From positions 620,001 through 684,000 of the forward strand of contig NZ_JANIDW010000001.1 in NCBI RefSeq assembly GCF_026385475.1: a stretch of 64,000 nucleotides of DNA, given 5' to 3'. The DNA comes from Bombella saccharophila. Its GTDB lineage: Bacteria > Pseudomonadota > Alphaproteobacteria > Acetobacterales > Acetobacteraceae. A program made the position numbers and the translations under genes. Shown one piece after another: positions 1 to 64,000 of the stretch (the stretch's first letter is position 1; each line of letters opens with the position of its first letter). The notes under the pieces are model-generated. The model worked only from the letters and a program-made list of their open reading frames with translations. It had not been told where the DNA came from and searched no databases.

Positions 1-1
1 T

Positions 2-2062
2 GATGCTGCCGCTATTGCCATCTTCACTATCCTTGTCGCTGCTATTACAGCACATCATGAAATCAGTTTTAGTGAGGCCTGTACCGATTTTTTAGCTAAT
101 TTTGGTGGGGCCATCATCATTGGTGTGGCCGTTGCACGGCTAGCCTTACTTATGATCACTTCAATTAGTGGTTATCCTGCCGCAGAAATTACTCTTTCAC
201 TCGTACTCCCATACGGTGTTTATATTTTATGTGATGATATTTTAGGGTTTTCCGGTGTTGTTGCCACTGCCTCTGCCGGTCTCACTATCTCAGCATATGG
301 TCCTTCAACGTTCCGTCCACAAACATGGCATTTTCTTAAAGAATTGTGGGAGCAATTAGAATTCTGGGCGAGCACCCTTGTGTTTATGCTTGCAGCATTA
401 CTCGTCCCCAGGATGATGATCGGCATTACTCGCTGGGATCTAGTCCTTATTGTCATCGCCAGTTTAGCTGGTTTATTCGCACGAGCTGTTGTGATCTTCG
501 GCATGCTCCCAATTCTGACATTTACGCGTTTATCTCCACCCGTCCCAACGCGTTTTAAAGTTACTATGGCATGGGGTGGCTTGCGCGGAGCGATTACTCT
601 AGCCCTAGCTTTAGCAGTTAATGAAAACCCACATATTAATGATTCCATCACGCATTTTGTAGGGATTGTCGCGACGGGTTTTGTGCTCGTTACCTTACTT
701 ATAAACGGGACGACGCTACGCTCATTAGTTTTATTTTTGAAATTAGACCGCTTATCGCCCATTGATGAAGCTTTGCGTAATCAGATTATCGGTATTGGTC
801 TTAGCCATGTTGCGCAGCGAGTCGCGCATGTTTCAGATGAACTTAGTTTTAGTCTTCGCACGCGCAGCGGTGTTATTGGGCGTTTGGAACAACGAGCCGA
901 AAAAGAGAAAGCTAGTAATAATTTTGAGACCGCTCTTAGTGACCGAGATAGGGTGAATCTTGCCCTACTGACTATTGCCAACCAAGAACGTTCTCTTTTA
1001 CTAGACCTCTTTTGTGTCCAGGGGATGTCAAGCCGTCGTGTCATCGAGACATTATTACGCGCAATAGAAGCTATTGTTGATGCCACACAATTAGAAGGTC
1101 GGTACGGCTATGTTAAAACTCGTCGTAAAAGTCTTCAGCCTTCCTGGCGCCTTCGTTTTGCTCAAATGCTCCATCGACGCTTCCACATTGATCGTCCATT
1201 AACACTATGCATGATGGAACGTTTCGAGACACTTATCATTTCTCACCTTGTTTCGACCTCTTTGATTCGCTTTGTTCGCGAAAGGATGGAGCCAACATTA
1301 GGACGCCGCATTACAGAAATCGTTTCTGAAGTATTAGGCCGCCAGCGTAAACTCTTAGAAGATGCCTTAGCGACGTTGCGGCTACATTACTCTGGATATT
1401 CTGAAGCTTTGGAAAGTCGTCTATTGCGACAAATAGCCCTTCGATTAGAAGATGAAGAATATACAACCCTCGCAAAAGATAACCTTATTTCACAAGAGTT
1501 GCACCGCGAACTGCATCGTTCTATCGAACGACAAAGAACACGACTAGATACACCTCTGCGCTTCAATTTGCGGAGTGGGATTGAGCAACGCCTCCGGATG
1601 TTTCAAGCTTTTAATGGTGTCCCTGATGGCGCGTTGCATGAGCTGGCTGGGCGCGTCTTTATCTGTTTTCTCTCCCCAGGTGAGGTGTTAATCCACAAAG
1701 GAGAGCGTATCCATACAATCTATGCCCAAGTGGCAGGACTGGTAGAAAGCGCTACAAGTACGGACACTCAAGATGTCATGTTAGGGGCAGGGGATCTAAT
1801 TGGGGCGAATAGCCATATACTCAAACAGCGCGCACAGAATACCGTCCGCTCTTTACAATTTTCTCATTTACTTGCTATCCCCCAAGCTGATTTTGATAAA
1901 TTGTTAAAAACGTTCCCTATTGTAAAACGTCAAATTACTAGACGGCATGACATGCGCCTTGAGGGTACTTTAGGAGCCAATGTTGTTATTACAAAAGAAG
2001 GTGAAACAATCTCTCCTGCTCATGAGGCCGGCTTTATTATTTCCCCCCATGTTGAGAAATAG
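2..2062 (+). CDS. Na+/H+ antiporter of the CPA1 (NhaP) type with C-terminal cNMP-binding-like domain, 5' end outside window
   Basis: The reading frame is open from base 2, so the gene begins upstream of the window; 686 residues are visible. The first visible residues (DAAAIAIF) match the conserved acidic transmembrane motif of CPA1 exchangers, which swap Na+ or K+ for H+ across the inner membrane. Several hydrophobic segments follow, with the GGLRGAI motif near visible residue 190. After about residue 230 comes a long charged, helical linker, and roughly residues 530-650 resemble a CRP-type cyclic-nucleotide-binding domain (SPGEVLIHKGE, GAGDLIG). This tail suggests cytoplasmic control by a ligand, which is inference. 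The gene converges on the POT transporter with only 11 bases between them and no evident hairpin. The antiporter family is secure; the ion and the ligand are not known. Confidence 0.85.
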   Translation, partial: DAAAIAIFTILVAAITAHHEISFSEACTDFLANFGGAIIIGVAVARLALLMITSISGYPAAEITLSLVLPYGVYILCDDILGFSGVVATASAGLTISAYGPSTFRPQTWHFLKELWEQLEFWASTLVFMLAALLVPRMMIGITRWDLVLIVIASLAGLFARAVVIFGMLPILTFTRLSPPVPTRFKVTMAWGGLRGAITLALALAVNENPHINDSITHFVGIVATGFVLVTLLINGTTLRSLVLFLKLDRLSPIDEALRNQIIGIGLSHVAQRVAHVSDELSFSLRTRSGVIGRLEQRAEKEKASNNFETALSDRDRVNLALLTIANQERSLLLDLFCVQGMSSRRVIETLLRAIEAIVDATQLEGRYGYVKTRRKSLQPSWRLRFAQMLHRRFHIDRPLTLCMMERFETLIISHLVSTSLIRFVRERMEPTLGRRITEIVSEVLGRQRKLLEDALATLRLHYSGYSEALESRLLRQIALRLEDEEYTTLAKDNLISQELHRELHRSIERQRTRLDTPLRFNLRSGIEQRLRMFQAFNGVPDGALHELAGRVFICFLSPGEVLIHKGERIHTIYAQVAGLVESATSTDTQDVMLGAGDLIGANSHILKQRAQNTVRSLQFSHLLAIPQADFDKLLKTFPIVKRQITRRHDMRLEGTLGANVVITKEGETISPAHEAGFIISPHVEK

Positions 2063-2073
2063 TAAACTTCTTA

Positions 2074-3489
2074 TTAGACCATAGTGCTAATGGGGAATAG
2101 TTTTTTCGATAGCCGATTGGATGCCAATAAACCTAGTGTAGAAAGCAAAGCTCCTCCTGAATGCAGCAACCAAAATATACTATCGGGAATCTGATGTAAC
2201 ATAGCTGCTAATTTACCAACGAGGAGGTTCCCCAAAAAGATATGCAGTGTGAAACACGACATCAATGTCGTATTGTACCGCGATGGTGCATAACGGGAGA
2301 AGAGGGCCATACCAATAGGAAAAGTCATCCCGCAGCCTATATCGTTAACAATATGAAATGCCACACCCCACCAAAGACTCACTTGATGCAGTCTTGGAGA
2401 GAAGAATTCCCCGCTTATTAAAAACAATGGTCCCAATGTTGCAATTGCACTACCAATAATGATTTTTGCCATATCACGAACAGTACCATGATGAAGATCG
2501 TACCATTGCCAGAACCACAAAACGACAAACCCCGTTACCATACTGATGATACTGTCTAACGATATTAATGAACTAACAGGGCACGTAATACCAAGTATTG
2601 TAAGCTGATAATGCTCTTCACCCCAGAGAAGGTACCCGTCCATAATTTCTTGATTGGGAAGCACGCCTATTGCGAATAGAAGAACAAGCCAAAGAAGAAA
2701 CAAAATGCGTTTTTTTTCTCTTTTAGAACAATGGGCTGTAGGAGAACTTTCAATGGAATCTAAGGGATATTGCCTTTCTGATGGTAAATAGTGGCAGCCT
2801 GTAAGATAAAAAAGTAAAGCAATAATCATTCCAGCAGCTGCCGTAAGAAAAGCCCAGTACCATACAATCGCACCTAAAAAAGAGCAGAGAAGAGGAGAAA
2901 TAATTGCCATAATTTGAATACTCTGACTATATATCTGATAAGCATCGGACCGTCGACGATCCTCAAGTCTATAAAGTGCACCAACTTGTGCTTTCAAACT
3001 TCCTGAGAAACCCACACCAACTAAAAATAGTCCTATCGCTATAATAAAGTATTTTTCCACGGCCATGAGGCCGAAACTAACTGTTAACACGCTAATACCA
3101 ATTAAGCTGGAGCGCGTGCGTCCTAAACCATGGTCAGCTATAAAACTTCCTATAAAAGGCGCGGCAAAAATCACCGCCATTATGAATCCAGAAAGACTAC
3201 CAGCAGTGGCGTCCACACCGCTCGGATTATAAAAAAATTGATTAACAGTCAGGAGGGACTGTAACCCTATAACATGCTGAACTCGTTCTGAATGCTGCAA
3301 GAGGTCTTTGAGATAAAGTACTAAAATAGAGAGCATTCCATATTGGGCAAACGATAACCATCCTTCTGTCCCAAAGAGCACCCATAAGCCCTTAGGATGT
3401 CCCCAAATTTCTGTCGCGTTTAAATTTCGTTCGTTAGATGAATGACTAATCATCAGGAGGTTATAACAGCACTTTTGATCTAAACACAC
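2074..3489 (-). CDS. Divergent POT/PTR-family (proton-dependent oligopeptide type) transporter
   Basis: A 471-residue polytopic membrane protein. The opening HPKGLWVLF and the LVLYL run are typical of the POT family of proton-coupled di/tripeptide symporters in the major facilitator superfamily. The family's ExxERFxYYG motif is altered: Glu42 is kept, but Leu45, Ser46 and Gln49 stand where Glu, Arg and Tyr are usual. The TM10 motif usually read as GEL..SPIG appears here as GCGMTFPIG near residue 383, so its Glu is also missing, and the FxxINxG signature is degraded. Proton coupling or substrate may therefore differ. The listed start is GTG; an ATG 12 codons downstream is an alternative and neither has a strong ribosome binding site. 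The gene lies 89 bases downstream of alr on the same strand. Confidence 0.75.
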   Translation of the reverse strand: MCLDQKCCYNLLMISHSSNERNLNATEIWGHPKGLWVLFGTEGWLSFAQYGMLSILVLYLKDLLQHSERVQHVIGLQSLLTVNQFFYNPSGVDATAGSLSGFIMAVIFAAPFIGSFIADHGLGRTRSSLIGISVLTVSFGLMAVEKYFIIAIGLFLVGVGFSGSLKAQVGALYRLEDRRRSDAYQIYSQSIQIMAIISPLLCSFLGAIVWYWAFLTAAAGMIIALLFYLTGCHYLPSERQYPLDSIESSPTAHCSKREKKRILFLLWLVLLFAIGVLPNQEIMDGYLLWGEEHYQLTILGITCPVSSLISLDSIISMVTGFVVLWFWQWYDLHHGTVRDMAKIIIGSAIATLGPLFLISGEFFSPRLHQVSLWWGVAFHIVNDIGCGMTFPIGMALFSRYAPSRYNTTLMSCFTLHIFLGNLLVGKLAAMLHQIPDSIFWLLHSGGALLSTLGLLASNRLSKKLFPISTMV

Positions 3490-3499
3490 TCAAGAAAGG

Positions 3500-3512
3500 A
3501 TTCCTTAGGAAT
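3500..3512. promoter_or_regulatory. Palindrome upstream of the POT transporter gene
   Basis: ATTCCTTAGGAAT is a perfect inverted repeat around a central T, lying just ahead of the GTG start of the transporter on the minus strand. A very AT-rich stretch (about 3516-3533) lies next to it. It could be an operator or part of a promoter, but no specific regulator can be named. Confidence 0.25.
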
Positions 3513-3578
3513 AATCTTATAATATATATTATGCCAACTAATCATAAACCCGCTCTGCGAAACACACAGGCTATTCTT

Positions 3579-4664
3579 TTAATCTTGATAAAAACGATCA
3601 AAACGGTATCCCAGCGACGTTAAAATCTCATAACTAATCGTTCCAGCTTGCTCTGCCATACGGGCTAAATCTTGTTCAGGACCAATCAATGTTAACCAAT
3701 CACCTTCTAAAACAGAATCAGGGGAAAGAACTGTTATATCAACAGAAAGACTGTCCATTGAAATTCGGCCAATTACTGGCAGGGGTACGTTTCCTTTCCA
3801 CAAAAAACCTTTCTGAGCAAAAGAACGAAAAACCCCATCTGCGTAACCAATCCCTACCGTAGCAACCCGTGTGGGGCGCTCAGCACAATAGGTTAAACCA
3901 TAGCCAATAGCTGCTCCTGCTGGAATTTCCCTAATCTGTAATATTTGAGCCTCCAACCCGACTGCAGGACGAAGCGACATATGTGTTTGCTGTTCGGTCA
4001 ATCCGTAAAGACTCACTCCAGGACGGACCATTTCAAAATGATATTCTTTACCTAAAAGAATTCCTGCTGAGGCCGAAAGTGAGCGTGGCACACCTGGGAA
4101 AGCGGCACTCATCCTCAAAAAACACGCGCGTTGCGCCGCATTTGCCGGATGATTTGGTTGATCGGCACACGCTAAATGGCTCATAACCAACACAGGCTTT
4201 AATCTTTGTACATATTCGTTGTGCAACTCACTCTCTGAAATACCAAAACGTGACATACCTGTATCAAATTGTATAGCCGCAGGATAGTTATATCCCTTAT
4301 CATGACAAAAAGACTGCCAATTATGTACTTGTGATACACTATTTAGTACAGGATATAAATTATAATAGGACATGACTTCAGCGTAACCAGGCAAGAAACC
4401 ATGCAAAACAAAAATAGTCTTATCTGGATATAATTTACGCAGTGTAATACCTTCTTCCGGGTGAGCAACAAAAAATGTATTCACCTTTCCAACAAGGGCT
4501 GCCGAAATTTGTTTCATTCCAAGGCCATATGCGTCAGCTTTCACAACAGCAGCGCATTCCGCACCCGAGGCAAAAGCCGCTAAGGATGCATGGTTATGCC
4601 TAACGGCCCCTAGGTCCACCATCAGACGTGCGCTCACTTGCTTATGCTTGCAATATGGCTTCAC
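3579..4664 (-). CDS. alr: Alanine racemase
   Basis: A 361-residue, fold-type III PLP enzyme that interconverts L- and D-alanine in the cytoplasm for peptidoglycan. The PLP lysine sits in VVKADAYGLG (Lys42), and the GIGYADG segment near residue 268 carries the second catalytic residue, Tyr. The RISMDS motif contributes to cofactor binding. Length is normal for the family. The start is GTG, chosen because AGGGGG lies about five bases upstream. It is transcribed divergently from the sphingolipid genes and precedes the POT transporter. The biosynthetic form (Alr) rather than the periplasmic DadX or broad-specificity type is favoured because there is no signal peptide. Confidence 0.95.
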   Translation of the reverse strand: MKPYCKHKQVSARLMVDLGAVRHNHASLAAFASGAECAAVVKADAYGLGMKQISAALVGKVNTFFVAHPEEGITLRKLYPDKTIFVLHGFLPGYAEVMSYYNLYPVLNSVSQVHNWQSFCHDKGYNYPAAIQFDTGMSRFGISESELHNEYVQRLKPVLVMSHLACADQPNHPANAAQRACFLRMSAAFPGVPRSLSASAGILLGKEYHFEMVRPGVSLYGLTEQQTHMSLRPAVGLEAQILQIREIPAGAAIGYGLTYCAERPTRVATVGIGYADGVFRSFAQKGFLWKGNVPLPVIGRISMDSLSVDITVLSPDSVLEGDWLTLIGPEQDLARMAEQAGTISYEILTSLGYRFDRFYQD

Positions 4665-4730
4665 AAAGCCCCCTCTTTTAGGTTCTTTCTCATCAACCTT
4701 TTATAAAGATTGCACTAAAATAGCCATTCT

Positions 4731-4758
4731 TTGCAATTTTGTCCGTGAAAATTATGAC
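4731..4758 (+). promoter_or_regulatory. Possible sigma70-type promoter for the sphingolipid genes
   Basis: In the 256-base divergent region between alr and the acyl-ACP ligase, TTGCAA (4731-4736) and TATGAC (4753-4758) are separated by 16 bases, a passable sigma70 arrangement. The predicted leader to the TTG start at 4921 would be about 155 bases. It is judged by eye only, and the rest of this region shows nothing I can name. Confidence 0.3.
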
Positions 4759-4920
4759 ATAAGCTTGAGGAGAAACCCCTTTTTGTATTAGAGAGCAGGC
4801 ACAGATGCTGTTTAGCTATAGGCCTAACAGCCTTTGCCCTGTTAAAAGGGATATGTTTTTTGATTTCGCAGGGGCCCTAAGATATCTTAATCTGACGGTC
4901 CGAACGGAGCTAGTTCAGGT

Positions 4921-6669
4921 TTGACCGAGGCCAACCAAAATACCCCCCCCGCTCTTTCCATCACACCGAGCCGTTCAGGAATCGAACGCCGTTATGGAGA
5001 TTTCCCCAGCTTTCCTGCTGCTTTGGACTATGCAGCCCAGGGGGAAAGTGGTTTCAACATTTACTCAGGCCGTGGCACTCTCCTTGAGGCTTTACCCTAC
5101 AGGAAGCTGCGCCAACAGGCTCATAAAACGGCTCGACGTTTGCTTAGTGCAGGCTTAGAACCTGGAGATAGAGTCGCTATCATTGCCGAGAGCGACGGTG
5201 ATTTCGCGCGTATTTTTTTCGGTTGTCAGTATGCTGGTTTAGTCCCTGCTCCCCTTCCCTTGCCGGTCGCTTTTGGAGGGAAAGAAGGCTATATCGCCAC
5301 ACTACGTGGGATGATCACTAGCGCAGATGCTCGTGCTGTTGTGGTGCCCGACGTCATCGGGGGATGGACAGCTGATATTATTGAGGGCTTCTCCCTTGTT
5401 TTCGGTGGCTCCCCTGCAGAATTGATGGCCCTTGAAGAAAAGGAGATTCCTCTACCCCAGGTCACTGGGGATGAACTCTCCTACCTGCAATTTTCCTCTG
5501 GCAGCACGCGCTTCCCTATGGGAATCAGCGTAACCCAAAAGGCAGGGATGGCGAACGCTCATGCTATCGCGAAATATGGTCTGCAGGTCTATCCTAGTGA
5601 TGATCCTCGTGAGGATCGCTGTGTTTCTTGGCTGCCGCTTTATCATGATATGGGGTTAGTTGGTTTTTTCCTTACGCCCATGACGTGTCAACTTTCAGTC
5701 GATTTGCTTCCAACACGTGAGTTTGCCCGTCGGCCAAATGTGTGGTTAGAGCTTATTGCGCGTAATAAGGGTACTATGTCTTATAGTCCCTCTTTTGGAT
5801 ATGAGTTGTGCGCGCGACGTGGTGCCCGGGAGGATATAGATCTGTCCTCATGGCGTGTCGCCGGTATTGGTGGGGATATGATTCGCCCCCATATCATTCA
5901 TAATTTTGCTGAAATATTCGAGAAGCGTAACTTCGATAAACGCGCTTTCGTTGCTAGTTACGGCATGGCCGAGACGACATTAGCTATCAGCTTTGCTCCG
6001 CTGAATACGGGTTTGCGTGTCGATACGATTGATCTAGCGACTATGGAGCGAGAGGATTTTGCCTGCCCCTCCCATGAAGGGACGGAAAGTGCGCGCGATT
6101 TTGTCCTTTGTGGCCTCCCCCTACCACACCATCAGATTGAGGTACGCGATTCTTCCGGTAATGCCCTAAAAGAGCGTGAAGTCGGTACTGTCTTTGTTAG
6201 CGGACCAAGCTTAATGTCAGGTTATTTTAACCGACCAGAAGAAACGGAAGCCGTACTCTCACCTGACGGCTGGTTAAATACTGGCGATATTGGCTATATG
6301 CTAGACGGACAAATCGTCATTACAGGCCGAGCAAAAGACCTCATCATTATTAATGCTCGTAATATCTGGCCCCAAGATTTGGAATGGGCTGCCGAACATG
6401 AGATAAGTTCTCTTCGCTCTCGTGATGTTGCTGTTTTTTCTGTTGATTCAGGAAAAGGTGAAGTTGTAGTCGCTTTGGTGCAATGTCGTTTTACCGATGA
6501 TGAGCCTCGCCGCGCATTAAAAGACGAACTCATTGCTCTTTTCCGCCGTATGCATGGAATCGATGTAGATGTTGTGTTGGTCCCTCCCCGGTCCCTCCCC
6601 CAGACATCTTCCGGAAAGTTGACAAGGGCTCGCGCTAAAGCGATGTATCTGAACAACGAATTTGAATAA
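4921..6669 (+). CDS. Fatty acyl-AMP ligase / acyl-ACP synthetase of the sphingolipid locus
   Basis: A 582-residue ANL-superfamily adenylating enzyme. The AMP-binding loop FSSGSTRFPMG lies near residues 190-200, SYGMAETT near 345, the TGDIG motif near 455, and the C-terminal catalytic lysine in SSGKLTRAR near 567. It activates a fatty acid as acyl-AMP and, given the ACP gene directly downstream, probably loads it onto that carrier rather than onto CoA. This matches the acyl-ACP synthetase that accompanies bacterial serine palmitoyltransferase in Caulobacter. The start is TTG, preceded by GGAG at 4906-4909; an in-frame TAA at 4888-4890 rules out a much longer protein. It is the first gene of a three-gene run. 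Enzyme class is secure; carrier specificity is inferred. Confidence 0.85.
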   Translation: MTEANQNTPPALSITPSRSGIERRYGDFPSFPAALDYAAQGESGFNIYSGRGTLLEALPYRKLRQQAHKTARRLLSAGLEPGDRVAIIAESDGDFARIFFGCQYAGLVPAPLPLPVAFGGKEGYIATLRGMITSADARAVVVPDVIGGWTADIIEGFSLVFGGSPAELMALEEKEIPLPQVTGDELSYLQFSSGSTRFPMGISVTQKAGMANAHAIAKYGLQVYPSDDPREDRCVSWLPLYHDMGLVGFFLTPMTCQLSVDLLPTREFARRPNVWLELIARNKGTMSYSPSFGYELCARRGAREDIDLSSWRVAGIGGDMIRPHIIHNFAEIFEKRNFDKRAFVASYGMAETTLAISFAPLNTGLRVDTIDLATMEREDFACPSHEGTESARDFVLCGLPLPHHQIEVRDSSGNALKEREVGTVFVSGPSLMSGYFNRPEETEAVLSPDGWLNTGDIGYMLDGQIVITGRAKDLIIINARNIWPQDLEWAAEHEISSLRSRDVAVFSVDSGKGEVVVALVQCRFTDDEPRRALKDELIALFRRMHGIDVDVVLVPPRSLPQTSSGKLTRARAKAMYLNNEFE

Positions 6670-6744
6670 GTCCAAGAGGACTATCTCCTTACGAAGGATG
6701 GCTCTATAATCTCTCATCCTCCGTAGGCTACAAAGGGACAAAAC

Positions 6745-6999
6745 ATGACCGATAGTGTTTCTGATATCTCCCACATGATTCTCCAGAAGTTATTGGAGAA
6801 TCCTAAAGTCCCACGTGACATTAACGGAGATAGTCGTATTGTAGAGGACCTGGCCTTTGATAGTCTTGCTGTCATGAATTTCGTGATGGAAATTGAAGAT
6901 ACGCTTGATGTCTCTGTCCCACTTGATAAACTCGCTGACATCCGCACTATTGACGATCTAGCTGGATGCCTCCACGCGATTAAGGCAGAGCAAGCATGA
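6745..6999 (+). CDS. Dedicated acyl carrier protein of the sphingolipid locus
   Basis: An 84-residue ACP. The phosphopantetheine serine is Ser40 in the FDSLAVM motif, replacing the DSLDTVE of the housekeeping AcpP found at 20268-20510. The sequence is acidic and helical, as expected. It should carry the acyl group from the upstream ligase to serine palmitoyltransferase. The stop overlaps the spt start by four bases (ATGA), which implies translational coupling. The 75 bases between the ligase and this gene contain no terminator that I can see. Presence of a second, divergent ACP beside an AOS-family enzyme is the known arrangement in sphingolipid-making alphaproteobacteria. Confidence 0.88.
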   Translation: MTDSVSDISHMILQKLLENPKVPRDINGDSRIVEDLAFDSLAVMNFVMEIEDTLDVSVPLDKLADIRTIDDLAGCLHAIKAEQA

Positions 7000-8195
7000 G
7001 TGTGGGGTTGTTTGATAAATATGCCACTCTTCGTGGGAATTATGAATCCCTCATGGCGGCGAGTCCTCGCAATCCTTTTGGTGTTGTTATAGAGCGGCCA
7101 CTCTCTGCTACGGTAGGCATTATTGAAGGACGTGAAACGCTCCTTTTTGGGACAAATAACTATCTTGGGCTTAGTCAATCCAATGCTGCCCGAGATGCGG
7201 CTATTCATGCGGCAAAGACTATGGGTGTTGGGACCACCGGATCACGAATTGCGAACGGCACCTTTAGTTTGCATCAAAAGCTGGAACACGCCCTAGCCAA
7301 AACATTTAAGAGAAAACATGCTATGGTTTTCTCTACTGGCTACCAGGCTAATTTAGGTACGATTTCTGCTCTCGTAAATAAAGATGATACGCTCTTCCTA
7401 GATGCGGATAGCCATGCGTCTATTTACGATGGCGCGCGCCTGTCTGGCGCTCAAGTTATTCGTTTTCGTCATAATGACCCTGCTGACCTTGAGAAACGCG
7501 TTGCTCGCAGCAATAAAGGAACAGGAGCGCGTCTTATCATTGCTGAGGGTATTTATTCCATGACAGGGAATATTGCTCCTCTGGATGAGTTTATTGAAAT
7601 TAAGAAACGCCATAATATTCCACTGCTGGTTGATGAAGCCCATTCCTTTGGGGTACTCGGCCAACATGGGCGAGGCGTTGCAGAAATGCAGAATTGTGAA
7701 GATGATATCGACTTTGTTGTAGGTACATTTTCAAAGTCACTCGGAACGGTTGGGGGCTATTGTGTAACGAACCACGATGAGATTGACCTAATCCGTCTGT
7801 GTTCACGCCCATATATGTTTACAGCATCACTGCCACCAGAAATTATCGCTGCCACCTTAGCAGCTCTAGAAGAAATTCAGAGCGCGCCGGAGCTAAGAGA
7901 AAAATTACAGCGGAATGCGGCACGCCTCCATAATGGATTTAAGTCTGTCGGCTTAAATACCAGTAATTTTATTTCTCCGGTGATCGCTGTAACATTAGAT
8001 GACGTGCCGCAGGCCCTTTCCTTTTGGAATGCTTTGTTGGATGCTGGCGTATATGTTAATCTCTCTCTACCACCAGCTACCCCGGATAATCGACCATTAT
8101 TGCGTTGTTCTGTAATGGCTGCTCATTCTTTTGAGGAAATAGACCGTGCTGTAGAAGCTTTCGGGGCAATTGCTAAAAATTTGGGTATTGCTTAG
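6996..8195 (+). CDS. spt: Serine palmitoyltransferase
   Basis: A 399-residue alpha-oxoamine synthase that condenses L-serine with an acyl thioester to give 3-ketosphinganine, the first step of sphingolipid synthesis. It is a soluble, PLP-dependent homodimer in bacteria. Visible motifs are the N-terminal NNYLGLS, GTTGSRIANG, VDEAHSFG for the cofactor aspartate and histidine, and the PLP lysine in TFSKSLGT near residue 246. AOS relatives such as KBL (threonine pathway), BioF and HemA look similar; the adjacent acyl-ACP ligase and ACP favour Spt. The gene overlaps acp by four bases and ends at a strong hairpin terminator. No 3-ketosphinganine reductase or bacterial ceramide synthase is recognised in this window. 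Confidence 0.88.
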   Translation: MSVGLFDKYATLRGNYESLMAASPRNPFGVVIERPLSATVGIIEGRETLLFGTNNYLGLSQSNAARDAAIHAAKTMGVGTTGSRIANGTFSLHQKLEHALAKTFKRKHAMVFSTGYQANLGTISALVNKDDTLFLDADSHASIYDGARLSGAQVIRFRHNDPADLEKRVARSNKGTGARLIIAEGIYSMTGNIAPLDEFIEIKKRHNIPLLVDEAHSFGVLGQHGRGVAEMQNCEDDIDFVVGTFSKSLGTVGGYCVTNHDEIDLIRLCSRPYMFTASLPPEIIAATLAALEEIQSAPELREKLQRNAARLHNGFKSVGLNTSNFISPVIAVTLDDVPQALSFWNALLDAGVYVNLSLPPATPDNRPLLRCSVMAAHSFEEIDRAVEAFGAIAKNLGIA

Positions 8196-8199
8196 TCAC

Positions 8200-8232
8200 G
8201 AAGCCCCCATCAGAACAACTGACGGGGGCTTC
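8200..8232. terminator. Bidirectional terminator after spt
   Basis: A 14-base-pair stem (8200-8213 with 8219-8232) has one mismatch and a five-base loop, with a G+C-rich core of CCCCC/GGGGG. It lies between two convergent genes and could serve both strands. Confidence 0.85.
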
Positions 8233-8241
8233 TATTAACGT

Positions 8242-9183
8242 TTAAATTTTACTGATATTTTTCTTCATTCTTCTAATACGCCATAAAAAGAGGGGTAAGG
8301 TTAATATAGGGTGATTGCGTTCAAAGTCAGATACATGAATCTCTATGCCAGTGTGTCTTTTTATTTTCCACAATAAATACGCCATACCACCTTGGAAGGT
8401 GAAAGCAGCTTTTATAAGACGCGCTATATTTAATGGACGTCCAATAGAAAAAATTCTTTGCCATTTCTTCTTAGCTTTATTACGAGATAAAGCAGTTAAT
8501 TGAGGGTACAAAAAATCACCCTGTTGGGAATATCGCAGATTTACATTCTGCCATGCCCCTATAAGTAATGCAGTATATCGACTTGCCCGCCCCTCTAATA
8601 AAGTCGAACTCCGTCCTTTCTTTTCTACACGCAGCTCTACGGCATAGGTATGTGAAAAAAGATTGTGCCAATAAGTCATGGCTTCTCCTCTCTCTGGTCC
8701 TAATAAAGCTGCCCAACAGGACGCGGTTATGACACACTGTCGTAAACTGCGTAAAATACAGTCCGCCCCTTGCTGATTCTGTACCCAAACTAAGCGTACA
8801 GGTTGACAAAAACGTGCCCAAATAGTTGTGTCGATGCTAGAAAAGGTACTTCTTTTTAAAAATTGCTCTTCTGATAAAAAAGCAACTTTTGCACGTAACG
8901 TTACTCCTCTTACCTTATGTTCCATATAATAAACATTAGGAGGAAGAACATAACTCGCCAAACACGAGACAACATTACCGTTAAACACAGACGTTTTCTC
9001 TGTAATAACGTAAAAGTCTAATATTCCTTCTGGATTCAGCTCTCGTAGAACGGATCCATAAAACAATATTCCTACCGGAAGCACATTTAATCTATTAACA
9101 ATAGATTCTGAGAATTCTACTACTTCTTCAGGAACTGATGTGGTTAAATCGTTAATGAGTATCTTATCTATTAGATCAAACAT
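8242..9183 (-). CDS. TAM41/Mmp37-like CTP:lipid-phosphate cytidylyltransferase (candidate)
   Basis: A 313-residue protein without a signal peptide. Near residue 42 it has FYGSVLR followed by LDFYVI, the nucleotidyltransferase G-S...D arrangement seen in the TAM41 family, which makes CDP-diacylglycerol in mitochondria. Further matches by eye are the RAKVAFLSEEQF stretch and the ARFCQPVRLVW segment, which parallel family positions. The start overlaps the lipid kinase stop by eight bases (ATGTTTGA), so the two are translationally coupled. A kinase followed by a cytidylyltransferase suggests that a phosphorylated lipid, perhaps ceramide- or sphingoid-phosphate, is activated with CTP. The family assignment rests on motif reading and is tentative; substrate is inference. 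A short hydrophobic, basic C-terminus may touch the membrane. Confidence 0.5.
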   Translation of the reverse strand: MFDLIDKILINDLTTSVPEEVVEFSESIVNRLNVLPVGILFYGSVLRELNPEGILDFYVITEKTSVFNGNVVSCLASYVLPPNVYYMEHKVRGVTLRAKVAFLSEEQFLKRSTFSSIDTTIWARFCQPVRLVWVQNQQGADCILRSLRQCVITASCWAALLGPERGEAMTYWHNLFSHTYAVELRVEKKGRSSTLLEGRASRYTALLIGAWQNVNLRYSQQGDFLYPQLTALSRNKAKKKWQRIFSIGRPLNIARLIKAAFTFQGGMAYLLWKIKRHTGIEIHVSDFERNHPILTLPLFLWRIRRMKKNISKI

Positions 9184-10234
9184 GTAAAAACCGAAAGCTC
9201 GGCCCCTCTTCTAACATAATTTTTTCATTCCCAGACGCAGGAAAAACCTCACCATCTAAAACAAAATCACTATCAGTTTCTAAAATCATCTTCTTTACAA
9301 CCATACTTTGATAATCTTCATGCGACCATAACCAACCGGGGACACGCCCCCTCAAAAGATAAAAGAATGCCGAAGGAAGGCGTTTAGGACAGGCATTAAC
9401 ATCTAAAAAATGAAAACCACTTCGTCCTGATCCTGCATTCCAAAATGGCCAAATGCCGTAAGAAAGTTTTTCTAAAGCTGTAGCCATGTAAAGGAAACTG
9501 CGTCCTCTCTTTTCTTCTTTCATTCCATTATCATTTTCAGAAAGCCAAGATAATTCATTTCCCCTCATCCAAGATTTCCGACTGCGACGGAACAAGAGAC
9601 TCGCCAAACTACTAAAGATTGTGAAAAAAACTGCTAGATCATGCGGGGCAAATCTTAAAACATGTGGTGAATGAGCAATACGAACAGCACGAGCATAGCC
9701 CGTACACCCCCCAAACATGCCTAATACGGGAGGACAGTTTTTTCCTATCCAAGATAATTTAATTGGGGCTCGGATGGAACTTCTTAAACTCGCCGGATTC
9801 ATAATTCTATCAAGAGCTAATTCTCCACGTAGTCCAAAGCCCACGTCTCCAGCTATAAGATTTGTATTGCCAGATGGCAAAACAGCAACCGCTGGTAAAG
9901 GCATTCCACGATACGCATTGGCAATGGCTGTTAGACAAGCACTTACGGTCCCATCGCCACCATCAATAGCGATAAAATTGACGCCTTTCTTTTTTAATTC
10001 GGCTAAATGGCCTGCAAGATAACTATCATTTAACGTAGAGACACAAAAATCTCCCATCTTCCGACGCGCCATCCTTATAAAACGACCATCATCTTGTATG
10101 TTTTTACGACTATTCGGATTATGGATCAGAGCTGGTTGTAAATTTTTCATAGAACTCTTGCAATTATCCATCACACACCCGCCCAGAAACAGAATACCAT
10201 CTTGTTTCACAAGCTGGTCGAAATCCTTTAACAT
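9176..10234 (-). CDS. Diacylglycerol/sphingoid-base kinase family lipid kinase
   Basis: A protein of up to 352 residues with the DAGK catalytic motif GGDGTVS near residue 92, the LPSGNTN loop near 120 and a C-terminal DGE motif near 328. The family transfers phosphate from ATP to diacylglycerol, ceramide or sphingoid bases at the inner membrane surface. Similarity to the family begins around residue 30 (ALIHNPNSRKN), so a later start is possible: Met22, preceded by GGGCGGG, or Met29. Its eight-base overlap with the TAM41-like gene and the position next to spt favour a sphingolipid substrate, as with bacterial ceramide kinases, but diacylglycerol or undecaprenol cannot be excluded from sequence. 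Confidence 0.8.
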   Translation of the reverse strand: MLKDFDQLVKQDGILFLGGCVMDNCKSSMKNLQPALIHNPNSRKNIQDDGRFIRMARRKMGDFCVSTLNDSYLAGHLAELKKKGVNFIAIDGGDGTVSACLTAIANAYRGMPLPAVAVLPSGNTNLIAGDVGFGLRGELALDRIMNPASLRSSIRAPIKLSWIGKNCPPVLGMFGGCTGYARAVRIAHSPHVLRFAPHDLAVFFTIFSSLASLLFRRSRKSWMRGNELSWLSENDNGMKEEKRGRSFLYMATALEKLSYGIWPFWNAGSGRSGFHFLDVNACPKRLPSAFFYLLRGRVPGWLWSHEDYQSMVVKKMILETDSDFVLDGEVFPASGNEKIMLEEGPSFRFLHV

Positions 10235-10287
10235 GACTATGTTAAAGGAACCAGAAGGGAGTTTCCCTGTAAAGACTGTTCTCTATC

Positions 10288-11229
10288 GTGACCCATGGTG
10301 CCACAATGTTTTTTAATATACCTCCCTCCTCTCTTAATCGGCACGACTCCATAATTCATTTAGCTCATATATCAGATCCCCACCTGCCTCCTCCTACAAT
10401 TCCATGGACATCATTCCTCAATAAGAGATTATTGAGTCGTGTGTTATGGGCCAGCAAAAGACGTCATTTATTACGCCCCATCATTACTGAACAACTTCTT
10501 AAAAATATTTCTACATATACGCACATACGTGCCTTACTTATTAGTGGCGACCTAACTAATTTTGGGACAAAAGAAGAATATATACAGGCTATAACATGGC
10601 TTAAATCTTTACCTAACCTTCCAATCGTCGTGCCAGGGAATCATGATTTCATGGCGCCAATCTCTCATAAAAACAGTCTAGCCTTATGGGAAGAATGGTC
10701 TGGAAAAACATTTCCTTTTGTTCGTTTTTTTGATGGCGTTGCTGTTGTTGGTTTAAACTCTGCACTCCCAACTCTTCCTTTTACAGCTTATGGTTTTATT
10801 AACAAAAAACAGCGTAATAATTTAGCTAAACTTCTTGCAGAACTAGGAAAAGAGGGATACTGCCGGGTGGTCATGTTACATCATCCTCCTCGCAAGGGCC
10901 TGCTCCCTTATAGAAAATCCCTTATCAATACCCATGCCTTAGGTGAAATTTTAAGTTCTTGTGGCGCTGAACTAGTTTTGCATGGTCATTCCCACGATGC
11001 TACCTTCACGACGGTTGAAAACACAAACATACCTTTACTTGGGGTTAGCGCCGCAGCGATGGACAGTCAAAAACTAAGGCGTATGGCTGGCTGGAATTAT
11101 CTTAGCTTTAAACCAGACCGAGAAGGTTGGAACATTACTGTGCAACGTAAAACCATTTCGGGGCATACTTTTTCACATTTTACGTGGCATACTGCCGCTA
11201 CATCCTCTTTAAGGCGGGTAGAATGTTAA
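10288..11229 (+). CDS. Calcineurin-like metallophosphoesterase
   Basis: A 313-residue phosphoesterase of the CpdA-like group. Metal-binding motifs are in order: HISDPHL (D-x-H), SGDLTNFG (GD), PGNHDF (GNHD), MLHHPP (H) and HGHSHDA (GHxH). Members hydrolyse cyclic nucleotides, phospholipids or nucleotide-linked lipids; the substrate here cannot be read from the sequence. It is divergent from the lipid kinase by 53 bases and overlaps the start of lptF by seven bases, so it is probably the first gene of an operon with lptF, lptG, the hydroxylase and the nucleotidyltransferase. The start is GTG; an ATG six codons later is equally possible. There is no signal peptide. Confidence 0.85.
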   Translation: MTHGATMFFNIPPSSLNRHDSIIHLAHISDPHLPPPTIPWTSFLNKRLLSRVLWASKRRHLLRPIITEQLLKNISTYTHIRALLISGDLTNFGTKEEYIQAITWLKSLPNLPIVVPGNHDFMAPISHKNSLALWEEWSGKTFPFVRFFDGVAVVGLNSALPTLPFTAYGFINKKQRNNLAKLLAELGKEGYCRVVMLHHPPRKGLLPYRKSLINTHALGEILSSCGAELVLHGHSHDATFTTVENTNIPLLGVSAAAMDSQKLRRMAGWNYLSFKPDREGWNITVQRKTISGHTFSHFTWHTAATSSLRRVEC

Positions 11230-12389
11230 TTCGCAGTTCTCTGCCTACTCTTGATCGCTACTTGCTGCGCCAGTTGATACCTCCCTTCACAATTGCTTTG
11301 GGGACTATGCTCATTGCTTTACTGCTGGATAGGCTCTTAGCTCTCTTCAACCGTCTTGCAAGCAGTGGAAGTTCTATTGCGACCTTATTAACTCTTTTGA
11401 GTGATCTTCTTCCCCATTACATGGGATTGGCACTTCCTGCAGCACTCTGTATTTCCGTTTTTATGACGATTAATCGCATGAGTGAGCATAATGAGATCGA
11501 CGTGTTATATGCAGGACATATTTCTTTGCTCCGCATCAGCCAGCCTTATATCAAAGTCGGTACTATTCTTGCTGTTTTAAGTGTTTTACTTTACGGTTAT
11601 CTGCAACCAATTGCTCGATATGATTATCGCGAGGGTTTTTATTTTGCCAGACATACCGGCTGGGCTCCTCACCTGCAATCTGATATGTTTGCAACAACAT
11701 CTACAACGACTCTTTTAACAGCCGATTATGTTGATCATGGCGGTTCCCGTTTACGTCGGATTTTTATACGTGACGTGAAAGAAAATGGTACAACGGAATT
11801 AATTACAGCCCCCAAGGGCTTACTTACCCTCTCTGAAAGAGATAAATCCACTCAACTTGACCTTTGGGATGGTCAGATTGTTCGGACTCAATCACCCCAA
11901 CAGCCAGATGGTCATGTTTCTGTCACCCATTTTGAACATATTGCCCGTTTGATTGAACGTTCTAGCAGTCAACAAGCTTTTCGCTCTCGCGGTAACGATG
12001 AGCGAGAACTGACCACCATGGAGCTTATCCAAGCCTTACGAAGTAATTCATCACATATTTCTCATACAAGCCTTCGTGCTGAAATAGATTTTCGTTTAGC
12101 GCGCGCTATAAGCATTATGTTTATTCCTTTTTTGTCCATCGCTTTCGCTGTTGGAAAGAAACGCAGACGGTCTGCTCTTGGGCAAATTTTACTTGCAGTT
12201 ATTCTCGTTGGGTTTGACGAAGTTCTTTTGTTTGGTGATAGCCTTGCTGCAAACGGAACAGCTTCAGTATGGCTAACACTTTGGTTGCCTGAAGCAATTT
12301 TTTGTATTGGGTGCACGGCCGCTTTATTATCTCGCTCTCAAATTTCGTGGCGCAATAGCCGGCAAAAACATCTAAAAAAGATGGATTAA
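11223..12389 (+). CDS. lptF: LptF-type permease of an Lpt-like lipid exporter
   Basis: A 388-residue YjgP/YjgQ-family membrane protein. Hydrophobic segments lie at both ends and a soluble periplasmic beta-jellyroll-like part lies in the middle, which is the usual LptF layout. Conserved features include LDRYLLRQ at the start and the NRMSEHNEIDVL coupling-helix region. In the classical system LptF and LptG, with the LptB ATPase, extract lipopolysaccharide from the inner membrane. The start at 11223 was chosen because AAGGCGGG precedes it and the overlap with the upstream gene is short; the longer open frame from 11184 would overlap by 46 bases. It is not next to lptD, surA or ksgA but among sphingolipid-related genes. 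Confidence 0.88.
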   Translation: MLIRSSLPTLDRYLLRQLIPPFTIALGTMLIALLLDRLLALFNRLASSGSSIATLLTLLSDLLPHYMGLALPAALCISVFMTINRMSEHNEIDVLYAGHISLLRISQPYIKVGTILAVLSVLLYGYLQPIARYDYREGFYFARHTGWAPHLQSDMFATTSTTTLLTADYVDHGGSRLRRIFIRDVKENGTTELITAPKGLLTLSERDKSTQLDLWDGQIVRTQSPQQPDGHVSVTHFEHIARLIERSSSQQAFRSRGNDERELTTMELIQALRSNSSHISHTSLRAEIDFRLARAISIMFIPFLSIAFAVGKKRRRSALGQILLAVILVGFDEVLLFGDSLAANGTASVWLTLWLPEAIFCIGCTAALLSRSQISWRNSRQKHLKKMD

Positions 12390-12393
12390 TGAT

Positions 12394-13494
12394 ATGAGAT
12401 TTCTCTTCTTCCAAACCACCTTATTGAAGGTTTTCCTTCGTCCTCTTATTTCTAAAATACTCATTTGCTGTTGCGTATTGACGGCACTTCTTGAAATTCT
12501 AGCCTTGTTAGATGATGCTTCGACCATTCTTGATCGTAATCTAGGCTTTATCGGTATCTTAAAATATGTAGGACTACATCTCCCCACACTACTTGTTGAG
12601 ATTATGCCCCTTTCCGTAATGATTGGCGGTCTATTCACCTTATTAAGAATGGCTCTTTCAAGCGAAATCGCTGTATTACGCGCCGCGGGTCTTTCCACAC
12701 TTAATATGTTTCGTTATCTTTTGCCTGGCCCATTACTCCTAAGCATTATTTGTATTGCTTTAAAATTTTGGGTTGTGCCTCCTTTTGAACAGGAGTTAAA
12801 CCGCTGGTGGAATGAAGGCGCAACTCAAGCTCATGCTACAGATGACCTCCATAGTCTGTGGTTTCGTACGGGGTCTGACATTGTTAGAATAGAATCCATA
12901 AGTCACGGTGGGAATATATTATCGCACGTTACGCTTTATCGCCGTGATCCAGAAGGGGGAGCCCTTACAGCCACACAATATTACGAAAATTTAACATACG
13001 AAAATAAGCAATGGGTGGCCCATGGGACATTTAGTCGCATTAATTTGTACCAAAACAATACGCAAGCAAAGATAACGTCTGAGTTTTTTCCGCCGTCTCT
13101 TGCGGTCACGCCAACAGAGATCATTAATATGACCCTTCCTGGAATTTATTATACTCCCCATCAATTCCGAGAAATTTTTTCTGGAAAAGCCCCCTTAAAT
13201 TTACCTAAGTCAAATTATTTTATGGCACTATATGCTATCTTGTTCTTGCCGTTGCAGATGGCCGTAATGCTTCTTGTTACGTTGCCTATCACATATATTC
13301 CACCACGTGCGGGGTTAAGAACCCCTCTCCCTGTATATGTGATGGCAGCTGGGTTGGGTATCGTTATCCTCCAAGGTATGATTTCTGCCTTGGGAAATGC
13401 GGGTTCCCTTCCCATATTACTCGCTATATGTTCTGGTCAGGTTGTGGCGGCCCTGTTCAGCTTGGCCTGGATACTGCGAATGGAGGAAAAATGA
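12394..13494 (+). CDS. lptG: LptG-type permease of an Lpt-like lipid exporter
   Basis: A 366-residue YjgP/YjgQ-family permease, partner of the LptF gene four bases upstream. Three hydrophobic segments come first, with LSSEIAVLRAAG as the cytoplasmic coupling helix that contacts the LptB ATPase. A periplasmic domain follows (about residues 130-270), then three more hydrophobic segments. The stop codon overlaps the hydroxylase start (ATGA), so export and lipid modification genes are translationally coupled. Whether the pair moves lipopolysaccharide or a sphingolipid is not decided by sequence; context raises the second possibility. No lptB, lptC or lptA is in this window. Confidence 0.87.
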   Translation: MRFLFFQTTLLKVFLRPLISKILICCCVLTALLEILALLDDASTILDRNLGFIGILKYVGLHLPTLLVEIMPLSVMIGGLFTLLRMALSSEIAVLRAAGLSTLNMFRYLLPGPLLLSIICIALKFWVVPPFEQELNRWWNEGATQAHATDDLHSLWFRTGSDIVRIESISHGGNILSHVTLYRRDPEGGALTATQYYENLTYENKQWVAHGTFSRINLYQNNTQAKITSEFFPPSLAVTPTEIINMTLPGIYYTPHQFREIFSGKAPLNLPKSNYFMALYAILFLPLQMAVMLLVTLPITYIPPRAGLRTPLPVYVMAAGLGIVILQGMISALGNAGSLPILLAICSGQVVAALFSLAWILRMEEK

Positions 13495-14297
13495 GTACGT
13501 TTAAAAAGTTTTTTCAGGGCACGACTCTTATGCATCAAGGCAGAAGTTATGACTTGGGAAAGATGAACCTTTCTCAATTATGGGCTGCCTATCTCACTTA
13601 TCCTACGATCTTGCTCTATTTTGCCCTTATTATCACAACGGCTGCGCTCAGCTTGTATCTACGCCATAGCTGGTGGGGATTAATTATTCCTATTCCTGTT
13701 ATCGTCGCTGTTTACCCAACAGCCTGGTATATTATTCATCGCTATATCCTTCACGGACGTTGGTTTTATCGCAATCCAATTACAGCATCTATGTGGAAGC
13801 GTATTCACTTCGATCATCATCAAGACCCGCATCTTTTGGAAGTATTGTTCGGTTCTCCTTTAAATACGGTTCCAACAATGATGGCAATAACCATGCCAAT
13901 TGGTGCTATCATTGGTGGTTGGAGTGGTGCCTTTTCTGCGTTGTCTACAGCCTTGGTGATGACATGTATTTACGAATTTTTTCATTGTATCCAGCACCTC
14001 GCTTATAAACCGCGCTGGCAGTGGGTGGTATATATTAAACAACTTCATGTGCTACATCATTTTCATGATGAAGATGGGAACTATGGTATCACGAATTATC
14101 TTCCTGATCGTTTAATGGGAACTTTCTATCGCGCGGCTAAAGACCGTCCTCGCAGTCCTTATGTTTTTAATCTAGGCTACACAGTGGAAGAAGCCGAGCG
14201 CTATCCTTGGGTTATGCGCCGTACGGGCGCACCTCCGCGTGATCGGCCTGACCCTGCACGTGCACCAAAAAAAGAAGAGCTTGCCAAAAGCGCATGA
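13491..14297 (+). CDS. Fatty acid hydroxylase / sterol desaturase superfamily diiron enzyme, candidate sphingoid hydroxylase
   Basis: A 268-residue membrane oxygenase with the histidine clusters of the superfamily: HRYILH, HFDHH, HCIQH and HVLHHFHDE, which bind two irons. Hydrophobic stretches around residues 30-85 and 125-165 anchor it in the membrane. Family members hydroxylate or desaturate sterols, carotenoids, fatty acids or sphingoid bases. In this context C4-hydroxylation of sphinganine or 2-hydroxylation of the ceramide acyl chain is the best guess; 2-hydroxy-acyl ceramides are known from acetic acid bacteria. The ATG at 13491 is chosen over the longer frame because GGAGGAAA precedes it and it forms an ATGA overlap with lptG. 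The tail is proline- and charge-rich. Confidence 0.82.
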   Translation: MSTFKKFFQGTTLMHQGRSYDLGKMNLSQLWAAYLTYPTILLYFALIITTAALSLYLRHSWWGLIIPIPVIVAVYPTAWYIIHRYILHGRWFYRNPITASMWKRIHFDHHQDPHLLEVLFGSPLNTVPTMMAITMPIGAIIGGWSGAFSALSTALVMTCIYEFFHCIQHLAYKPRWQWVVYIKQLHVLHHFHDEDGNYGITNYLPDRLMGTFYRAAKDRPRSPYVFNLGYTVEEAERYPWVMRRTGAPPRDRPDPARAPKKEELAKSA

Positions 14298-15049
14298 CAA
14301 TTCCTGTTTTGATTTTAGCCGGATCACGCGATGGAGAGCGTGATCCGTTGGCTCAAATGGGTAATGTTACACATAAGGCACTCCTTCCAATCCAAGGAGT
14401 GCCGATGATTGATCGCGTTGTCCACGCGTTAGAACAAACCCCTGAGATCGGACACATATGGGTCAGCATAGAACAACCTCACTGCCTTAGTCATTTGAGG
14501 GGGCGTGTTGCTATTTTACAAGCTGGCCCTTCTCCTAGTGAAAGTGTTCTGCAAGCCATTGCACGAATTGGCACGCCTTGTCTTGTAACAACAGCTGATC
14601 ATGCACTGCTTCAACCTGAATGGGTTAAGGAGTTTCTCCAAAAAAGCCTTTTGATCAAGGCGGATATTTCTGCCGGGATCGCTTTAAAGAGTACAATCCA
14701 ACGGGACGTGCCCCAAACAAAACGGACTTATATTCACCTTTCTGATATCAGTTTTTCAGGGTGTAATCTTTTTTGGTTAGGCACGGCCAAATCTCTAAAC
14801 GTCATCAAACTATGGTGTCGGTTACAGCATCATCGTAAGCATCCCTGGCGCATGGCACGGATATTAGGATTACCTGTTATTTTACGCCTCCTTACCAAAA
14901 CACTTAGCGTACAACGATTAGAAGAGAGAATTCACACATTAACAGGGGCCTATGTCCGCTTGCTGCCTCTCTCGGACGGACGTGCCGCTGTGGACGTTGA
15001 TAAACCCGCCGATGCTCAACTTGCAACGCAATTATTGAAAGGCTCATAA
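14294..15049 (+). CDS. MobA-like NTP transferase domain protein
   Basis: A 251-residue protein of the GT-A-fold nucleotidyltransferase group. The N-terminal LILAGSRDGERDPLA loop and the lysine in HKALLPIQGVPMIDR match the nucleotide-binding and catalytic lysine regions of MobA, IspD and sugar/polyol-phosphate nucleotidyltransferases. The C-terminal VDVDKPAD motif is also typical. The metal-binding aspartate is probably in TTADHALL near residue 97. It overlaps the hydroxylase gene by four bases. Possible substrates include a polyol- or inositol-phosphate for a lipid headgroup, given the neighbours, but this is inference; a molybdopterin role is less likely here. It ends at a perfect hairpin terminator. 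Confidence 0.75.
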   Translation: MTIPVLILAGSRDGERDPLAQMGNVTHKALLPIQGVPMIDRVVHALEQTPEIGHIWVSIEQPHCLSHLRGRVAILQAGPSPSESVLQAIARIGTPCLVTTADHALLQPEWVKEFLQKSLLIKADISAGIALKSTIQRDVPQTKRTYIHLSDISFSGCNLFWLGTAKSLNVIKLWCRLQHHRKHPWRMARILGLPVILRLLTKTLSVQRLEERIHTLTGAYVRLLPLSDGRAAVDVDKPADAQLATQLLKGS

Positions 15050-15085
15050 ACCTTCCTAAAGCAAGATTACTTTAGGAAGGTTTTT
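15048..15085. terminator. Bidirectional terminator after the nucleotidyltransferase gene
   Basis: A perfect 14-base-pair stem (15048-15061 with 15070-15083) with an eight-base loop, followed by T residues on the plus strand and preceded by A residues for the minus strand. It separates convergent genes. Confidence 0.9.
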
Positions 15086-16032
15086 CTAAGCTTAAGAATG
15101 GCCGGCCGTACTCCACATCGAATTTTTTTAAAATCAACTAAGGTGACAGGTCCTGCCGCCGAAAGCGTATGCATACCATCAGGATATTCTCTCAATTCCG
15201 GCGTATGTAACGGTACAGCTTCACCTCCACATAATGAAGGCCTTCCTTTATTAAACCCAGATAACTGAAGAAGGCGCAGCCCCCCTCCATAAGTTACGCT
15301 GCAATCCTGAACTGGTAAAAAAACATCCTCTCCTTCTACAAAAGGTGTACCGCCGGGGCGTGCTCCACTCTTATCAATAAGAAAACGACCTAGATCACAC
15401 CACGGGCCTGTCAACTCCTCTGCTAGAGCGATATGTAGGGTACTTTGCCTGCATGATTTTGGTTCAGGAGGAGTCCAAAATAACCACCACCGCCCGGCAT
15501 GATAAAGCGGTGTTGCATCAATAGCACCAATCGGAAACATAAAAGCAGAAACCTTCTCCCATTCGTAAGGGAAGGAACGAGCCTTGTATAAAGTTAAGCG
15601 TCCTGACTTATAACCTTCGGGAAGCATATAAATCGCTCCCTCATATCGAAAAACATATGGATATGAGAGGTGCCATTTCTCTTTTAAAACAGTGCGTCGC
15701 TCTAATAAGGTAAATGTTTGATCATAAATAAGAACATCAATAACGCCTTTGCTTTTCTTATAATCATAAAATTCAGCAAAGACATAAAGCTTGCCGTCCT
15801 GCCATAACCCAAAAGGATCAGCCAAAAACCCTTCTTGACCACATGATGGCAAAAAGGTCATGTCAACATCATCTAAACTATTTTGATGAAAGATCTGTTC
15901 AAAAGGGGCATGCAAAATTGCTGAGCGCCAATAATCCATTTTAAAAAGTTGCATAATTTTTACCTTACAGATGCGTTCTCTAGTTCCCCCATCATACAAT
16001 CCCCTTTTTCCGTATGAAAGGCTCCTTTTCAT
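15067..16032 (-). CDS. Protein resembling the N-terminal domain of glucosamine inositolphosphorylceramide transferase
   Basis: A 321-residue protein that reads as a five-bladed, GH43-like beta-propeller. Repeated blade motifs are FLADPFGLWQDGKLYVF near residue 70, LSYPYVFRYEGAIYMLPE near 120 and DATPLYHAGRWWLF near 170. These match the N-terminal domain found in plant glucosamine inositolphosphorylceramide transferase and in standalone bacterial relatives. The catalytic GT64 domain of the plant enzyme is absent, so it may be a binding module or an enzyme of its own. Its position beside sphingolipid genes fits a role in headgroup glycosylation, which is inference. The ATG at 16030-16032 has GGGG about nine bases upstream; Met27, with AAGGT, is an alternative start. 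No signal peptide is evident. Confidence 0.65.
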   Translation of the reverse strand: MKRSLSYGKRGLYDGGTRERICKVKIMQLFKMDYWRSAILHAPFEQIFHQNSLDDVDMTFLPSCGQEGFLADPFGLWQDGKLYVFAEFYDYKKSKGVIDVLIYDQTFTLLERRTVLKEKWHLSYPYVFRYEGAIYMLPEGYKSGRLTLYKARSFPYEWEKVSAFMFPIGAIDATPLYHAGRWWLFWTPPEPKSCRQSTLHIALAEELTGPWCDLGRFLIDKSGARPGGTPFVEGEDVFLPVQDCSVTYGGGLRLLQLSGFNKGRPSLCGGEAVPLHTPELREYPDGMHTLSAAGPVTLVDFKKIRCGVRPAILKLRKTFLK

Positions 16033-16147
16033 TTCAACCCCATATTGTTCAATGTTCTATATCAACTCTAGTTGAGAAAAATTCCTTCACCTTATATCCT
16101 CCCCAACGTCCCTTTATTTTTTAAATAACTCATCGAGAGATCCTGAA

Positions 16148-16942
16148 ATGCCGTGCACATCTGAGATTGATTCCCGCTTCCAAGCGGCATTAAAAATTAT
16201 TAAAGACGCTTCAAAGTTGGCAATAAAAATGCAGCCTGCTCCTGGAAAGCCTGTTGCTGAATTGAAAGGGCATCAAAATTATGTGACAGCAGCTGATAAA
16301 GCTGTTGAAACTTTTCTCGTAGAGCACTTATCCGATTTATTCCCCAACGATTCTTTCTTAGGTGAGGAATATGGCGAAACAACCGTAGGTCTCTTTCGCT
16401 GGATTATTGATCCTATTGACGGAACGTCTAATTATGCTCGGGGGCGAAAAAGATGGTGTATTTCTGTAGGATTAATGCATGGTGAGACGCCCGTTGCTGG
16501 CATTATTGAAGCGCCGCTTCTGAACGAAACTTTTACTGCCCGTTTAGGCCAAGGTGCCTTTCTGAATGATAAAAAGATCCATGCCGCGACAACTGACAAT
16601 ATAAGAGAGTCCATGGTGGAAATCGGGTGGTCTCCTTATGTACCAAAGGGATGGTACCCAGAGAAAATGAATTCCCTTATAGAGCAAGGCTCCATGCCAC
16701 GTTCTCTTGGCTCCGGTGCTTTAGCACTTGCCGATGTCGCTTGTGGGCGTTCTGATGGTTATTATGAGTATGTTATTTTTCTATGGGATGTAGCCGCTGC
16801 TCTTGTCATATTACATGAGGCAGGGGCTTATGTATCCCCTTTCCTAAAAAACGGAGGATTGACCCAACGTACCCCGATATTTGCTTCTGCCCCATTAATT
16901 GTAAATCCTTTATCTAAAGCTCTAGGCGTTCCACTAAATTAA
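16148..16942 (+). CDS. Inositol monophosphatase family phosphatase
   Basis: A 264-residue Mg2+-dependent phosphatase. The family motifs are complete: LGEEYGE for the first metal glutamate, WIIDPIDGTSNY near residues 83-94, and LWDVAAALVILHEAGA near 218. Close relatives act on inositol-1-phosphate, fructose-1,6-bisphosphate, PAP or histidinol phosphate (HisN). The sphingolipid and inositol-type neighbours make myo-inositol phosphate attractive, but a HisN role cannot be excluded from motifs alone. It is divergent from the glycosyl-domain gene with 115 bases between them, which should hold promoters for both. The start ATG at 16148 follows GAGAGATCC. Confidence 0.85.
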   Translation: MPCTSEIDSRFQAALKIIKDASKLAIKMQPAPGKPVAELKGHQNYVTAADKAVETFLVEHLSDLFPNDSFLGEEYGETTVGLFRWIIDPIDGTSNYARGRKRWCISVGLMHGETPVAGIIEAPLLNETFTARLGQGAFLNDKKIHAATTDNIRESMVEIGWSPYVPKGWYPEKMNSLIEQGSMPRSLGSGALALADVACGRSDGYYEYVIFLWDVAAALVILHEAGAYVSPFLKNGGLTQRTPIFASAPLIVNPLSKALGVPLN

Positions 16943-16989
16943 GTTTATATTAGTAAGGGCAGTCCCTTTATTCATGATAGGAGAGCTTT

Positions 16990-17679
16990 ATGTCAAAACC
17001 TTTTGCGTTCATTACTCGTGCTGTAGTCGTCGCCACAAGCATACTGGCGATGAATGCATGTGCAGCCGATGTTTCCACCCCGCGGAAGCAACAGGCATTA
17101 ATCGATAAAGCAGCTTTTGCGGTACAATCTGCCTTCATCGATTCTAAGTCAAACTTGCACACTGTACAACTACTTCGCGATGCCAAGGCAATTGTTATTT
17201 GCCCTGATGTCACCAAGATGTCCCTAGTTTTCGGTGGTACTGGGGGGACATGCGTTCTCATGGGGCGTGGTGCCAATAACTCTTGGTCTGACCCTGCATT
17301 CTATCATCTCAGTGCTGGCTCTTTTGGATTGCAAGCAGGTTATCAGCATAGCCAGCTCTTCCTCATCATTACGTCTCATAAAGCTGTTTTATCTATGATG
17401 GATCACGAGTATACGTTTGATGCTAGTGCTGATGCTGGTTTTGGCCCACATGCAACAAATGCTACGAACGATCATCGCGAAGTTTATGCCCTACAAAAAA
17501 GCAATGGTGTTTTTGCTGGCGTCTCTTTAGGGAGCAGCAAACTCAAGCCTAATAATGCGGCAAACCGTGCTTATTACGGACAAGTTGTTGGTCCTGAGGA
17601 TATTGTCATTAACATGCGCGTCAACAATAAGGCGGCAGATCCTCTTCGTCGTATGATGATGAAAGCTGTTGCTCGCTAA
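16990..17679 (+). CDS. SYLF (Ysc84-like) lipid-binding protein, exported
   Basis: A 229-residue protein with an N-terminal signal of about 24 residues (FITRAVVVATSILAMNACAA). The Cys could make it a lipoprotein, though the lipobox is poor, so ordinary cleavage after ACAA is also possible. The rest matches the SYLF/Ysc84 domain: AKAIVICPDV, GGTGGTCVLMGR, GSFGLQAGYQHSQL and GVFAGVSLGSSKL. Eukaryotic SYLF domains bind phosphoinositides; the bacterial exported forms are little characterised. It follows the phosphatase gene by 47 bases on the same strand, with a good ribosome binding site (TAGGAGAGC). Placement at the end of the lipid island is consistent with binding an envelope lipid, which is inference. 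Confidence 0.85.
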   Translation: MSKPFAFITRAVVVATSILAMNACAADVSTPRKQQALIDKAAFAVQSAFIDSKSNLHTVQLLRDAKAIVICPDVTKMSLVFGGTGGTCVLMGRGANNSWSDPAFYHLSAGSFGLQAGYQHSQLFLIITSHKAVLSMMDHEYTFDASADAGFGPHATNATNDHREVYALQKSNGVFAGVSLGSSKLKPNNAANRAYYGQVVGPEDIVINMRVNNKAADPLRRMMMKAVAR

Positions 17680-17707
17680 AAGCGCAATTTCTAATTTTTG
17701 CTAAACG

Positions 17708-17740
17708 AAAAGCCCTCTTATTAAAAAGGAGGGCTTTTTT
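17708..17740. terminator. Bidirectional terminator between SYLF gene and mltG
   Basis: A 10-base-pair stem AAAAGCCCTC/GAGGGCTTTT (17708-17717 with 17729-17738) followed by T residues. It serves the convergent genes on both sides. Confidence 0.9.
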
Positions 17741-17764
17741 AAAGAATGGTTAAAAGTTAAAGCC

Positions 17765-18805
17765 TCAGTGGCTTATATGGCGGTAACTATGAACATGCTC
17801 GATATGCTCAGCTAAACTATGAGAAAAATTATGACCTCCATGTCCTGTCGCGACAAAATATAAAGCATCCCCTTCAGCAGGATGAGCCGCTGCCTCTAAA
17901 GCATCCCGTCCTGGTGAACATATCGGCCCTGGCGGAAGGCCCACGTATAAATAACTATTATATGGACTATCGAATTGCAGATCTGCTTTTGTCAAAGCCC
18001 TTGGAAGAATACCCTCGCCTTGACTTACCGCATAAATCACTGTTGGGTCTGTTTGTAATTTCATCCCGCGTTTTAAACGATTGATAAAGACTCTTGCTAT
18101 TTGTGCCCGTTCTTCTGGTAGGGCGGTTTCTCTCTCAATTAACGATGCTAAAATTAATAATTGCTCTGGTGTTGTGATGACCCCTTGTAAAGCACTTTGG
18201 TCTCTATTCTCCCAGACCTCTTTTAGTTGGGTATTCATCAATTTTTTCATATGGGTTAGGAGTGTCTGCCTCTCCGTTCCCCACACATAAAAAAATGTTT
18301 GCGGCGCGACCTCTCCTTCCCGAATTTCTTCCACTGTTCCCTGCAATACCGGAGCCTGTATAAGCAAAGCGTGAATACGACGAGCCGTTAGCCCTTCTGC
18401 TATGGTCAAGCTATGCGGTACAGGTTGACCATGACGCAAAATAACCAAACTATGTGCTATAGAAACCCTATCAGGGAATTTTAACTCGGCAGCATGGATC
18501 GGCCCTTGAGACTTTGTCGAAAAAAGGGCCAGCTTAAAAAAGAGAGAAGAAACAAGACCAGGCGCCAATATTCCATTTTCTTGTAGAACATGGACAACAC
18601 GATCAACCCCTCCGCGTGGAATAACAACGACACGCTCCCCCTGCAAAGGCCCAGGGTCCGTATAATGTCCATATCCCGCAAAAAGGCTTCCCCCCGCCGC
18701 AACAAGCATTAAGGCTAACACACGTCCCTTAGTAACAAATCGGCGACGTGTACTATTGGGCACTGCCTCTTTTTCTTGGTTACTTGGCGCAGGGGTCTCC
18801 GGCAT
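17765..18805 (-). CDS. mltG: Endolytic murein transglycosylase MltG
   Basis: A 346-residue YceG/MltG protein, an inner-membrane enzyme that cuts nascent glycan strands and helps end peptidoglycan elongation. A short cytoplasmic stretch is followed by one transmembrane segment (about residues 27-45), a LysM-like part, and the catalytic region with SLIERETALPEER, in which Glu is catalytic, and the YNSYLYVGLPPGPICSPG motif. Length is normal. It lies 53 bases downstream of fabF on the same strand, an order (fabF-mltG) common in alphaproteobacteria. AAGGAGAG precedes the ATG, which makes the start reliable. Confidence 0.95.
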   Translation of the reverse strand: MPETPAPSNQEKEAVPNSTRRRFVTKGRVLALMLVAAGGSLFAGYGHYTDPGPLQGERVVVIPRGGVDRVVHVLQENGILAPGLVSSLFFKLALFSTKSQGPIHAAELKFPDRVSIAHSLVILRHGQPVPHSLTIAEGLTARRIHALLIQAPVLQGTVEEIREGEVAPQTFFYVWGTERQTLLTHMKKLMNTQLKEVWENRDQSALQGVITTPEQLLILASLIERETALPEERAQIARVFINRLKRGMKLQTDPTVIYAVSQGEGILPRALTKADLQFDSPYNSYLYVGLPPGPICSPGRDALEAAAHPAEGDALYFVATGHGGHNFSHSLAEHIEHVHSYRHISH

Positions 18806-18858
18806 TTTTCTCTCCTTAAGCCATGCTAAGCAACACCTAAAACTATCTTACGGGAAGA

Positions 18859-20142
18859 TCATGCTTTAAAGCGTTTTAGGATAAGGCTTGCATTCGTGCC
18901 GCCGAAGCCAAAACTGTTGGAGAGAGCGATATCAACATGCTTCTCCTTAGCTGTATGGGGGATACGATCCATCACACTCTCACGAGAAGGTTTATCGAGA
19001 TTAAGCGTTGGCGGCAGAATACCGTCACGCATAGCTTGCAAACAGAAGATAGCTTCCACAGCGCCAGCTGCACCGAGCAAATGACCGATAGCAGACTTGG
19101 TGGAGGACATACTCGCCCCGGCCGCAGCATCTCCAAAAAGGCGTTCTACAGCCCCTAACTCTAAATCATCTGCCATAGTGGATGTACCATGAGCATTGAC
19201 ATAACCAATATCGGAAGGCGTTACGCGCGCATCTTTTAGGGCTGCTTGCATAGCCCGGAAGGCACCTTCATGATTCTCGGCGGGAGCAGTGATATGATAC
19301 GCATCGCCAGAGAGGCCATATCCACCAATTTCACCATAAATTTTGGCACCACGCCGTTTAGCATGTTCGTATTCTTCTAGTACGACAACACCGGCCCCCT
19401 CGCCCATAATGAAGCCATCACGTTCTTCATCCCACGGACGGGATGCAGTCGTCGGGCTGTCATTAAAGCTTGTAGAAAGTGCACGTGCTGAACAGAAACC
19501 GGCAATTCCTAGTTCACAAATGGCCGATTCCGCGCCGCCAGCAATCATCACATCAGCATCACCATGTTGGATCAAGCGTGATGCATCACCAATTGCGTGA
19601 GTGCCAGAAGCACAAGCCGTCACAACGGCATGATTTGGACCTTTAAAACCGTAACGGATGGACAGATGCCCTGCCGTCAAATTGATTAAGGAAGATGGAA
19701 TAAAGAAAGGCGACAGGCGGCGTGCCTTCCCAGAGGACACCAGAACGGAGTTATCATAAATCGTCTTTAATCCGCCAATGCCAGAGCCCATCATGACCCC
19801 TGTTGCGCAACGGTCCTCCTCAGATTCTGGTTTCCATCCAGAATCTTCTACAGCTTGAATCCCCGCTGCCAAACCAAGATGGATAAAACGATCCATCTTC
19901 TTTTGCTCTTTAACGGGAACCCAATCAGAGAGGGTTAAACCACCTTCTGCCGTTGGCCCTTCTGGCACTTCTCCAGCAATTTGCGCAGGCAAACCGGAAG
20001 CATCAAACTGCGTGATGCGCCCAATGCCAGATTGTGACTCGATAAGACGTTTCCACGTCAGTTCTGCACCAACAGCCAACGGGCTTACTACGCCTATCCC
20101 CGTAACGACCACACGTTTTCTGCTCGTTCCAGAACCGCTCAT
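18859..20142 (-). CDS. fabF: Beta-ketoacyl-ACP synthase II
   Basis: A 427-residue condensing enzyme that extends acyl-ACP with malonyl-ACP. The active-site cysteine is in VTACASGTH near residue 177, and the two histidines are in NAHGTSTMADD and in the GHLLGAAGA region. The N-terminus VVVTGIGVVSPLA is typical. Length matches FabF, and its position after acpP is the common fabG-acpP-fabF arrangement. The start has GAGGTAAGGCGG just upstream. FabF rather than FabB is preferred because of the acpP linkage and overall length. Confidence 0.96.
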   Translation of the reverse strand: MSGSGTSRKRVVVTGIGVVSPLAVGAELTWKRLIESQSGIGRITQFDASGLPAQIAGEVPEGPTAEGGLTLSDWVPVKEQKKMDRFIHLGLAAGIQAVEDSGWKPESEEDRCATGVMMGSGIGGLKTIYDNSVLVSSGKARRLSPFFIPSSLINLTAGHLSIRYGFKGPNHAVVTACASGTHAIGDASRLIQHGDADVMIAGGAESAICELGIAGFCSARALSTSFNDSPTTASRPWDEERDGFIMGEGAGVVVLEEYEHAKRRGAKIYGEIGGYGLSGDAYHITAPAENHEGAFRAMQAALKDARVTPSDIGYVNAHGTSTMADDLELGAVERLFGDAAAGASMSSTKSAIGHLLGAAGAVEAIFCLQAMRDGILPPTLNLDKPSRESVMDRIPHTAKEKHVDIALSNSFGFGGTNASLILKRFKA

Positions 20143-20267
20143 CGCCGCCTTACCTCATAATTCCTAAATACAGATAAAGCGAAACGGTATCTTCCGCTTC
20201 GCCTCCATGACGGTAAGAGCGAACAACCCAAGCTGCCCGCTCCCCATCATTCTACCACACTATAAAA

Positions 20268-20510
20268 TCAGGCAGCTTTCTGCTTGCTGATATATTCAAT
20301 CGCGTCATTTACGGTGGCGATTTTCTCTGCAGCATCTTCCGGAATTTCAACGGAGAATGCCTCTTCAAAAGCCATTACAAGCTCAACCGTATCCAGGCTG
20401 TCAGCACCGAGATCATCGATGAAGGAAGCATCCGGCTTTACCTTATCTTCCTCAACACCCAAATGCTCGACGACGATCTTCTTCACCTTGTCAGCGATTT
20501 CGTTGCTCAT
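20268..20510 (-). CDS. acpP: Housekeeping acyl carrier protein
   Basis: An 80-residue, strongly acidic ACP with the classic [16 protein letters not shown] motif; Ser38 receives the 4'-phosphopantetheine. It carries growing acyl chains for the neighbouring Fab enzymes and for phospholipid and lipid A synthesis. AAGGA precedes the ATG. It differs clearly from the second ACP at 6745-6999, which has FDSLAVM at the attachment site, so the two carriers are probably separated by function. The 125-base gap to fabF and the 130-base gap to fabG hold no other gene. Confidence 0.98.
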
Positions 20511-20640
20511 CTGTCTTAAATCCTTACTACCCTACTGGGTTTGCTTAAGAAAAAAACCTGCCCGATTTAAAGCCATACTCTGATCTTCGTCAGGCAAAGC
20601 AGGGCGCGCTTAGCACGTTTTCTGATAAACGCCAAACTTT

Positions 20641-21384
20641 TCAGACCATGGCCATCCCACCATTAACATGAAGTGTCGTACCCGTCACCCACCCAGCCTC
20701 ATCTGAGGCTAGGTAAACCACGGCTCCCGCCACATCTTCTGGTTTGCCCATACGCCCAAGCGGGATATTGCTTGTTAATTTCTCACGCACAGAGTCTGGT
20801 AGGGCATCCGTCATAGCGGTCTCGACAAAACCGGGGGCTACAACATTAACCGTTACCCCACGACGCCCAGCCTCTTGAGCAAGGGATTTGCTCATCCCAA
20901 CAAGGCCAGCCTTAGCCGCTGCGTAATTGGCCTGACCGGGATTGCCGATTGTCCCTACGATGGAGGAAATAGAAATAATCCGCCCGCTCCGCCGCCGTTG
21001 CATGCCCTTTAAGGCCGCACGGGCGAGGCGAAATGGGCTCTCCAAATCCACCTTGAGCACCTGCGTCCAATCTTCATCTTTCATCCGTACTGCCAAAGTA
21101 TCCCGCGTCAGACCAGCATTATTGACGAGAATATCCAAGGGATGCCCCGCTGCCTCCTCTGCACGGCTGACAAGCTCATCTGCGGCTGTGGCATCAGAGA
21201 GATTGGCTGTCACAATATGAACACGCTCTTGCCCTAGAGTCGCAGCGACCTCCTGCAAGGCCCCCTCACGCGTGCCACTGAGGACTACAATAGCACCGCG
21301 CTCATGTAGCTGGCGTGCAATGGCGGCACCAATCCCGCCAGATGCCCCCGTAATCAATGCCATTTTACCTGATAAAGAAAACAT
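20641..21384 (-). CDS. fabG: 3-oxoacyl-ACP reductase
   Basis: A 247-residue short-chain dehydrogenase that reduces 3-oxoacyl-ACP with NADPH. Visible are the GASGGIG nucleotide-binding loop, LVNNAGLTRD, the catalytic serine in SISSIVG, YAAAKAG near residue 155 with Tyr and Lys, and the C-terminal LHVNGGMAMV ending that is typical of FabG. It stands between fabD and acpP, 12 bases after fabD, with GAGGAA before the ATG. Assignment is secure from motif, length and context. Confidence 0.97.
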   Translation of the reverse strand: MFSLSGKMALITGASGGIGAAIARQLHERGAIVVLSGTREGALQEVAATLGQERVHIVTANLSDATAADELVSRAEEAAGHPLDILVNNAGLTRDTLAVRMKDEDWTQVLKVDLESPFRLARAALKGMQRRRSGRIISISSIVGTIGNPGQANYAAAKAGLVGMSKSLAQEAGRRGVTVNVVAPGFVETAMTDALPDSVREKLTSNIPLGRMGKPEDVAGAVVYLASDEAGWVTGTTLHVNGGMAMV

Positions 21385-21396
21385 CGCTTATTCCTC

Positions 21397-22341
21397 TTAA
21401 AACGTCTTCAACATCGCTTCAATTTCTGCCGGGGTTCCGGCATGGTCGGCTGATAAATCCGGTACGATGCGGCGTGCAAGCCCTGTCAGCACCTTACCAG
21501 CCCCTAGCTCATGCTGGTTTGTAATAGCTTTATCAGCCATAGCGAGAACCGTCTCCCGCCACCGTACACGTCCAGTTACTTGTTGCACTAATAAAGACCG
21601 AATCTCATCCGGTTGGGAGACGATCGCAGCAGTCACATTAGCGATAACCGGAATCTCTGCTGGATGAAGTTCTGCCTGTGCCAAGGCCTCCTTCATCTCC
21701 TGCGCGGCTGGAGCCATCAGGGAAGAATGGAAGGGAGCGGATACCGGCAATTTGACAACGCGGCGGATACCCCGCGCTTTTGCTGCCTCCATGGCGCGCT
21801 CTATTGCCGCTATATGACCAGAAAGAACAATCTGACCACCGCCATTGTCATTAGCAATTTCTAACACGTCCCCTTTGGCACATTCGGCACAAATATTTTG
21901 TGCTACATCTGGCTCTACACCTAGGAGAGCAGCCATACCGCCTTGCCCAACAGGGACGGCGCGTTGCATAGCTTGCCCACGCAACCGTAAAAGACGTGCG
22001 CCCTCGCTGATCCCCATAACACCAGCGGCAGTTAAAGCGGCATATTCCCCTAAAGAATGACCTGCTAGCACTGCCGCTTTCTCTTTAAGGGCAAACCCAC
22101 CCTCATGTTCCAAAACACGCACAACGGCCATAGAGACGGCAAATAACGCGGGTTGGGTATTCTCTGTTGCTGTAAGCTCTGCAGCATCCCCCTCGAACAT
22201 CAACCGAGACAGATTGAAGCTAAGAGCCTCGTCCACTTCCTCAAACACAGCGCGGGCAACGGGGAAGGCCTTATGAAGCTCCGCTCCCATCCCGACAGAT
22301 TGACTCCCCTGACCGGGGAAAACAAATGCCTGACCTGTCAT
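21397..22341 (-). CDS. fabD: Malonyl-CoA:ACP transacylase
   Basis: A 314-residue enzyme that charges ACP with malonate for chain elongation. The N-terminus FVFPGQGSQSVGMG and the active-site serine in GHSLGEYAAL (Ser96) are diagnostic; SAPFHSSLM contains the catalytic histidine. The frame extends to a TTG at 22354-22356, but the ATG at 22341 is chosen because GGAGAGAG lies just upstream of it. Its start is about 28 bases from the end of the OpuAC-like gene, so the two are probably co-transcribed. Confidence 0.97.
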   Translation of the reverse strand: MTGQAFVFPGQGSQSVGMGAELHKAFPVARAVFEEVDEALSFNLSRLMFEGDAAELTATENTQPALFAVSMAVVRVLEHEGGFALKEKAAVLAGHSLGEYAALTAAGVMGISEGARLLRLRGQAMQRAVPVGQGGMAALLGVEPDVAQNICAECAKGDVLEIANDNGGGQIVLSGHIAAIERAMEAAKARGIRRVVKLPVSAPFHSSLMAPAAQEMKEALAQAELHPAEIPVIANVTAAIVSQPDEIRSLLVQQVTGRVRWRETVLAMADKAITNQHELGAGKVLTGLARRIVPDLSADHAGTPAEIEAMLKTF

Positions 22342-22368
22342 ATTCACTCTCTCCAAACTGCTAGATTA

Positions 22369-23094
22369 TTACCGAGGAATCAGCCGGCCACGCTGCCATG
22401 ATTCAGCGGCCTCCTCCGGCCCCATACCATCAACGCTCACTGCATAATCCAAAGCACTCATCACTTTATTACTGAGCATCATGATGGATAATTCATCCAA
22501 CATATCCTCATCCACTTCATCGCGTAGTCCTTTACGCAAAACCAACCGTGCAGTTTGCTCCTGCCCCGCTAAGAGGTCTCCCCCCGGTAGCTCGGCCAGC
22601 ATATCGGTATGGAAGATAGCGTGAGGCTGCCATAGAGCAATCAATGGGCATTCCCCCGCTTCTTCTGCCTGCTTTACACGCTCTAAAACAGCCTCCGGGG
22701 CTAGAACTTCTAGGGGCAATTCTTTAAGCTCCGGCCGGGCTTCCATAGCTTTTTCAAGATAAGGCTGCGCTGCTGCGGTGGTCAGCAAGGAGGTAAACTC
22801 CCCCACTGTCCAATTCGCCCCTTTCCCTGCTTTTTTAAGAGCAGAAAGCTTGATTTCTGGATGATATAAACTGCCGAGAATCTCATGACCATGAGCTAAT
22901 AAAGCATCATCCTGCGGGAACCATGCTGAGACAAGAATATCAACACGCCCCTCATCCAACGCAGCTAAGCGTTCATCTGCGCTTAAATCCGCATAGGCGA
23001 CATCCTCACCATTCGCCTCGATAACACGGGCCACGCCACTAGCACAGGCAGCATGTAACGCCGTGTAGAGATGACCAATAGTGAGATATGACAT
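22369..23094 (-). CDS. Cytoplasmic OpuAC-like (glycine betaine-binding fold) protein at the head of the fab cluster
   Basis: A 241-residue acidic protein. Its first half (RVDILVSAWFPQDDALL, GSLYHPEIKLSAL) resembles substrate-binding proteins of glycine betaine/proline ABC importers (OpuAC type), including the tryptophan-bearing ligand segment. There is no signal peptide or lipobox, so it should be cytoplasmic, which is odd for a transporter-binding protein. No permease or ATPase gene is adjacent; instead it is followed directly by fabD. It may bind a small quaternary amine or another ligand and act as a sensor or enzyme. Function is unknown, and the fold assignment is by eye only. Confidence 0.55.
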   Translation of the reverse strand: MSYLTIGHLYTALHAACASGVARVIEANGEDVAYADLSADERLAALDEGRVDILVSAWFPQDDALLAHGHEILGSLYHPEIKLSALKKAGKGANWTVGEFTSLLTTAAAQPYLEKAMEARPELKELPLEVLAPEAVLERVKQAEEAGECPLIALWQPHAIFHTDMLAELPGGDLLAGQEQTARLVLRKGLRDEVDEDMLDELSIMMLSNKVMSALDYAVSVDGMGPEEAAESWQRGRLIPR

Positions 23095-23215
23095 AGAAAA
23101 CTGCCTTACGTTTATAAAAGATGCCTTGGGATAGCTATAGCCTACCCCTTTGTGAAGCCCTTAGCTCTGTTTGCCCACCCACTAAAGGCCTCTATGGAAG
23201 ATTTGCCCCTAAGAG

Positions 23216-25327
23216 CTACCAAATTTTAACGCGCTCTTGCGGTGGTAGGTAAAGCGCATCTCCTGCATGAACTGCAAAAGCTTTATACCAGAGGTCGATA
23301 TTATGAGCGGGCATATTCACCCGGCTACGCGCTGGTGCATGCTCGTTCGATAAGACCTGACGCCGCAGCGCATCGGGGCGGTCCTTCTCGCGCCATACTT
23401 GCGCCCAGCCTAAGAACACACGTTGGTCCCCTGTCCAACCATGCAATGGTTGGTCATCCTTACCGTGAAGGCTATTATGATAGGCTTGGAGGGCAAGATT
23501 CAGCCCGCCAAGGTCTGCAATATTCTCCCCCATGGTCATCGTGCCATTTACATGCAGCCCCGGTAGAACCTCTTGGGCGTCATATTGCGCCCCGAGCCGT
23601 TTTGCTCGTGCCTCAAAAGCCTGTGAAGATGCTTGGCTCCACCAATCATGCAAACGGCCATGCTCATCATAATGACGGCCTTGGTCATCAAAACCATGGC
23701 TCATCTCATGGCCAATAACACCGCCAATCCCACCATAATTCACCGCCATATCGCCTTTAGGGTCAAAAAAGGGCGGTTGAAGAATGGCTGCGGGGAAGAC
23801 AATTTCGTTCTTTACCGGGTCATTATAGGCATTGACGGTTTGTGGCGTCATATCCCATTCGTCCCGGTCCACAGGGCGGTCAAGCTGATGGAGGCGATGC
23901 TGCCAATTAAACGCTGCCGCGCGTGAAGCATTGCCATACACATCCCCCGCTCGGACCTCCAAAGCGGAATAATCCCACCATTTCCGCGGGTAGCCAACCT
24001 GCATAGCGAAATGATCCAACTTTACCAACGCAGCTTTACGTGTAGGGCTGTCCATCCAGTCATTATGCTCTAGCCGCCAGCGGAAGGCGGTTTTTAGCTC
24101 ATTAACAAGGTTGGTGATGCGCTCTTTGGCTTCTGGAGGGAAATAATGCTGCACATAAAGCCGTCCTAAAGCCCAACCCATTGCCGTGTTTGTGACACGC
24201 ACAGCCCGCTTCCAACGGACTGGCTGTTGCGTGATACCGCTTAGCGTACGACCATTAAAAGCAAAGGACGCATCGGAGACATCATGGGACAGATAGGGGG
24301 CAGCATTATCGGCGAGATGAAATGCCAGCCATGCCCGCAATGTTGTGCTCTCTGTCCCTGCAATAATCTGCGCCATCGCCGCAATTGAGTGAGGCTCCCG
24401 CACATCAATCACACGCTCTGCTAAACCACGCTCCGGCAGTCCCATAGAGCGTAAATAGGTCATCCAATCTATAGAGGGCGCGAGAGTGATGAGATCTTTC
24501 ACCTTCATCGGGTTGAACATTTTTAATGGGTCACGCGTTTGATCCCGTGGTGTCTCAACCTTCGCGAGGGCTGTCTCTAACTCCATAATAGCAGCGGCGT
24601 TATGCTCTGGCTCCGGCCATTGAATAAGCTTGAGCATTTGCAAGATATAAGCCTGATATGCTTGCTTTTGCGGGGCTAATTTAGGGTTTGTATAATAGCT
24701 AATGTCAGGCAAGCCCAAGCCACCGCTAATGCCAATACTCATCCCTTGGTCCAGCATTAACATATACCGGGTTGGGTCTGCTTGGTCTTGCTCAATATCC
24801 AATGCAAAAGGACTAAACGATAAGGAGCCTGCCGCTGCTCCAAAGAGATGAGCAAAGGAAGGCGCATCTTTTGCAGCTTGGATTTGTGCTAACTCATCAT
24901 GCAAAGGGGTTATCCCTTGTGCATCCACAGCGGCTTGGTCCAAATAGCTATGGTAAAAGATAGCAAGCTTATGTTGTTCATCATTCTTCCCTGAAGGCGA
25001 TAAAGACTCCAATAAGCTCCGCTGCCGCGCTTGGGATAACTCAAATAGAATATGAAACGGCCCATAGCTACTCATATCATCGGGGATATGCAACTGCGTG
25101 ATGTAACGCCCATTAGCGTAGGTGAAGAAATCTTGCCCCGGTGGGGTGGTTGGGTCCATGCCCTCTTGGTCAAACCCCCAGCCATTTTGGTAAGGCTGAA
25201 TAGATAATGCAGGCTCTTGAGCAAGGCTAGGCGTTACAGCCCCCCCCATAAATCCAGCCCCCATCATCATGAGGATGCTGCCCTGCTTTAATAATTTACG
25301 CAATGATAGAGCGTTAACTTTCATCAT
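23216..25327 (-). CDS. M13-family zinc metallopeptidase (PepO/neprilysin-like), exported
   Basis: A 703-residue protein with a signal peptide ending near residue 37 (VTPSLAQ). The zinc site is HEMSH near residue 541, inside VIGHEMSHGFDDQGR, and the third ligand is in GENIADLGGLNLA near 603. The C-terminal CxxW ending of the eukaryotic enzymes is replaced by a short VKIW end, which is common in bacteria. M13 peptidases cut oligopeptides and would act in the periplasm or at the surface. It starts 5 bases after the upstream diiron-protein gene ends, so they share an operon. Length fits the family. Confidence 0.95.
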   Translation of the reverse strand: MMKVNALSLRKLLKQGSILMMMGAGFMGGAVTPSLAQEPALSIQPYQNGWGFDQEGMDPTTPPGQDFFTYANGRYITQLHIPDDMSSYGPFHILFELSQARQRSLLESLSPSGKNDEQHKLAIFYHSYLDQAAVDAQGITPLHDELAQIQAAKDAPSFAHLFGAAAGSLSFSPFALDIEQDQADPTRYMLMLDQGMSIGISGGLGLPDISYYTNPKLAPQKQAYQAYILQMLKLIQWPEPEHNAAAIMELETALAKVETPRDQTRDPLKMFNPMKVKDLITLAPSIDWMTYLRSMGLPERGLAERVIDVREPHSIAAMAQIIAGTESTTLRAWLAFHLADNAAPYLSHDVSDASFAFNGRTLSGITQQPVRWKRAVRVTNTAMGWALGRLYVQHYFPPEAKERITNLVNELKTAFRWRLEHNDWMDSPTRKAALVKLDHFAMQVGYPRKWWDYSALEVRAGDVYGNASRAAAFNWQHRLHQLDRPVDRDEWDMTPQTVNAYNDPVKNEIVFPAAILQPPFFDPKGDMAVNYGGIGGVIGHEMSHGFDDQGRHYDEHGRLHDWWSQASSQAFEARAKRLGAQYDAQEVLPGLHVNGTMTMGENIADLGGLNLALQAYHNSLHGKDDQPLHGWTGDQRVFLGWAQVWREKDRPDALRRQVLSNEHAPARSRVNMPAHNIDLWYKAFAVHAGDALYLPPQERVKIW

Positions 25328-25331
25328 ACCC

Positions 25332-26159
25332 TCAAGCCTGTTGTGCTAAATAGCGCGCGTAGGATTTCTGCTTCCATGCAATAATTTTATGGAACAGCTT
25401 TGCTAACCATGCCTGCATCTTGGAATGTGGTGTCAAACCAGAGGTTTTGAGAATCATCGCTGTTACACGGTCCAGATGCTTCTGCTGATAAAAAGACAAA
25501 GCACGCGCCATATAAGCCGCGATGAAGTCTTTATGATTATAATGTGCTTCACCGTGTGTATTCGTAATGTAATAAGCAGTGGCTAATTCATCATCTTCAC
25601 TTTCCATTACGCGGCTGAGGGCAATCCGCAACCGGAACCAGCGGCCTAATTTTTCACGGTCTAAATAACGGTGCATATTGTCATAAAAAAGCTTGAAATG
25701 CCGATATTCGTCAGCGGCTATTTGTTTGCAAACGGCCTTTAAAACGGGTTCATCTGTCGCATCAGCTAGCGCGGTATAAAAGGAGGATGTCCCCGTCTCC
25801 ACCATACAACGTGCAATCAACTCACCCGTGCGTGAGCCACGGATGGAGGACGAGACATCCGTATCAATTTTATAGGCTTCACGGTAGCGATTAAATGCCT
25901 CCCTATAATCCCAATTGGGATCTGCCAGCATCGCCCATTTACCTAACGCATCGCCATGTTGGACTTCTTCTTCAGCCCAATTCTCTGCAGCATCGCGAAA
26001 GCCCGAATCATCATGAAAGACATTGCGAAGGTAAATTGTATAATCCCGCGCATTACGCTCCACTACGGAGGCCGCCTTTACCAAAGCAAGGATATCCGGA
26101 CTCACTTTTGTAGCGTCAAAAGCATCCCAGTCCATTTGGTCGATCTGCCAATGTTTCAT
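25332..26159 (-). CDS. Ferritin-like diiron protein resembling acyl-ACP desaturases
   Basis: A 275-residue helical protein with two diiron-type motifs: EEEVQHGDALGKW near residue 73 and IAADEYRHFKLF near 153. Both sit in contexts very like those of soluble acyl-ACP desaturases (EENRHGD and IAADEKRH), and the ETGTSSFY stretch precedes the second one as in that family. It may introduce a double bond in an acyl chain or perform another O2-dependent oxidation; rubrerythrin-like alternatives exist. The frame reaches a TTG at 26195, but the ATG at 26159 has GAGGAG upstream and is preferred. It is followed at once by the M13 peptidase gene and is divergent from bioB. Confidence 0.6.
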   Translation of the reverse strand: MKHWQIDQMDWDAFDATKVSPDILALVKAASVVERNARDYTIYLRNVFHDDSGFRDAAENWAEEEVQHGDALGKWAMLADPNWDYREAFNRYREAYKIDTDVSSSIRGSRTGELIARCMVETGTSSFYTALADATDEPVLKAVCKQIAADEYRHFKLFYDNMHRYLDREKLGRWFRLRIALSRVMESEDDELATAYYITNTHGEAHYNHKDFIAAYMARALSFYQQKHLDRVTAMILKTSGLTPHSKMQAWLAKLFHKIIAWKQKSYARYLAQQA

Positions 26160-26281
26160 ACAACCACACTCCTCATACCCATGATGATTATGCAACCATC
26201 ATGTATTTAGCACACTTTTCAGATGGCATAGCGTGCTCATTTTGGATAGGTGTAGGCAGCTAACTTGGAGAGAAAAGCTTA

Positions 26282-27265
26282 ATGACTGAACAACCCTGCC
26301 CTGTGCCGCACGCCCCTCACCTTCGGCATGATTGGACACGAGAGGAAGCAGAAGCCCTATTGGCCCTGCCCTTCCCCGAATTAATCTTCCAAGCGCAACA
26401 GGCACATCGTCAGTTTTTTGACCCTACTAAAGTGCAGATATCGACTCTACTTTCCATCAAGAGTGGGGGCTGCCCGGAGGATTGCGCCTACTGCCCACAA
26501 AGTGCCCATCACGATAAGCGCATGGAGGCAGAAAAACTCATGCCGTTAGAGCGCGTTATCGCTGATGCCAAACGCTCTAAAGAGGCCGGGGCAGGCCGGT
26601 TTTGTATGGGAGCAGCCTGGCGCGCACCTAAAGACCGCGATCTTGATGCCGTATGCCGCATGGTAGAAGAGGTAAAAGCTTTGGGTCTTGAGACATGCCT
26701 AACCATTGGGATGCTTACCCCTAGCCAGTCTGCACGGTTAAAGGATGCCGGGTTGGATTATTACAACCATAATCTTGATACGTCAGAGGATTTTTACGGC
26801 AAGATTATCACCACACGCACCTACCAAGAGCGTTTGGATACGCTGGCGAATGTGCGTGATGCGGGGATTAAAATCTGTTGTGGCGGGATTATCGGCATGG
26901 GCGAAGATAGCCAAGACCGTGCCGGATTGCTCACTACCTTAGCAACTTTACCAACACACCCAGAAAGTGTGCCGATTAATCTCCTTGTCCGCGTGGAGGG
27001 CACTCCCCTAGCTGATGAAGAGACTGTGGATCCCATTACTTTTGCCCGTGTCATTGCCACAGCACGCATTATGATGCCTGCAAGCCATGTACGCCTTGCC
27101 GCAGGGCGTGAAAATATGTCCGAATCCACACACGCGCTCTGCTTCCTCGCTGGGGCCAACTCTATCTTCTGGGGAGAAAAACTCCTTACTACACCCAATC
27201 CTGCCCAGAACCGTGATACCAAACTCCTGGCCATGCTGGGCATGACGCCTATGGTCCACGCTTAA
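26282..27265 (+). CDS. bioB: Biotin synthase
   Basis: A 327-residue radical SAM enzyme that inserts sulfur into dethiobiotin. The [4Fe-4S] cysteines are Cys64, Cys68 and Cys71 in [25 protein letters not shown] and the [10 protein letters not shown] motif are all typical. The end GMTPMVHA differs little from the family. The start is preceded by TTGGAGAG. No other bio gene is adjacent. It is a solitary gene ending at a good terminator. Confidence 0.98.
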
Positions 27266-27273
27266 TAGCCCCC

Positions 27274-27309
27274 AACAGGCTCTCATTTTTATTTGGGAGC
27301 CTGTTTTCT
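27274..27309. terminator. Bidirectional terminator between bioB and the MCE operon
   Basis: An 11-base-pair stem AACAGGCTCTC/GGGAGCCTGTT (27274-27284 with 27295-27305), with one G-T pair and an AT-rich 10-base loop, followed by T residues. It separates convergent genes. Confidence 0.85.
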
Positions 27310-27316
27310 AAAACAA

Positions 27317-28111
27317 TCACGGGGTGGATTGTGTCTTTTGACTATCCACCACTTGTTGAAGGAGATTACGTGCCTCTTCCTTCTGTCCCATGGCCTCTAA
27401 AGCCTGGGCCTGCAGTCTGAGTGCGCGCCGCATTGATTCGTAATTCAACGCTTCTTCTCGACTTTGCGCAAGACTATGTGCATCATCCGCGGCACGCTGC
27501 CACTGTTGATCCATCAACTCTCTATAAACAAGCAATTCTCGCAAATTCGTCTTATCCCGCAGGTCATGACTTGTAGAAAGATGTGTAATAGATTCTTCCA
27601 GTTGAGGCCTATCCTGCAATATAGCAGCATCTAAACCAGCTACAGCATAAGCTTCTGCCTGGATATCACTATCTCTACTATTACGTGCCAAATTGGCTTC
27701 TGTTAAAGAATCGTGCCAGCGCCTCTGCTCATAAAAAACACTGGCACGAATTAGGTGTAAACCGGCCTGTTGTGCGTCTGTCCAGCCGCGCACGGTAAGG
27801 GCCTGCATCACTTTTTGAACGGTGGCAAGGCAGTCCTGAAAAGCTTTTAAACGCAACTCACTCAGGGCCAGATTAAAACCTGCATCGTAAATGGCCTGCG
27901 TATTATTAGCCAGCAAAGCCCTATCCAACGCAGCTTTATATTGCTGCCGGGCAGGCTTTATATGTTCTAAGGAAAATATGCTATTCCCAACATCCATTGC
28001 ATTTTTATAGCGCGGATCGTTCCATCCTTTTTGATCCCCCCCGCCTCCAAAACACCCTGCGAGCGCTCCTACTATAAACAACGCAAAACCAGGAAGCAGC
28101 CACGACCTCAT
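27317..28111 (-). CDS. TPR-like lipoprotein, last gene of the MCE operon
   Basis: A 264-residue lipoprotein: the signal peptide ends in the lipobox ALAGC, with Cys20 as the lipidated residue, followed by a glycine-rich spacer. The rest is helical with alternating short repeats, as in TPR solenoids (for example the ARQQYKAALDRALL and EEALNYESMRRALRLQ segments). It probably faces the periplasm and serves as a scaffold. It overlaps mlaD by four bases (ATGA), so it belongs to the operon. The usual auxiliary lipoprotein of MCE systems such as PqiC has a different fold. I do not recognise a precise family. Confidence 0.65.
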   Translation of the reverse strand: MRSWLLPGFALFIVGALAGCFGGGGDQKGWNDPRYKNAMDVGNSIFSLEHIKPARQQYKAALDRALLANNTQAIYDAGFNLALSELRLKAFQDCLATVQKVMQALTVRGWTDAQQAGLHLIRASVFYEQRRWHDSLTEANLARNSRDSDIQAEAYAVAGLDAAILQDRPQLEESITHLSTSHDLRDKTNLRELLVYRELMDQQWQRAADDAHSLAQSREEALNYESMRRALRLQAQALEAMGQKEEARNLLQQVVDSQKTQSTP

Positions 28112-29079
28112 GGCTTTACCTCCCGTGCTGGAAGGCGACGCGTTTGAGATTTTTTATGGTTCCCATGCCCACCAAGGAACCACAAACCACGTAACTGCTC
28201 GCTCAACTGTCTAAGACTTTCCGCTGTTGCTTCAGCCTCAGCCAAAACAGACGGTAACTGCTCAGTTGCTTCTGCAACATTATGAATTGTTCGATTGACA
28301 TCTGGGACCGAATTTTTAAAGCCATTTGTCATATTATTTACGTTCTTCATCGTGCCATTAGCTTCATCTAAAGTGATCTGAAGCTTACGCTCTAGTGGCT
28401 GAACATTCTCAATCGCTTGGTTCAGACTGAGAAGAATCGCGTTAATATGATCAGCTGTTTCCTCCCGCGTTAACAGTGCCCCGGCTGTTCCCTTACCCGC
28501 GTGTAAATCCGTCATAATATCACGTGCTTGCTTCGTAATATCCTGAACATTACTCATAGCTGGAAGAAGGCTCGCACGTAGGTCTGTTAAGGTTTGAATG
28601 ATCATATCGGCCGGATTGGGATCAATATTTGTGTTTAAAACTGCGTAGCCCCAATTTAACGGCTGGCCTTGCCCACGACTAATTTCGATATATCCCGCAC
28701 CGGTTACCACTAGACGTCTCTTAATAGTGGCAATGCTATCGCTACGGATATAACGCTCAAAATGTGGCTCAATCGTCCCTTCAGCATACATCCGACCAGA
28801 CTCATTAAGGTCTAGTTTGCGTATCTCTCCAACACGCACCCCCATAACCTCAATATCATTATTAACTGCCAACCCCGCTACACCACTCTCTGGCAAGACA
28901 AAGTGAATACGTCCAGCAGGCGTCAACCATTGCTTCAATAAGCCCGCCTCCACTAGGGTCGCTGTTAGGATTACAATGGCAATTAAGACCAACAATCCCA
29001 CCCATTCATCAACAAAAGTGCTTCGAAATAAGGGAGCAGACAAACCCGTCTGGCGACGTAAACGCAGGGAACGCATCAT
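28108..29079 (-). CDS. MCE-domain protein (MlaD-like)
   Basis: A 323-residue protein with a single N-terminal transmembrane segment (about residues 29-48) and an MCE domain at about 56-145 (VLPESGVAGLAVNNDIEVMGVRVGEI, quoted in parts: SGVAGLAV, NDIEVMGVRVGEI). Residues 150-300 form long helical, coiled-coil-like stretches that resemble the needle-forming tails of larger MCE proteins. MlaD forms a hexameric ring in the periplasm and passes lipids between membranes. The gene lies 7 bases after the ATPase-like gene. Its size is greater than that of E. coli MlaD, in line with other MCE families. Confidence 0.88.
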   Translation of the reverse strand: MMRSLRLRRQTGLSAPLFRSTFVDEWVGLLVLIAIVILTATLVEAGLLKQWLTPAGRIHFVLPESGVAGLAVNNDIEVMGVRVGEIRKLDLNESGRMYAEGTIEPHFERYIRSDSIATIKRRLVVTGAGYIEISRGQGQPLNWGYAVLNTNIDPNPADMIIQTLTDLRASLLPAMSNVQDITKQARDIMTDLHAGKGTAGALLTREETADHINAILLSLNQAIENVQPLERKLQITLDEANGTMKNVNNMTNGFKNSVPDVNRTIHNVAEATEQLPSVLAEAEATAESLRQLSEQLRGLWFLGGHGNHKKSQTRRLPAREVKP

Positions 29080-29086
29080 TCATCTC

Positions 29087-29821
29087 TCACTTTAAGAGTC
29101 CATTATCACCTAGACGAAAACGTTGCATGCCTTGCTGAATATAGCCTGACCATGCAGAGCGCTCCGCCCCGATCCATATAACCGCACAGCCTCGTTCTCT
29201 TGCTGCTGTCAACTCAGTAAAAAACGCATTATAGAGCTCAACCGGCGCAGTAAGACTGACGGGATTTTCCAATAAAAGCAAGGAGGGTCTATTCATAAAG
29301 GCCCTCACATATTCCGACCTCTTTCTATCAAGTACAGAAAGTTTTTCCGGTAATTGCGTAGGCAAACCAGGCAAACCAAATGATTGACATAATTTAACTG
29401 CCTCTCCCACTAAGGTATCATAGGGTGCGCGACTATGGTGTAAGCTTGGCCATAGAATATTGAGATGCATCTCATACAAGTCGATCCAGCCGCTCTCAGC
29501 TGTAATACGCCCTATACGACCACGTAATGCGTTAGCCCTACGTTCATCAAGATCCGACCAATCCAGCCCCATACAACTGACAGCGCCACGTCTCTTTCTT
29601 GTTGCTGGATCCTCTTTAACGGGCAAAATACCTGCACAAAAATCCGTAAACTGAGCTGCCCGAAATTCATCCCGGCATTCTATAAAAACACACTCGCCCG
29701 GCTCGACAAAAAGATTATATTTTACTGGGGGGAGTCCTGTAGAATCTGATGCAGGAACAGCTTCATCCAGTTTCAGGACAAAGTCATAATCTCTTCCTGT
29801 TCCACTGGGGTCATCTGCCAT
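29087..29821 (-). CDS. Degenerate ABC ATPase (MlaF-like) lacking a Walker A motif
   Basis: A 244-residue protein in the place where the ATPase of an MCE transporter (MlaF) is expected. The fold can be followed: PGECVFI precedes the nucleotide loop, and SLLLLENPVS near residue 180 corresponds to Walker B. However, where GxxGxGKS should be, near residues 44-56, the sequence reads IECRDEFRAAQF, with no glycine-rich loop or lysine. The signature LSGGQ reads LSVLDRKR, the Q-loop glutamine is not evident, and the Walker B end is EN rather than DE. It should thus not hydrolyse ATP in the usual way. The start overlaps the mlaE stop (TAATG), with GGGGAG upstream. The frame is intact, so it is not a simple pseudogene. 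Confidence 0.8.
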   Translation of the reverse strand: MADDPSGTGRDYDFVLKLDEAVPASDSTGLPPVKYNLFVEPGECVFIECRDEFRAAQFTDFCAGILPVKEDPATRKRRGAVSCMGLDWSDLDERRANALRGRIGRITAESGWIDLYEMHLNILWPSLHHSRAPYDTLVGEAVKLCQSFGLPGLPTQLPEKLSVLDRKRSEYVRAFMNRPSLLLLENPVSLTAPVELYNAFFTELTAARERGCAVIWIGAERSAWSGYIQQGMQRFRLGDNGLLK

Positions 29822-30639
29822 TAAAAACTCCCCAAAATTACGTCAATGACCACATTAATGACCAATACAGACATAATCCCCCGCGAGAACCCTCGGGGCA
29901 TCAATGTTGTTAAATTATCCTCAGCCGTTATATCAATGCCTGAAAGACAACAACACAACCCTACACTTGACCCACTCAATAAAAACTTCAAAGGGATACC
30001 TATATAATCCACCAATTGCATACTATTAACAACTTCGAAAAGGAAAGACCAAATAGATACTGTAACAATCCCTTTGACCCAGCATGCTACATAACCCGTC
30101 GCTAACGCGATCGCACCAAAAAGCGTTCCGAGCGTGATTCCTCCCACAGTCATCGCAATAGTTCGCGGGACAACGAAAATTAAAAAGGGATCAACCCCCA
30201 TCCCATTGAGCGAACTCAAACGCCCCCCTTTGGTTAGGCCTCCCATTTCTGTCAGCATTAACATGCCAGAACGACCCAATAAAATAACGCCGACCAATAT
30301 GGGTGCCATTTCCCGCAAAAGAACACTAGATAACAAACCACCTGTCATCTGAGACATTCCAGCGAAGCCGAGCCAATACACAGCTTGCGACACCAAACCA
30401 AACCCCGTAAGGCAAGCCACTACGACAACACTAAAAAAACCACCCGCAACCAACTGCCGCAAACTACGACGGAACTCAATGATCACAGTGCGACGCCACG
30501 CGCTAGGATGTAGTATGCTGTAAAAGACACCCCATCCGCCACCAATGACAATAAGAAAAAAACGAGGCAAGGAGCGGGCAAAACGCCCAAGTAGGGCTAA
30601 CCCGATATGGAGTATAGAGAATCGCTCAGAGAAGTTCAT
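29821..30639 (-). CDS. MlaE-type permease of an MCE lipid transporter
   Basis: A 272-residue integral membrane protein of the MlaE/YrbE family. The signature LLREMAPILVGVILLGRSG and the downstream MGVDPFLIFVVPRTIAM motif are clear. MlaE forms a dimer in the inner membrane and passes phospholipid to the MlaD ring. It overlaps the upstream cyclase-like gene by four bases (ATGA) and the ATPase-like gene by one base. The usual acidic motif that follows (AELGTMKVTEQIDAL in others) is here TEMGGLTKGGRLSSL, so the segment that contacts the ATPase has changed. This fits co-evolution with the unusual ATPase. Confidence 0.92.
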   Translation of the reverse strand: MNFSERFSILHIGLALLGRFARSLPRFFLIVIGGGWGVFYSILHPSAWRRTVIIEFRRSLRQLVAGGFFSVVVVACLTGFGLVSQAVYWLGFAGMSQMTGGLLSSVLLREMAPILVGVILLGRSGMLMLTEMGGLTKGGRLSSLNGMGVDPFLIFVVPRTIAMTVGGITLGTLFGAIALATGYVACWVKGIVTVSIWSFLFEVVNSMQLVDYIGIPLKFLLSGSSVGLCCCLSGIDITAEDNLTTLMPRGFSRGIMSVLVINVVIDVILGSF

Positions 30640-33008
30640 TTTTTAACTACCATTCCAACATCCCCCTTACCTGCCAAAATATAGCTGTTAGCTATGCCAC
30701 TCCCAGGTAAAAAGAACTCCCCCCGTAGCCGGAATAAGAACAATCCCTGCAAAATCTGATAAGCACGATCGGAAACCTGTATTTGCCCTCCATCTGGCGC
30801 ATTATGTGCAAGGGCACCAGCCATGGTCAGCCCCTCTCCCCACAAATTAAAGACATCACGATTCTTCCCAAGATGAGCAACCAACACCGCTCCTACATCA
30901 ATTCCAATACGGAACATAAGTCGCGTATTCATATGAGAAATAATCATCAAGCAAACTTCGCGAATACCAATCGCGGCGTCCGCTAAATTTGCCGCTCCCT
31001 CTGAATCAAGCGTTTGAGAACAACTCCCCAAAAAGATGAACCGATTACCAGCCACCTGTACAGAAAAGAGATTATGCTCTCGTGCAATAGATTGAATCTT
31101 GTCCGTTAGCTCGCCTACCAAGTCTAGCATAGCGCGAGCGGCATCATGATTTGAGGAATAGGCTTCTGAGAATTCCAAAACCATAATCGGTACACTTGGG
31201 TACAAACCTGGCTCTGGCATATTGGTTGGATTAGAACTGTCTGTATTAGAACGTAAAAGGAAACCTTCTATAACCCGCAATTGGGGCCTCGCCGACCGTG
31301 AGGCAGACGGCGAAGGCGTTGTAGAAGTTCGGACAGAATCCTCCTTGTTGCCTTCTTCCTCCTGCACCTGTCCAAACCGCACCGCTAGGACGGATGCGAT
31401 TAACATAACAACACGTTCCGCCTCAGTGAGTTGAATAGGGTCTTCAAGCATAATCGCCCCGACGAGGCGATGCTCTTCCATAACAGGCAGCAAAAAGAGA
31501 TGATGGGTATCGATCATGCGCATGACAACACGCTGTACACTTTGTAAACGCGGATCTTCTTCTGCATTAGGAACATCTACAGGATGACCACCTTCAAGAC
31601 ACTCAAATAAACCTGGATGGCCTGTCCGCGTTAGCTCCATACCAAGCCGATGGGCATTACGATCACGATCAAACATATCTTCACACAGAAGCCTGTCACC
31701 ATCAGAAAGTAATCTCCAAATACTAGCGCGTCGTGATACTGATCTTTCAGATAAAGCCTCACATAAGTAAGGCTGCTCTTGTTTTGGATTTAATAAACCA
31801 ACTGTATTAATAATTTTAAGGAGAATAATATTATCTTCTTTTTTTTCCTCACCAAACGTCCCCAACTCTTTTTGTAGACGTTCTACCCGTCGACCTTGAT
31901 AAATCAACCCTGCAGCCAGCACCAAAGCCAAACCAACAATAATAACAGAGAAATAAACAGTTTGATGTTTTACAACCTGTGTAAAATTAGCAAAGTCACC
32001 CTCTGGCGCATTAAGTAATAAAACCCAAGACCGTTTTGCTAAGGGCATCGCCGCTGCGATTGTAACGTAACTTGTCCCACGTGCATGGACAATGCCTGAG
32101 CCATCCCCCATAACGCGAAATACATCTAAAGCACGAACAAAAACAGGCTGTGTCTTTGGGTCTAAACTAACATTGGCGGCATCAAAACCAGGTTTACCAA
32201 TATCAGCCATATTATGACCTGCAATCACATGGCCATCCAAATCTACAATTACGGCCTGTCCACTTTTGCCAACTTTAAGACTATTTACAAACTTGGTGAG
32301 CTGATTAAGAGAAATATTAATTGCAAAGACAATTTTATGACCATCTAAGGCTTGGAAAGCTAATGAAGCTGTTACGATAAATTGACGTGTTGAAAGATGC
32401 AAATAAGGTGCCGTCCAAAATAAACGACGATCAGGCGTTCTACTTTCACGCTCTACAGCCTTTTTATACCAAAGACGCAAGCGAGGGTCATATCCTTCAG
32501 CCGAAAAACGATCCGTCGAGATAAAGCGACCATCTTTATCCGTCACTTTATGACGGTAATAAGGAGCGCCATCCTCAATCTGCATAGTTGTTTCTTCATA
32601 GGCATTATCACGCCGGCTTGCCATCCAAAAATGACCTTGATCATCAGCCAGATAAAAACTATCAACATGCGGCATATCCCGCAAAACTGAGCGACCAAGC
32701 GTCATAAACGTAGCTGCATTTTGCTTAATATCATCGCCTGTCAGCATATTGCTTGCCATGAAGGAAATTCCCGTGGCCGGCGAAAGATAATGGCTAACTT
32801 CTTCTGTAATATATCGCTGTTGACTACGCAGCAAATTACGGGAGAGCGTGATTGCTCCTTCCCGCATGGTGCGATAGGTATAGAGTGTCACTAAAGCAAT
32901 GGTCACGATGACGAGAATGACACCCAAAATCGGCCCAATAAATTGGAAAAGCTGCCAACGCCGTCCGGTGGTATCAATAGCGGGATCAACGATTTCATCT
33001 GTTAACAA
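30636..33008 (-). CDS. Membrane sensor: CACHE - GAF - class III cyclase-like domain, catalytically degenerate
   Basis: A 790-residue protein. Transmembrane segments at about 23-45 and 350-372 flank a periplasmic double-CACHE sensor (residues 50-345); a GAF-like domain (about 400-560) and a C-terminal class III nucleotidyl cyclase homology domain (about 600-780) are cytoplasmic. In the last domain the WGEGLTMAGAL and GGQIQVSDRAYQIL motifs are kept, but the first metal aspartate (usually in FADI) is lost in VLEFSEAY near residue 608, and the second (usually GD) is Asn in VAGNRFIF near 652. Conversion of ATP to cAMP is therefore unlikely. Start is TTG, with AGAAGGGA upstream; a stop lies just before it. 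It heads the MCE operon. Confidence 0.8.
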   Translation of the reverse strand: MLTDEIVDPAIDTTGRRWQLFQFIGPILGVILVIVTIALVTLYTYRTMREGAITLSRNLLRSQQRYITEEVSHYLSPATGISFMASNMLTGDDIKQNAATFMTLGRSVLRDMPHVDSFYLADDQGHFWMASRRDNAYEETTMQIEDGAPYYRHKVTDKDGRFISTDRFSAEGYDPRLRLWYKKAVERESRTPDRRLFWTAPYLHLSTRQFIVTASLAFQALDGHKIVFAINISLNQLTKFVNSLKVGKSGQAVIVDLDGHVIAGHNMADIGKPGFDAANVSLDPKTQPVFVRALDVFRVMGDGSGIVHARGTSYVTIAAAMPLAKRSWVLLLNAPEGDFANFTQVVKHQTVYFSVIIVGLALVLAAGLIYQGRRVERLQKELGTFGEEKKEDNIILLKIINTVGLLNPKQEQPYLCEALSERSVSRRASIWRLLSDGDRLLCEDMFDRDRNAHRLGMELTRTGHPGLFECLEGGHPVDVPNAEEDPRLQSVQRVVMRMIDTHHLFLLPVMEEHRLVGAIMLEDPIQLTEAERVVMLIASVLAVRFGQVQEEEGNKEDSVRTSTTPSPSASRSARPQLRVIEGFLLRSNTDSSNPTNMPEPGLYPSVPIMVLEFSEAYSSNHDAARAMLDLVGELTDKIQSIAREHNLFSVQVAGNRFIFLGSCSQTLDSEGAANLADAAIGIREVCLMIISHMNTRLMFRIGIDVGAVLVAHLGKNRDVFNLWGEGLTMAGALAHNAPDGGQIQVSDRAYQILQGLFLFRLRGEFFLPGSGIANSYILAGKGDVGMVVKK

Positions 33009-33110
33009 GGCTCAAAAATCCCTTCTGATCATCCGACACACAGATATGATCTCTTCTTGTATCGCACCCTCAAATGAGGTGAAACTCTCTCTTCTTGATA
33101 TTCCACTATT

Positions 33111-33962
33111 ATGCGGACACTGATGAAGCGCAACCATCTTTCACACCGTTCTGTCATTTCTTTTACCGGAAGTGAACGGGCTATTTTCCTCCAAGGGTTG
33201 GTAACGAATGACGTTCTTGCTCTTGCCCCGCAACAAAGCTGTTGGACAGCCTTGTTAAATGCTCAAGGGCGTATACAAGCACTCTTCTACCTCTGGAAAG
33301 CGGATGATATCTTATTCCTAGACATCGCCACCGAACATGCTGAGACAATCATCAAAACCCTAAACCGTTTTCGCTTACGCGCAGATGTACAAATAGAGCT
33401 AACAAACTACAGCATTCTCACTGGCCCGGTTGAAACGCCACCACCACAACAGGCGATCCTCGCTGTAAGTGATCCTCGGCACCTTGCTCTTGGGTGGAGA
33501 GCTATTTGTCCTCACCCCATTATTGAAGCCACGGCTGCAAGAGATAATGACTTAATAACACGTCGTCTAATGATTGGCGTCCCTGATGATGCGGACATCA
33601 TACCCGGCCAAACGCTCGTATTAGAAGCGAATATGGATTATTTGCATGGTGTCTCGTGGGAGAAAGGCTGTTACCTCGGCCAAGAGGTCACCGCTCGTAC
33701 CCATTATCGTGGGCTTATCAAAAAGCGGATTTTGCCGATTTCATCACGAGATGGGACACCCCTCCCTGCTGAGGCAGCTATCACGCTTAATGGGCAAGAG
33801 GTAGGGGAACTCCGCTCCTATCACGGCTCTCACGGTCTTGCTCTGCTCCATCGCCGTGCTTGGGAGGCGACTAACCTTATGCTCGGACTATGCCCCATCA
33901 CACTTAATTGGCCAGATTGGCTACCCCGTGAGGAGATGAAACATGACACAGCAGGCCAATAA
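33111..33962 (+). CDS. ygfZ: Folate-binding protein YgfZ
   Basis: A 283-residue GcvT-like protein that uses tetrahydrofolate in the repair or assembly of iron-sulfur clusters, notably in MiaB-type radical SAM enzymes. The diagnostic motif KGCYLGQE lies near residue 186. The N-terminal half has [10 protein letters not shown] and the [11 protein letters not shown] stretch typical of the family. Two ATG starts (33111, 33123) are possible. It overlaps hisI by 20 bases, so the two are translated in coupled fashion. It is divergent from the MCE operon with about 100 bases between them. Confidence 0.93.
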
Positions 33963-34386
33963 AGCGGAATGGGTCCCTATAGTCGCGCCTATTTTGACAG
34001 AGCTTTTGGGAAAAGTTCGCTTTAATGAGCAAGGGCTTATCAGTGCCATTGCTCAAGATGATAGCAGAAACGTCCTTATGCTCGCTTGGATGAATCGAGA
34101 GGCCCTAGCAGAAACACTCACAACGGGGCGGGTTTGTTATTATTCACGCAGCCGCAAAACACTCTGGCGTAAAGGGGAAAGCTCTGGCCAAGTGCAGCAT
34201 CTTCTTGCTGCTACGCTAGATTGTGATTCAGATTGTCTCTTGCTGACTGTAAGGCAAAAAGGTGTGGCCTGCCATACAGGGCGGCATAGCTGTTTTTATA
34301 ACGCCCTTACCCCTACCGGCCTCATAGAACTTACCGAGCCAGACATCACACCAGATGCCCTGTATGGGGTAAAAACATCATCATAA
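33943..34386 (+). CDS. hisI: Phosphoribosyl-AMP cyclohydrolase
   Basis: A 147-residue enzyme of histidine biosynthesis that opens the purine ring of PR-AMP. The metal and catalytic motifs are present: AWMNREAL, the [10 protein letters not shown] segment with zinc Cys and Asp residues, and [16 protein letters not shown] precedes the ATG inside the end of ygfZ. It is not fused to HisE and no other histidine gene is present here, so the pathway is dispersed. A strong terminator follows. Confidence 0.97.
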
Positions 34387-34390
34387 AAGG

Positions 34391-34430
34391 AAAATCCCCT
34401 TCCTCTTATACAACAGGAAGGGGATTTTTT
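34391..34430. terminator. Bidirectional terminator after hisI
   Basis: A 14-base-pair perfect stem (AAAATCCCCTTCCT, 34391-34404, with 34415-34428) with a 10-base loop, followed by T residues. It separates hisI from the convergent formaldehyde genes. Confidence 0.92.
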
Positions 34431-34442
34431 ATAATAAGGACC

Positions 34443-35294
34443 TTACAGCAAGCCCTTAGCGTGATGAGCGAGGTGATCTTTCACAAAGCTCTGCACAAAC
34501 CAATAGGAATGGTCATAGCCTTTATGGCGACGTAGGATGAGGGCTTGGCCTACCTTCGCGGCCGCTTCCTCCAACAAATCAGGGCGTAAGCGGTCGAGGA
34601 ACTCATCATCTGTACCCTGATCAACCAGCAAAGGCCCGGGATGAGTCTTCCCTGCGGCTAAAAGTAAACAAGGGTCATATTGCCCCCATTCAGCCTCATA
34701 GCCCCCAAAATAAGCCTTTGTGACTTTCTGGCCCCATTCGACACGCGCAGGGGCAGAAATAGGCGCAAAAGCGGAGATCGTTTGCCAAGCAGAGGCATCC
34801 CCCAACGCAATGGCTAACGCCCCCATCCCGCCCATAGAATGACCCATAATGCCACGGCATCCCGCTTTAAGGGGAAAATGGGCTTCCATCAAAGCAGGAA
34901 GCTCTTTGCGGATATAGGAGCCCATACGATAATGAGCTGCCCAAGGGTCCGCAGTGGCGTCCAGATAATAACCAGCCGCTGTTCCTAAGTCGTAAGCCTC
35001 ATCTTCCCCCGCGACATCTGCGCCACGTGGAGAAGTATCAGGCGCAATAAGGGCCAAGCCATGCGCTGCCGCATAGCGGATGGCATTGCTTTTAATCAAA
35101 AACGTATCTTGGTCGCATGTCAGCCCAGCCAGACAATACACAGCCGGGACAGCCGCGCCCGCCACGGCCCTTTCTGGGAGGAAAAGATTAACCCGCGCTG
35201 GTAAGCCTAGCTCACGGGACTGATGGGAGAGGAAGCGTACTTCTCCCCCACAGCATGCATGGCTCTCAAGAAGTGTGAAAGGATTTGCCGTCAT
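34443..35294 (-). CDS. fghA: S-formylglutathione hydrolase
   Basis: A 283-residue alpha/beta-hydrolase of the esterase D family, second enzyme of glutathione-dependent formaldehyde oxidation. The nucleophile elbow GHSMGGMGA lies near residue 150, with the oxyanion motif LAGLTCDQDTF near 56 and the catalytic His in HKGYDHSYWF near 259. Length is normal. The start overlaps the dehydrogenase stop (ATGA), consistent with consecutive steps in one operon. There is no FrmR-type regulator nearby. Confidence 0.95.
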   Translation of the reverse strand: MTANPFTLLESHACCGGEVRFLSHQSRELGLPARVNLFLPERAVAGAAVPAVYCLAGLTCDQDTFLIKSNAIRYAAAHGLALIAPDTSPRGADVAGEDEAYDLGTAAGYYLDATADPWAAHYRMGSYIRKELPALMEAHFPLKAGCRGIMGHSMGGMGALAIALGDASAWQTISAFAPISAPARVEWGQKVTKAYFGGYEAEWGQYDPCLLLAAGKTHPGPLLVDQGTDDEFLDRLRPDLLEEAAAKVGQALILRRHKGYDHSYWFVQSFVKDHLAHHAKGLL

Positions 35295-36412
35295 AATCTG
35301 TAATTCACGACATTACGAATCCCTTCGCCGCGCCCCATCATGTCAAAACCTTTATTGATGTCCTCTAGCTTCATCTCATGGGTGATGAGGTCATCAATAT
35401 TGATGCGTCCTTCCATGTACCAATCAACAATTTTGGGCACATCCGTCCGGCCACGCGCGCCCCCAAAGGCAGAACCAATCCAACGCCGACCTGTCACAAG
35501 CTGGAAGGGACGCGTGCTAATTTCTTCCCCCGCACCGGCAACACCAATCACGCAGGAAACACCCCAACCGCGATGGGCACTCTCTAGGGCCTGACGCATG
35601 AGGCTAACATTACCCACACATTCGAACGTATAATCCGCCCCACCATTGGTCAGCTCAATTAAGTGCGCAACAAGGTCACCCTTCTCACCAAGCTCTTTAG
35701 GATTCACAAAATCTGTCATCCCAAACTTACGGGCAATGGCCTCACGCTCTGGGTTCACATCAATACCGATGATGCGGTTTGCCCCGACCATTTTAGCCCC
35801 TTGGATGACATTCAGCCCAATACCGCCGAGGCCAAACACAGCCACGGTGGAGCCTGCTTCAACCTTCGCCGTAAATAATACCGCGCCGATACCCGTGGTC
35901 ACACCGCAGCCAATATAGCAAACTTTATCAAACGGTGCGTCAGAGCGAATCTTTGCCAAAGCAATCTCCGGCATGACCGTGAAATTAGCAAAGGTAGAGC
36001 AGCCCATATAATGATGAACAGGCTTCCCTTTATAGGAAAAACGTGTCGTCCCATCAGGCATAAGGCCCTTGCCCTGTGTGCTGCGGATAGACGTGCACAG
36101 ATTCGTCTTACGAGAAAGGCAAGACGGACATTCCCGACATTCCGGCGTGTAAAGAGGAATGACGTGGTCGCCAGGTCTCAGATGCTTCACACCTGCGCCT
36201 ACCTCACGCACAACCCCTGCACCCTCATGCCCCAAGATAGAGGGGAACAGCCCCTCCGGGTCTTTACCGGAGAGTGTATATTTATCCGTATGGCATAGCC
36301 CGGTAGCCATCAGCTCTACCAAAACTTCCCCTTCGCGAGGGCCTTCAAGCTGAACAGTATCGACAACCAGCGGCTGTCCTGCTTCTAAAGCGATTGCAGC
36401 GCGAACATCCAT
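35291..36412 (-). CDS. adhC: S-(hydroxymethyl)glutathione dehydrogenase (class III alcohol dehydrogenase)
   Basis: A 373-residue zinc enzyme that oxidises S-hydroxymethylglutathione with NAD+. Catalytic zinc ligands lie in GLCHTDKY and GHEGAG; the structural zinc loop is CRECPSCLSRKTNLC; the nucleotide loop is GLGGIGLNV; the class III motif SCVIGVAGAG is present. Length and gene pairing with the S-formylglutathione hydrolase fix the identity. It removes formaldehyde and may also reduce S-nitrosoglutathione. AAGG precedes the ATG. Confidence 0.96.
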   Translation of the reverse strand: MDVRAAIALEAGQPLVVDTVQLEGPREGEVLVELMATGLCHTDKYTLSGKDPEGLFPSILGHEGAGVVREVGAGVKHLRPGDHVIPLYTPECRECPSCLSRKTNLCTSIRSTQGKGLMPDGTTRFSYKGKPVHHYMGCSTFANFTVMPEIALAKIRSDAPFDKVCYIGCGVTTGIGAVLFTAKVEAGSTVAVFGLGGIGLNVIQGAKMVGANRIIGIDVNPEREAIARKFGMTDFVNPKELGEKGDLVAHLIELTNGGADYTFECVGNVSLMRQALESAHRGWGVSCVIGVAGAGEEISTRPFQLVTGRRWIGSAFGGARGRTDVPKIVDWYMEGRINIDDLITHEMKLEDINKGFDMMGRGEGIRNVVNYRL

Positions 36413-36521
36413 TGCGTAATTACCTTATCTCAACAGTTTCTGTTATCTGGATTGTGCCACAGAATGAGCGGGCTTCAAGCCCTGATGTCATCACTGCTAA
36501 TTATGTGAGGATTCTGCCCCC

Positions 36522-37397
36522 GTGATTATCAAACGCCGGTACGGCTTCTCCATATTGTTTAGAGAGATTCTTCCCCCACTCATCATCCTTACGGGATGGG
36601 ATTGCGTGGTTGTGATTCTCTTCCAAATCTTTCATCAAGAATGGATGGAGCAACCTGCCTTACCCTTCTCCCTTATGGGGTCGGCTTTGGCTATCTTCCT
36701 AGGTATCCGCAATAATGCTGCTTACGCACGCTGGTGGGAGGGACGTACCTTATGGGGCTCTGTCACCAATAATTGCCGCTCTTTTGGCCGTGAGGTCGAC
36801 TCCCTTCTTGGCGGAGCACCAGAGCTTGCACGCGCCATGGCAGCCTATCCTTATATCCTTAAATCTTCCCTCAGTAATAATGAACCTGATGCTGTCATTC
36901 GCACATTGCTAGATGAAGATACCTATAGCTTTGTATTTTCATGCGGCAATCCAGCTAATGCATTGCTTTATAAGCTGGGTCAGTCTGTCCGCCATCTTGT
37001 TATAGAACGTAATATTGATGGTGCTGTTCATGGAACAGTGGATCGCATCCTCTCCGACCTTGCCAATGCACAAGGGGGGCTAGAGCGTATTCGTAATACA
37101 CCATTACCTATTCAATATTCGATGCTGCCGAACATCGTTACGCACCTATTTTGCATCTTACTTCCGCTTTCGGCTGTACAAACCCTAGGGTGGATTACCC
37201 CCTTAGGCTCCAGCATTATCGGTGTGCTCTTCCAAATGCTTGATAGAAGCGGGCGAAACCTGCAAGAACCCTTCCGCGATAGCCCTCATGCTCTACCTAT
37301 GCTGACTATTAGCCGCACGATTGAGCGTGACTTACTCCAACCTCTTGGAGAAACACCTCACCCCATGCCCACCCCACGTTTTGGACGCGTTCCTTAA
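36522..37397 (+). CDS. Bestrophin-family (RFP-TM) channel protein
   Basis: A 291-residue membrane protein of the bestrophin/YneE group. Characteristic motifs are LFREILPPL at the N-terminus, ALAIFLGIRNNAAYARWWEGR around residues 55-75 (read as FLGIRNN, YARWWEGR) and the TPLGSSIIG stretch near 225. Eukaryotic members are Ca2+-gated chloride channels, and the Klebsiella homologue conducts cations; the ion here is unknown. The start is GTG with GAGGAT about 12 bases upstream. The gene stands alone between adhC and carD. Confidence 0.85.
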   Translation: MIIKRRYGFSILFREILPPLIILTGWDCVVVILFQIFHQEWMEQPALPFSLMGSALAIFLGIRNNAAYARWWEGRTLWGSVTNNCRSFGREVDSLLGGAPELARAMAAYPYILKSSLSNNEPDAVIRTLLDEDTYSFVFSCGNPANALLYKLGQSVRHLVIERNIDGAVHGTVDRILSDLANAQGGLERIRNTPLPIQYSMLPNIVTHLFCILLPLSAVQTLGWITPLGSSIIGVLFQMLDRSGRNLQEPFRDSPHALPMLTISRTIERDLLQPLGETPHPMPTPRFGRVP

Positions 37398-37478
37398 AGG
37401 AGGAAATAATTCGTAAAAAGACGAATTAAACATTACGTAAAACAAGACAACTTCCTCTTTTTCTGGTAAGGTCGCTCC

Positions 37479-38069
37479 ATGAACAACAGCTTCAGAATGC
37501 CCCATAAGGGTGGTGTCACTGACGAGATGGCCCGCGCCGCCGCCGAGCACACTGCCCGTCAGAAAGACCCTGAGCAGGAAAAGAATCCTTTCCGCGAGGG
37601 GGACGCTATCGTTTACGCAGCCCATGGTGTTGGCCGCGTTGACCGCATCGGCGAAGAAGAAATCGCTGATACGAAGATCGAAATGATTCAGATTTCCTTC
37701 CCCGGCAACCAAATGACTTTGCGCATCCCACTGGCTAAGGCACGCAAATCCGGCTTACGTAAAATTGCAACGCGCGAGATTGTCGATAAAGCCATGGCTG
37801 TGGTTAAAGGAAAGCCGCATGTTAGCCGTGGTATGTGGGCACGTCGTGCTGTAGCGTATCAAGAGAAAATTAACTCTGGCGATCTCGTCCAAATCGCCGA
37901 AGTACTGCGTGACCTCCGCCGCAATGTCGATAGCTTGGATGGTAGCTTCTCTGAGCGGAAACTTTTTGAAGCCGCACAGGAGCGCTTTGTTGCAGAGCTT
38001 GCCGTGTTGGAAAATAAAGACCCCGGCAAAGTTTTGGATGACCTCACCCAAACGATGAAAAACGCTTGA
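37479..38069 (+). CDS. carD: CarD-family transcription factor
   Basis: A 196-residue CarD/CdnL protein. The N-terminal RNA polymerase interacting domain begins near residue 35 (REGDAIVYAAHGVGRV) and the C-terminal helical, DNA-binding part has the MWARRAVAYQEKINSGD and SFSERKLFEAAQERF segments. CarD binds the RNA polymerase beta subunit and stabilises open promoter complexes. The protein has about 30 extra N-terminal residues rich in charged and alanine residues. Start at 37479 has AAGG at about -11; Met9 is a possible alternative. Confidence 0.93.
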   Translation: MNNSFRMPHKGGVTDEMARAAAEHTARQKDPEQEKNPFREGDAIVYAAHGVGRVDRIGEEEIADTKIEMIQISFPGNQMTLRIPLAKARKSGLRKIATREIVDKAMAVVKGKPHVSRGMWARRAVAYQEKINSGDLVQIAEVLRDLRRNVDSLDGSFSERKLFEAAQERFVAELAVLENKDPGKVLDDLTQTMKNA

Positions 38070-38079
38070 TTTTCCTCTC

Positions 38080-38113
38080 CCTCTCCCACAGGATTCCTGC
38101 TGGGAGGGGTTTT
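38080..38113 (+). terminator. Terminator after carD
   Basis: A nine-base-pair stem of CCTCTCCCA and TGGGAGGGG, with one G-T pair, followed by TTTT. It lies between carD and the SDR gene on the same strand. Confidence 0.65.
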
Positions 38114-38151
38114 CCTTCCCGCAACCCTAACGGGAAAGGTTTGAGGTTTAT

Positions 38152-38952
38152 ATGTCCACAAATCCATCAAAACGTTTTAAGGGGCAGAATGTCCTCATCA
38201 CTGGGGCCTCCCAGGGAATTGGCGAGGCTGCTGCACAATATTTTGCCAAAGAAGGGGCCCGCGTTGCTATTAATGGCCGTAAAGAAGATAAATTACGGGC
38301 CGTTTTAGAGACATTGCCTAAAGTCGAGGCAGGTGAACACGTCATCGCTACAGGTGATATTTCACATGAGGAGACGGTCCAAAAACTCTTTAAAGAGAGC
38401 ATTGAGGCCATGGGCAGCTTGGATGTACTCATTTGCAATGCCGGCTATCAAATCCCTTCCCCTTCTGAAGATGTCAAATTGGCAGATTTTGAAGGTGTAT
38501 TGTCCGTTAATGTCACAGGGGTAATGCTTTGCTGCCGCGAGGCCCTGCGCTATTGGCTAAAACACGGAGTTAAAGGAAGGGTTGTTGTAAACTCCTCCGT
38601 GCATCAATTAATCCCTAAGCCCCATTATCTAGGTTATTCTGCCTCTAAAGGGGCAGTCGATAATATGGTGCGTACATTAGCGTTGGAATATGCCTCCCGC
38701 GGCATCCGCGTTAACGCTGTAGCCCCCGGTGCCATCGTAACACCAATTAACGATTCATGGGTAAAAGACCCTGAGCAATATAAAGCCGTTGCCAGCCATA
38801 TCCCTATGAAACGACCAGGTGAAAGCCAAGAAATTGCCGATGCTATGGGCTTCCTCGCTTCTGAGGAAAGCAGCTACATCACAGGCCAGACACTCTACGT
38901 CGATGGGGGCTTAACCCTCTTTGGGGATTTTGAGAAGAACTGGTCTTCTTAA
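38152..38952 (+). CDS. Short-chain dehydrogenase of the glucose 1-dehydrogenase-like type
   Basis: A 266-residue NAD(P)H oxidoreductase with the GASQGIG cofactor loop, the NAG motif in ICNAGYQ, the catalytic Ser in VVNSSVH and YSASKGA with Tyr and Lys near residue 161. The SYITGQTLYVDGG ending is typical of the classical SDR family. Closest appearance is bacterial glucose 1-dehydrogenase or a related sugar/polyol dehydrogenase, which fits a sugar-oxidising organism, but substrate cannot be read from the motifs. TTGAGG precedes the ATG. It stands alone between two terminators. Confidence 0.85.
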   Translation: MSTNPSKRFKGQNVLITGASQGIGEAAAQYFAKEGARVAINGRKEDKLRAVLETLPKVEAGEHVIATGDISHEETVQKLFKESIEAMGSLDVLICNAGYQIPSPSEDVKLADFEGVLSVNVTGVMLCCREALRYWLKHGVKGRVVVNSSVHQLIPKPHYLGYSASKGAVDNMVRTLALEYASRGIRVNAVAPGAIVTPINDSWVKDPEQYKAVASHIPMKRPGESQEIADAMGFLASEESSYITGQTLYVDGGLTLFGDFEKNWSS

Positions 38953-38976
38953 AACGAACTATCATACCATAAACAT

Positions 38977-39018
38977 AAAGGACGGAGAGGGGTTTTCACA
39001 AACTACTCTCCGTCCTTT
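38977..39018. terminator. Bidirectional terminator between SDR and YceI genes
   Basis: A 13-base-pair perfect stem AAAGGACGGAGAG/CTCTCCGTCCTTT (38977-38989 with 39006-39018). It separates convergent genes; the T tract is short. Confidence 0.8.
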
Positions 39019-39045
39019 ACTGTTACCGCTATTTATAGCAGCATT

Positions 39046-39690
39046 TTAGTCATTCGGGTCTTTCATAGCAGGCTGAGTATCTTGCCGCTCGAAGGCGCCA
39101 GCAATTTTTAACTCTACTTCATCACTAATATATGGCACGAAAGTCTTAATACCAAACTCGCTACGTTTAATTGTACTAGTGGCATCAAACCCAACCGTGT
39201 ATTTCTTATCCAACATATTCACACCGGCGCCGATAAAATGAACATGCAATGTTTCCGGCCGCGTAATACCGTGCAAAGTAAGATTACCACTCACTAGGGC
39301 ATCCCCATTACTTGTTCTCTTCACACTGACCGATACGAACTCAGCTTTAGGAAACTGCTCCGCTCCCAACCAATCCTTCCCTTTTAGCTCTTCTGTTAAC
39401 TTGCTACTGGTTGTCTGCACAGAAGCAACAGGCACAGAAACCGTTAAACTAGACGATTCCGGTTGACGGGGGTCCAATAGAAGAACGCCAGAAGCCCCGG
39501 AAAATAGCCCTTCATAAACTGTAAAGCCAAGATGTAATACAGAGAAACTAACCTGCGTATGCAAGGGCTCCACTTTATAATACCCGGCCTGGACCTGTGC
39601 CGGATCCGTTACAACCTGGGCAAATGCAGTCAATGGTGCAGAACAAGCTAATGCTGCTACCGCAAACACCGTACGAAATTTAAACGACAT
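39046..39690 (-). CDS. YceI-family periplasmic lipid-binding protein
   Basis: A 214-residue protein with a signal peptide that ends near FAQ at residue 25. The YceI lipocalin-like barrel is evident: YKVEPLHTQVSFSVLHLGF, GASGVLLLD, the KGKDWLGAEQFPKAEF segment and FEVKLKI-like ending. Members bind polyisoprenoids and are exported; the function is often unclear. The ATG at 39690 is chosen because AAAGGGAG is upstream and the signal peptide begins there; a longer frame of 232 residues would start at 39744 without a ribosome site. Confidence 0.92.
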   Translation of the reverse strand: MSFKFRTVFAVAALACSAPLTAFAQVVTDPAQVQAGYYKVEPLHTQVSFSVLHLGFTVYEGLFSGASGVLLLDPRQPESSSLTVSVPVASVQTTSSKLTEELKGKDWLGAEQFPKAEFVSVSVKRTSNGDALVSGNLTLHGITRPETLHVHFIGAGVNMLDKKYTVGFDATSTIKRSEFGIKTFVPYISDEVELKIAGAFERQDTQPAMKDPND

Positions 39691-39761
39691 AACAGAGAGG
39701 CTCCCTTTAATTAGCATACAAACACAATGCATGACCGTTTTCATCCTTACAGGGGGGCCCC

Positions 39762-42700
39762 TTAATAATCTATCCCATAAGAGAGCCCAATGCTGGAGCC
39801 AGGGTCATTTTCTGGTGTGGTAAAGCCCGTCACTTGCCCACCTGTACCAACAGTTGTGTTGAGTTGGAGCCTTTTTGTAAGATCTACCTTCACCTGCGCT
39901 TGCGTCCCCTTGCTGGAGAGCCCTTCCCTCGCGCCAACATAAACGCGTTTTGTAATATATTTGCCTGCTTCTAAACTCGTACCGCCATTACCAACGCTGC
40001 TCCCCCCACCTATAGCAAGATGATCTAACCCTAAGCCATTCCTCACCTTACTTATAGGGTCAAAAGCAGAACCTCCCCCAATCTGCACAACCGCCACGCC
40101 TAAAGACGCTAATTGAGCAGGCGATAAGGAGCTGCGCTTTGTCCCAAAAAGCAAAATCGATAATACCTCATCTCGCGGTAATTGAGGGTTTGAAACAAAT
40201 TCAAGCTTTGGCTCACTCGCATAACCACGAACGAGCAAACTCGCTAATGTGCCATCTGCATTGCGATCAGCGCGAAAATCTATTGTTGGGTCTAATTTAT
40301 GCGCTGCACTAGCCCCAGAAAAACCAATTTCCCCCCGCGTAAAATTAAGATTAATCCCCGCTAAGTTGAAATTACCCTGCTTAAGGGTAATCCCCCCCGT
40401 CACAACGGGGGCCGTACTCAGCCCTCCAATATGTAATTTCCCCTGCATTTCAGCAAAAAGCCCATGCCCACGCACAAATAATGCCCCCGGGGACATGACA
40501 TTAACATTCAAGCCGATAATCATCTTGGGCGGTGGCTTAACTGGCGTCTTGGTTTGTTCTGGTGTAATAAGCTCTAGTTGCGGGACAGAAGCCGGCATGG
40601 AATCCGGTATCGTAATGGCCGCCTCTGGGATAGTAACATCCCCCTCTACATCCAAGCGTGTTGCCGCTTGGCCATAAATATGAAGCCGACTATCTATCTG
40701 CTCGGTCAATAAATCACTTTGAACCGGTTCTGCCTTATCCATGGTAAAATGGACATCCACCGGCAGGCCGGGTTGTAAAACACCAATCTGCCCTGTTACC
40801 CCTAAAGAGCCCTGCCCTGCGCGCGCGGTAAAATGCTCGATTGTGAGGCGGTCGCCCTGCGCTTTGATGAGCCCGTCTCCCGCCTCAACATGCACACCAT
40901 CGGCATATTCCTCGAACGAACCATTATGTAATTGAATCGACCCTGTAAGCTGCGGCTGTTTGAGAAGGCCATTTACGCCAAGGTCTAAGTCCAACTGCCC
41001 CCCGGCCCCCATACCATCAGCCCCTAAAAACGCATTGGCAATGGAAAGGTCAGCTCGTCCTTTTGCGGTTACAGCAAATTGTCCCGTAGGAGATAATGGC
41101 ACCTTCCCAGAAAGTATGAAGGCCAACGGTTCCCCCACACGGAATGTCGTATGAAGGAGTGCCTGCGTCCCGGCTAAATCGGCCTCTATATGCAGTTGCC
41201 CCGCCGGTAAGGACGCTGTCGCGGCACTGATGAGGCGAAGACCTCGCCCCTCCATCGTAAACCGCCCGGTAGGAGAGGCTAATGTGCCGCGTAGTTTTGC
41301 CGCTGCAGAGACATCCCCCTCCGCCTGTAAAGCCGGTAGAAACGGTGCGGCTAGCGCGGGGGTGATATGCTCCAATCGCGCTTCAAGAACCAGATTTGGC
41401 TTTATCGTCCCGTTGAGGAAAACACGCCCAGCCACGCCATGAGGCGGGCTAAGCTCTACCGCCATATGCTCCACGGCGAGGTCCGCCCCGTAATGTACAA
41501 TGGCAGGGGCTGTTAATTTGAATATATCGCCCTTTATAGACGCTAACGCCCTATCCACTCTAACGCTTTGCTCTGGTAGATGAAGCTGTGCAACAACATC
41601 AAACCGCGCAGGCGCGTGCATAACATTCTCAAACGCTCCACGGGCTTGCACATCCAACGCTGTTTGCGGCCCCTTGAGAGAAAGCTGCGCCGCCCCCATT
41701 ATCTCTTTAAACCGCACCCCTGTAAGATGCAGATTCATCGCCACATTAGGATTCTGCGTTATATTATGTAAATCAGCCTGCAAATGCGCTGCCTTAACGG
41801 CATAATCTTTCATGAAAGCCTGACCATCAAGCGCAATCTGCATATGGTCATGCGCCGTATTTTCCATACCCACATGGAGATGCCCCGTAAGGGGCTGGCC
41901 AATTAAGCGGCTAAATATATCCAATCGCGGGACATTAAGCATGACCTCCCCTTGCGGAACCATCGTCCCCGCTGGGAGCAACAAAGAGGCACGCCCTTGC
42001 GCGTCTTTCCACGCTAATTTATGGAGGTCTGCTTTTATCGTCCCATCACTCGCACGGTCAAATTGTGTATCTACAATCAGCGGCGCGCGATCCAACATGC
42101 CCTCTATATGCAACATCCCTTGAGGATGAGAAGGCAGATGCGCCACATCCGCCCTCATCTCCAACGGGGCTACAGGGAGGGAGGCTGAAGGATGAACAAC
42201 GCCCAACGCCCCCGCAAGACGGGTATGGACTGCCATATCATCCAAAGGCCCTTGCAGCTCTGCCTGCAAGGCTGCATGACCCCGCAAAACTTTGTGCAAA
42301 GCTTCTAAATCCAGCAATGATAGCTTTACAGAAGAAGATAAATGCCTCTTTGCATCAAGCTGCCCCGCCCCCTCTAGCTGAAAGCCACGCCCTGTTAGAG
42401 CTGCCTGCTTTATGAGGAAGGCACCATCATTTTGCTGTGCAAGATGGAACGTAAGGGTGCCCTTCGGCCCGATGAGAGCCATAAGAGGCGGAGGGCCTTT
42501 GTCTATACCAAATTGCCCCCCTAACGCCGCGGATAATGCTCCGCTTTGCTGTAAGGGTACGGTAAAATCCCCCAATAAATGCGCTGTCCCCTCGACCTTC
42601 TGCCCCATAAGGGCTGTGAGGTCTGGTAGTTTGTCTATAGCAAGCTGCACATGGCCAGAAAGCTGGTTCTCTACCTTCCCCGTAACATCTAACGCCATAG

Positions 42701-43937
42701 CCTCATGCTTGATATGAATCTGATACGGCTTTCCCTCTTGCTGGGGTGCAAGCATGGCCTCTATCGTCAGAGGTGCTGAAGCCAAAAGAGACGAAGCCTT
42801 ACCCGGCAAGCTAATCCCATCAAAACGAGCGGATAAAGCGAGATGATCCGCCCCTCCGCCCACTGTTTTTGGACGGGAGGTTGTATCATCTAAAGCAGCG
42901 GCTAGGCTGTTTCCTTCTCCTTCAAATTGTACGGACATATGCCCAATACCCGCACCTGCGGCGAGCAAACCCGTCCCTTCTAACTTAACCGTGCCATAAG
43001 GTGCGCGGAGAGGGCCGTGAAGCTCCGCCTCCATCATCAGGCTCTCCCACCCCAAACCGGGGCGCAAGGTCATAGCCGGAGCATTGAGGGAAAAATGCAG
43101 GTCATTTGTATATTGGATGAGGTTTAGCTTGCCCCTCAATATAACTGCCAGTGGTGTGGCCTGATGGGTCGCCGCTTGTATGTCCAAACTGGTCTTTAAG
43201 GCCTCATAAGGGCCCTCAGCCGTAACATCAATCGACAGAGGGTCTAACACACCGACCTTCCCCGGCATGGCGGCAAAACCATTTACGGATTCATCATAAT
43301 GCACATTGCTCGTCATCTGATGACGGTCCATCTGGAGGTGCAAGCGCAAATACGCTGGGTTATCTAACCGCGTCATGAGCAGATGGAGCTGCATAGGCGG
43401 CGCATCTGCAAAAGAGATGGGCTTAGAGAATGCACTCACATCCTTTATCTGCATATCACCAGACAGCTGCATAGACACTGCTTGCCCCATCACAGATGAG
43501 CCAAGTGTCAAACGCGGTATAGCTAGCTTATCCAGCCGCACACCCCATGCTGGCAGGCCTGTCGAAGGATGAGATGATGGAGGAGATGGTGGGAAAACGG
43601 GGTTACGCTTATAATCAAGCGTCTCAGCAGCGATCGTGCGTACACGGATGGTTTTTCCCAACAGCTCGAATAAGCCTAGGCGCAGCTCTAGCCCACGCCC
43701 TTCCAACCAAATGCCTTGCTGGTCTTTCAAAACAATATGCGCCAAAGAGAGATGCCACGGCAAAACGCTTTGCATCCCCTCTATCGCCACCATCCCACCC
43801 GTCCAATTTGGGACTTTATGCTCAATAAAACGCTTCGTTGGGGGCAAATTGATGCCTATGAGAGCAACAATCACCACACAATCCAGCACAATACCTACAT
43901 AGGCACTATAACGGAGAAACCTACGCCAAAAGAGCAT
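39762..43937 (-). CDS. tamB: TamB, translocation and assembly module inner-membrane component
   Basis: A 1391-residue AsmA-like protein. One N-terminal transmembrane segment anchors it in the inner membrane, and a long periplasmic beta-taco groove follows, with repeated short beta strands throughout. The C-terminal DUF490 domain is clear (for example LDHLAIGGG and SSIGLSYGIDY). TamB spans the periplasm and works with TamA in inserting outer-membrane proteins or in moving phospholipid between membranes. The ATG at 43937 is chosen because it overlaps the tamA stop (TGATG) and has GGGGGAG upstream; a frame starting at 43973 would overlap by 37 bases. Confidence 0.93.
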   Translation of the reverse strand: MLFWRRFLRYSAYVGIVLDCVVIVALIGINLPPTKRFIEHKVPNWTGGMVAIEGMQSVLPWHLSLAHIVLKDQQGIWLEGRGLELRLGLFELLGKTIRVRTIAAETLDYKRNPVFPPSPPSSHPSTGLPAWGVRLDKLAIPRLTLGSSVMGQAVSMQLSGDMQIKDVSAFSKPISFADAPPMQLHLLMTRLDNPAYLRLHLQMDRHQMTSNVHYDESVNGFAAMPGKVGVLDPLSIDVTAEGPYEALKTSLDIQAATHQATPLAVILRGKLNLIQYTNDLHFSLNAPAMTLRPGLGWESLMMEAELHGPLRAPYGTVKLEGTGLLAAGAGIGHMSVQFEGEGNSLAAALDDTTSRPKTVGGGADHLALSARFDGISLPGKASSLLASAPLTIEAMLAPQQEGKPYQIHIKHEAMALDVTGKVENQLSGHVQLAIDKLPDLTALMGQKVEGTAHLLGDFTVPLQQSGALSAALGGQFGIDKGPPPLMALIGPKGTLTFHLAQQNDGAFLIKQAALTGRGFQLEGAGQLDAKRHLSSSVKLSLLDLEALHKVLRGHAALQAELQGPLDDMAVHTRLAGALGVVHPSASLPVAPLEMRADVAHLPSHPQGMLHIEGMLDRAPLIVDTQFDRASDGTIKADLHKLAWKDAQGRASLLLPAGTMVPQGEVMLNVPRLDIFSRLIGQPLTGHLHVGMENTAHDHMQIALDGQAFMKDYAVKAAHLQADLHNITQNPNVAMNLHLTGVRFKEIMGAAQLSLKGPQTALDVQARGAFENVMHAPARFDVVAQLHLPEQSVRVDRALASIKGDIFKLTAPAIVHYGADLAVEHMAVELSPPHGVAGRVFLNGTIKPNLVLEARLEHITPALAAPFLPALQAEGDVSAAAKLRGTLASPTGRFTMEGRGLRLISAATASLPAGQLHIEADLAGTQALLHTTFRVGEPLAFILSGKVPLSPTGQFAVTAKGRADLSIANAFLGADGMGAGGQLDLDLGVNGLLKQPQLTGSIQLHNGSFEEYADGVHVEAGDGLIKAQGDRLTIEHFTARAGQGSLGVTGQIGVLQPGLPVDVHFTMDKAEPVQSDLLTEQIDSRLHIYGQAATRLDVEGDVTIPEAAITIPDSMPASVPQLELITPEQTKTPVKPPPKMIIGLNVNVMSPGALFVRGHGLFAEMQGKLHIGGLSTAPVVTGGITLKQGNFNLAGINLNFTRGEIGFSGASAAHKLDPTIDFRADRNADGTLASLLVRGYASEPKLEFVSNPQLPRDEVLSILLFGTKRSSLSPAQLASLGVAVVQIGGGSAFDPISKVRNGLGLDHLAIGGGSSVGNGGTSLEAGKYITKRVYVGAREGLSSKGTQAQVKVDLTKRLQLNTTVGTGGQVTGFTTPENDPGSSIGLSYGIDY

Positions 43938-45979
43938 CAAAATGTCTCCCCCAACCCTAAATAAAGTTCCCACCGGTCTCCCCGTTCAGCCCGATGAAGC
44001 GGGAAGGCGACATCCACACGCACAGGGCCTATGGGCGTAAAATACCGCACACCACCACCATACCCAACCCGTAGCTTACCATGCGCAGGGATAGAGCCTG
44101 AACTTACCTGCCCTGCATCAACAAACCCAACTACCCCCAGATTCTTAGGCAGTCTTTGACGAAACTCCACAGTCCCTGCATCCATAGCTGTGCCACCAAT
44201 CGCATATTTTGTATGTTGATATTGCGGCCCAACCCCTTGATACCGATAACCACGAACAGAGCCCGGTCCCCCGGCATAGAGCCTTTGGTCTGGTGGTAAA
44301 TGCCATGTCGTTGCCCCTTGTACGGATCCAACCATTGCACGCAGAGCAATAACACTATTCCCCGGTTTGGTTAGCCCTAGATGGGTAAGGTCAAAATATG
44401 TGGAGGCCTGTGCATTCATAGGGATAAAAAAGGAGGTTTGATGCTCTAGCGATAAAGAAGGCGTCACCCCAATAGAGGCTTTCACACCATGAGTTGCTGG
44501 TTCAATCGGGTTGGAGCGATGGGTGCCGTCATAATCCAACTGCAGGGGAAGAGACGCGATGAAATATTCCGCCTTATGGCCAAATTGCCGAATATGCTCT
44601 TGTTCCACCGTAGCCCCTATACTGCCTGAAAGGTCCTTCCCTAACGGACGAGACACCCCACCATGAAGCAAAAAGGCTGTTTGCCCATAGGAATAAAGGA
44701 GCTGTCGAATCCCCTCCAACCGCACATTAAGCGTCTGACTACGTTTGAGAAAATCAGGCTTTGTAAAATCGACATAAGCGTCATAGCCCACACCTTGTTG
44801 TGCCGTACCGCCCAGCCCGGTTGCCAAAGCCGCAACACGCAACTGCTCCCCATTCCCCAAAAGGTTGCGATGCAGCCACGAAACACCCGCTCGCCCGCCA
44901 AGGTCAGTCGAATACCCAACATCGCCAGTGATACGATGGCGTTTGCCTTCATCAAAATCAAAGCTGAGAGGCAATGCCCCCTCTGCCCCAGCGGGTAAGG
45001 GAGGAGCTTTCCCTTTTTTATCAACCTTCCCTTTTGCTGAAGCCCCTTGAGGGGGCAAAGGCAGGACATAATCCGCATTACGTTGTTGGATGGAGGAAAA
45101 TAGACTTGTACTCCCTAAATCCAATCGTGCTTGCTCAATAGCAGAGGGTTGATAAAGCTGCCCCTCTTTTAACGCCAAACGCCGCCTTACATATCGCTCC
45201 TTAACGCGCTTTAGCCCCTCCAGCGCGATAGGGCCGACAATCAATTTGGGCCCGCGTTTCATCTTGATATAAACATCAATCTGATGATTCGGCCGCAACA
45301 TCGCTTGGGGGGTCTGTACGTCTGCAAGGCCATACCCTTCCTCTTGCAGAAAATGAGAAAGCCGCCCTTGCGCTGCTAAAATATCCCCTGCGATGGCTGG
45401 TTGCCCTTCTTGCACTCCCATACTCTTACGCTCTGCTTCAGAGAGGCTAGGCTCTTTATCCTTCGCAAGCCCCTCCGCAGGCGTCGCCGCTAAGGGAGTA
45501 ATAACAATCTGTCCTATCGTAAATTGTATGCCCGGTTCTGCTTGGATGCGCACCTGAACCTGATCTTCTGCTCCAGCCTCATTAAGGAGAGAAGCAAGGG
45601 CAGGGGCGGTTCCCTCAAGAATTTTGCCATGGAGGGACACGCGCACCACAACACGCCCTGCATAATATCCACGCGACTGCAACGCCCCTTGCAAACGCGC
45701 ATAATCCCCCCTTATGCGTCCTGCTAACGCATAAGGCCCCACATTCCGCGTTTTTTGCAAACTCACAAGCTGAGAGGCTGCTGCCATGCTATCGCTGATC
45801 GACTTATCATCCGTTGGAAGGACCTCAACATTATAAGAAACGGCCTTTTTAGGCATTGTTTGTATGGTAAGGAGGGCATCATCCTGACCTGCCGCATAAA
45901 GACACTTCCCCCCAAAGAGGCTTGCTATAAGCAACACCCCTCCTAGAGCATGTATTTTTTTCCTTAATTGCCTGCTCAA
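43937..45979 (-). CDS. tamA: TamA, Omp85-family outer-membrane component
   Basis: A 680-residue Omp85 protein. A signal peptide near residues 1-30 precedes three POTRA-like domains (roughly 55-300) and a C-terminal 16-stranded beta barrel (about 330-680) with GPGSVRGYRYQGVGPQ, the VRGY/F motif of the Omp85 L6 loop. The final aromatic residue in LGLGETF is the usual barrel signal. It should sit in the outer membrane with TamB as periplasmic partner. A Pro/Lys-rich linker (KKGKAPPLP) separates the last POTRA and the barrel. It is divergent from the acyltransferase gene. Confidence 0.95.
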   Translation of the reverse strand: MSRQLRKKIHALGGVLLIASLFGGKCLYAAGQDDALLTIQTMPKKAVSYNVEVLPTDDKSISDSMAAASQLVSLQKTRNVGPYALAGRIRGDYARLQGALQSRGYYAGRVVVRVSLHGKILEGTAPALASLLNEAGAEDQVQVRIQAEPGIQFTIGQIVITPLAATPAEGLAKDKEPSLSEAERKSMGVQEGQPAIAGDILAAQGRLSHFLQEEGYGLADVQTPQAMLRPNHQIDVYIKMKRGPKLIVGPIALEGLKRVKERYVRRRLALKEGQLYQPSAIEQARLDLGSTSLFSSIQQRNADYVLPLPPQGASAKGKVDKKGKAPPLPAGAEGALPLSFDFDEGKRHRITGDVGYSTDLGGRAGVSWLHRNLLGNGEQLRVAALATGLGGTAQQGVGYDAYVDFTKPDFLKRSQTLNVRLEGIRQLLYSYGQTAFLLHGGVSRPLGKDLSGSIGATVEQEHIRQFGHKAEYFIASLPLQLDYDGTHRSNPIEPATHGVKASIGVTPSLSLEHQTSFFIPMNAQASTYFDLTHLGLTKPGNSVIALRAMVGSVQGATTWHLPPDQRLYAGGPGSVRGYRYQGVGPQYQHTKYAIGGTAMDAGTVEFRQRLPKNLGVVGFVDAGQVSSGSIPAHGKLRVGYGGGVRYFTPIGPVRVDVAFPLHRAERGDRWELYLGLGETF

Positions 45980-46118
45980 ATGCTATACACCATAGCTAGA
46001 CGATACTGGCTTTCCCTTTATCCCACTCTTAGCATGATACAAAAGTTTCTCTTCTGTCATCTATCATTAATGCAAGCGTAAAGAAGTTAAGAACCTAAAC
46101 TTCCAATACGGATAAAGA

Positions 46119-46154
46119 TTGTCTCCAGTTCATAAAATGCTTATTTAAGCACTA
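46119..46154 (+). promoter_or_regulatory. Possible leaderless promoter of the acyltransferase gene
   Basis: TTGTCT (46119-46124) and TATTTA (46142-46147) are 17 bases apart, and the start codon ATG at 46154 falls at the expected transcription start, about seven bases after the -10 element. No Shine-Dalgarno sequence is visible before the ATG. This suggests a leaderless transcript, judged by eye only. Confidence 0.35.
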
Positions 46155-47128
46155 TGTCTTTTGCGAACCCCTCCTCCCCTAAACAAAGAAACAAAAACCG
46201 TCCGGTTTTTGATCCTGATCATCTTTTTGCGCAGGAAGAGCCTAGCACGCGCGATACATTCGTGGATCAATTACGTATTCGCTTGCGTGCGTTAGCCCTC
46301 TTATTCTGGGCGGCATGTGGGTGTATTGGCCAAGGGACATGCCTCCTCTTACCAGGGAAGATGTTCCGCCGTTTTCCACTCTTTTTCTGGACAGTAGCCT
46401 GCCGAATCCTCAATATAAAAGTGCGGACTATTGGCAAGATGGAAGGCTCACTGACGCTGCGCCCTGATGGGCGGCGTGTTATTTATGTCGCTAATCATAG
46501 CTCATGGTTGGATGTCCTCGTACTGGGCAAGGTGCTGCCTGCCTTCTTCATCGCTAAGCAAGAAGTCCGCCATTGGCCATTGATTGGTTATTTAACCTAT
46601 CTGGGCCGGACAATTTTCATTAATCGCAACCGGCAAGAAGCTGGGCAGGATGTGCAGGAGGTTATTAACCAACTCCGCAAAGGGTATAATATCGCCTTCT
46701 TCCCGGAGGGGACGACCTCAAAAGGGACACAGCTTTTACCCTTTATGTCCTCCCTTTTTGCCATTGCTAAACCTGTACGCCGGCGTGATGACCCAACAGA
46801 AGATGACCATCCAACCTGCCTTATCCAACCCGTAACTGTTACTTATGACCGCTTAGAAGGGCTACCTGTCGGGCGGCATAGGCGGTCCTTCGTCTTCTCA
46901 TGGTTTGGTGATATGGATTTCGGCCCCCATCTTGTGGGCTTAACACGGTGGCGTTCTATGCGCGCAACGGTCCTCTTTCATCCTCCTCTAAAGCCGGAGG
47001 ATTTCCCCTCCCGTAAGGCACTCTCTAACGCAGCTCGCGCGGCTATCGAACAAGGGAATGAGGACCTCCGGCAAAATCGCCTCCCAGAGGACCATCTCCT
47101 CCCCACAACCGACCATACTGACCATTAA
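46154..47128 (+). CDS. 1-acyl-sn-glycerol-3-phosphate acyltransferase (PlsC-like)
   Basis: A 324-residue acyltransferase with the HX4D catalytic motif in [14 protein letters not shown] near residue 117 and FPEGTTSKG near 192. A hydrophobic segment (about 48-70) precedes the domain. The family adds the second acyl chain to lysophosphatidic acid on the cytoplasmic face of the inner membrane. The N-terminal 40 residues are charged and extra relative to E. coli PlsC. A lipid A or ornithine-lipid acyltransferase role is also possible, but motifs and length favour PlsC. It precedes miaB by 23 bases and may be co-transcribed. Confidence 0.9.
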
Positions 47129-47151
47129 CGGATAATCACACCTCTCTACTT

Positions 47152-48537
47152 ATGCCAGAACAGCTCACCCCCTCCCCCGCTCGCGGTCTGCACATCATCA
47201 CATGGGGCTGTCAGATGAATGTTTATGACAGTGCGCGTATGGCAGATGTGTTGCGCCCGCTCGGTTATAGTCCGGTAGATAGTCCTGACCATGCCGATAT
47301 GATTATCCTCAATACCTGCCATATTCGTGAAAGAGCAGCAGAGAAGGTGTTTTCCGAGCTAGGGCGTCTGCGGCAAATCCGGGAAGCGCGCAAATTAGAG
47401 GGCAAGCAAACCCTCATTGCCGTTGCGGGCTGTGTTGCTCAAGCGGAAGGGAAAGAGCTTCTTGCCCGCGCTCCTTATGTGGACCTCGTCCTCGGCCCAC
47501 AAACCTATCATCGCTTACCGGAAATGGTCGCCCGCATTGCGCGTGCTGGCGGTAGTGTGATTGATACAGACTTCCCCGTTGAATCGAAGTTCGACCTTCT
47601 ACCGGAGGATGCCGCCCCACAGAATGAGGGCAACCTCACCGCCTTTCTGACCATTCAGGAAGGATGCGATAAGTTTTGTTCCTTCTGCGTAGTCCCTTAC
47701 ACACGCGGGGCAGAAACAAGCCGCCCTGTAGCCTCCATCCTTGCTGAGGCGGAGCGACTTGTCGCCAGTGGGGTGAAAGAAATTACCCTGTTAGGACAAA
47801 ATGTAAACGCCTTCCATGGGGAATGGCAGGACGGTATCGCCAGCCTGCCAGAGCTTGCCGCATTGCTCCATGAGCGGATTCCCGCGCTCAAACGCCTGCG
47901 CTATGTTACGTCTCATCCGCGCGATATGGAGCAAGCCCTGATTGATGCTCATCGCGATAACCCCATCTTCATGCCTTATTTGCATCTCCCTGTGCAGAGT
48001 GGCTCCGACAAAGTGCTTAAAGCCATGAATCGTGGCCATACAGCAGATGAATATCGCGACATCATCCGTAAATTAAGGGCAGCTCGGCCTGACATTGCAC
48101 TAACATCGGACTTTATTGTCGGCCATCCGGGGGAAACGGATGAGGATTTTGAGGCAACAATGCAACTGGTCCGTGATGTGCGCTTTGCCAGTGCCTATAG
48201 CTTTAAATACTCCCAACGCCCTGGCACACCTGCTGCGGGACAGCCCTTCCAAGTGGCAGAAGATGTAAAAGAAAAACGCCTCGCAGCCCTGCAAGCCCTC
48301 CTTAGAGAGCAGCAAGATGCCTTCAATGCGTCTCTGATTGGCACAGTTCAGGATATTCTTGTAACGGGAATCGGTCGTAAACCAGGGCAGCTAAATGGAC
48401 GCTCGCCTTACCTTCAGCCTGTGCATTTTGAGGGCGACCCTGCCCTTATTGGGCAGATTGTGAAGGTACATATTACGACCCCCTTCACCAATTCCCTCGG
48501 TGGTCATCTCTCTAAACAAGAAGGCACAACCATTTGA
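47152..48537 (+). CDS. miaB: tRNA-2-methylthio-N6-dimethylallyladenosine synthase
   Basis: A 461-residue radical SAM methylthiotransferase that modifies A37 of tRNAs reading UNN codons. The auxiliary cluster cysteines are in [18 protein letters not shown] and AGCVAQAEG. The radical SAM cluster is [15 protein letters not shown] near residue 173. A C-terminal TRAM domain follows. Length and the order miaB-phoH-ybeY-corC are standard in alphaproteobacteria. No strong ribosome binding site is seen upstream. Confidence 0.98.
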
Positions 48538-49592
48538 GCAGCTCTGCTGAAGGATATCGCACGACAACCTTGCGATTTGAGGATAACCAAAGGCTGCAAA
48601 ACGTCCTTGGGGACCATGACCGCCACCTCATCCGCCTAGAGCAAGGGACAGGAACACGGCTTGTGTGCCGTGGCAACCGTGTTGCCATCTCTGGCGAAAA
48701 TGACGCTGTAGAGCGGGCACAAGCCGTGCTACACGCACTCTATAAGCAAGCAGGGAACGGCATGACGGTCGATAGTGAACAGGTTGATGGCGTGATTCGC
48801 CTCACCGCGCTCCCTTCTCATCGCCGGGCAGTGCAAAATCCTGCCCCCCATACCCAAGATGACGCCTTACCGCCAGGGGTTCTACCGCAAATACAAACCA
48901 AACGGGGGGTTATTTCGCCACGCTCTCCGGGTCAGATGCACTATATGCAGGCTCTTGCTCGCAAAGAGCTTGTCTTTGGCCTTGGCCCAGCAGGAACGGG
49001 GAAAACGTATCTCGCTGTAGCGCAAGCGGTGGCTCTCTTCCAAGCAGGGCAGGTGGACCGGATTATCCTCTCCCGCCCTGCGGTGGAAGCAGGCGAGCGG
49101 CTCGGCTTCCTCCCCGGTGATATGCGAGAAAAAATCGACCCATATCTCCGCCCACTTTATGACGCCTTGCATGACATGATGCCCGGGGATCAAGTCAGTC
49201 GCCGCATGGCTAGTGGCGAGATTGAAGTCGCCCCCCTCGCCTTCATGCGGGGGCGGACGTTAGCTCATGCCTATGTCATTCTTGATGAAGCCCAAAATAC
49301 CACCTCAGCTCAGATGAAGATGTTCCTCACCCGTATGGGGCCGGGGACCCGTATGGCAATTACGGGAGATATGAGCCAAATTGACCTCCCCCGTGGGGTC
49401 ACCTCTGGCTTGCGTGATGCTGTTACAACTCTTGAAGGGGTAAAAGGTATTTCTATTTGCCCCCTCACCGCGGCGGATGTGGTCCGTCATCCTCTTGTCG
49501 CACGCATTGTAGAAGCTTACGATCGCCACGCAGATGAGACCTCTCACCCCTACCGGACGCATCATGAAACGCCCTATCGCCCCACGCGCTGA
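48534..49592 (+). CDS. phoL: PhoH-like ATPase (PhoL)
   Basis: A 352-residue PhoH-family P-loop ATPase. An N-terminal KH-like region (about residues 1-90) binds nucleic acid in other members. Walker A is GPAGTGKTY near residue 155 and Walker B is VILDEAQNT near 247. The start is TTG, overlapping the miaB stop (ATTTGA), with AAGAAGG upstream. The family is linked to RNA metabolism with YbeY, whose gene follows. The role is not fully known, though the gene order is highly conserved. Confidence 0.94.
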
Positions 49593-50082
49593 GATTATCG
49601 TTTCCGACCCTCGTTGGCGTGCTAGCGTGGGAAATATCGAACAGCTCGTCCAACGCACATGCCAGATGGTTCAGCGTTATGGGATGATATTCGCACCAGG
49701 TGCGCCGGGGCCTTCATTTGTCTTTTCGGATAATCGGCATATTCAACGGCTGAATACACAATTCCGCGGTAAGAACAAACCAACTAATGTTCTTACATTC
49801 GAGCCACCGTCTCCCCTTCTGGGGGGCGATATTATTCTTGCTTATCAAACCATGCAGCGCGAGGCTGAACAGGGGCGTAAGAGCCTGCGGGAACATACAA
49901 CGCATCTTCTTGTTCACGGGTTGCTTCATCTTGCTGGTTATGACCATCATCACCCCAGTGAGGCCCGCAAGATGGAAGGGTTAGAGACCTTCATCCTCCG
50001 CCGGATGGGCCTCCCAGACCCATGGAAGCCACGCCTACAAGGCCATATGTCAGCCCCTGCTCCTCTCATTTTATCGCGTTAA
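49564..50082 (+). CDS. ybeY: Endoribonuclease YbeY
   Basis: A 172-residue metalloenzyme needed for 16S rRNA 3' maturation and 70S quality control. The zinc motif HGLLHLAGYDHH near residue 117-128 is diagnostic, and the NVLTFEP stretch precedes it. Either of two ATG starts is possible: 49534, which overlaps phoL by 59 bases, or 49564, which overlaps by 29. Neither has a clear ribosome binding site. The shorter is given because the first conserved residues come soon after it. Confidence 0.94.
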   Translation: MKRPIAPRAEIIVSDPRWRASVGNIEQLVQRTCQMVQRYGMIFAPGAPGPSFVFSDNRHIQRLNTQFRGKNKPTNVLTFEPPSPLLGGDIILAYQTMQREAEQGRKSLREHTTHLLVHGLLHLAGYDHHHPSEARKMEGLETFILRRMGLPDPWKPRLQGHMSAPAPLILSR

Positions 50083-50099
50083 GGAAGACCGCTCTTACA

Positions 50100-50984
50100 A
50101 TGAAACTTTTCAATCGCAAGGCCCGTACCAAGACTATTAGGCAGCAAATTGCTGACCTTGTCCGGGAAGCTGCCAGCCTTGGAAAGAATAGCCACGAAAC
50201 ACCAGAACTCGACCGGCAAGAGCGCGCGCTCATCATGAATGTGCTGCGCCTACGCACTAGCACCGCTGATGATGTTATGATCCCCAGAGCGGACATCATC
50301 GCCATGTCCGATGACCTCTCATTTGATGAAGCCTTAGCCCTCATGCGAGAGGAAAATCATTCCCGTATGCCTGTCTATCATGGCGAGTTAGACGATATTA
50401 TCGGGATGATTCATGTTAAAGACCTCGTAGCCCATATCGGAACGGACGAACCTTTCCGCCTACGCGCGCTTTTGCGCCAACCTCTTTTGGTAGCTCCTAG
50501 TATTCCCGTTTTGGACCTCCAGCTCCAAATGCGCCAACGCCGGACACATATGGCCCTCGTCATTGATGAATATGGCAGTATTGATGGCCTCGTCACGATT
50601 GAAGACCTTATCGAAACCATTGTGGGCGATATTTCTGATGAGCATGATGAGCCTGTCACAACCCCATGGTTCAACCGCCCTGATGGTACCATAGACCTTG
50701 ATGCCCGCCTCACCGTCCAAGAGCTTGAAGAGCGTCTTGGCCCTATCCTCACACGTGAAGAGCGTGAAGCCGAAATTGAAACAGTGGGCGGTTTAGTCTT
50801 TCACCTTGCCGAGCATGTTCCCGCGCGTGATGAAGTCCTCGCTCATCCTAGCGGGTTGGAATTTCGTGTTATTGATTCTGATGCGCGGCATATCCTTACA
50901 TTACGGATGCGCGTTCCCCCGCATCTTAGACGCCAGCCTCCTACGGCTGAGGGTCAAGCAGCAAACACACCTTCTCCCTCTTGA
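50100..50984 (+). CDS. corC: CorC/HlyC-type CBS-domain protein
   Basis: A 294-residue soluble protein with a pair of CBS domains (RADIIAMSDDLSFDEAL near residue 60 and VIDEYGSIDGLVTIEDLIE near 160) and the C-terminal CorC-HlyC FAD-like domain (about 210-290). Members are linked to Mg2+/Co2+ handling and often act with ybeY and lnt. The frame extends back to 50022, but the ATG at 50100 begins the conserved sequence MKLFNRKAR and is preferred. Classic hemolysin activity is not implied. Confidence 0.92.
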   Translation: MKLFNRKARTKTIRQQIADLVREAASLGKNSHETPELDRQERALIMNVLRLRTSTADDVMIPRADIIAMSDDLSFDEALALMREENHSRMPVYHGELDDIIGMIHVKDLVAHIGTDEPFRLRALLRQPLLVAPSIPVLDLQLQMRQRRTHMALVIDEYGSIDGLVTIEDLIETIVGDISDEHDEPVTTPWFNRPDGTIDLDARLTVQELEERLGPILTREEREAEIETVGGLVFHLAEHVPARDEVLAHPSGLEFRVIDSDARHILTLRMRVPPHLRRQPPTAEGQAANTPSPS

Positions 50985-51069
50985 CGGCAGGGCTATCTTG
51001 CCGTTCATGTTCGCCTAGCGTGGTCTCCTAGACCTCTGCCCCACCTATTGCCATCGCAAAGGAGCTACC

Positions 51070-51699
51070 ATGTCCACCCAATCTTCTCTCTCCCGCCGTA
51101 ACCTCCTTATGGGGGGCGCTACCCTGCTCGCTGCTCCCTTCATCACGATGGGCCGTGCCCACGCACAAGCTGCACAAGACCCACGCATGGGCCCGCGCAT
51201 TATTGGTAATCCGCAAGCGCCTATCCTCGTGCAAGAGTGGTTCTCCCTCACTTGCACCCATTGCGCTCATTTCGCGACAGAATTATTCCCCAAAATTAAA
51301 GAGCAATTCATCGATACAGGGAAGGTTCGTTTTCAATTCCACGATTTCCCACTAGACCAAGTCGCCCTCATCGCCGCTATGGTTGCACGCTCCCTGCCAG
51401 AGGAGCGTTATGTACCCTTCATTGAATCTCTGTTCTCCCGACAAATGCAATGGGCCTTCTCCGGCAATGACCCGGTCGCTCACCTTAGGCAAGAAGCCGC
51501 TTTAGCGGGCATCGCTCCGGCTGAGTTTGATAAAATCAGCAAGGATATGAGCTTTGGTCAGGCTCTTTATCAGCAGACACAAAAAGAGGGCCAAGAGTAC
51601 GAAATTAAAGGGACGCCTTATTTCCGCTTCAATAATACCCCTTATGCGCAAGACCCCGAAACGGTGGAAAAATTTGCGGAGCTTGTCAGTAAGGCCTAA
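51070..51699 (+). CDS. DsbA-like thioredoxin-fold protein with Tat-type signal
   Basis: A 209-residue protein with a twin-arginine signal (SRRNLLMGGATLLAAPF, residues 8-24) and cleavage near AHA at residue 32. The active site is Cys62-Thr-His-Cys65, followed by the DsbA helical insertion and a GTPYFRF cis-proline loop near residue 180. It should introduce or isomerise disulfide bonds in the periplasm. AAAGGAG precedes the ATG. It precedes smc by 40 bases, a linkage seen in other alphaproteobacteria. Confidence 0.9.
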   Translation: MSTQSSLSRRNLLMGGATLLAAPFITMGRAHAQAAQDPRMGPRIIGNPQAPILVQEWFSLTCTHCAHFATELFPKIKEQFIDTGKVRFQFHDFPLDQVALIAAMVARSLPEERYVPFIESLFSRQMQWAFSGNDPVAHLRQEAALAGIAPAEFDKISKDMSFGQALYQQTQKEGQEYEIKGTPYFRFNNTPYAQDPETVEKFAELVSKA

Positions 51700-51739
51700 A
51701 AGGCTCTCACTCACCTCATCCCAGCGTTTATAGGGTGCA

Positions 51740-54700
51740 ATGACACAACATAAGGCGATCACAACCCGCCTCGATATTGTTGGCTTCAAAAGCTTTGCTG
51801 ATGAGGTCCATCTGGATATCCTCCCCGGCCTAACGGGGATTGTCGGCCCTAATGGCTGCGGCAAATCTAATATTGTCGAAGCCTTACGCTGGACCATGGG
51901 GGAAAGCTCCGCCCGCGCCTTACGCGGCGGGGATAGTGATGACCTCATTTTTGCGGGTACAGGCAGTCGCCCTGCGCGTAACCTAGCCCGTGTCACGCTT
52001 CATCTTGCCGAGGCTACGGGCCTTGCTCCCGCCCCCTTCCACCAAGCAGGAGAGTTAGAAGTCTCCCGCCAAGCAGAGCGTGGGACAGGTAGCACCTACC
52101 GTATTAATAATCGGGTCATGCGCGCGCGGGATGTGCAAACCATCTTTGCCGACCTTTCCTCTGGGGCGCGTAGCTCCTCTATCATCAGCCAAAATCGTGT
52201 TAGCCAGCTTATTGCCGCTAAGCCGGAGGAAAGACGCCTCTTATTGGAAGAAGCTGCGGGCATTAGTGGCCTCTATGTACGCCGCCGTGATGCGGAACTT
52301 AAACTCCGCCAAGCAGAAGCAAACCTAGAGCGCGCTGAAGAACACCGCCAAAGCCTTGAGCAACAACTCACCACATTAGCTCGCCAGTCAGAAAAAGCAC
52401 AAACTTACCGCGCTGTTTCAGAGGAAATCCGCCAGCATGAGCGTTCTCTCCTCATCCTCCAACATGCCCGTGCGGAACAGCTTGTCCAAACCCGCCGCAC
52501 CGCTTTGGACAAAGCGCAAGAGACACTCACTAAGAATGATGCAGCCCTAAAAGAAGCCCAAGAGCAGCTTGCCCAAAAAACACACTCGCTCCAGCAAAAA
52601 GAGGATGAACACGCAGCCCTGCGCCCTCGTTTGGAGCAGCATCGCATCCATATTGAGGTCGCCCAGGCCTCTCTCCAGCATCAACGGCAGGCCTCTGAGG
52701 ACCACGCACGCCAAAAAGCCCAACTTGATGAAGACATAGCCCGCCTTAAAGAGGACCTGCACCGCCTTGACGGCCAGCAAAAAGACGCCCAACAGACATT
52801 AGAGGACCTCACCGCTCAGCAACATACGCTCAACGCGCAACACCCAACTATAACAGAGCAAATTGCCACTCTACGCACCCAAGAGACCGAGCAACACACC
52901 CAACTTGAGAGCGCATCATCCCAGTATCATACCGGGTTGCTCCAGCAAGAACGGTTACAAAGCCGCCAACAAGCTCTCGCTCGGCAAATCTCAGATGATT
53001 GCAACACATTAGACCATCTCAAAGCTGAACTGAAACGCCTTGAAGATGACTGCGCGCAACACACCCCTACGGACGATGCTGCCCAACATGTAGCGGATGC
53101 TATAACCGAGGCAAAGCAGCAAGACGAACAAGCCCATGAAGCGGCAGAACATTTCCAAGAGCAACGCCTCATCACAGAGCGTGCCCAACGAGATGTACAG
53201 GAAATGCGCGCGCATCTACAGCAGCTTCAGCAGCGGGAGGAGGAGCTTACACAACGCTTCACCAAACAGAAGGCGCGCCTTACAGCAGAGCAAGCACAAG
53301 CCAAACACACCCAAGCCGCCTTGCTGGATGACCACGCCAAAGCAGCCCTTCATCAAACCCAACAAACCGCCCAACAAGCCGCCCATAAAGCGACGGAGGT
53401 GGAGCAGGCCCTCACACAACGCCGCCAAGAGGCTGAAAAATGCTGGTTAGACGAGCAAGCCGAAACAGAAAAACAACAACAACGCCGCACCTCTTTGCAG
53501 CACAATATCACCCGCCTCGCCGAACAACTAAAGGCACAAGCGGCACGCTCTGCTACATTACAAGCCGCTCTTGAGGATGTTCATGCCAAAGCCATCCCTC
53601 ATCATGCGCTTGAGGAAGCGCAAAAAAACCTCGCATCATTAGAGGCTCAAAGCACAAGCCAACATAACGCGATTGAAGAAACGGAAGCCCAGCTTGCTAC
53701 ACAACAGCACGCTACGCAGAAAGCACAAACGCTCCTCCGTGACATAGATACGGCTTTACTCCGCCATAAAGGCGAATATGAAGGGCTACAGCAAAGCCTT
53801 GCAAGCAGCTTAAAAACCATTCCTCACCCTGTGATGGAGCAACTCCACATCCCAGAGGAGCTTATCAATGCTTTGGCCAGTGCCCTAACTGATGGTTTAG
53901 AGGCCTCTTTGCCACAAGCTGATGCCCCTCTGGCAGATACCCCACGGCAATGGTGTTTATTACCCGATGATGGGGCTACCCTGCGGCCTGCTCCTGCCAT
54001 CGCCGCCCTCCCTTGTTTGGCTGCTCTTATTAACGCCCCGGCCCCTCTTAGTCGGGCTCTCCATGCTATCTTTTTGCTTGATACGCCAGAAGATGGCCCA
54101 AATTTGCAAACCCAGCTACAACCGGGGCAATCGCTTGTTACAAAAGATGGGGCGTTATGGCGATGGGATGGTTTTATCCGCCAGCCGAACAGCCCTACTG
54201 CTGAAATGATTCGCCTTCAGCATGTTCAAAAACTAAAGAAAACAGCCCATCTTATTGAAAAACTGACACAAGATTATAATGCCCAAAAACAGATAACCAC
54301 ACAAAGCGCACATCAATGCGCGGTGCTGGAACATACGCTAAAGGACTTACGCGACAACTATACCACAATGCGTGAGGATTATGCTCAACAACGTCACGCG
54401 CTGGAGGGGCTAAAACAACGCCATGCGTTGCATCAAGACCAACTTGCCCTCATCAACCATGAGGTCCAAACCCATGAGGCGCACATTGCACAGATAAAGG
54501 CCGAACATCATGCTGCACAGGAGGCTTTAACCGCACTCCCACCCCCAAAAGCTGAACCCTCAGAAGCCGCTCTGACGCTTAAAACACTACAAGCTGAAGA
54601 ACAAGCCGCCCGCGAGGCGTTAGAACAAGCCCGCGCCCGCGCACAAGAGGCAACCACACACCAACAGCAAGCTCTCTTTCAGGATGACGCACGTCTTACA

Positions 54701-56287
54701 CGCTTAAAGGAAATAGAGCAAAATATCGCCCAGCTTACGCAAGAGCTGGAGGACATCACAGCCCAAAAACACGCTTTAGAAGCAGAACGCGCCAAGAGCG
54801 ACCTCCCCGCACGCCAAGCTTGTTACGAAGACGCTCATTCCGCCCTTCAACAGGCGCAAAGCACCGCAGAGGCAGCGGCTAAGCATGCTGCAGAAGCACG
54901 CCAAAACGCCACGCAGCTAGAGCAGGCTTTGCAGGAAAAGAAACGCTTGCTCACAGGATTGCAAGCGCGCCGCGATGGGTTGGTCCAGCATATTCAATCA
55001 AGTGAGGCTACACTCACGACACGTCAGCAGGAAGAACGAACTTGCCAAGCAGAGCAAGCCGCCCTACCGGACCTCTCTGCCCTAAAAGAAACGGTGGATC
55101 GCCTCACTGAGCACCTCAACCATACACAAGAGGCCCTCAGACGCGCGCATGGCAAACGCCACGCCCTTACCCAGCAACTTTCCCTTCTCAAAGAACGTGA
55201 GGAGCATCTAAACCACACCTATCAGCAAGCAAAAGACCGCCAAAATCAGCTTAATATGCAGCTTCAAGACCTCACAGAGCGTCAGGCTGCCTTACAAAAA
55301 ACAGCCTCCGCGCAAAAAGATGACGATAGCCTCGCGCGCCATGAGCAACAGCTTCAACGCGATAGTGAAGCCCTTAAACAGCTAGAAGAGCAAGAGCAAA
55401 CACTCCTAGCCACTCTTGCCCAAGCACGACAGCATCTCCAAGAACAGCAAACCCTGTTAGAGCATCATCAAGACGGGGCACATCGCTATCGTGAAGACAC
55501 AATCCGCCTTAATGAGCGGCTCGCCCAAGCTCAAGAGGCCCTAGCCCTCCTCCAACATGAGACCCCTTTGCCTGACGATGCCGAAGCCCCAGAGACACTC
55601 TCGGCAGACACAGAGCAAGCTTTACGACAAACCCTCAAACGCGCGAACAAGAGACGTGATGAGCTAGGGGCTGTTAATCTCTGCGCTGAGGAGGAATTCC
55701 GCACTGCCCAAGAGGAAGCAGAACGAATCACTAAAGAGCATCAAGACCTCTCCACGGCCATTGCCCGGCTGCGCGGTGGAGTTGGGGCTATCAATCGTGA
55801 AGGCCGTCAACGTCTTATGGCCGTCTTTACCGATATTAACACCCATTTCCAAACGCTGTTCACCCGGATGTTTAATGGGGGGCAAGCACATTTGCAGATG
55901 GTCGGCAGTGATGACCCGCTCGAAGCTGGGTTGGAGATTTTTGCCCAACCACCGGGTAAGAAGCTCTCTACCCTCTCGCTCCTTTCTGGTGGGGAGCAAG
56001 CCCTTACGGCCTTATCGCTCATTTTTGCCGCCTTCCATTGCACTCCAGCCCCCATCTGCGTGCTTGATGAGGTCGATGCCCCTTTAGATGATGCTAATGT
56101 GGAACGTTTCTGCACCTTATTACGCGATATGACAGAACAAACCAAAACGCGCTTTTTAGTCATTACCCATCACCAACTCACAATGGCTCATATGGACCGG
56201 CTCTACGGCATTACAATGCAAGAGCGCGGAGTGAGTCGTCTCCTCTCCGTCAATCTTGATGAAAGTATCCGCATGGTAAATGGTTGA
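51740..56287 (+). CDS. smc: Chromosome partition protein SMC, unusually long
   Basis: A 1515-residue condensin subunit. The Walker A motif GPNGCGKSN is at residues 36-44; the C-terminal signature LSGGEQALTALSL lies near 1420 and the Walker B PICVLDEVDAPLDDAN near 1446. A hinge region at about 690-850 interrupts two long coiled coils that are rich in Gln, His, Ala and Glu. SMC organises the chromosome with ScpA and ScpB. It is about 300 residues longer than the usual 1150-1200, and the extra length is in the coiled coils. Such long SMCs are found in acetic acid bacteria. Confidence 0.95.
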   Translation: MTQHKAITTRLDIVGFKSFADEVHLDILPGLTGIVGPNGCGKSNIVEALRWTMGESSARALRGGDSDDLIFAGTGSRPARNLARVTLHLAEATGLAPAPFHQAGELEVSRQAERGTGSTYRINNRVMRARDVQTIFADLSSGARSSSIISQNRVSQLIAAKPEERRLLLEEAAGISGLYVRRRDAELKLRQAEANLERAEEHRQSLEQQLTTLARQSEKAQTYRAVSEEIRQHERSLLILQHARAEQLVQTRRTALDKAQETLTKNDAALKEAQEQLAQKTHSLQQKEDEHAALRPRLEQHRIHIEVAQASLQHQRQASEDHARQKAQLDEDIARLKEDLHRLDGQQKDAQQTLEDLTAQQHTLNAQHPTITEQIATLRTQETEQHTQLESASSQYHTGLLQQERLQSRQQALARQISDDCNTLDHLKAELKRLEDDCAQHTPTDDAAQHVADAITEAKQQDEQAHEAAEHFQEQRLITERAQRDVQEMRAHLQQLQQREEELTQRFTKQKARLTAEQAQAKHTQAALLDDHAKAALHQTQQTAQQAAHKATEVEQALTQRRQEAEKCWLDEQAETEKQQQRRTSLQHNITRLAEQLKAQAARSATLQAALEDVHAKAIPHHALEEAQKNLASLEAQSTSQHNAIEETEAQLATQQHATQKAQTLLRDIDTALLRHKGEYEGLQQSLASSLKTIPHPVMEQLHIPEELINALASALTDGLEASLPQADAPLADTPRQWCLLPDDGATLRPAPAIAALPCLAALINAPAPLSRALHAIFLLDTPEDGPNLQTQLQPGQSLVTKDGALWRWDGFIRQPNSPTAEMIRLQHVQKLKKTAHLIEKLTQDYNAQKQITTQSAHQCAVLEHTLKDLRDNYTTMREDYAQQRHALEGLKQRHALHQDQLALINHEVQTHEAHIAQIKAEHHAAQEALTALPPPKAEPSEAALTLKTLQAEEQAAREALEQARARAQEATTHQQQALFQDDARLTRLKEIEQNIAQLTQELEDITAQKHALEAERAKSDLPARQACYEDAHSALQQAQSTAEAAAKHAAEARQNATQLEQALQEKKRLLTGLQARRDGLVQHIQSSEATLTTRQQEERTCQAEQAALPDLSALKETVDRLTEHLNHTQEALRRAHGKRHALTQQLSLLKEREEHLNHTYQQAKDRQNQLNMQLQDLTERQAALQKTASAQKDDDSLARHEQQLQRDSEALKQLEEQEQTLLATLAQARQHLQEQQTLLEHHQDGAHRYREDTIRLNERLAQAQEALALLQHETPLPDDAEAPETLSADTEQALRQTLKRANKRRDELGAVNLCAEEEFRTAQEEAERITKEHQDLSTAIARLRGGVGAINREGRQRLMAVFTDINTHFQTLFTRMFNGGQAHLQMVGSDDPLEAGLEIFAQPPGKKLSTLSLLSGGEQALTALSLIFAAFHCTPAPICVLDEVDAPLDDANVERFCTLLRDMTEQTKTRFLVITHHQLTMAHMDRLYGITMQERGVSRLLSVNLDESIRMVNG

Positions 56288-56354
56288 CCTTCAGCCATTA
56301 TCATCAGAGAATTAGCCCCCTTTTTGAGTAGTTGAAGGCTGAGTTACCAAAACC

Positions 56355-57092
56355 GTGAACGAGCGACCTATTTTCTCTGAACCACGGCTTGCCGAATCGG
56401 TTTTATCCCGCATTCGCAAGTATGGGCTGCGCGTTGTCGGAGACGTCCACGGTGACCTCAATGCTTTTCGTCACGCTATCGCAACAAAGCGTTTTATCAT
56501 TCAACTTGGCGACCTTGTGGACCACGGGCCTGACAGTGCTGGCGTGTTAGAAACAATGCTGGACTTGCTCGAAACAAAAAAAGGCATGTTTGTCCTCGGC
56601 AATCATGACCGCAAATTAGGCCGTGCTTTAGAAGGGAGACGTTTAAGGCGCGACCTTCCTTTAGAAAGCACATTACAGCAGATCCACGCCTCCCCTATGG
56701 AGGACCTCGCCCAACGTGCTTATTCCGCTGTTTCCGAAGCTCCAGCATGGCAACGCCTTGGCAATTTACTGTTTGTTCATGGGGGATTTCATACAGCTAT
56801 GCTCTCCGGCCCCCCACCTGCGACAGGCCTTGCTGATATGTCCGCCCCGCTATCACGCGCACTCTTTGGAGAAACTACAAGCCGCCTCCAACCTGATGGC
56901 TACCCAGAACGCCGATTAAGTTGGATAAACCGCATACCAGAAGGCATTACAGTTTATGTAGGCCATGATAGACGCTCCCTTGATGGCCGCCCCCTTTACA
57001 AAACAGGGCGTCTGGGTGGTAAGGCTGTATTTATGGACCTTGGTGCTGGTAAAGGCGGGCATCTCGCATGGATTGATCTCAATGACCTCTAA
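56355..57092 (+). CDS. PPP-family metallophosphatase
   Basis: A 245-residue phosphatase. The PPP motifs are in order: GDVHGDLNA near residue 37, GDLVDHG near 64, GNHDRK near 95, HGGF near 145 and GHDRRS near 200. Bacterial members act as protein Ser/Thr phosphatases or as diadenosine tetraphosphatases (ApaH), and these cannot be told apart here. The start is GTG, without a strong ribosome binding site. It overlaps the chorismate mutase gene by 11 bases. Confidence 0.86.
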   Translation: MNERPIFSEPRLAESVLSRIRKYGLRVVGDVHGDLNAFRHAIATKRFIIQLGDLVDHGPDSAGVLETMLDLLETKKGMFVLGNHDRKLGRALEGRRLRRDLPLESTLQQIHASPMEDLAQRAYSAVSEAPAWQRLGNLLFVHGGFHTAMLSGPPPATGLADMSAPLSRALFGETTSRLQPDGYPERRLSWINRIPEGITVYVGHDRRSLDGRPLYKTGRLGGKAVFMDLGAGKGGHLAWIDLNDL

Positions 57093-57384
57093 CGCCACAC
57101 AACAACTTTCTGTTCTTCGTCAACGCATTGATAATATTGATGCCGCTTTGATTTATATGCTGGCAGAGCGTTTCCGCTGTACTAATGAGGTTGGGCATTT
57201 AAAAGCTGCTACGCATCTCCCCGCCTGTGACCCTGCACGAGAGGCAGAACAAATCCAGCGTTTAAAAAAACTTGCTGAAGATGCTGGGTTAGATATGGCC
57301 TTCACAAAGGCTTTCTTCACATTCCTTGTGGGGGAAGTGGTCGCAAAACATAAAATCATTGCACGCCAAAATCAGGCTAAATAA
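57082..57384 (+). CDS. Chorismate mutase (AroQ class)
   Basis: A 100-residue all-helical enzyme that converts chorismate to prephenate in Phe/Tyr synthesis. Visible motifs are LRQRIDNIDAALIYMLAERF near residue 9 and EVGHLKA near 39, which hold the active-site Arg and Lys; the C-terminal helix runs to the end. The frame extends back to 56965, but the ATG at 57082 is preferred because the conserved helix starts soon after and it limits overlap. It is a monofunctional short form; there is no signal peptide. Confidence 0.88.
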   Translation: MTSNATQQLSVLRQRIDNIDAALIYMLAERFRCTNEVGHLKAATHLPACDPAREAEQIQRLKKLAEDAGLDMAFTKAFFTFLVGEVVAKHKIIARQNQAK

Positions 57385-57524
57385 GCACGGACGGCCTCTA
57401 GCCTGCCATTTTAATATAGGGAAAACCTTTTAATGATATAGGTTTTATCTTATATATTTACTTTTCAAGTTGTTAATTTTTGACTCATATCAAGGGTAGG
57501 TCCCTACCAACTGGAGGTAACAAC
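57385..57524 (+). promoter_or_regulatory. Leader region of sldB with AT-rich promoter zone and palindrome
   Basis: This 140-base gap contains a weak hairpin (AAAACCT 57422-57428 with AGGTTTT 57440-57446), a long AT-rich stretch at about 57445-57480, and a perfect palindrome GGTAGG-TC-CCTACC at 57495-57508. The palindrome lies just before the ribosome binding site GGAGG of sldB and could be an operator. No factor can be named. Confidence 0.35.
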
Positions 57525-57905
57525 GTGCCGTCACCCTCATACCACAAAACCTCATTAGGATTCGCTGACTGGGTTATTTTTGCCCTTGCAGCTATCATTC
57601 TGCTTTTTGGCCTTTATTTCATCATAGGCGGTGTTTGGCTCATTTGGTTGGGTGGGTCATGGTATTACGTCCTATGTGGTATCGTCCTTTTCCTCTCGGG
57701 CTTTTATCTGTTCTGCCGTAGGCCCCTTGGGGCATGGCTCTATCTTCTCGCTTGGGCAGCAACAATCCCATGGACAATTTATGAGGTTGGGTTTGATTGG
57801 TGGGGATGGCTGCCACGCCTTTTTGGTCCCACTTTATTAGCTATTCCTGTCGTGATTTCCCTGCTTTTCCTTATCCGTAAGCAAAGGGAATATCCTCATG
57901 CGTAA
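57525..57905 (+). CDS. sldB: PQQ-dependent polyol (glycerol/sorbitol) dehydrogenase, small membrane subunit
   Basis: A 126-residue membrane protein with four to five hydrophobic segments (WVIFALAAIILLFGLYFI onwards), like the N-terminal membrane domain of quinoprotein glucose dehydrogenase and the SldB subunit of Gluconobacter. SldB anchors the catalytic subunit and takes part in electron transfer to ubiquinone. The frame reaches a TTG at 57480, but GTG at 57525 has GGAGG eight bases upstream and gives 126 residues, the usual SldB length. It overlaps sldA by eight bases (ATGCGTAA). Confidence 0.88.
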   Translation: MPSPSYHKTSLGFADWVIFALAAIILLFGLYFIIGGVWLIWLGGSWYYVLCGIVLFLSGFYLFCRRPLGAWLYLLAWAATIPWTIYEVGFDWWGWLPRLFGPTLLAIPVVISLLFLIRKQREYPHA

Positions 57906-60105
57906 ACATACTTATGCACTCACCGCACTGCTTACTGGGACAATCCTAGGGGCTTCCTTTTTTGTCTCGCCCTCTCTGGCGCAGATTCCGCCGTCAGTTG
58001 AGACACCCGGCCCCGGCAATGCTGATGATTCCTCAGCCGATCCATCTTCCAGCATTTATCACGACCCCGCCCCTAATACCCCTCAAGCACCGGGTGTGAA
58101 TGCGGCAAATCTGCCCGATATTGATGAGCTTCCCATCGACCAGCTTCCACAAGCTGTCCCGCAGGAAAGTGCCAACCCTAAGCCAGAAGACTGGCCCGCT
58201 TATGGCCGAGATGATTCAGCGAGCCGTTATTCACCGCTTACCCAAATCACACCTGCAAATGTTGGCCAGTTAAAACGGGCCTTCGTCTATCATACTGGCA
58301 GCCTTCCGCCAAAAGATAAGGCAAATAAATGGGCCGCAGAGACAACCCCCATTAAGGTTGGGGATTCCCTCTATCTCTGCTCCGCTACAAACGACATGAT
58401 GCGCGTTGATGCCGCAACAGGGCAAGAGAAATGGCATTTCCACTCTCATGAGAGTTATGATGCTATCCCCTACACGGCTGCTTGTAAGGCTGTAACCTAT
58501 TACACCTCCTCCACCAGTGCGGAAGGCCAGCCCTGCCACAATCGCATCATTGAAGCCACGTTAGATAACCGTCTCATCGCTGTTGATGCTGAAGATGGCA
58601 AATTATGCGAAAGCTTCGGCCATGGAGGGCAGGTCAATCTCATGCAGGGGATGGGATGGTCTGTCCCCGGTTTTGTCGCCATGACAAGCCCGCCACCCAT
58701 TATTAATGGCGTTATTGTCGTCAATCATGAAGTGTTAGATGGCCAACGCCGTTGGGCTCCCTCTGGCGTTATTCGTGGATATGATGCTGAGAGCGGTAAG
58801 TTCCTCTGGGCGTGGGATGTCAATAATCCCGATAATCACCATCAGCCTGATAAAGACCATTTCTATAGCCGAGGCACGCCTAATTCTTGGGCCGCAATGA
58901 CAGGCGATAACGCGCTAGGCCTTGTATATGTCCCTACAGGCAACTCCGCTGCGGATTATTATAGTGCAATGCGCAGCGAGGCGGAAAATAAAGTCTCCTC
59001 CGCCGTTGTCGCTCTGGATGTCCGCACAGGTGAGCCGCGCTGGGTCTTCCAAACAGTTCATAAAGATGTGTGGGATTACGATATTGGCTCTCAGCCCACA
59101 TTATTCGACTACCATGCTGATGATGGCACCATCATCCCTGCCCTCATCATGCCAACCAAACGGGGGCAGACCTTCATCCTAGACCGCCGCACGGGCAAAC
59201 CTTTGCCAGACTTCCCCGTGGTGGAAAAACCCGCCCCAAGCCCCGGCTTTGTGAAGGATGACCCACGCTCCCCTACACAGCCTTGGTCCATCGGGGTGCC
59301 ACGTCTTGGTATCCCCAAAATGACAGAGGAAGGAACATGGGGCATTTCTCCGCTGGATCAGCTGGCATGCCGTATCAAGTTCCGTCAGGCGCATTATGTG
59401 GGTGAGTTTACGCCGCCTACCATTAAGCAGCCATGGTTGGAATATCCCGGTTATAACGGGGGAAGCGATTGGGGAAGTATTGCCTATAACCCTCAGACAG
59501 GCATCTTACTGGCGAATTGGAATAATTTGCCTATGTATGACCAGCTCGTCAGCCGTAAAGTGGCCGATAAGATGGGGCTTATCCCTATCGACTCTCCGCA
59601 ATATAACCCGTCTGGCGGTGGTGCAGAAGGTAATGGTGCCCAGGCCCAAACACCTTATGGGATTGTCGTAACACCTTATTGGAATAGCTTTACGAAGATT
59701 ATGTGCAATGCCCCGCCTTATGGCATGGTCACGGCGATTGACCTCAAAGCCCATAAGGTTCTTTGGCAAAAACCATTTGGAACAGCACGCGCTAATGGGC
59801 CGTGGGGCCTGCCGACTGGCCTGCCTCTCACCGTTGGTACGCCTAATAACGGTGGCCCTGTGATAACCGCTGGTGGCGTTGCCTTCATCGGTGCCTCTAC
59901 CGATAATCTGCTCCATGCCATTGATGTAAAAACCGGCAGAACACTTTGGACAGATGTTCTCCCCGGCGGCGGACAAGCGAACGCTATGACCTATGCTGTG
60001 AATGGCCGCCAATATGTAGCTATCATGGCTGGGGGGCATCACTTTATGCGTAGCCCCGTCTCTGACGCGCTGGTTGTGTACGCGCTGCCAGAAGAAGGAA
60101 AATAA
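57898..60105 (+). CDS. sldA: PQQ-dependent polyol dehydrogenase, large subunit (copy 1)
   Basis: A 735-residue quinoprotein of the SldA/membrane glucose dehydrogenase type. It has a signal peptide (ending near SLAQ at residue 29) and an eight-bladed PQQ propeller with DWPAYGRDD, NDMMRVDAATGQEKWHF, GTPNSWAAMTGDNALGLVYVPTGN and TVHKDVWDYDIGSQP motifs. It oxidises sugars alcohols such as glycerol, sorbitol or gluconate in the periplasm and passes electrons to ubiquinone. It is coupled to sldB. A second copy at 60241-62439 is very similar over much of its length. Substrate cannot be read from the sequence. Confidence 0.9.
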   Translation: MRKHTYALTALLTGTILGASFFVSPSLAQIPPSVETPGPGNADDSSADPSSSIYHDPAPNTPQAPGVNAANLPDIDELPIDQLPQAVPQESANPKPEDWPAYGRDDSASRYSPLTQITPANVGQLKRAFVYHTGSLPPKDKANKWAAETTPIKVGDSLYLCSATNDMMRVDAATGQEKWHFHSHESYDAIPYTAACKAVTYYTSSTSAEGQPCHNRIIEATLDNRLIAVDAEDGKLCESFGHGGQVNLMQGMGWSVPGFVAMTSPPPIINGVIVVNHEVLDGQRRWAPSGVIRGYDAESGKFLWAWDVNNPDNHHQPDKDHFYSRGTPNSWAAMTGDNALGLVYVPTGNSAADYYSAMRSEAENKVSSAVVALDVRTGEPRWVFQTVHKDVWDYDIGSQPTLFDYHADDGTIIPALIMPTKRGQTFILDRRTGKPLPDFPVVEKPAPSPGFVKDDPRSPTQPWSIGVPRLGIPKMTEEGTWGISPLDQLACRIKFRQAHYVGEFTPPTIKQPWLEYPGYNGGSDWGSIAYNPQTGILLANWNNLPMYDQLVSRKVADKMGLIPIDSPQYNPSGGGAEGNGAQAQTPYGIVVTPYWNSFTKIMCNAPPYGMVTAIDLKAHKVLWQKPFGTARANGPWGLPTGLPLTVGTPNNGGPVITAGGVAFIGASTDNLLHAIDVKTGRTLWTDVLPGGGQANAMTYAVNGRQYVAIMAGGHHFMRSPVSDALVVYALPEEGK

Positions 60106-60116
60106 ATAACCTTTCG

Positions 60117-60155
60117 GCGTTTAAGGTCATATCTCATCAATATGGCCTTAAACGC
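60117..60155. repeat. Inverted repeat between the two sldA copies
   Basis: GCGTTTAAGGTCATAT (60117-60132) pairs with ATATGGCCTTAAACGC (60140-60155), a 16-base-pair stem with one G-T pair and a seven-base loop. There is no T tract after it, so it is not a strong terminator; it could be an mRNA-stabilising or attenuating hairpin between the two genes. Confidence 0.7.
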
Positions 60156-60240
60156 TACGGTGCCTCTGCCTACGCAGAATCAGCCTCGTTTATAGGGAAT
60201 GACCGCCCCTTAAGCTTCATCTCCCAAAAGGACACCCAAA

Positions 60241-62439
60241 ATGCGTAATTCAGCCCCTTTGCTCGGTCTCCTTCTAGGTGGGACCATCCTTGGTGCTTCT
60301 ATAGCCTTCGCACAAACTCCCGCGCCGCAAGACACATCCCCAAGTACTGCGCATCAAACTATGCCAAAGGAACTGACGGAATCGAGTCTGTTCCATCCCC
60401 CTGCGCCAGACACACCACAAGCACCGGGTGTGAATGCGGCGAATCTGCCCGATATTGATGAGCTTCCCATCGACCAGCTTCCACAAGCTGTCCCGCAGGA
60501 AAGTGCCAACCCTAAGCCAGAAGACTGGCCCGCTTATGGCCGAGATGACAAAGCCACGCGCTACTCCCCTCTCGCCCAAATTACGCCTGAGAATGTGGGG
60601 AAACTTCAGCGGGTCTTTACCTATCACACAGGCGCACTCATCCCTAAAGGGAAGCTGAATAGATTAGCGCCTGAAACAACCCCCATTAAAATTGGGGATT
60701 CCCTCTATCTCTGCTCCGCCTCTAACGACATGATGCGCGTTGACGCCGCAACAGGGCAGGAGAAATGGCATTTTCACTCTCATGAGAGTTATGACGCCAT
60801 CCCCTTTACCTCAGCCTGTAAGGCCGTGACGTATTTTACCTCCTCAACGACGCCAGAAGGGCAGCCCTGCCATAATCGCATCATTGAAGGCACATTAGAT
60901 AACCGCCTCATCGCTGTTGATGCTGAAGATGGCAAATTATGCGAGAGCTTCGGCCATGGGGGGCAAGTTAATCTCATGCAAGGGATGGGATGGTCCGTCC
61001 CGCGTTTTGTTGGTGTGACAAGCCCATCCCCCATTATTAATGGCGTTGTTGTCGTCAATCATGAAGTGTTAGATGGCCAACGCCGTTGGGCTCCCTCTGG
61101 CGTTATTCGTGGATATGATGCTGAGAGCGGTAAGTTCCTCTGGGCGTGGGATGTCAATAATCCCGATAATCACCATCAGCCTGATAAAGACCATTTCTAT
61201 AGCCGAGGCACGCCTAATTCTTGGGCTGCGATGACAGGTGATAACGCCCTAGGCCTTGTCTATGTCCCTACGGGTAACTCCGCTGCGGATTATTATAGTG
61301 CAATGCGCAGCGAGGCGGAAAATAAAGTCTCCTCCGCCGTTGTCGCTCTGGATGTCCGCACAGGTGAGCCGCGCTGGGTCTTCCAAACAGTTCATAAAGA
61401 TGTGTGGGATTACGATATTGGATCCCAAGCGACCCTTTTCGACTATCATGCTGATGATGGCACCATCATCCCTGCCCTCATCATGCCAACCAAACGGGGG
61501 CAGACCTTCATCCTAGACCGCCGCACGGGCAAACCTTTGCCAGACTTCCCCGTGGTGGAAAAACCAGCCCCAAGCCCCGGCTTTGTGAAGGATGACCCGC
61601 GCTCCCCTACACAGCCTTGGTCCATTGGGGTGCCACGCTTCGGCTTCCCGAACCTTACCGAAGCCGATATGTGGGGAGCCTCCCCGCTGGACCAGCTGGC
61701 ATGCCGCATTAAGTTCCGTCAGGCGCATTATGTGGGTGAGTTTACGCCGCCTACCATTAAGCAACCATGGATTGAGGACCCCGGCTATAATGGGGGGAAT
61801 GATTGGGGCAGCGTTTCTTACAACCCGCAAACGGGCATTCTATTCTCCAACTGGAGCCACATGCCCATGTATGACCAGCTTGTCAGCCGTAAAGAAGCCG
61901 ATAAGTTGAAGCTCTTCCCCATTGATGTACCAGAATATACACCTCGCCACGGCATCACCGCAGGCAATGCCTCACAAGCTGAAACCCCCTATGGCGCGGT
62001 TGTTGGTCCCTTCTGGAACACCTTTACAAGGATGATGTGCAATGCCCCACCTTATGGCATGGTCACTGCGATTGACCTCAAAGCCCATAAGGTTCTTTGG
62101 CAAAAACCATTCGGGACAGCGCGCGCCAATGGGCCATGGGGCATACCGACTGGCCTGCCTCTCACCATCGGTACACCTAATAATGGGGGGTCGTTGATGA
62201 CAGCAGGCGGCCTCGCCTTCATCGGTGCTTCGAGCGATAATCTGCTCCATGCCATTGATGTAAAAACCGGCAAAACACTTTGGACGGATGTTCTCCCGGG
62301 TGGGGGGCAAGCGAACCCAATGACCTATGCTGTGAATGGTCGCCAATATGTAGCGATCATGGCTGGCGGGCATCATCTTATGGGTACACCCGTCTCTGAC
62401 GCGCTTGTTGTGTACGCGCTGCCAGAGGCCAATAAGTAA
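60241..62439 (+). CDS. PQQ-dependent polyol dehydrogenase, large subunit (copy 2)
   Basis: A 732-residue paralogue of the upstream sldA with its own signal peptide (ending near AFAQ at residue 25) and AAAGGA before the ATG. It has the same PQQ propeller motifs, but differs in the segment after the signal, in residues 105-135, and in the C-terminal third (PRFGFPNLTEADMWG, PEYTPRHGI). Long blocks are nearly identical in DNA to copy 1, so they were recently duplicated or homogenised. There is no second sldB, so both large subunits may share one. Substrate may differ; that is inference. Confidence 0.88.
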   Translation: MRNSAPLLGLLLGGTILGASIAFAQTPAPQDTSPSTAHQTMPKELTESSLFHPPAPDTPQAPGVNAANLPDIDELPIDQLPQAVPQESANPKPEDWPAYGRDDKATRYSPLAQITPENVGKLQRVFTYHTGALIPKGKLNRLAPETTPIKIGDSLYLCSASNDMMRVDAATGQEKWHFHSHESYDAIPFTSACKAVTYFTSSTTPEGQPCHNRIIEGTLDNRLIAVDAEDGKLCESFGHGGQVNLMQGMGWSVPRFVGVTSPSPIINGVVVVNHEVLDGQRRWAPSGVIRGYDAESGKFLWAWDVNNPDNHHQPDKDHFYSRGTPNSWAAMTGDNALGLVYVPTGNSAADYYSAMRSEAENKVSSAVVALDVRTGEPRWVFQTVHKDVWDYDIGSQATLFDYHADDGTIIPALIMPTKRGQTFILDRRTGKPLPDFPVVEKPAPSPGFVKDDPRSPTQPWSIGVPRFGFPNLTEADMWGASPLDQLACRIKFRQAHYVGEFTPPTIKQPWIEDPGYNGGNDWGSVSYNPQTGILFSNWSHMPMYDQLVSRKEADKLKLFPIDVPEYTPRHGITAGNASQAETPYGAVVGPFWNTFTRMMCNAPPYGMVTAIDLKAHKVLWQKPFGTARANGPWGIPTGLPLTIGTPNNGGSLMTAGGLAFIGASSDNLLHAIDVKTGKTLWTDVLPGGGQANPMTYAVNGRQYVAIMAGGHHLMGTPVSDALVVYALPEANK

Positions 62440-62452
62440 AATACGCCCAAAT

Positions 62453-62487
62453 AAAAAGCGGAGCTCCGAGGGGGAGTTCCGCTTTTT
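62453..62487. terminator. Bidirectional terminator after the second sldA copy
   Basis: A 15-base-pair stem AAAAAGCGGAGCTCC with GGAGTTCCGCTTTTT (62453-62467 with 62473-62487), with one G-T pair and a five-base loop. It lies between convergent genes. Confidence 0.9.
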
Positions 62488-62506
62488 ATGGCCGAAATTG
62501 ATAAGC

Positions 62507-62761
62507 TCAGCGCGGGTTAGTAGGGGGACAATTACATCCGCGTGTTGGGGCCTGTGACCGCCTAACGATATGATGGTCGATCCATTCCGAAACTAAAAGC
62601 CGCGCCTCCGGCAATGAAGCCTCAGGATGATGAATCCTGTAAAGAGTCGTGCAGGCAGCAAAGATCTTCATCTCATTCTGCCCCATATCATGCAGCTCTT
62701 GATAAGCTGTAATTACGGCGCGTTCGCATTTACGACCGATACGACCTGTATCAACTTTCAT
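62507..62761 (-). CDS. Small protein of unknown function
   Basis: An 84-residue protein I do not recognise. It is basic and helical, with a Cys at residue 12 and a CNCPP motif near the C-terminus, and no signal peptide or membrane segment. A terminator lies directly downstream, and a separate 200-base region lies upstream, so it could be an independent gene. The many possible shadow frames of the region argue for caution, but it fits the space between two convergent units and has no competing gene. Confidence 0.5.
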   Translation of the reverse strand: MKVDTGRIGRKCERAVITAYQELHDMGQNEMKIFAACTTLYRIHHPEASLPEARLLVSEWIDHHIVRRSQAPTRGCNCPPTNPR

Positions 62762-62831
62762 ATCCTATAACCCCTACGATACCCTGTTTCTCCCAAAGGA
62801 TACCCGCGTGAACAAAGACTTACCCTCTTTA

Positions 62832-62929
62832 TCGCTCTGACCTATAACAGAGTAAAGCATCATTAATAAGAGAATGGGAAAAAAGACATCTTTCCCCTAC
62901 CCCTATCCCCTTCTAACGGGTAGATGTCT
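62832..62929 (+). promoter_or_regulatory. Leader with two hairpins upstream of pyrE
   Basis: The region ahead of pyrE contains CTCTG...CAGAG (near 62835-62852) and a longer stem in which AGACATCT and CTACCC (62884-62891, 62897-62902) pair with GGGTAGATGTCT (62918-62929), with a five-base bulge. The second lies about 36 bases before the pyrE start. It may be a regulatory leader; no known riboswitch class is recognised. Confidence 0.3.
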
Positions 62930-62965
62930 CCAAAGGAACCATTTTTCGAGATTATGGAGAGAATA

Positions 62966-63709
62966 ATGTCCTCAACTGGCACTGCCCCCACTCTGGGGCC
63001 TCGTCTCACGCAATGGGACCGCGATGCCGCCCTCACAACAGCGCGCATCCTGCTGGAGATTAAGGCCATTAACTTCCGCCCTAGTGAGCCTTATACCCTC
63101 ACCTCTGGGTGGAAATCTCCTGTTTATATCGACTGCCGCAAGATTATCTTCTTCCCCCGCGCCCGCACAAAATTGATGGAACTGGCCGTGGAGAAGATTG
63201 GCCGTCATATCGGTTATGAGAGCATTGATGCCGTTGTGGGGGGGGAGACAGCCGGGATTCCTTTCTCCGCATGGATTGCCGACCGTTTAATGACACCTAT
63301 GGCCTATGTTCGCAAAAAACCCAAAGGCTTTGGCCGTAATGCCCAAATTGAGGGCGATGTGCCAGAGGGTATGCGCACTTTGTTGGTCGAAGACCTCACA
63401 ACCGATGGGGCCTCCAAGATTCGCTTCGCTAACGCACTGCGTAAAGCTGGGGCGATTGTGGACCATACCTTTGTGGTCTTTTTTTACGGCGTCTTCCCCG
63501 GTGCGCAAAAAACCTTACAGGATATGGGCATTAGCCTCCATGCGCTTTGCACGTGGTGGGACGTGCTAGAAGCCTGTGCAGATGGACAATATTTCTCCAC
63601 CGAGGATAGCGCAGAAGTCCGCCGCTTTTTGGAGGACCCTTGCGGTTGGTCCAAAGCACATGGCGGTGTTAGCAGCGCAGAAGAAGCCCTCGCTTTTAAA
63701 CAAGGCTAA
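62966..63709 (+). CDS. pyrE: Orotate phosphoribosyltransferase
   Basis: A 247-residue enzyme that joins orotate to PRPP in pyrimidine synthesis. Motifs are YTLTSGWKSPVYIDCRK near residue 37, VVGGETAGIPFSAW near 91 and the PRPP loop LLVEDLTTDGAS near 137. The longest frame starts at 62924, but the ATG at 62966 has GGAGA eight bases upstream and is preferred. The sequence is longer than E. coli PyrE by about 30 residues at the C-terminus, as in related alphaproteobacteria. It precedes murI by 26 bases. Confidence 0.96.
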   Translation: MSSTGTAPTLGPRLTQWDRDAALTTARILLEIKAINFRPSEPYTLTSGWKSPVYIDCRKIIFFPRARTKLMELAVEKIGRHIGYESIDAVVGGETAGIPFSAWIADRLMTPMAYVRKKPKGFGRNAQIEGDVPEGMRTLLVEDLTTDGASKIRFANALRKAGAIVDHTFVVFFYGVFPGAQKTLQDMGISLHALCTWWDVLEACADGQYFSTEDSAEVRRFLEDPCGWSKAHGGVSSAEEALAFKQG

Positions 63710-63735
63710 GGCCTACGCCTTATAGGGATTCACTG

Positions 63736-64000
63736 ATGCCGAATACATCACCCCCTCGTATTCTTGTCTTTGATTCCGGCATTGGGGGGCTTGGGGTGGT
63801 GCAGGCTCTGCGGAGCCTCGCCCCCTCCCTCACGCTAGATTATCTCGCTGATACAGCGCTTTTTCCCTATGGGGAGCAAGATGATGACTTCTTGCGGGAG
63901 CGCATTACCCAGCTTATCTGCCATGCCTGCGCTTTATTACAACCTACTCTGGTCATAATCGCCTGTAATACTGCAAGTACCTTAGCCCTCGCCCCTCTGC
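63736..64000 (+). CDS. murI: Glutamate racemase, 3' end outside window
   Basis: The first 88 residues are visible. FDSGIGGLGVVQ contains the first catalytic region with Asp, DTALFPYGE follows, and ACNTAST near residue 79 contains the catalytic cysteine. The enzyme makes D-glutamate for peptidoglycan without PLP. The gene starts with ATG after pyrE, with which it is probably co-transcribed. It runs past base 64000. Confidence 0.93.
   Translation, partial: MPNTSPPRILVFDSGIGGLGVVQALRSLAPSLTLDYLADTALFPYGEQDDDFLRERITQLICHACALLQPTLVIIACNTASTLALAPL

Follow-up and report, generated by a model that had tools for sequence, protein, structure and literature searches.

An ABC nucleotide-binding domain homologue without ATP-contacting motifs in an MCE operon of Bombella saccharophila and other Acetobacteraceae

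Organization of the operon

In the window, i.e., the whole stretch of 64,000 nucleotides of Bombella saccharophila DNA that was analysed, a module of five genes is located on the minus strand from position 33008 down to position 27317. The genes encode, in this order, a dCache-GAF-cyclase protein, a MlaE-like permease, a degenerate nucleotide-binding domain protein (pseudo-NBD), a MlaD-like MCE protein, and a TPR-like probable lipoprotein (Table 1). The cyclase and MlaE-like genes as well as the MlaD and lipoprotein genes overlap by 4 bases. The start of the pseudo-NBD gene and the stop of the MlaE-like gene have one base in common, and the MlaD start follows 7 bases past the pseudo-NBD stop, in agreement with the original prediction of an intact frame that is tightly coupled to mlaE and mlaD. 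The operon is bounded by opposite-strand genes at 33111 and 26282-27265.

Table 1. Features of the five-gene operon, with positions in the window
Feature	Position	Strand	Description and basis
dCache-GAF-cyclase-fold membrane sensor (P0005)	30636..33008	minus	790 aa, TTG start; Pfam
Degenerate class III cyclase domain of P0005	30636..31220	minus	profile and residue columns
MlaE-like permease (P0002)	29821..30639	minus	272 aa; Pfam MlaE 102 bits vs 22.5
Pseudo-NBD in the MlaF position (P0001)	29087..29821	minus	244 aa, ATG start, intact ORF
P-loop-equivalent codons of P0001	29654..29677	minus	CRDEFRAA vs GPSGIGKT in E. coli MlaF; register from hhalign
Signature-equivalent codons of P0001	29318..29341	minus	LSVLDRKR vs LSGGMARR in E. 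coli MlaF; hhalign
Walker B-equivalent codons of P0001	29261..29281	minus	LLLLENP vs FDEP in MlaF; hhalign
MlaD-like MCE protein (P0003)	28108..29079	minus	323 aa; Pfam MlaD 42.8 bits vs 25.1
TPR-like probable lipoprotein (P0004)	27317..28111	minus	TPR_2 21.5 bits (cut-off 27); lipobox-like GALAGC read by eye

Pfam matches to MlaB or MlaC were observed for none of the five operon genes, and the membrane subunit is of the MlaE type, a PqiA-type subunit being absent by Pfam. P0002 falls below the NCBIfam MlaE subfamily cut-off (65.7 vs 212.2), as does the genome's own MlaE P0009 with 156.4, and has 14-20% identity with three canonical MlaE used for comparison. The MlaE-like permease still carries the MlaE motifs RE and GR.

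A search with P0001 was carried out in 397 Acetobacteraceae genomes, drawn from a larger group, and gave matches at E 1e-15 or better in 136 genomes and 38 of 102 genera. All 136 family genomes and G481, which belongs to another family of the same class, constitute a set of 137 genomes that was counted per genome; counts over 151 or 145 loci include some genomes twice. The MlaE-like match is present at all 151 loci and MlaD at 150. Except for five loci of genus g111 and one contig end, the cyclase protein is encoded upstream on the same strand (145 of 151 loci). In case of the g111 loci L096, L101, L183, L184, and L188, no cyclase match accompanies the MlaE/pseudo-NBD operon within the sequence examined. 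For 131 of the 151 loci a TPR-like protein was found; the other 20 all have 1,155 bases or fewer downstream of the NBD gene, which is too short for MlaD and the next gene. Our own lipobox pattern matches 117 of these 131 proteins, and among 8 of the 14 misses, some have a lipobox-like Cys outside the pattern and some are cut ahead of the start. In a class sample of 289 genomes, the same 5 genomes carry the pseudo-NBD, the MlaE-like protein, and the degenerate cyclase; G481, the only one of them from another family, has the complete five-gene set. At locus L066, approximately 1 kb (about 3143 to 4122) lies between the cyclase and MlaE-like frames instead of the usual overlap.

Replacement of the ATP-contacting motifs in the pseudo-NBD

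The ABC NBD framework that was originally predicted for the protein in the MlaF position is confirmed by profile comparison. An alignment of 44 family members (A1) matched three MlaF sequences in hhalign over 195 columns with a probability of 98.8% and E 1e-16, and among solved ABC NBD chains the A1 profile reached a best E of 1.8e-19 and 5.2e-16 for MlaF 6xbd. P0001 itself scores 14.8 bits with Pfam ABC_tran (cut-off 25), and thus may carry a hypothetical annotation. Its gene is not among the 32 matches of a PF00005 search of the genome at E 0.001; at E 0.01, ABC_tran is matched by 23 of the 44 family members, with 2.9e-7 as the best value.

The translation of P0001 contains PGECVFI, IECRDEFRAAQF, LSVLDRKR, and SLLLLEN. 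As the original prediction had quoted, IECRDEFRAAQF stands in place of the GxxGxGKS loop and LSVLDRKR in place of the LSGGQ signature. The Walker B residues DE are changed to EN (E185 N186), and K47 and E170 of E. coli MlaF correspond to A55 and N186 of P0001 in the alignment. Since the P-loop columns are free of gaps in the profile alignment with MlaF, the loop was altered by substitution, and neither by a frameshift nor by a deletion. On the basis of these alignments, P0001 takes the place of MlaF, is homologous to ABC NBDs, and lacks the ATP-contacting motifs examined, and the NBD of this operon is almost certainly dead as an enzyme. AlphaFold2 on P0001 and 9 close relatives gave a mean pLDDT of 42 and was unusable for placing the docking on MlaE.

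The nearest named record of P0001 is Parasaccharibacter apium AS1 (100% in the best segment), whose assembly (L034) encodes a protein with 99.6% identity. A frameshift or sequencing error was ruled out, because the P-loop is replaced without gaps and a near-identical gene is present in another assembly.

Motif loss and constraint across the family

The Walker A lysine occurs in none of the 135 informative rows (137 genomes, 2 gaps), which answers the check on orthologues in other acetic acid bacteria suggested with the original prediction, and Ala occupies this column in 101 of the 137 genomes. The P-loop pattern GxxGxGK[ST] is absent from all 151 pseudo-NBD proteins, and the signature Gly-Gly from all 137 genomes, one row being gapped. 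For the Walker B Asp column, Glu was observed in 132 and Asp in 3 genomes; at the catalytic-Glu column, 59 genomes have Asp, 27 Asn, and 11 Glu, and the Q-loop Gln is retained in 33. Almost invariant are R100 and G104 (136 genomes each), W112 (133), and D165 (130). Neither of the two outcomes that the original prediction had named as speaking against it, a shift of the reading frame and an orthologue with an intact motif, was found (gap-free P-loop; 151 proteins, 137 genomes).

Column entropy was computed over 38 representatives with less than 60% identity. Mean values amount to 2.55 bits for the P-loop, 3.08 for the D-loop, and 2.47 for the Q-loop, compared to 1.95 for the whole protein, and to 0.60 for the stretch preceding the Q-loop, 0.34 for FGLPGLP, and 0.88 for the signature helix. 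By this measure, the active site of the pseudo-NBD has drifted, while the scaffold was held. Nei-Gojobori omega was computable for 4 of 7 Bombella-group pairs, with dS >1 in those 4 and saturation in the other 3, and amounts to 0.041, 0.046, 0.060, and 0.092 for the NBD gene. Judged from these substitution patterns, the NBD gene is kept by purifying selection across a bacterial family. The low omega and the same loss in 137 genomes agree with the earlier view that the gene is not obviously decaying, and the family-wide absence of the motifs favours the originally proposed non-hydrolysing NBD. An exception is G149 (L187, L262), in which the NBD frame is shortened to 169 aa and the MlaE matches are fragmentary, including that at this operon; this damage indicates that the module can be lost.

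Descent of the pseudo-NBD

A tree was calculated in which 12 sampled pseudo-NBDs were placed together with E. coli MlaF and 25 NBDs from the window's genome, with G481 left out. The 12 pseudo-NBDs form one clade with 100/100 support and a long stem outside the MlaF group, and the pseudo-NBD profile scores higher with MacB, LolD, and FtsE chains than with MlaF. The most parsimonious interpretation is that the motifs were lost once. Among 299 genomes of the order, the pseudo-NBD and the MlaE-like protein were each found in 153, of which 152 are common to both. The non-shared cases are G327, with a contig that ends 98 bases past the MlaE match, and G149 with its fragmentary MlaE. In this comparison of MlaE-like and pseudo-NBD carriers, intermediates with an intact NBD were not observed at the thresholds used.

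Degeneration of the upstream cyclase domain

Two observations extend beyond the original prediction: the module is conserved across the family, and the upstream cyclase is degenerate as well. PF00211 is matched in all 41 rows of the corresponding alignment (A5), the C-terminal domain of P0005 exceeds the Pfam cut-off, and a comparison of the family profile with solved structures yields an adenylate cyclase with E 1.5e-30. Residue columns were inspected at 145 loci (131 genomes and nine named duplicates). In the aligned register, the first metal Asp is present at none of the 145 loci (3 gapped) and the second at five (L098, L179, L097, L075, and L185; 2 gapped). Due to these five loci, the erosion of the cyclase appears graded across the family. 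In case of the columns that we take to be those of the transition-state Asn and Arg and of the base-selecting Asp and Lys, Asn and Arg occur together at none of the 145 loci and separately at 13 and 7, respectively; the base-selecting Asp column contains Asn at 138 loci, and the base-selecting Lys is kept at 40. P0005 has Glu, Asn, Thr, and Ala at the two metal, the Asn, and the Arg positions, respectively.

An Asp is located three residues past the first metal column at 87 of the 145 loci. If an alternative register is adopted, five loci of other genera (G069, G198, G324, G368, and G380) keep both metal Asp, and neither Asn nor Arg. Direct alignment of one of these five favours the original register, and P0005 lacks both metal Asp in either register. 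According to the profile and residue columns, the upstream dCache-GAF-cyclase protein has lost residues on which class III cyclases depend.

In 24 of 24 genomes, which were hand-chosen and mostly small, PF00211 (E 0.001) has exactly one match, at this operon, and thus no class III partner was seen there. For these 24 genomes, the idea that the degenerate cyclase pairs with an active class III cyclase and regulates it is therefore unsupported. In P. apium AS1 (L034, ORF 2975-4186), the cyclase gene is apparently split by a frameshift or an assembly error, the best ORF comprising residues 389-790.

Other MCE loci in the genome

Two intact MlaF copies are encoded elsewhere in the genome. At L102 (5050-6677), a canonical MlaF-MlaE pair with the P-loop GGSGNGKS adjoins a radA-like gene (read by eye); visual inspection of the ORFs listed for this locus revealed neither mlaD nor mlaC. 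The likewise canonical L103 (4608-8093) comprises MlaE, MlaF, MlaD, and a putative lipoprotein, with the P-loop GGSGCGKS and an N-terminal extension on MlaE. More than one MlaE match was observed in 49 of the 49 genomes searched. An FtsE-like NBD of the same genome (L214, G000:C11:355294-355734) has the unusual P-loop GPAESGKT.

Proposed function and alternatives

Permease, MCE protein, and sensor domains keep their family-defining features. If the operon acts as a unit, lipid passage is the most economical output. We propose that the operon encodes an MCE lipid conduit which is gated by the sensor and does not depend on ATP, the pseudo-NBD serving as scaffold, although we would grant this reading slightly less than an even chance. 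Two pseudo-NBDs would dock on the MlaE-like dimer via the conserved region preceding the Q-loop and hold the dimer without ATP. The dCache domain may sense a ligand in the periplasm and the GAF domain one in the cytoplasm; via the dimer of dead cyclase domains, the signal would reach the complex of pseudo-NBD and MlaE, in a manner resembling the binding of MlaB to MlaF. As output, a route for passive lipid movement, formed by MlaE and the MlaD ring, would be opened or closed, with the lipoprotein as a presumed envelope partner and with energy drawn from a gradient or not required at all. The further-reaching proposal, that an ABC-type MCE permease was converted into a ligand-gated ATP-free conduit with its NBDs as pure coupling scaffold and a dead-cyclase receptor in the regulatory part of MlaB, is advanced with somewhat more reserve.

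Such a use of an NBD has support from E. coli. In PMC7367683, MlaF K47A and E170Q are reported not to complement, whereas MlaB still binds the Walker mutants and its binding to MlaF is independent of nucleotide. Since Walker mutants thus still bind MlaB, the scaffold is separable from catalysis, and since the binding does not depend on nucleotide, an NBD can serve as a docking platform without ATP. Against the conduit count the two canonical MlaF, the occurrence of the module in g111 without an adjacent cyclase, and the damage in G149. A uniform erosion is at odds with the acidic residue that is common at the catalytic-Glu column and with the Q-loop Gln, the cyclase Lys, and the second metal Asp, all of which are partly kept.

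The original prediction had also considered that the permease is run by a borrowed ATPase. The second, complete MlaF to be looked for was indeed found, in two intact copies, and together with the additional MlaE match in all 49 genomes searched this makes it possible that a canonical MlaF from elsewhere drives the MlaE-like permease, with the pseudo-NBD as heterodimer half or assembly factor. A comparable arrangement is given by the mycobacterial Mce1 and Mce4 systems, which, according to PMC9947336, apparently use the common ATPase MceG. Each canonical MlaF of the genome, however, adjoins its own MlaE, the pseudo-NBD remains beside its own MlaE-like gene, and P0002 shares only 14-20% identity with the three canonical MlaE, so that we judge a borrowed ATPase rather unlikely. 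Slightly less weight still is given to a purely sensory complex, in which MlaD, MlaE, and pseudo-NBD sense lipids and the degenerate cyclase relays to a downstream partner with no need for lipid flux. The presence of sensor domains (dCache and GAF) in the operon and the degeneration of both nucleotide-handling domains would fit this assumption, but the five proteins contain no further output domain by Pfam, and g111 has kept the MCE part although no cyclase adjoins it.

That the NBD binds nucleotide in a non-canonical manner, and hydrolyses or senses it, appears improbable. In its favour, the Walker B Asp column is acidic in nearly all of the 137 genomes (132 with Glu, 3 with Asp), the next column is Asp in 59 and Glu in 11, and the Q-loop Gln is retained in 33; set against this, Lys is found in 0 of 135 rows, the signature Gly-Gly is missing, and the former P-loop, D-loop, and Q-loop columns exhibit above-average variability. 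Least credible of all, and close to negligible, is a decaying pseudogene, a sequencing error, or an annotation artefact. The loss of all motifs and the damaged copy in one genome, G149, may give this impression, yet the frame is open with low omega, the 12 sampled members constitute one clade with 100/100 support, and the same loss recurs in independent species among the 137 genomes.

Significance and comparison with known systems

The ATP need of MCE systems is described as open for PqiABC in PMC10897342. In the Mla-type architecture presented here, the ATP-binding motifs were removed by evolution in more than a hundred species and the rest of the module was kept, which makes the question of ATP directly testable. 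If the complex moves lipid, a MlaE-type permease can work without an ATPase of its own; if no lipid is moved, the pseudo-NBD reveals roles of an NBD besides hydrolysis. That cyclase residues were lost along with them suggests that two dead nucleotide enzymes encoded side by side have been put to use in regulation. Provided that the proposed conduit is true, it would represent an ABC-derived machine without ATP in both NBDs, controlled by a second pseudoenzyme of the same operon.

Among the literature matches listed, for which subscription papers were mostly outside the coverage, no description of this five-gene module was found. The operon resembles E. coli MlaFEDB in the MlaE-MlaF-MlaD gene set, in the ABC NBD homology, and in MlaE and MlaD proteins above the Pfam cut-offs. 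It differs from MlaFEDB in an NBD without Walker A, signature Gly-Gly, and Walker B DE, and in the presence of a dCache-GAF-pseudo-cyclase and a TPR-like lipoprotein instead of MlaB and MlaC. Similarly, the cyclase domain of P0005 is like class III nucleotide cyclases by profile, whereas the metal, base-selecting, and transition-state positions are mostly replaced.

The MlaE/MlaF/MlaD core is shared with Mpc, the chimeric Mla-Pqi system, which, according to PMC12436622, differs in that its ATPase is conserved and its permease bears a STAS domain. By gene order and the N-terminal extension of MlaE, L103 looks closer to Mpc than the pseudo-NBD operon does. In the transenvelope bridge MlaEFD of Veillonella, as described in PMC10665443, MlaD is also longer than that of E. 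coli and the genes overlap as well, but MlaF is close to that of model diderms. The Veillonella MlaD bears a beta-barrel.

PqiABC and LetAB are MCE systems with no known ATPase, and PqiC is an outer-membrane lipoprotein. Their membrane subunit is PqiA or LetA rather than a MlaE-type protein, a relic of an NBD is not described there, and PqiC carries an ABC auxiliary domain, whereas the lipoprotein of the operon is TPR-like. According to PMC10897342, PqiA would work passively, via an unidentified ATPase, or with the PMF, and PqiABC thus provides an earlier example of an MCE system for which no ATPase is known.
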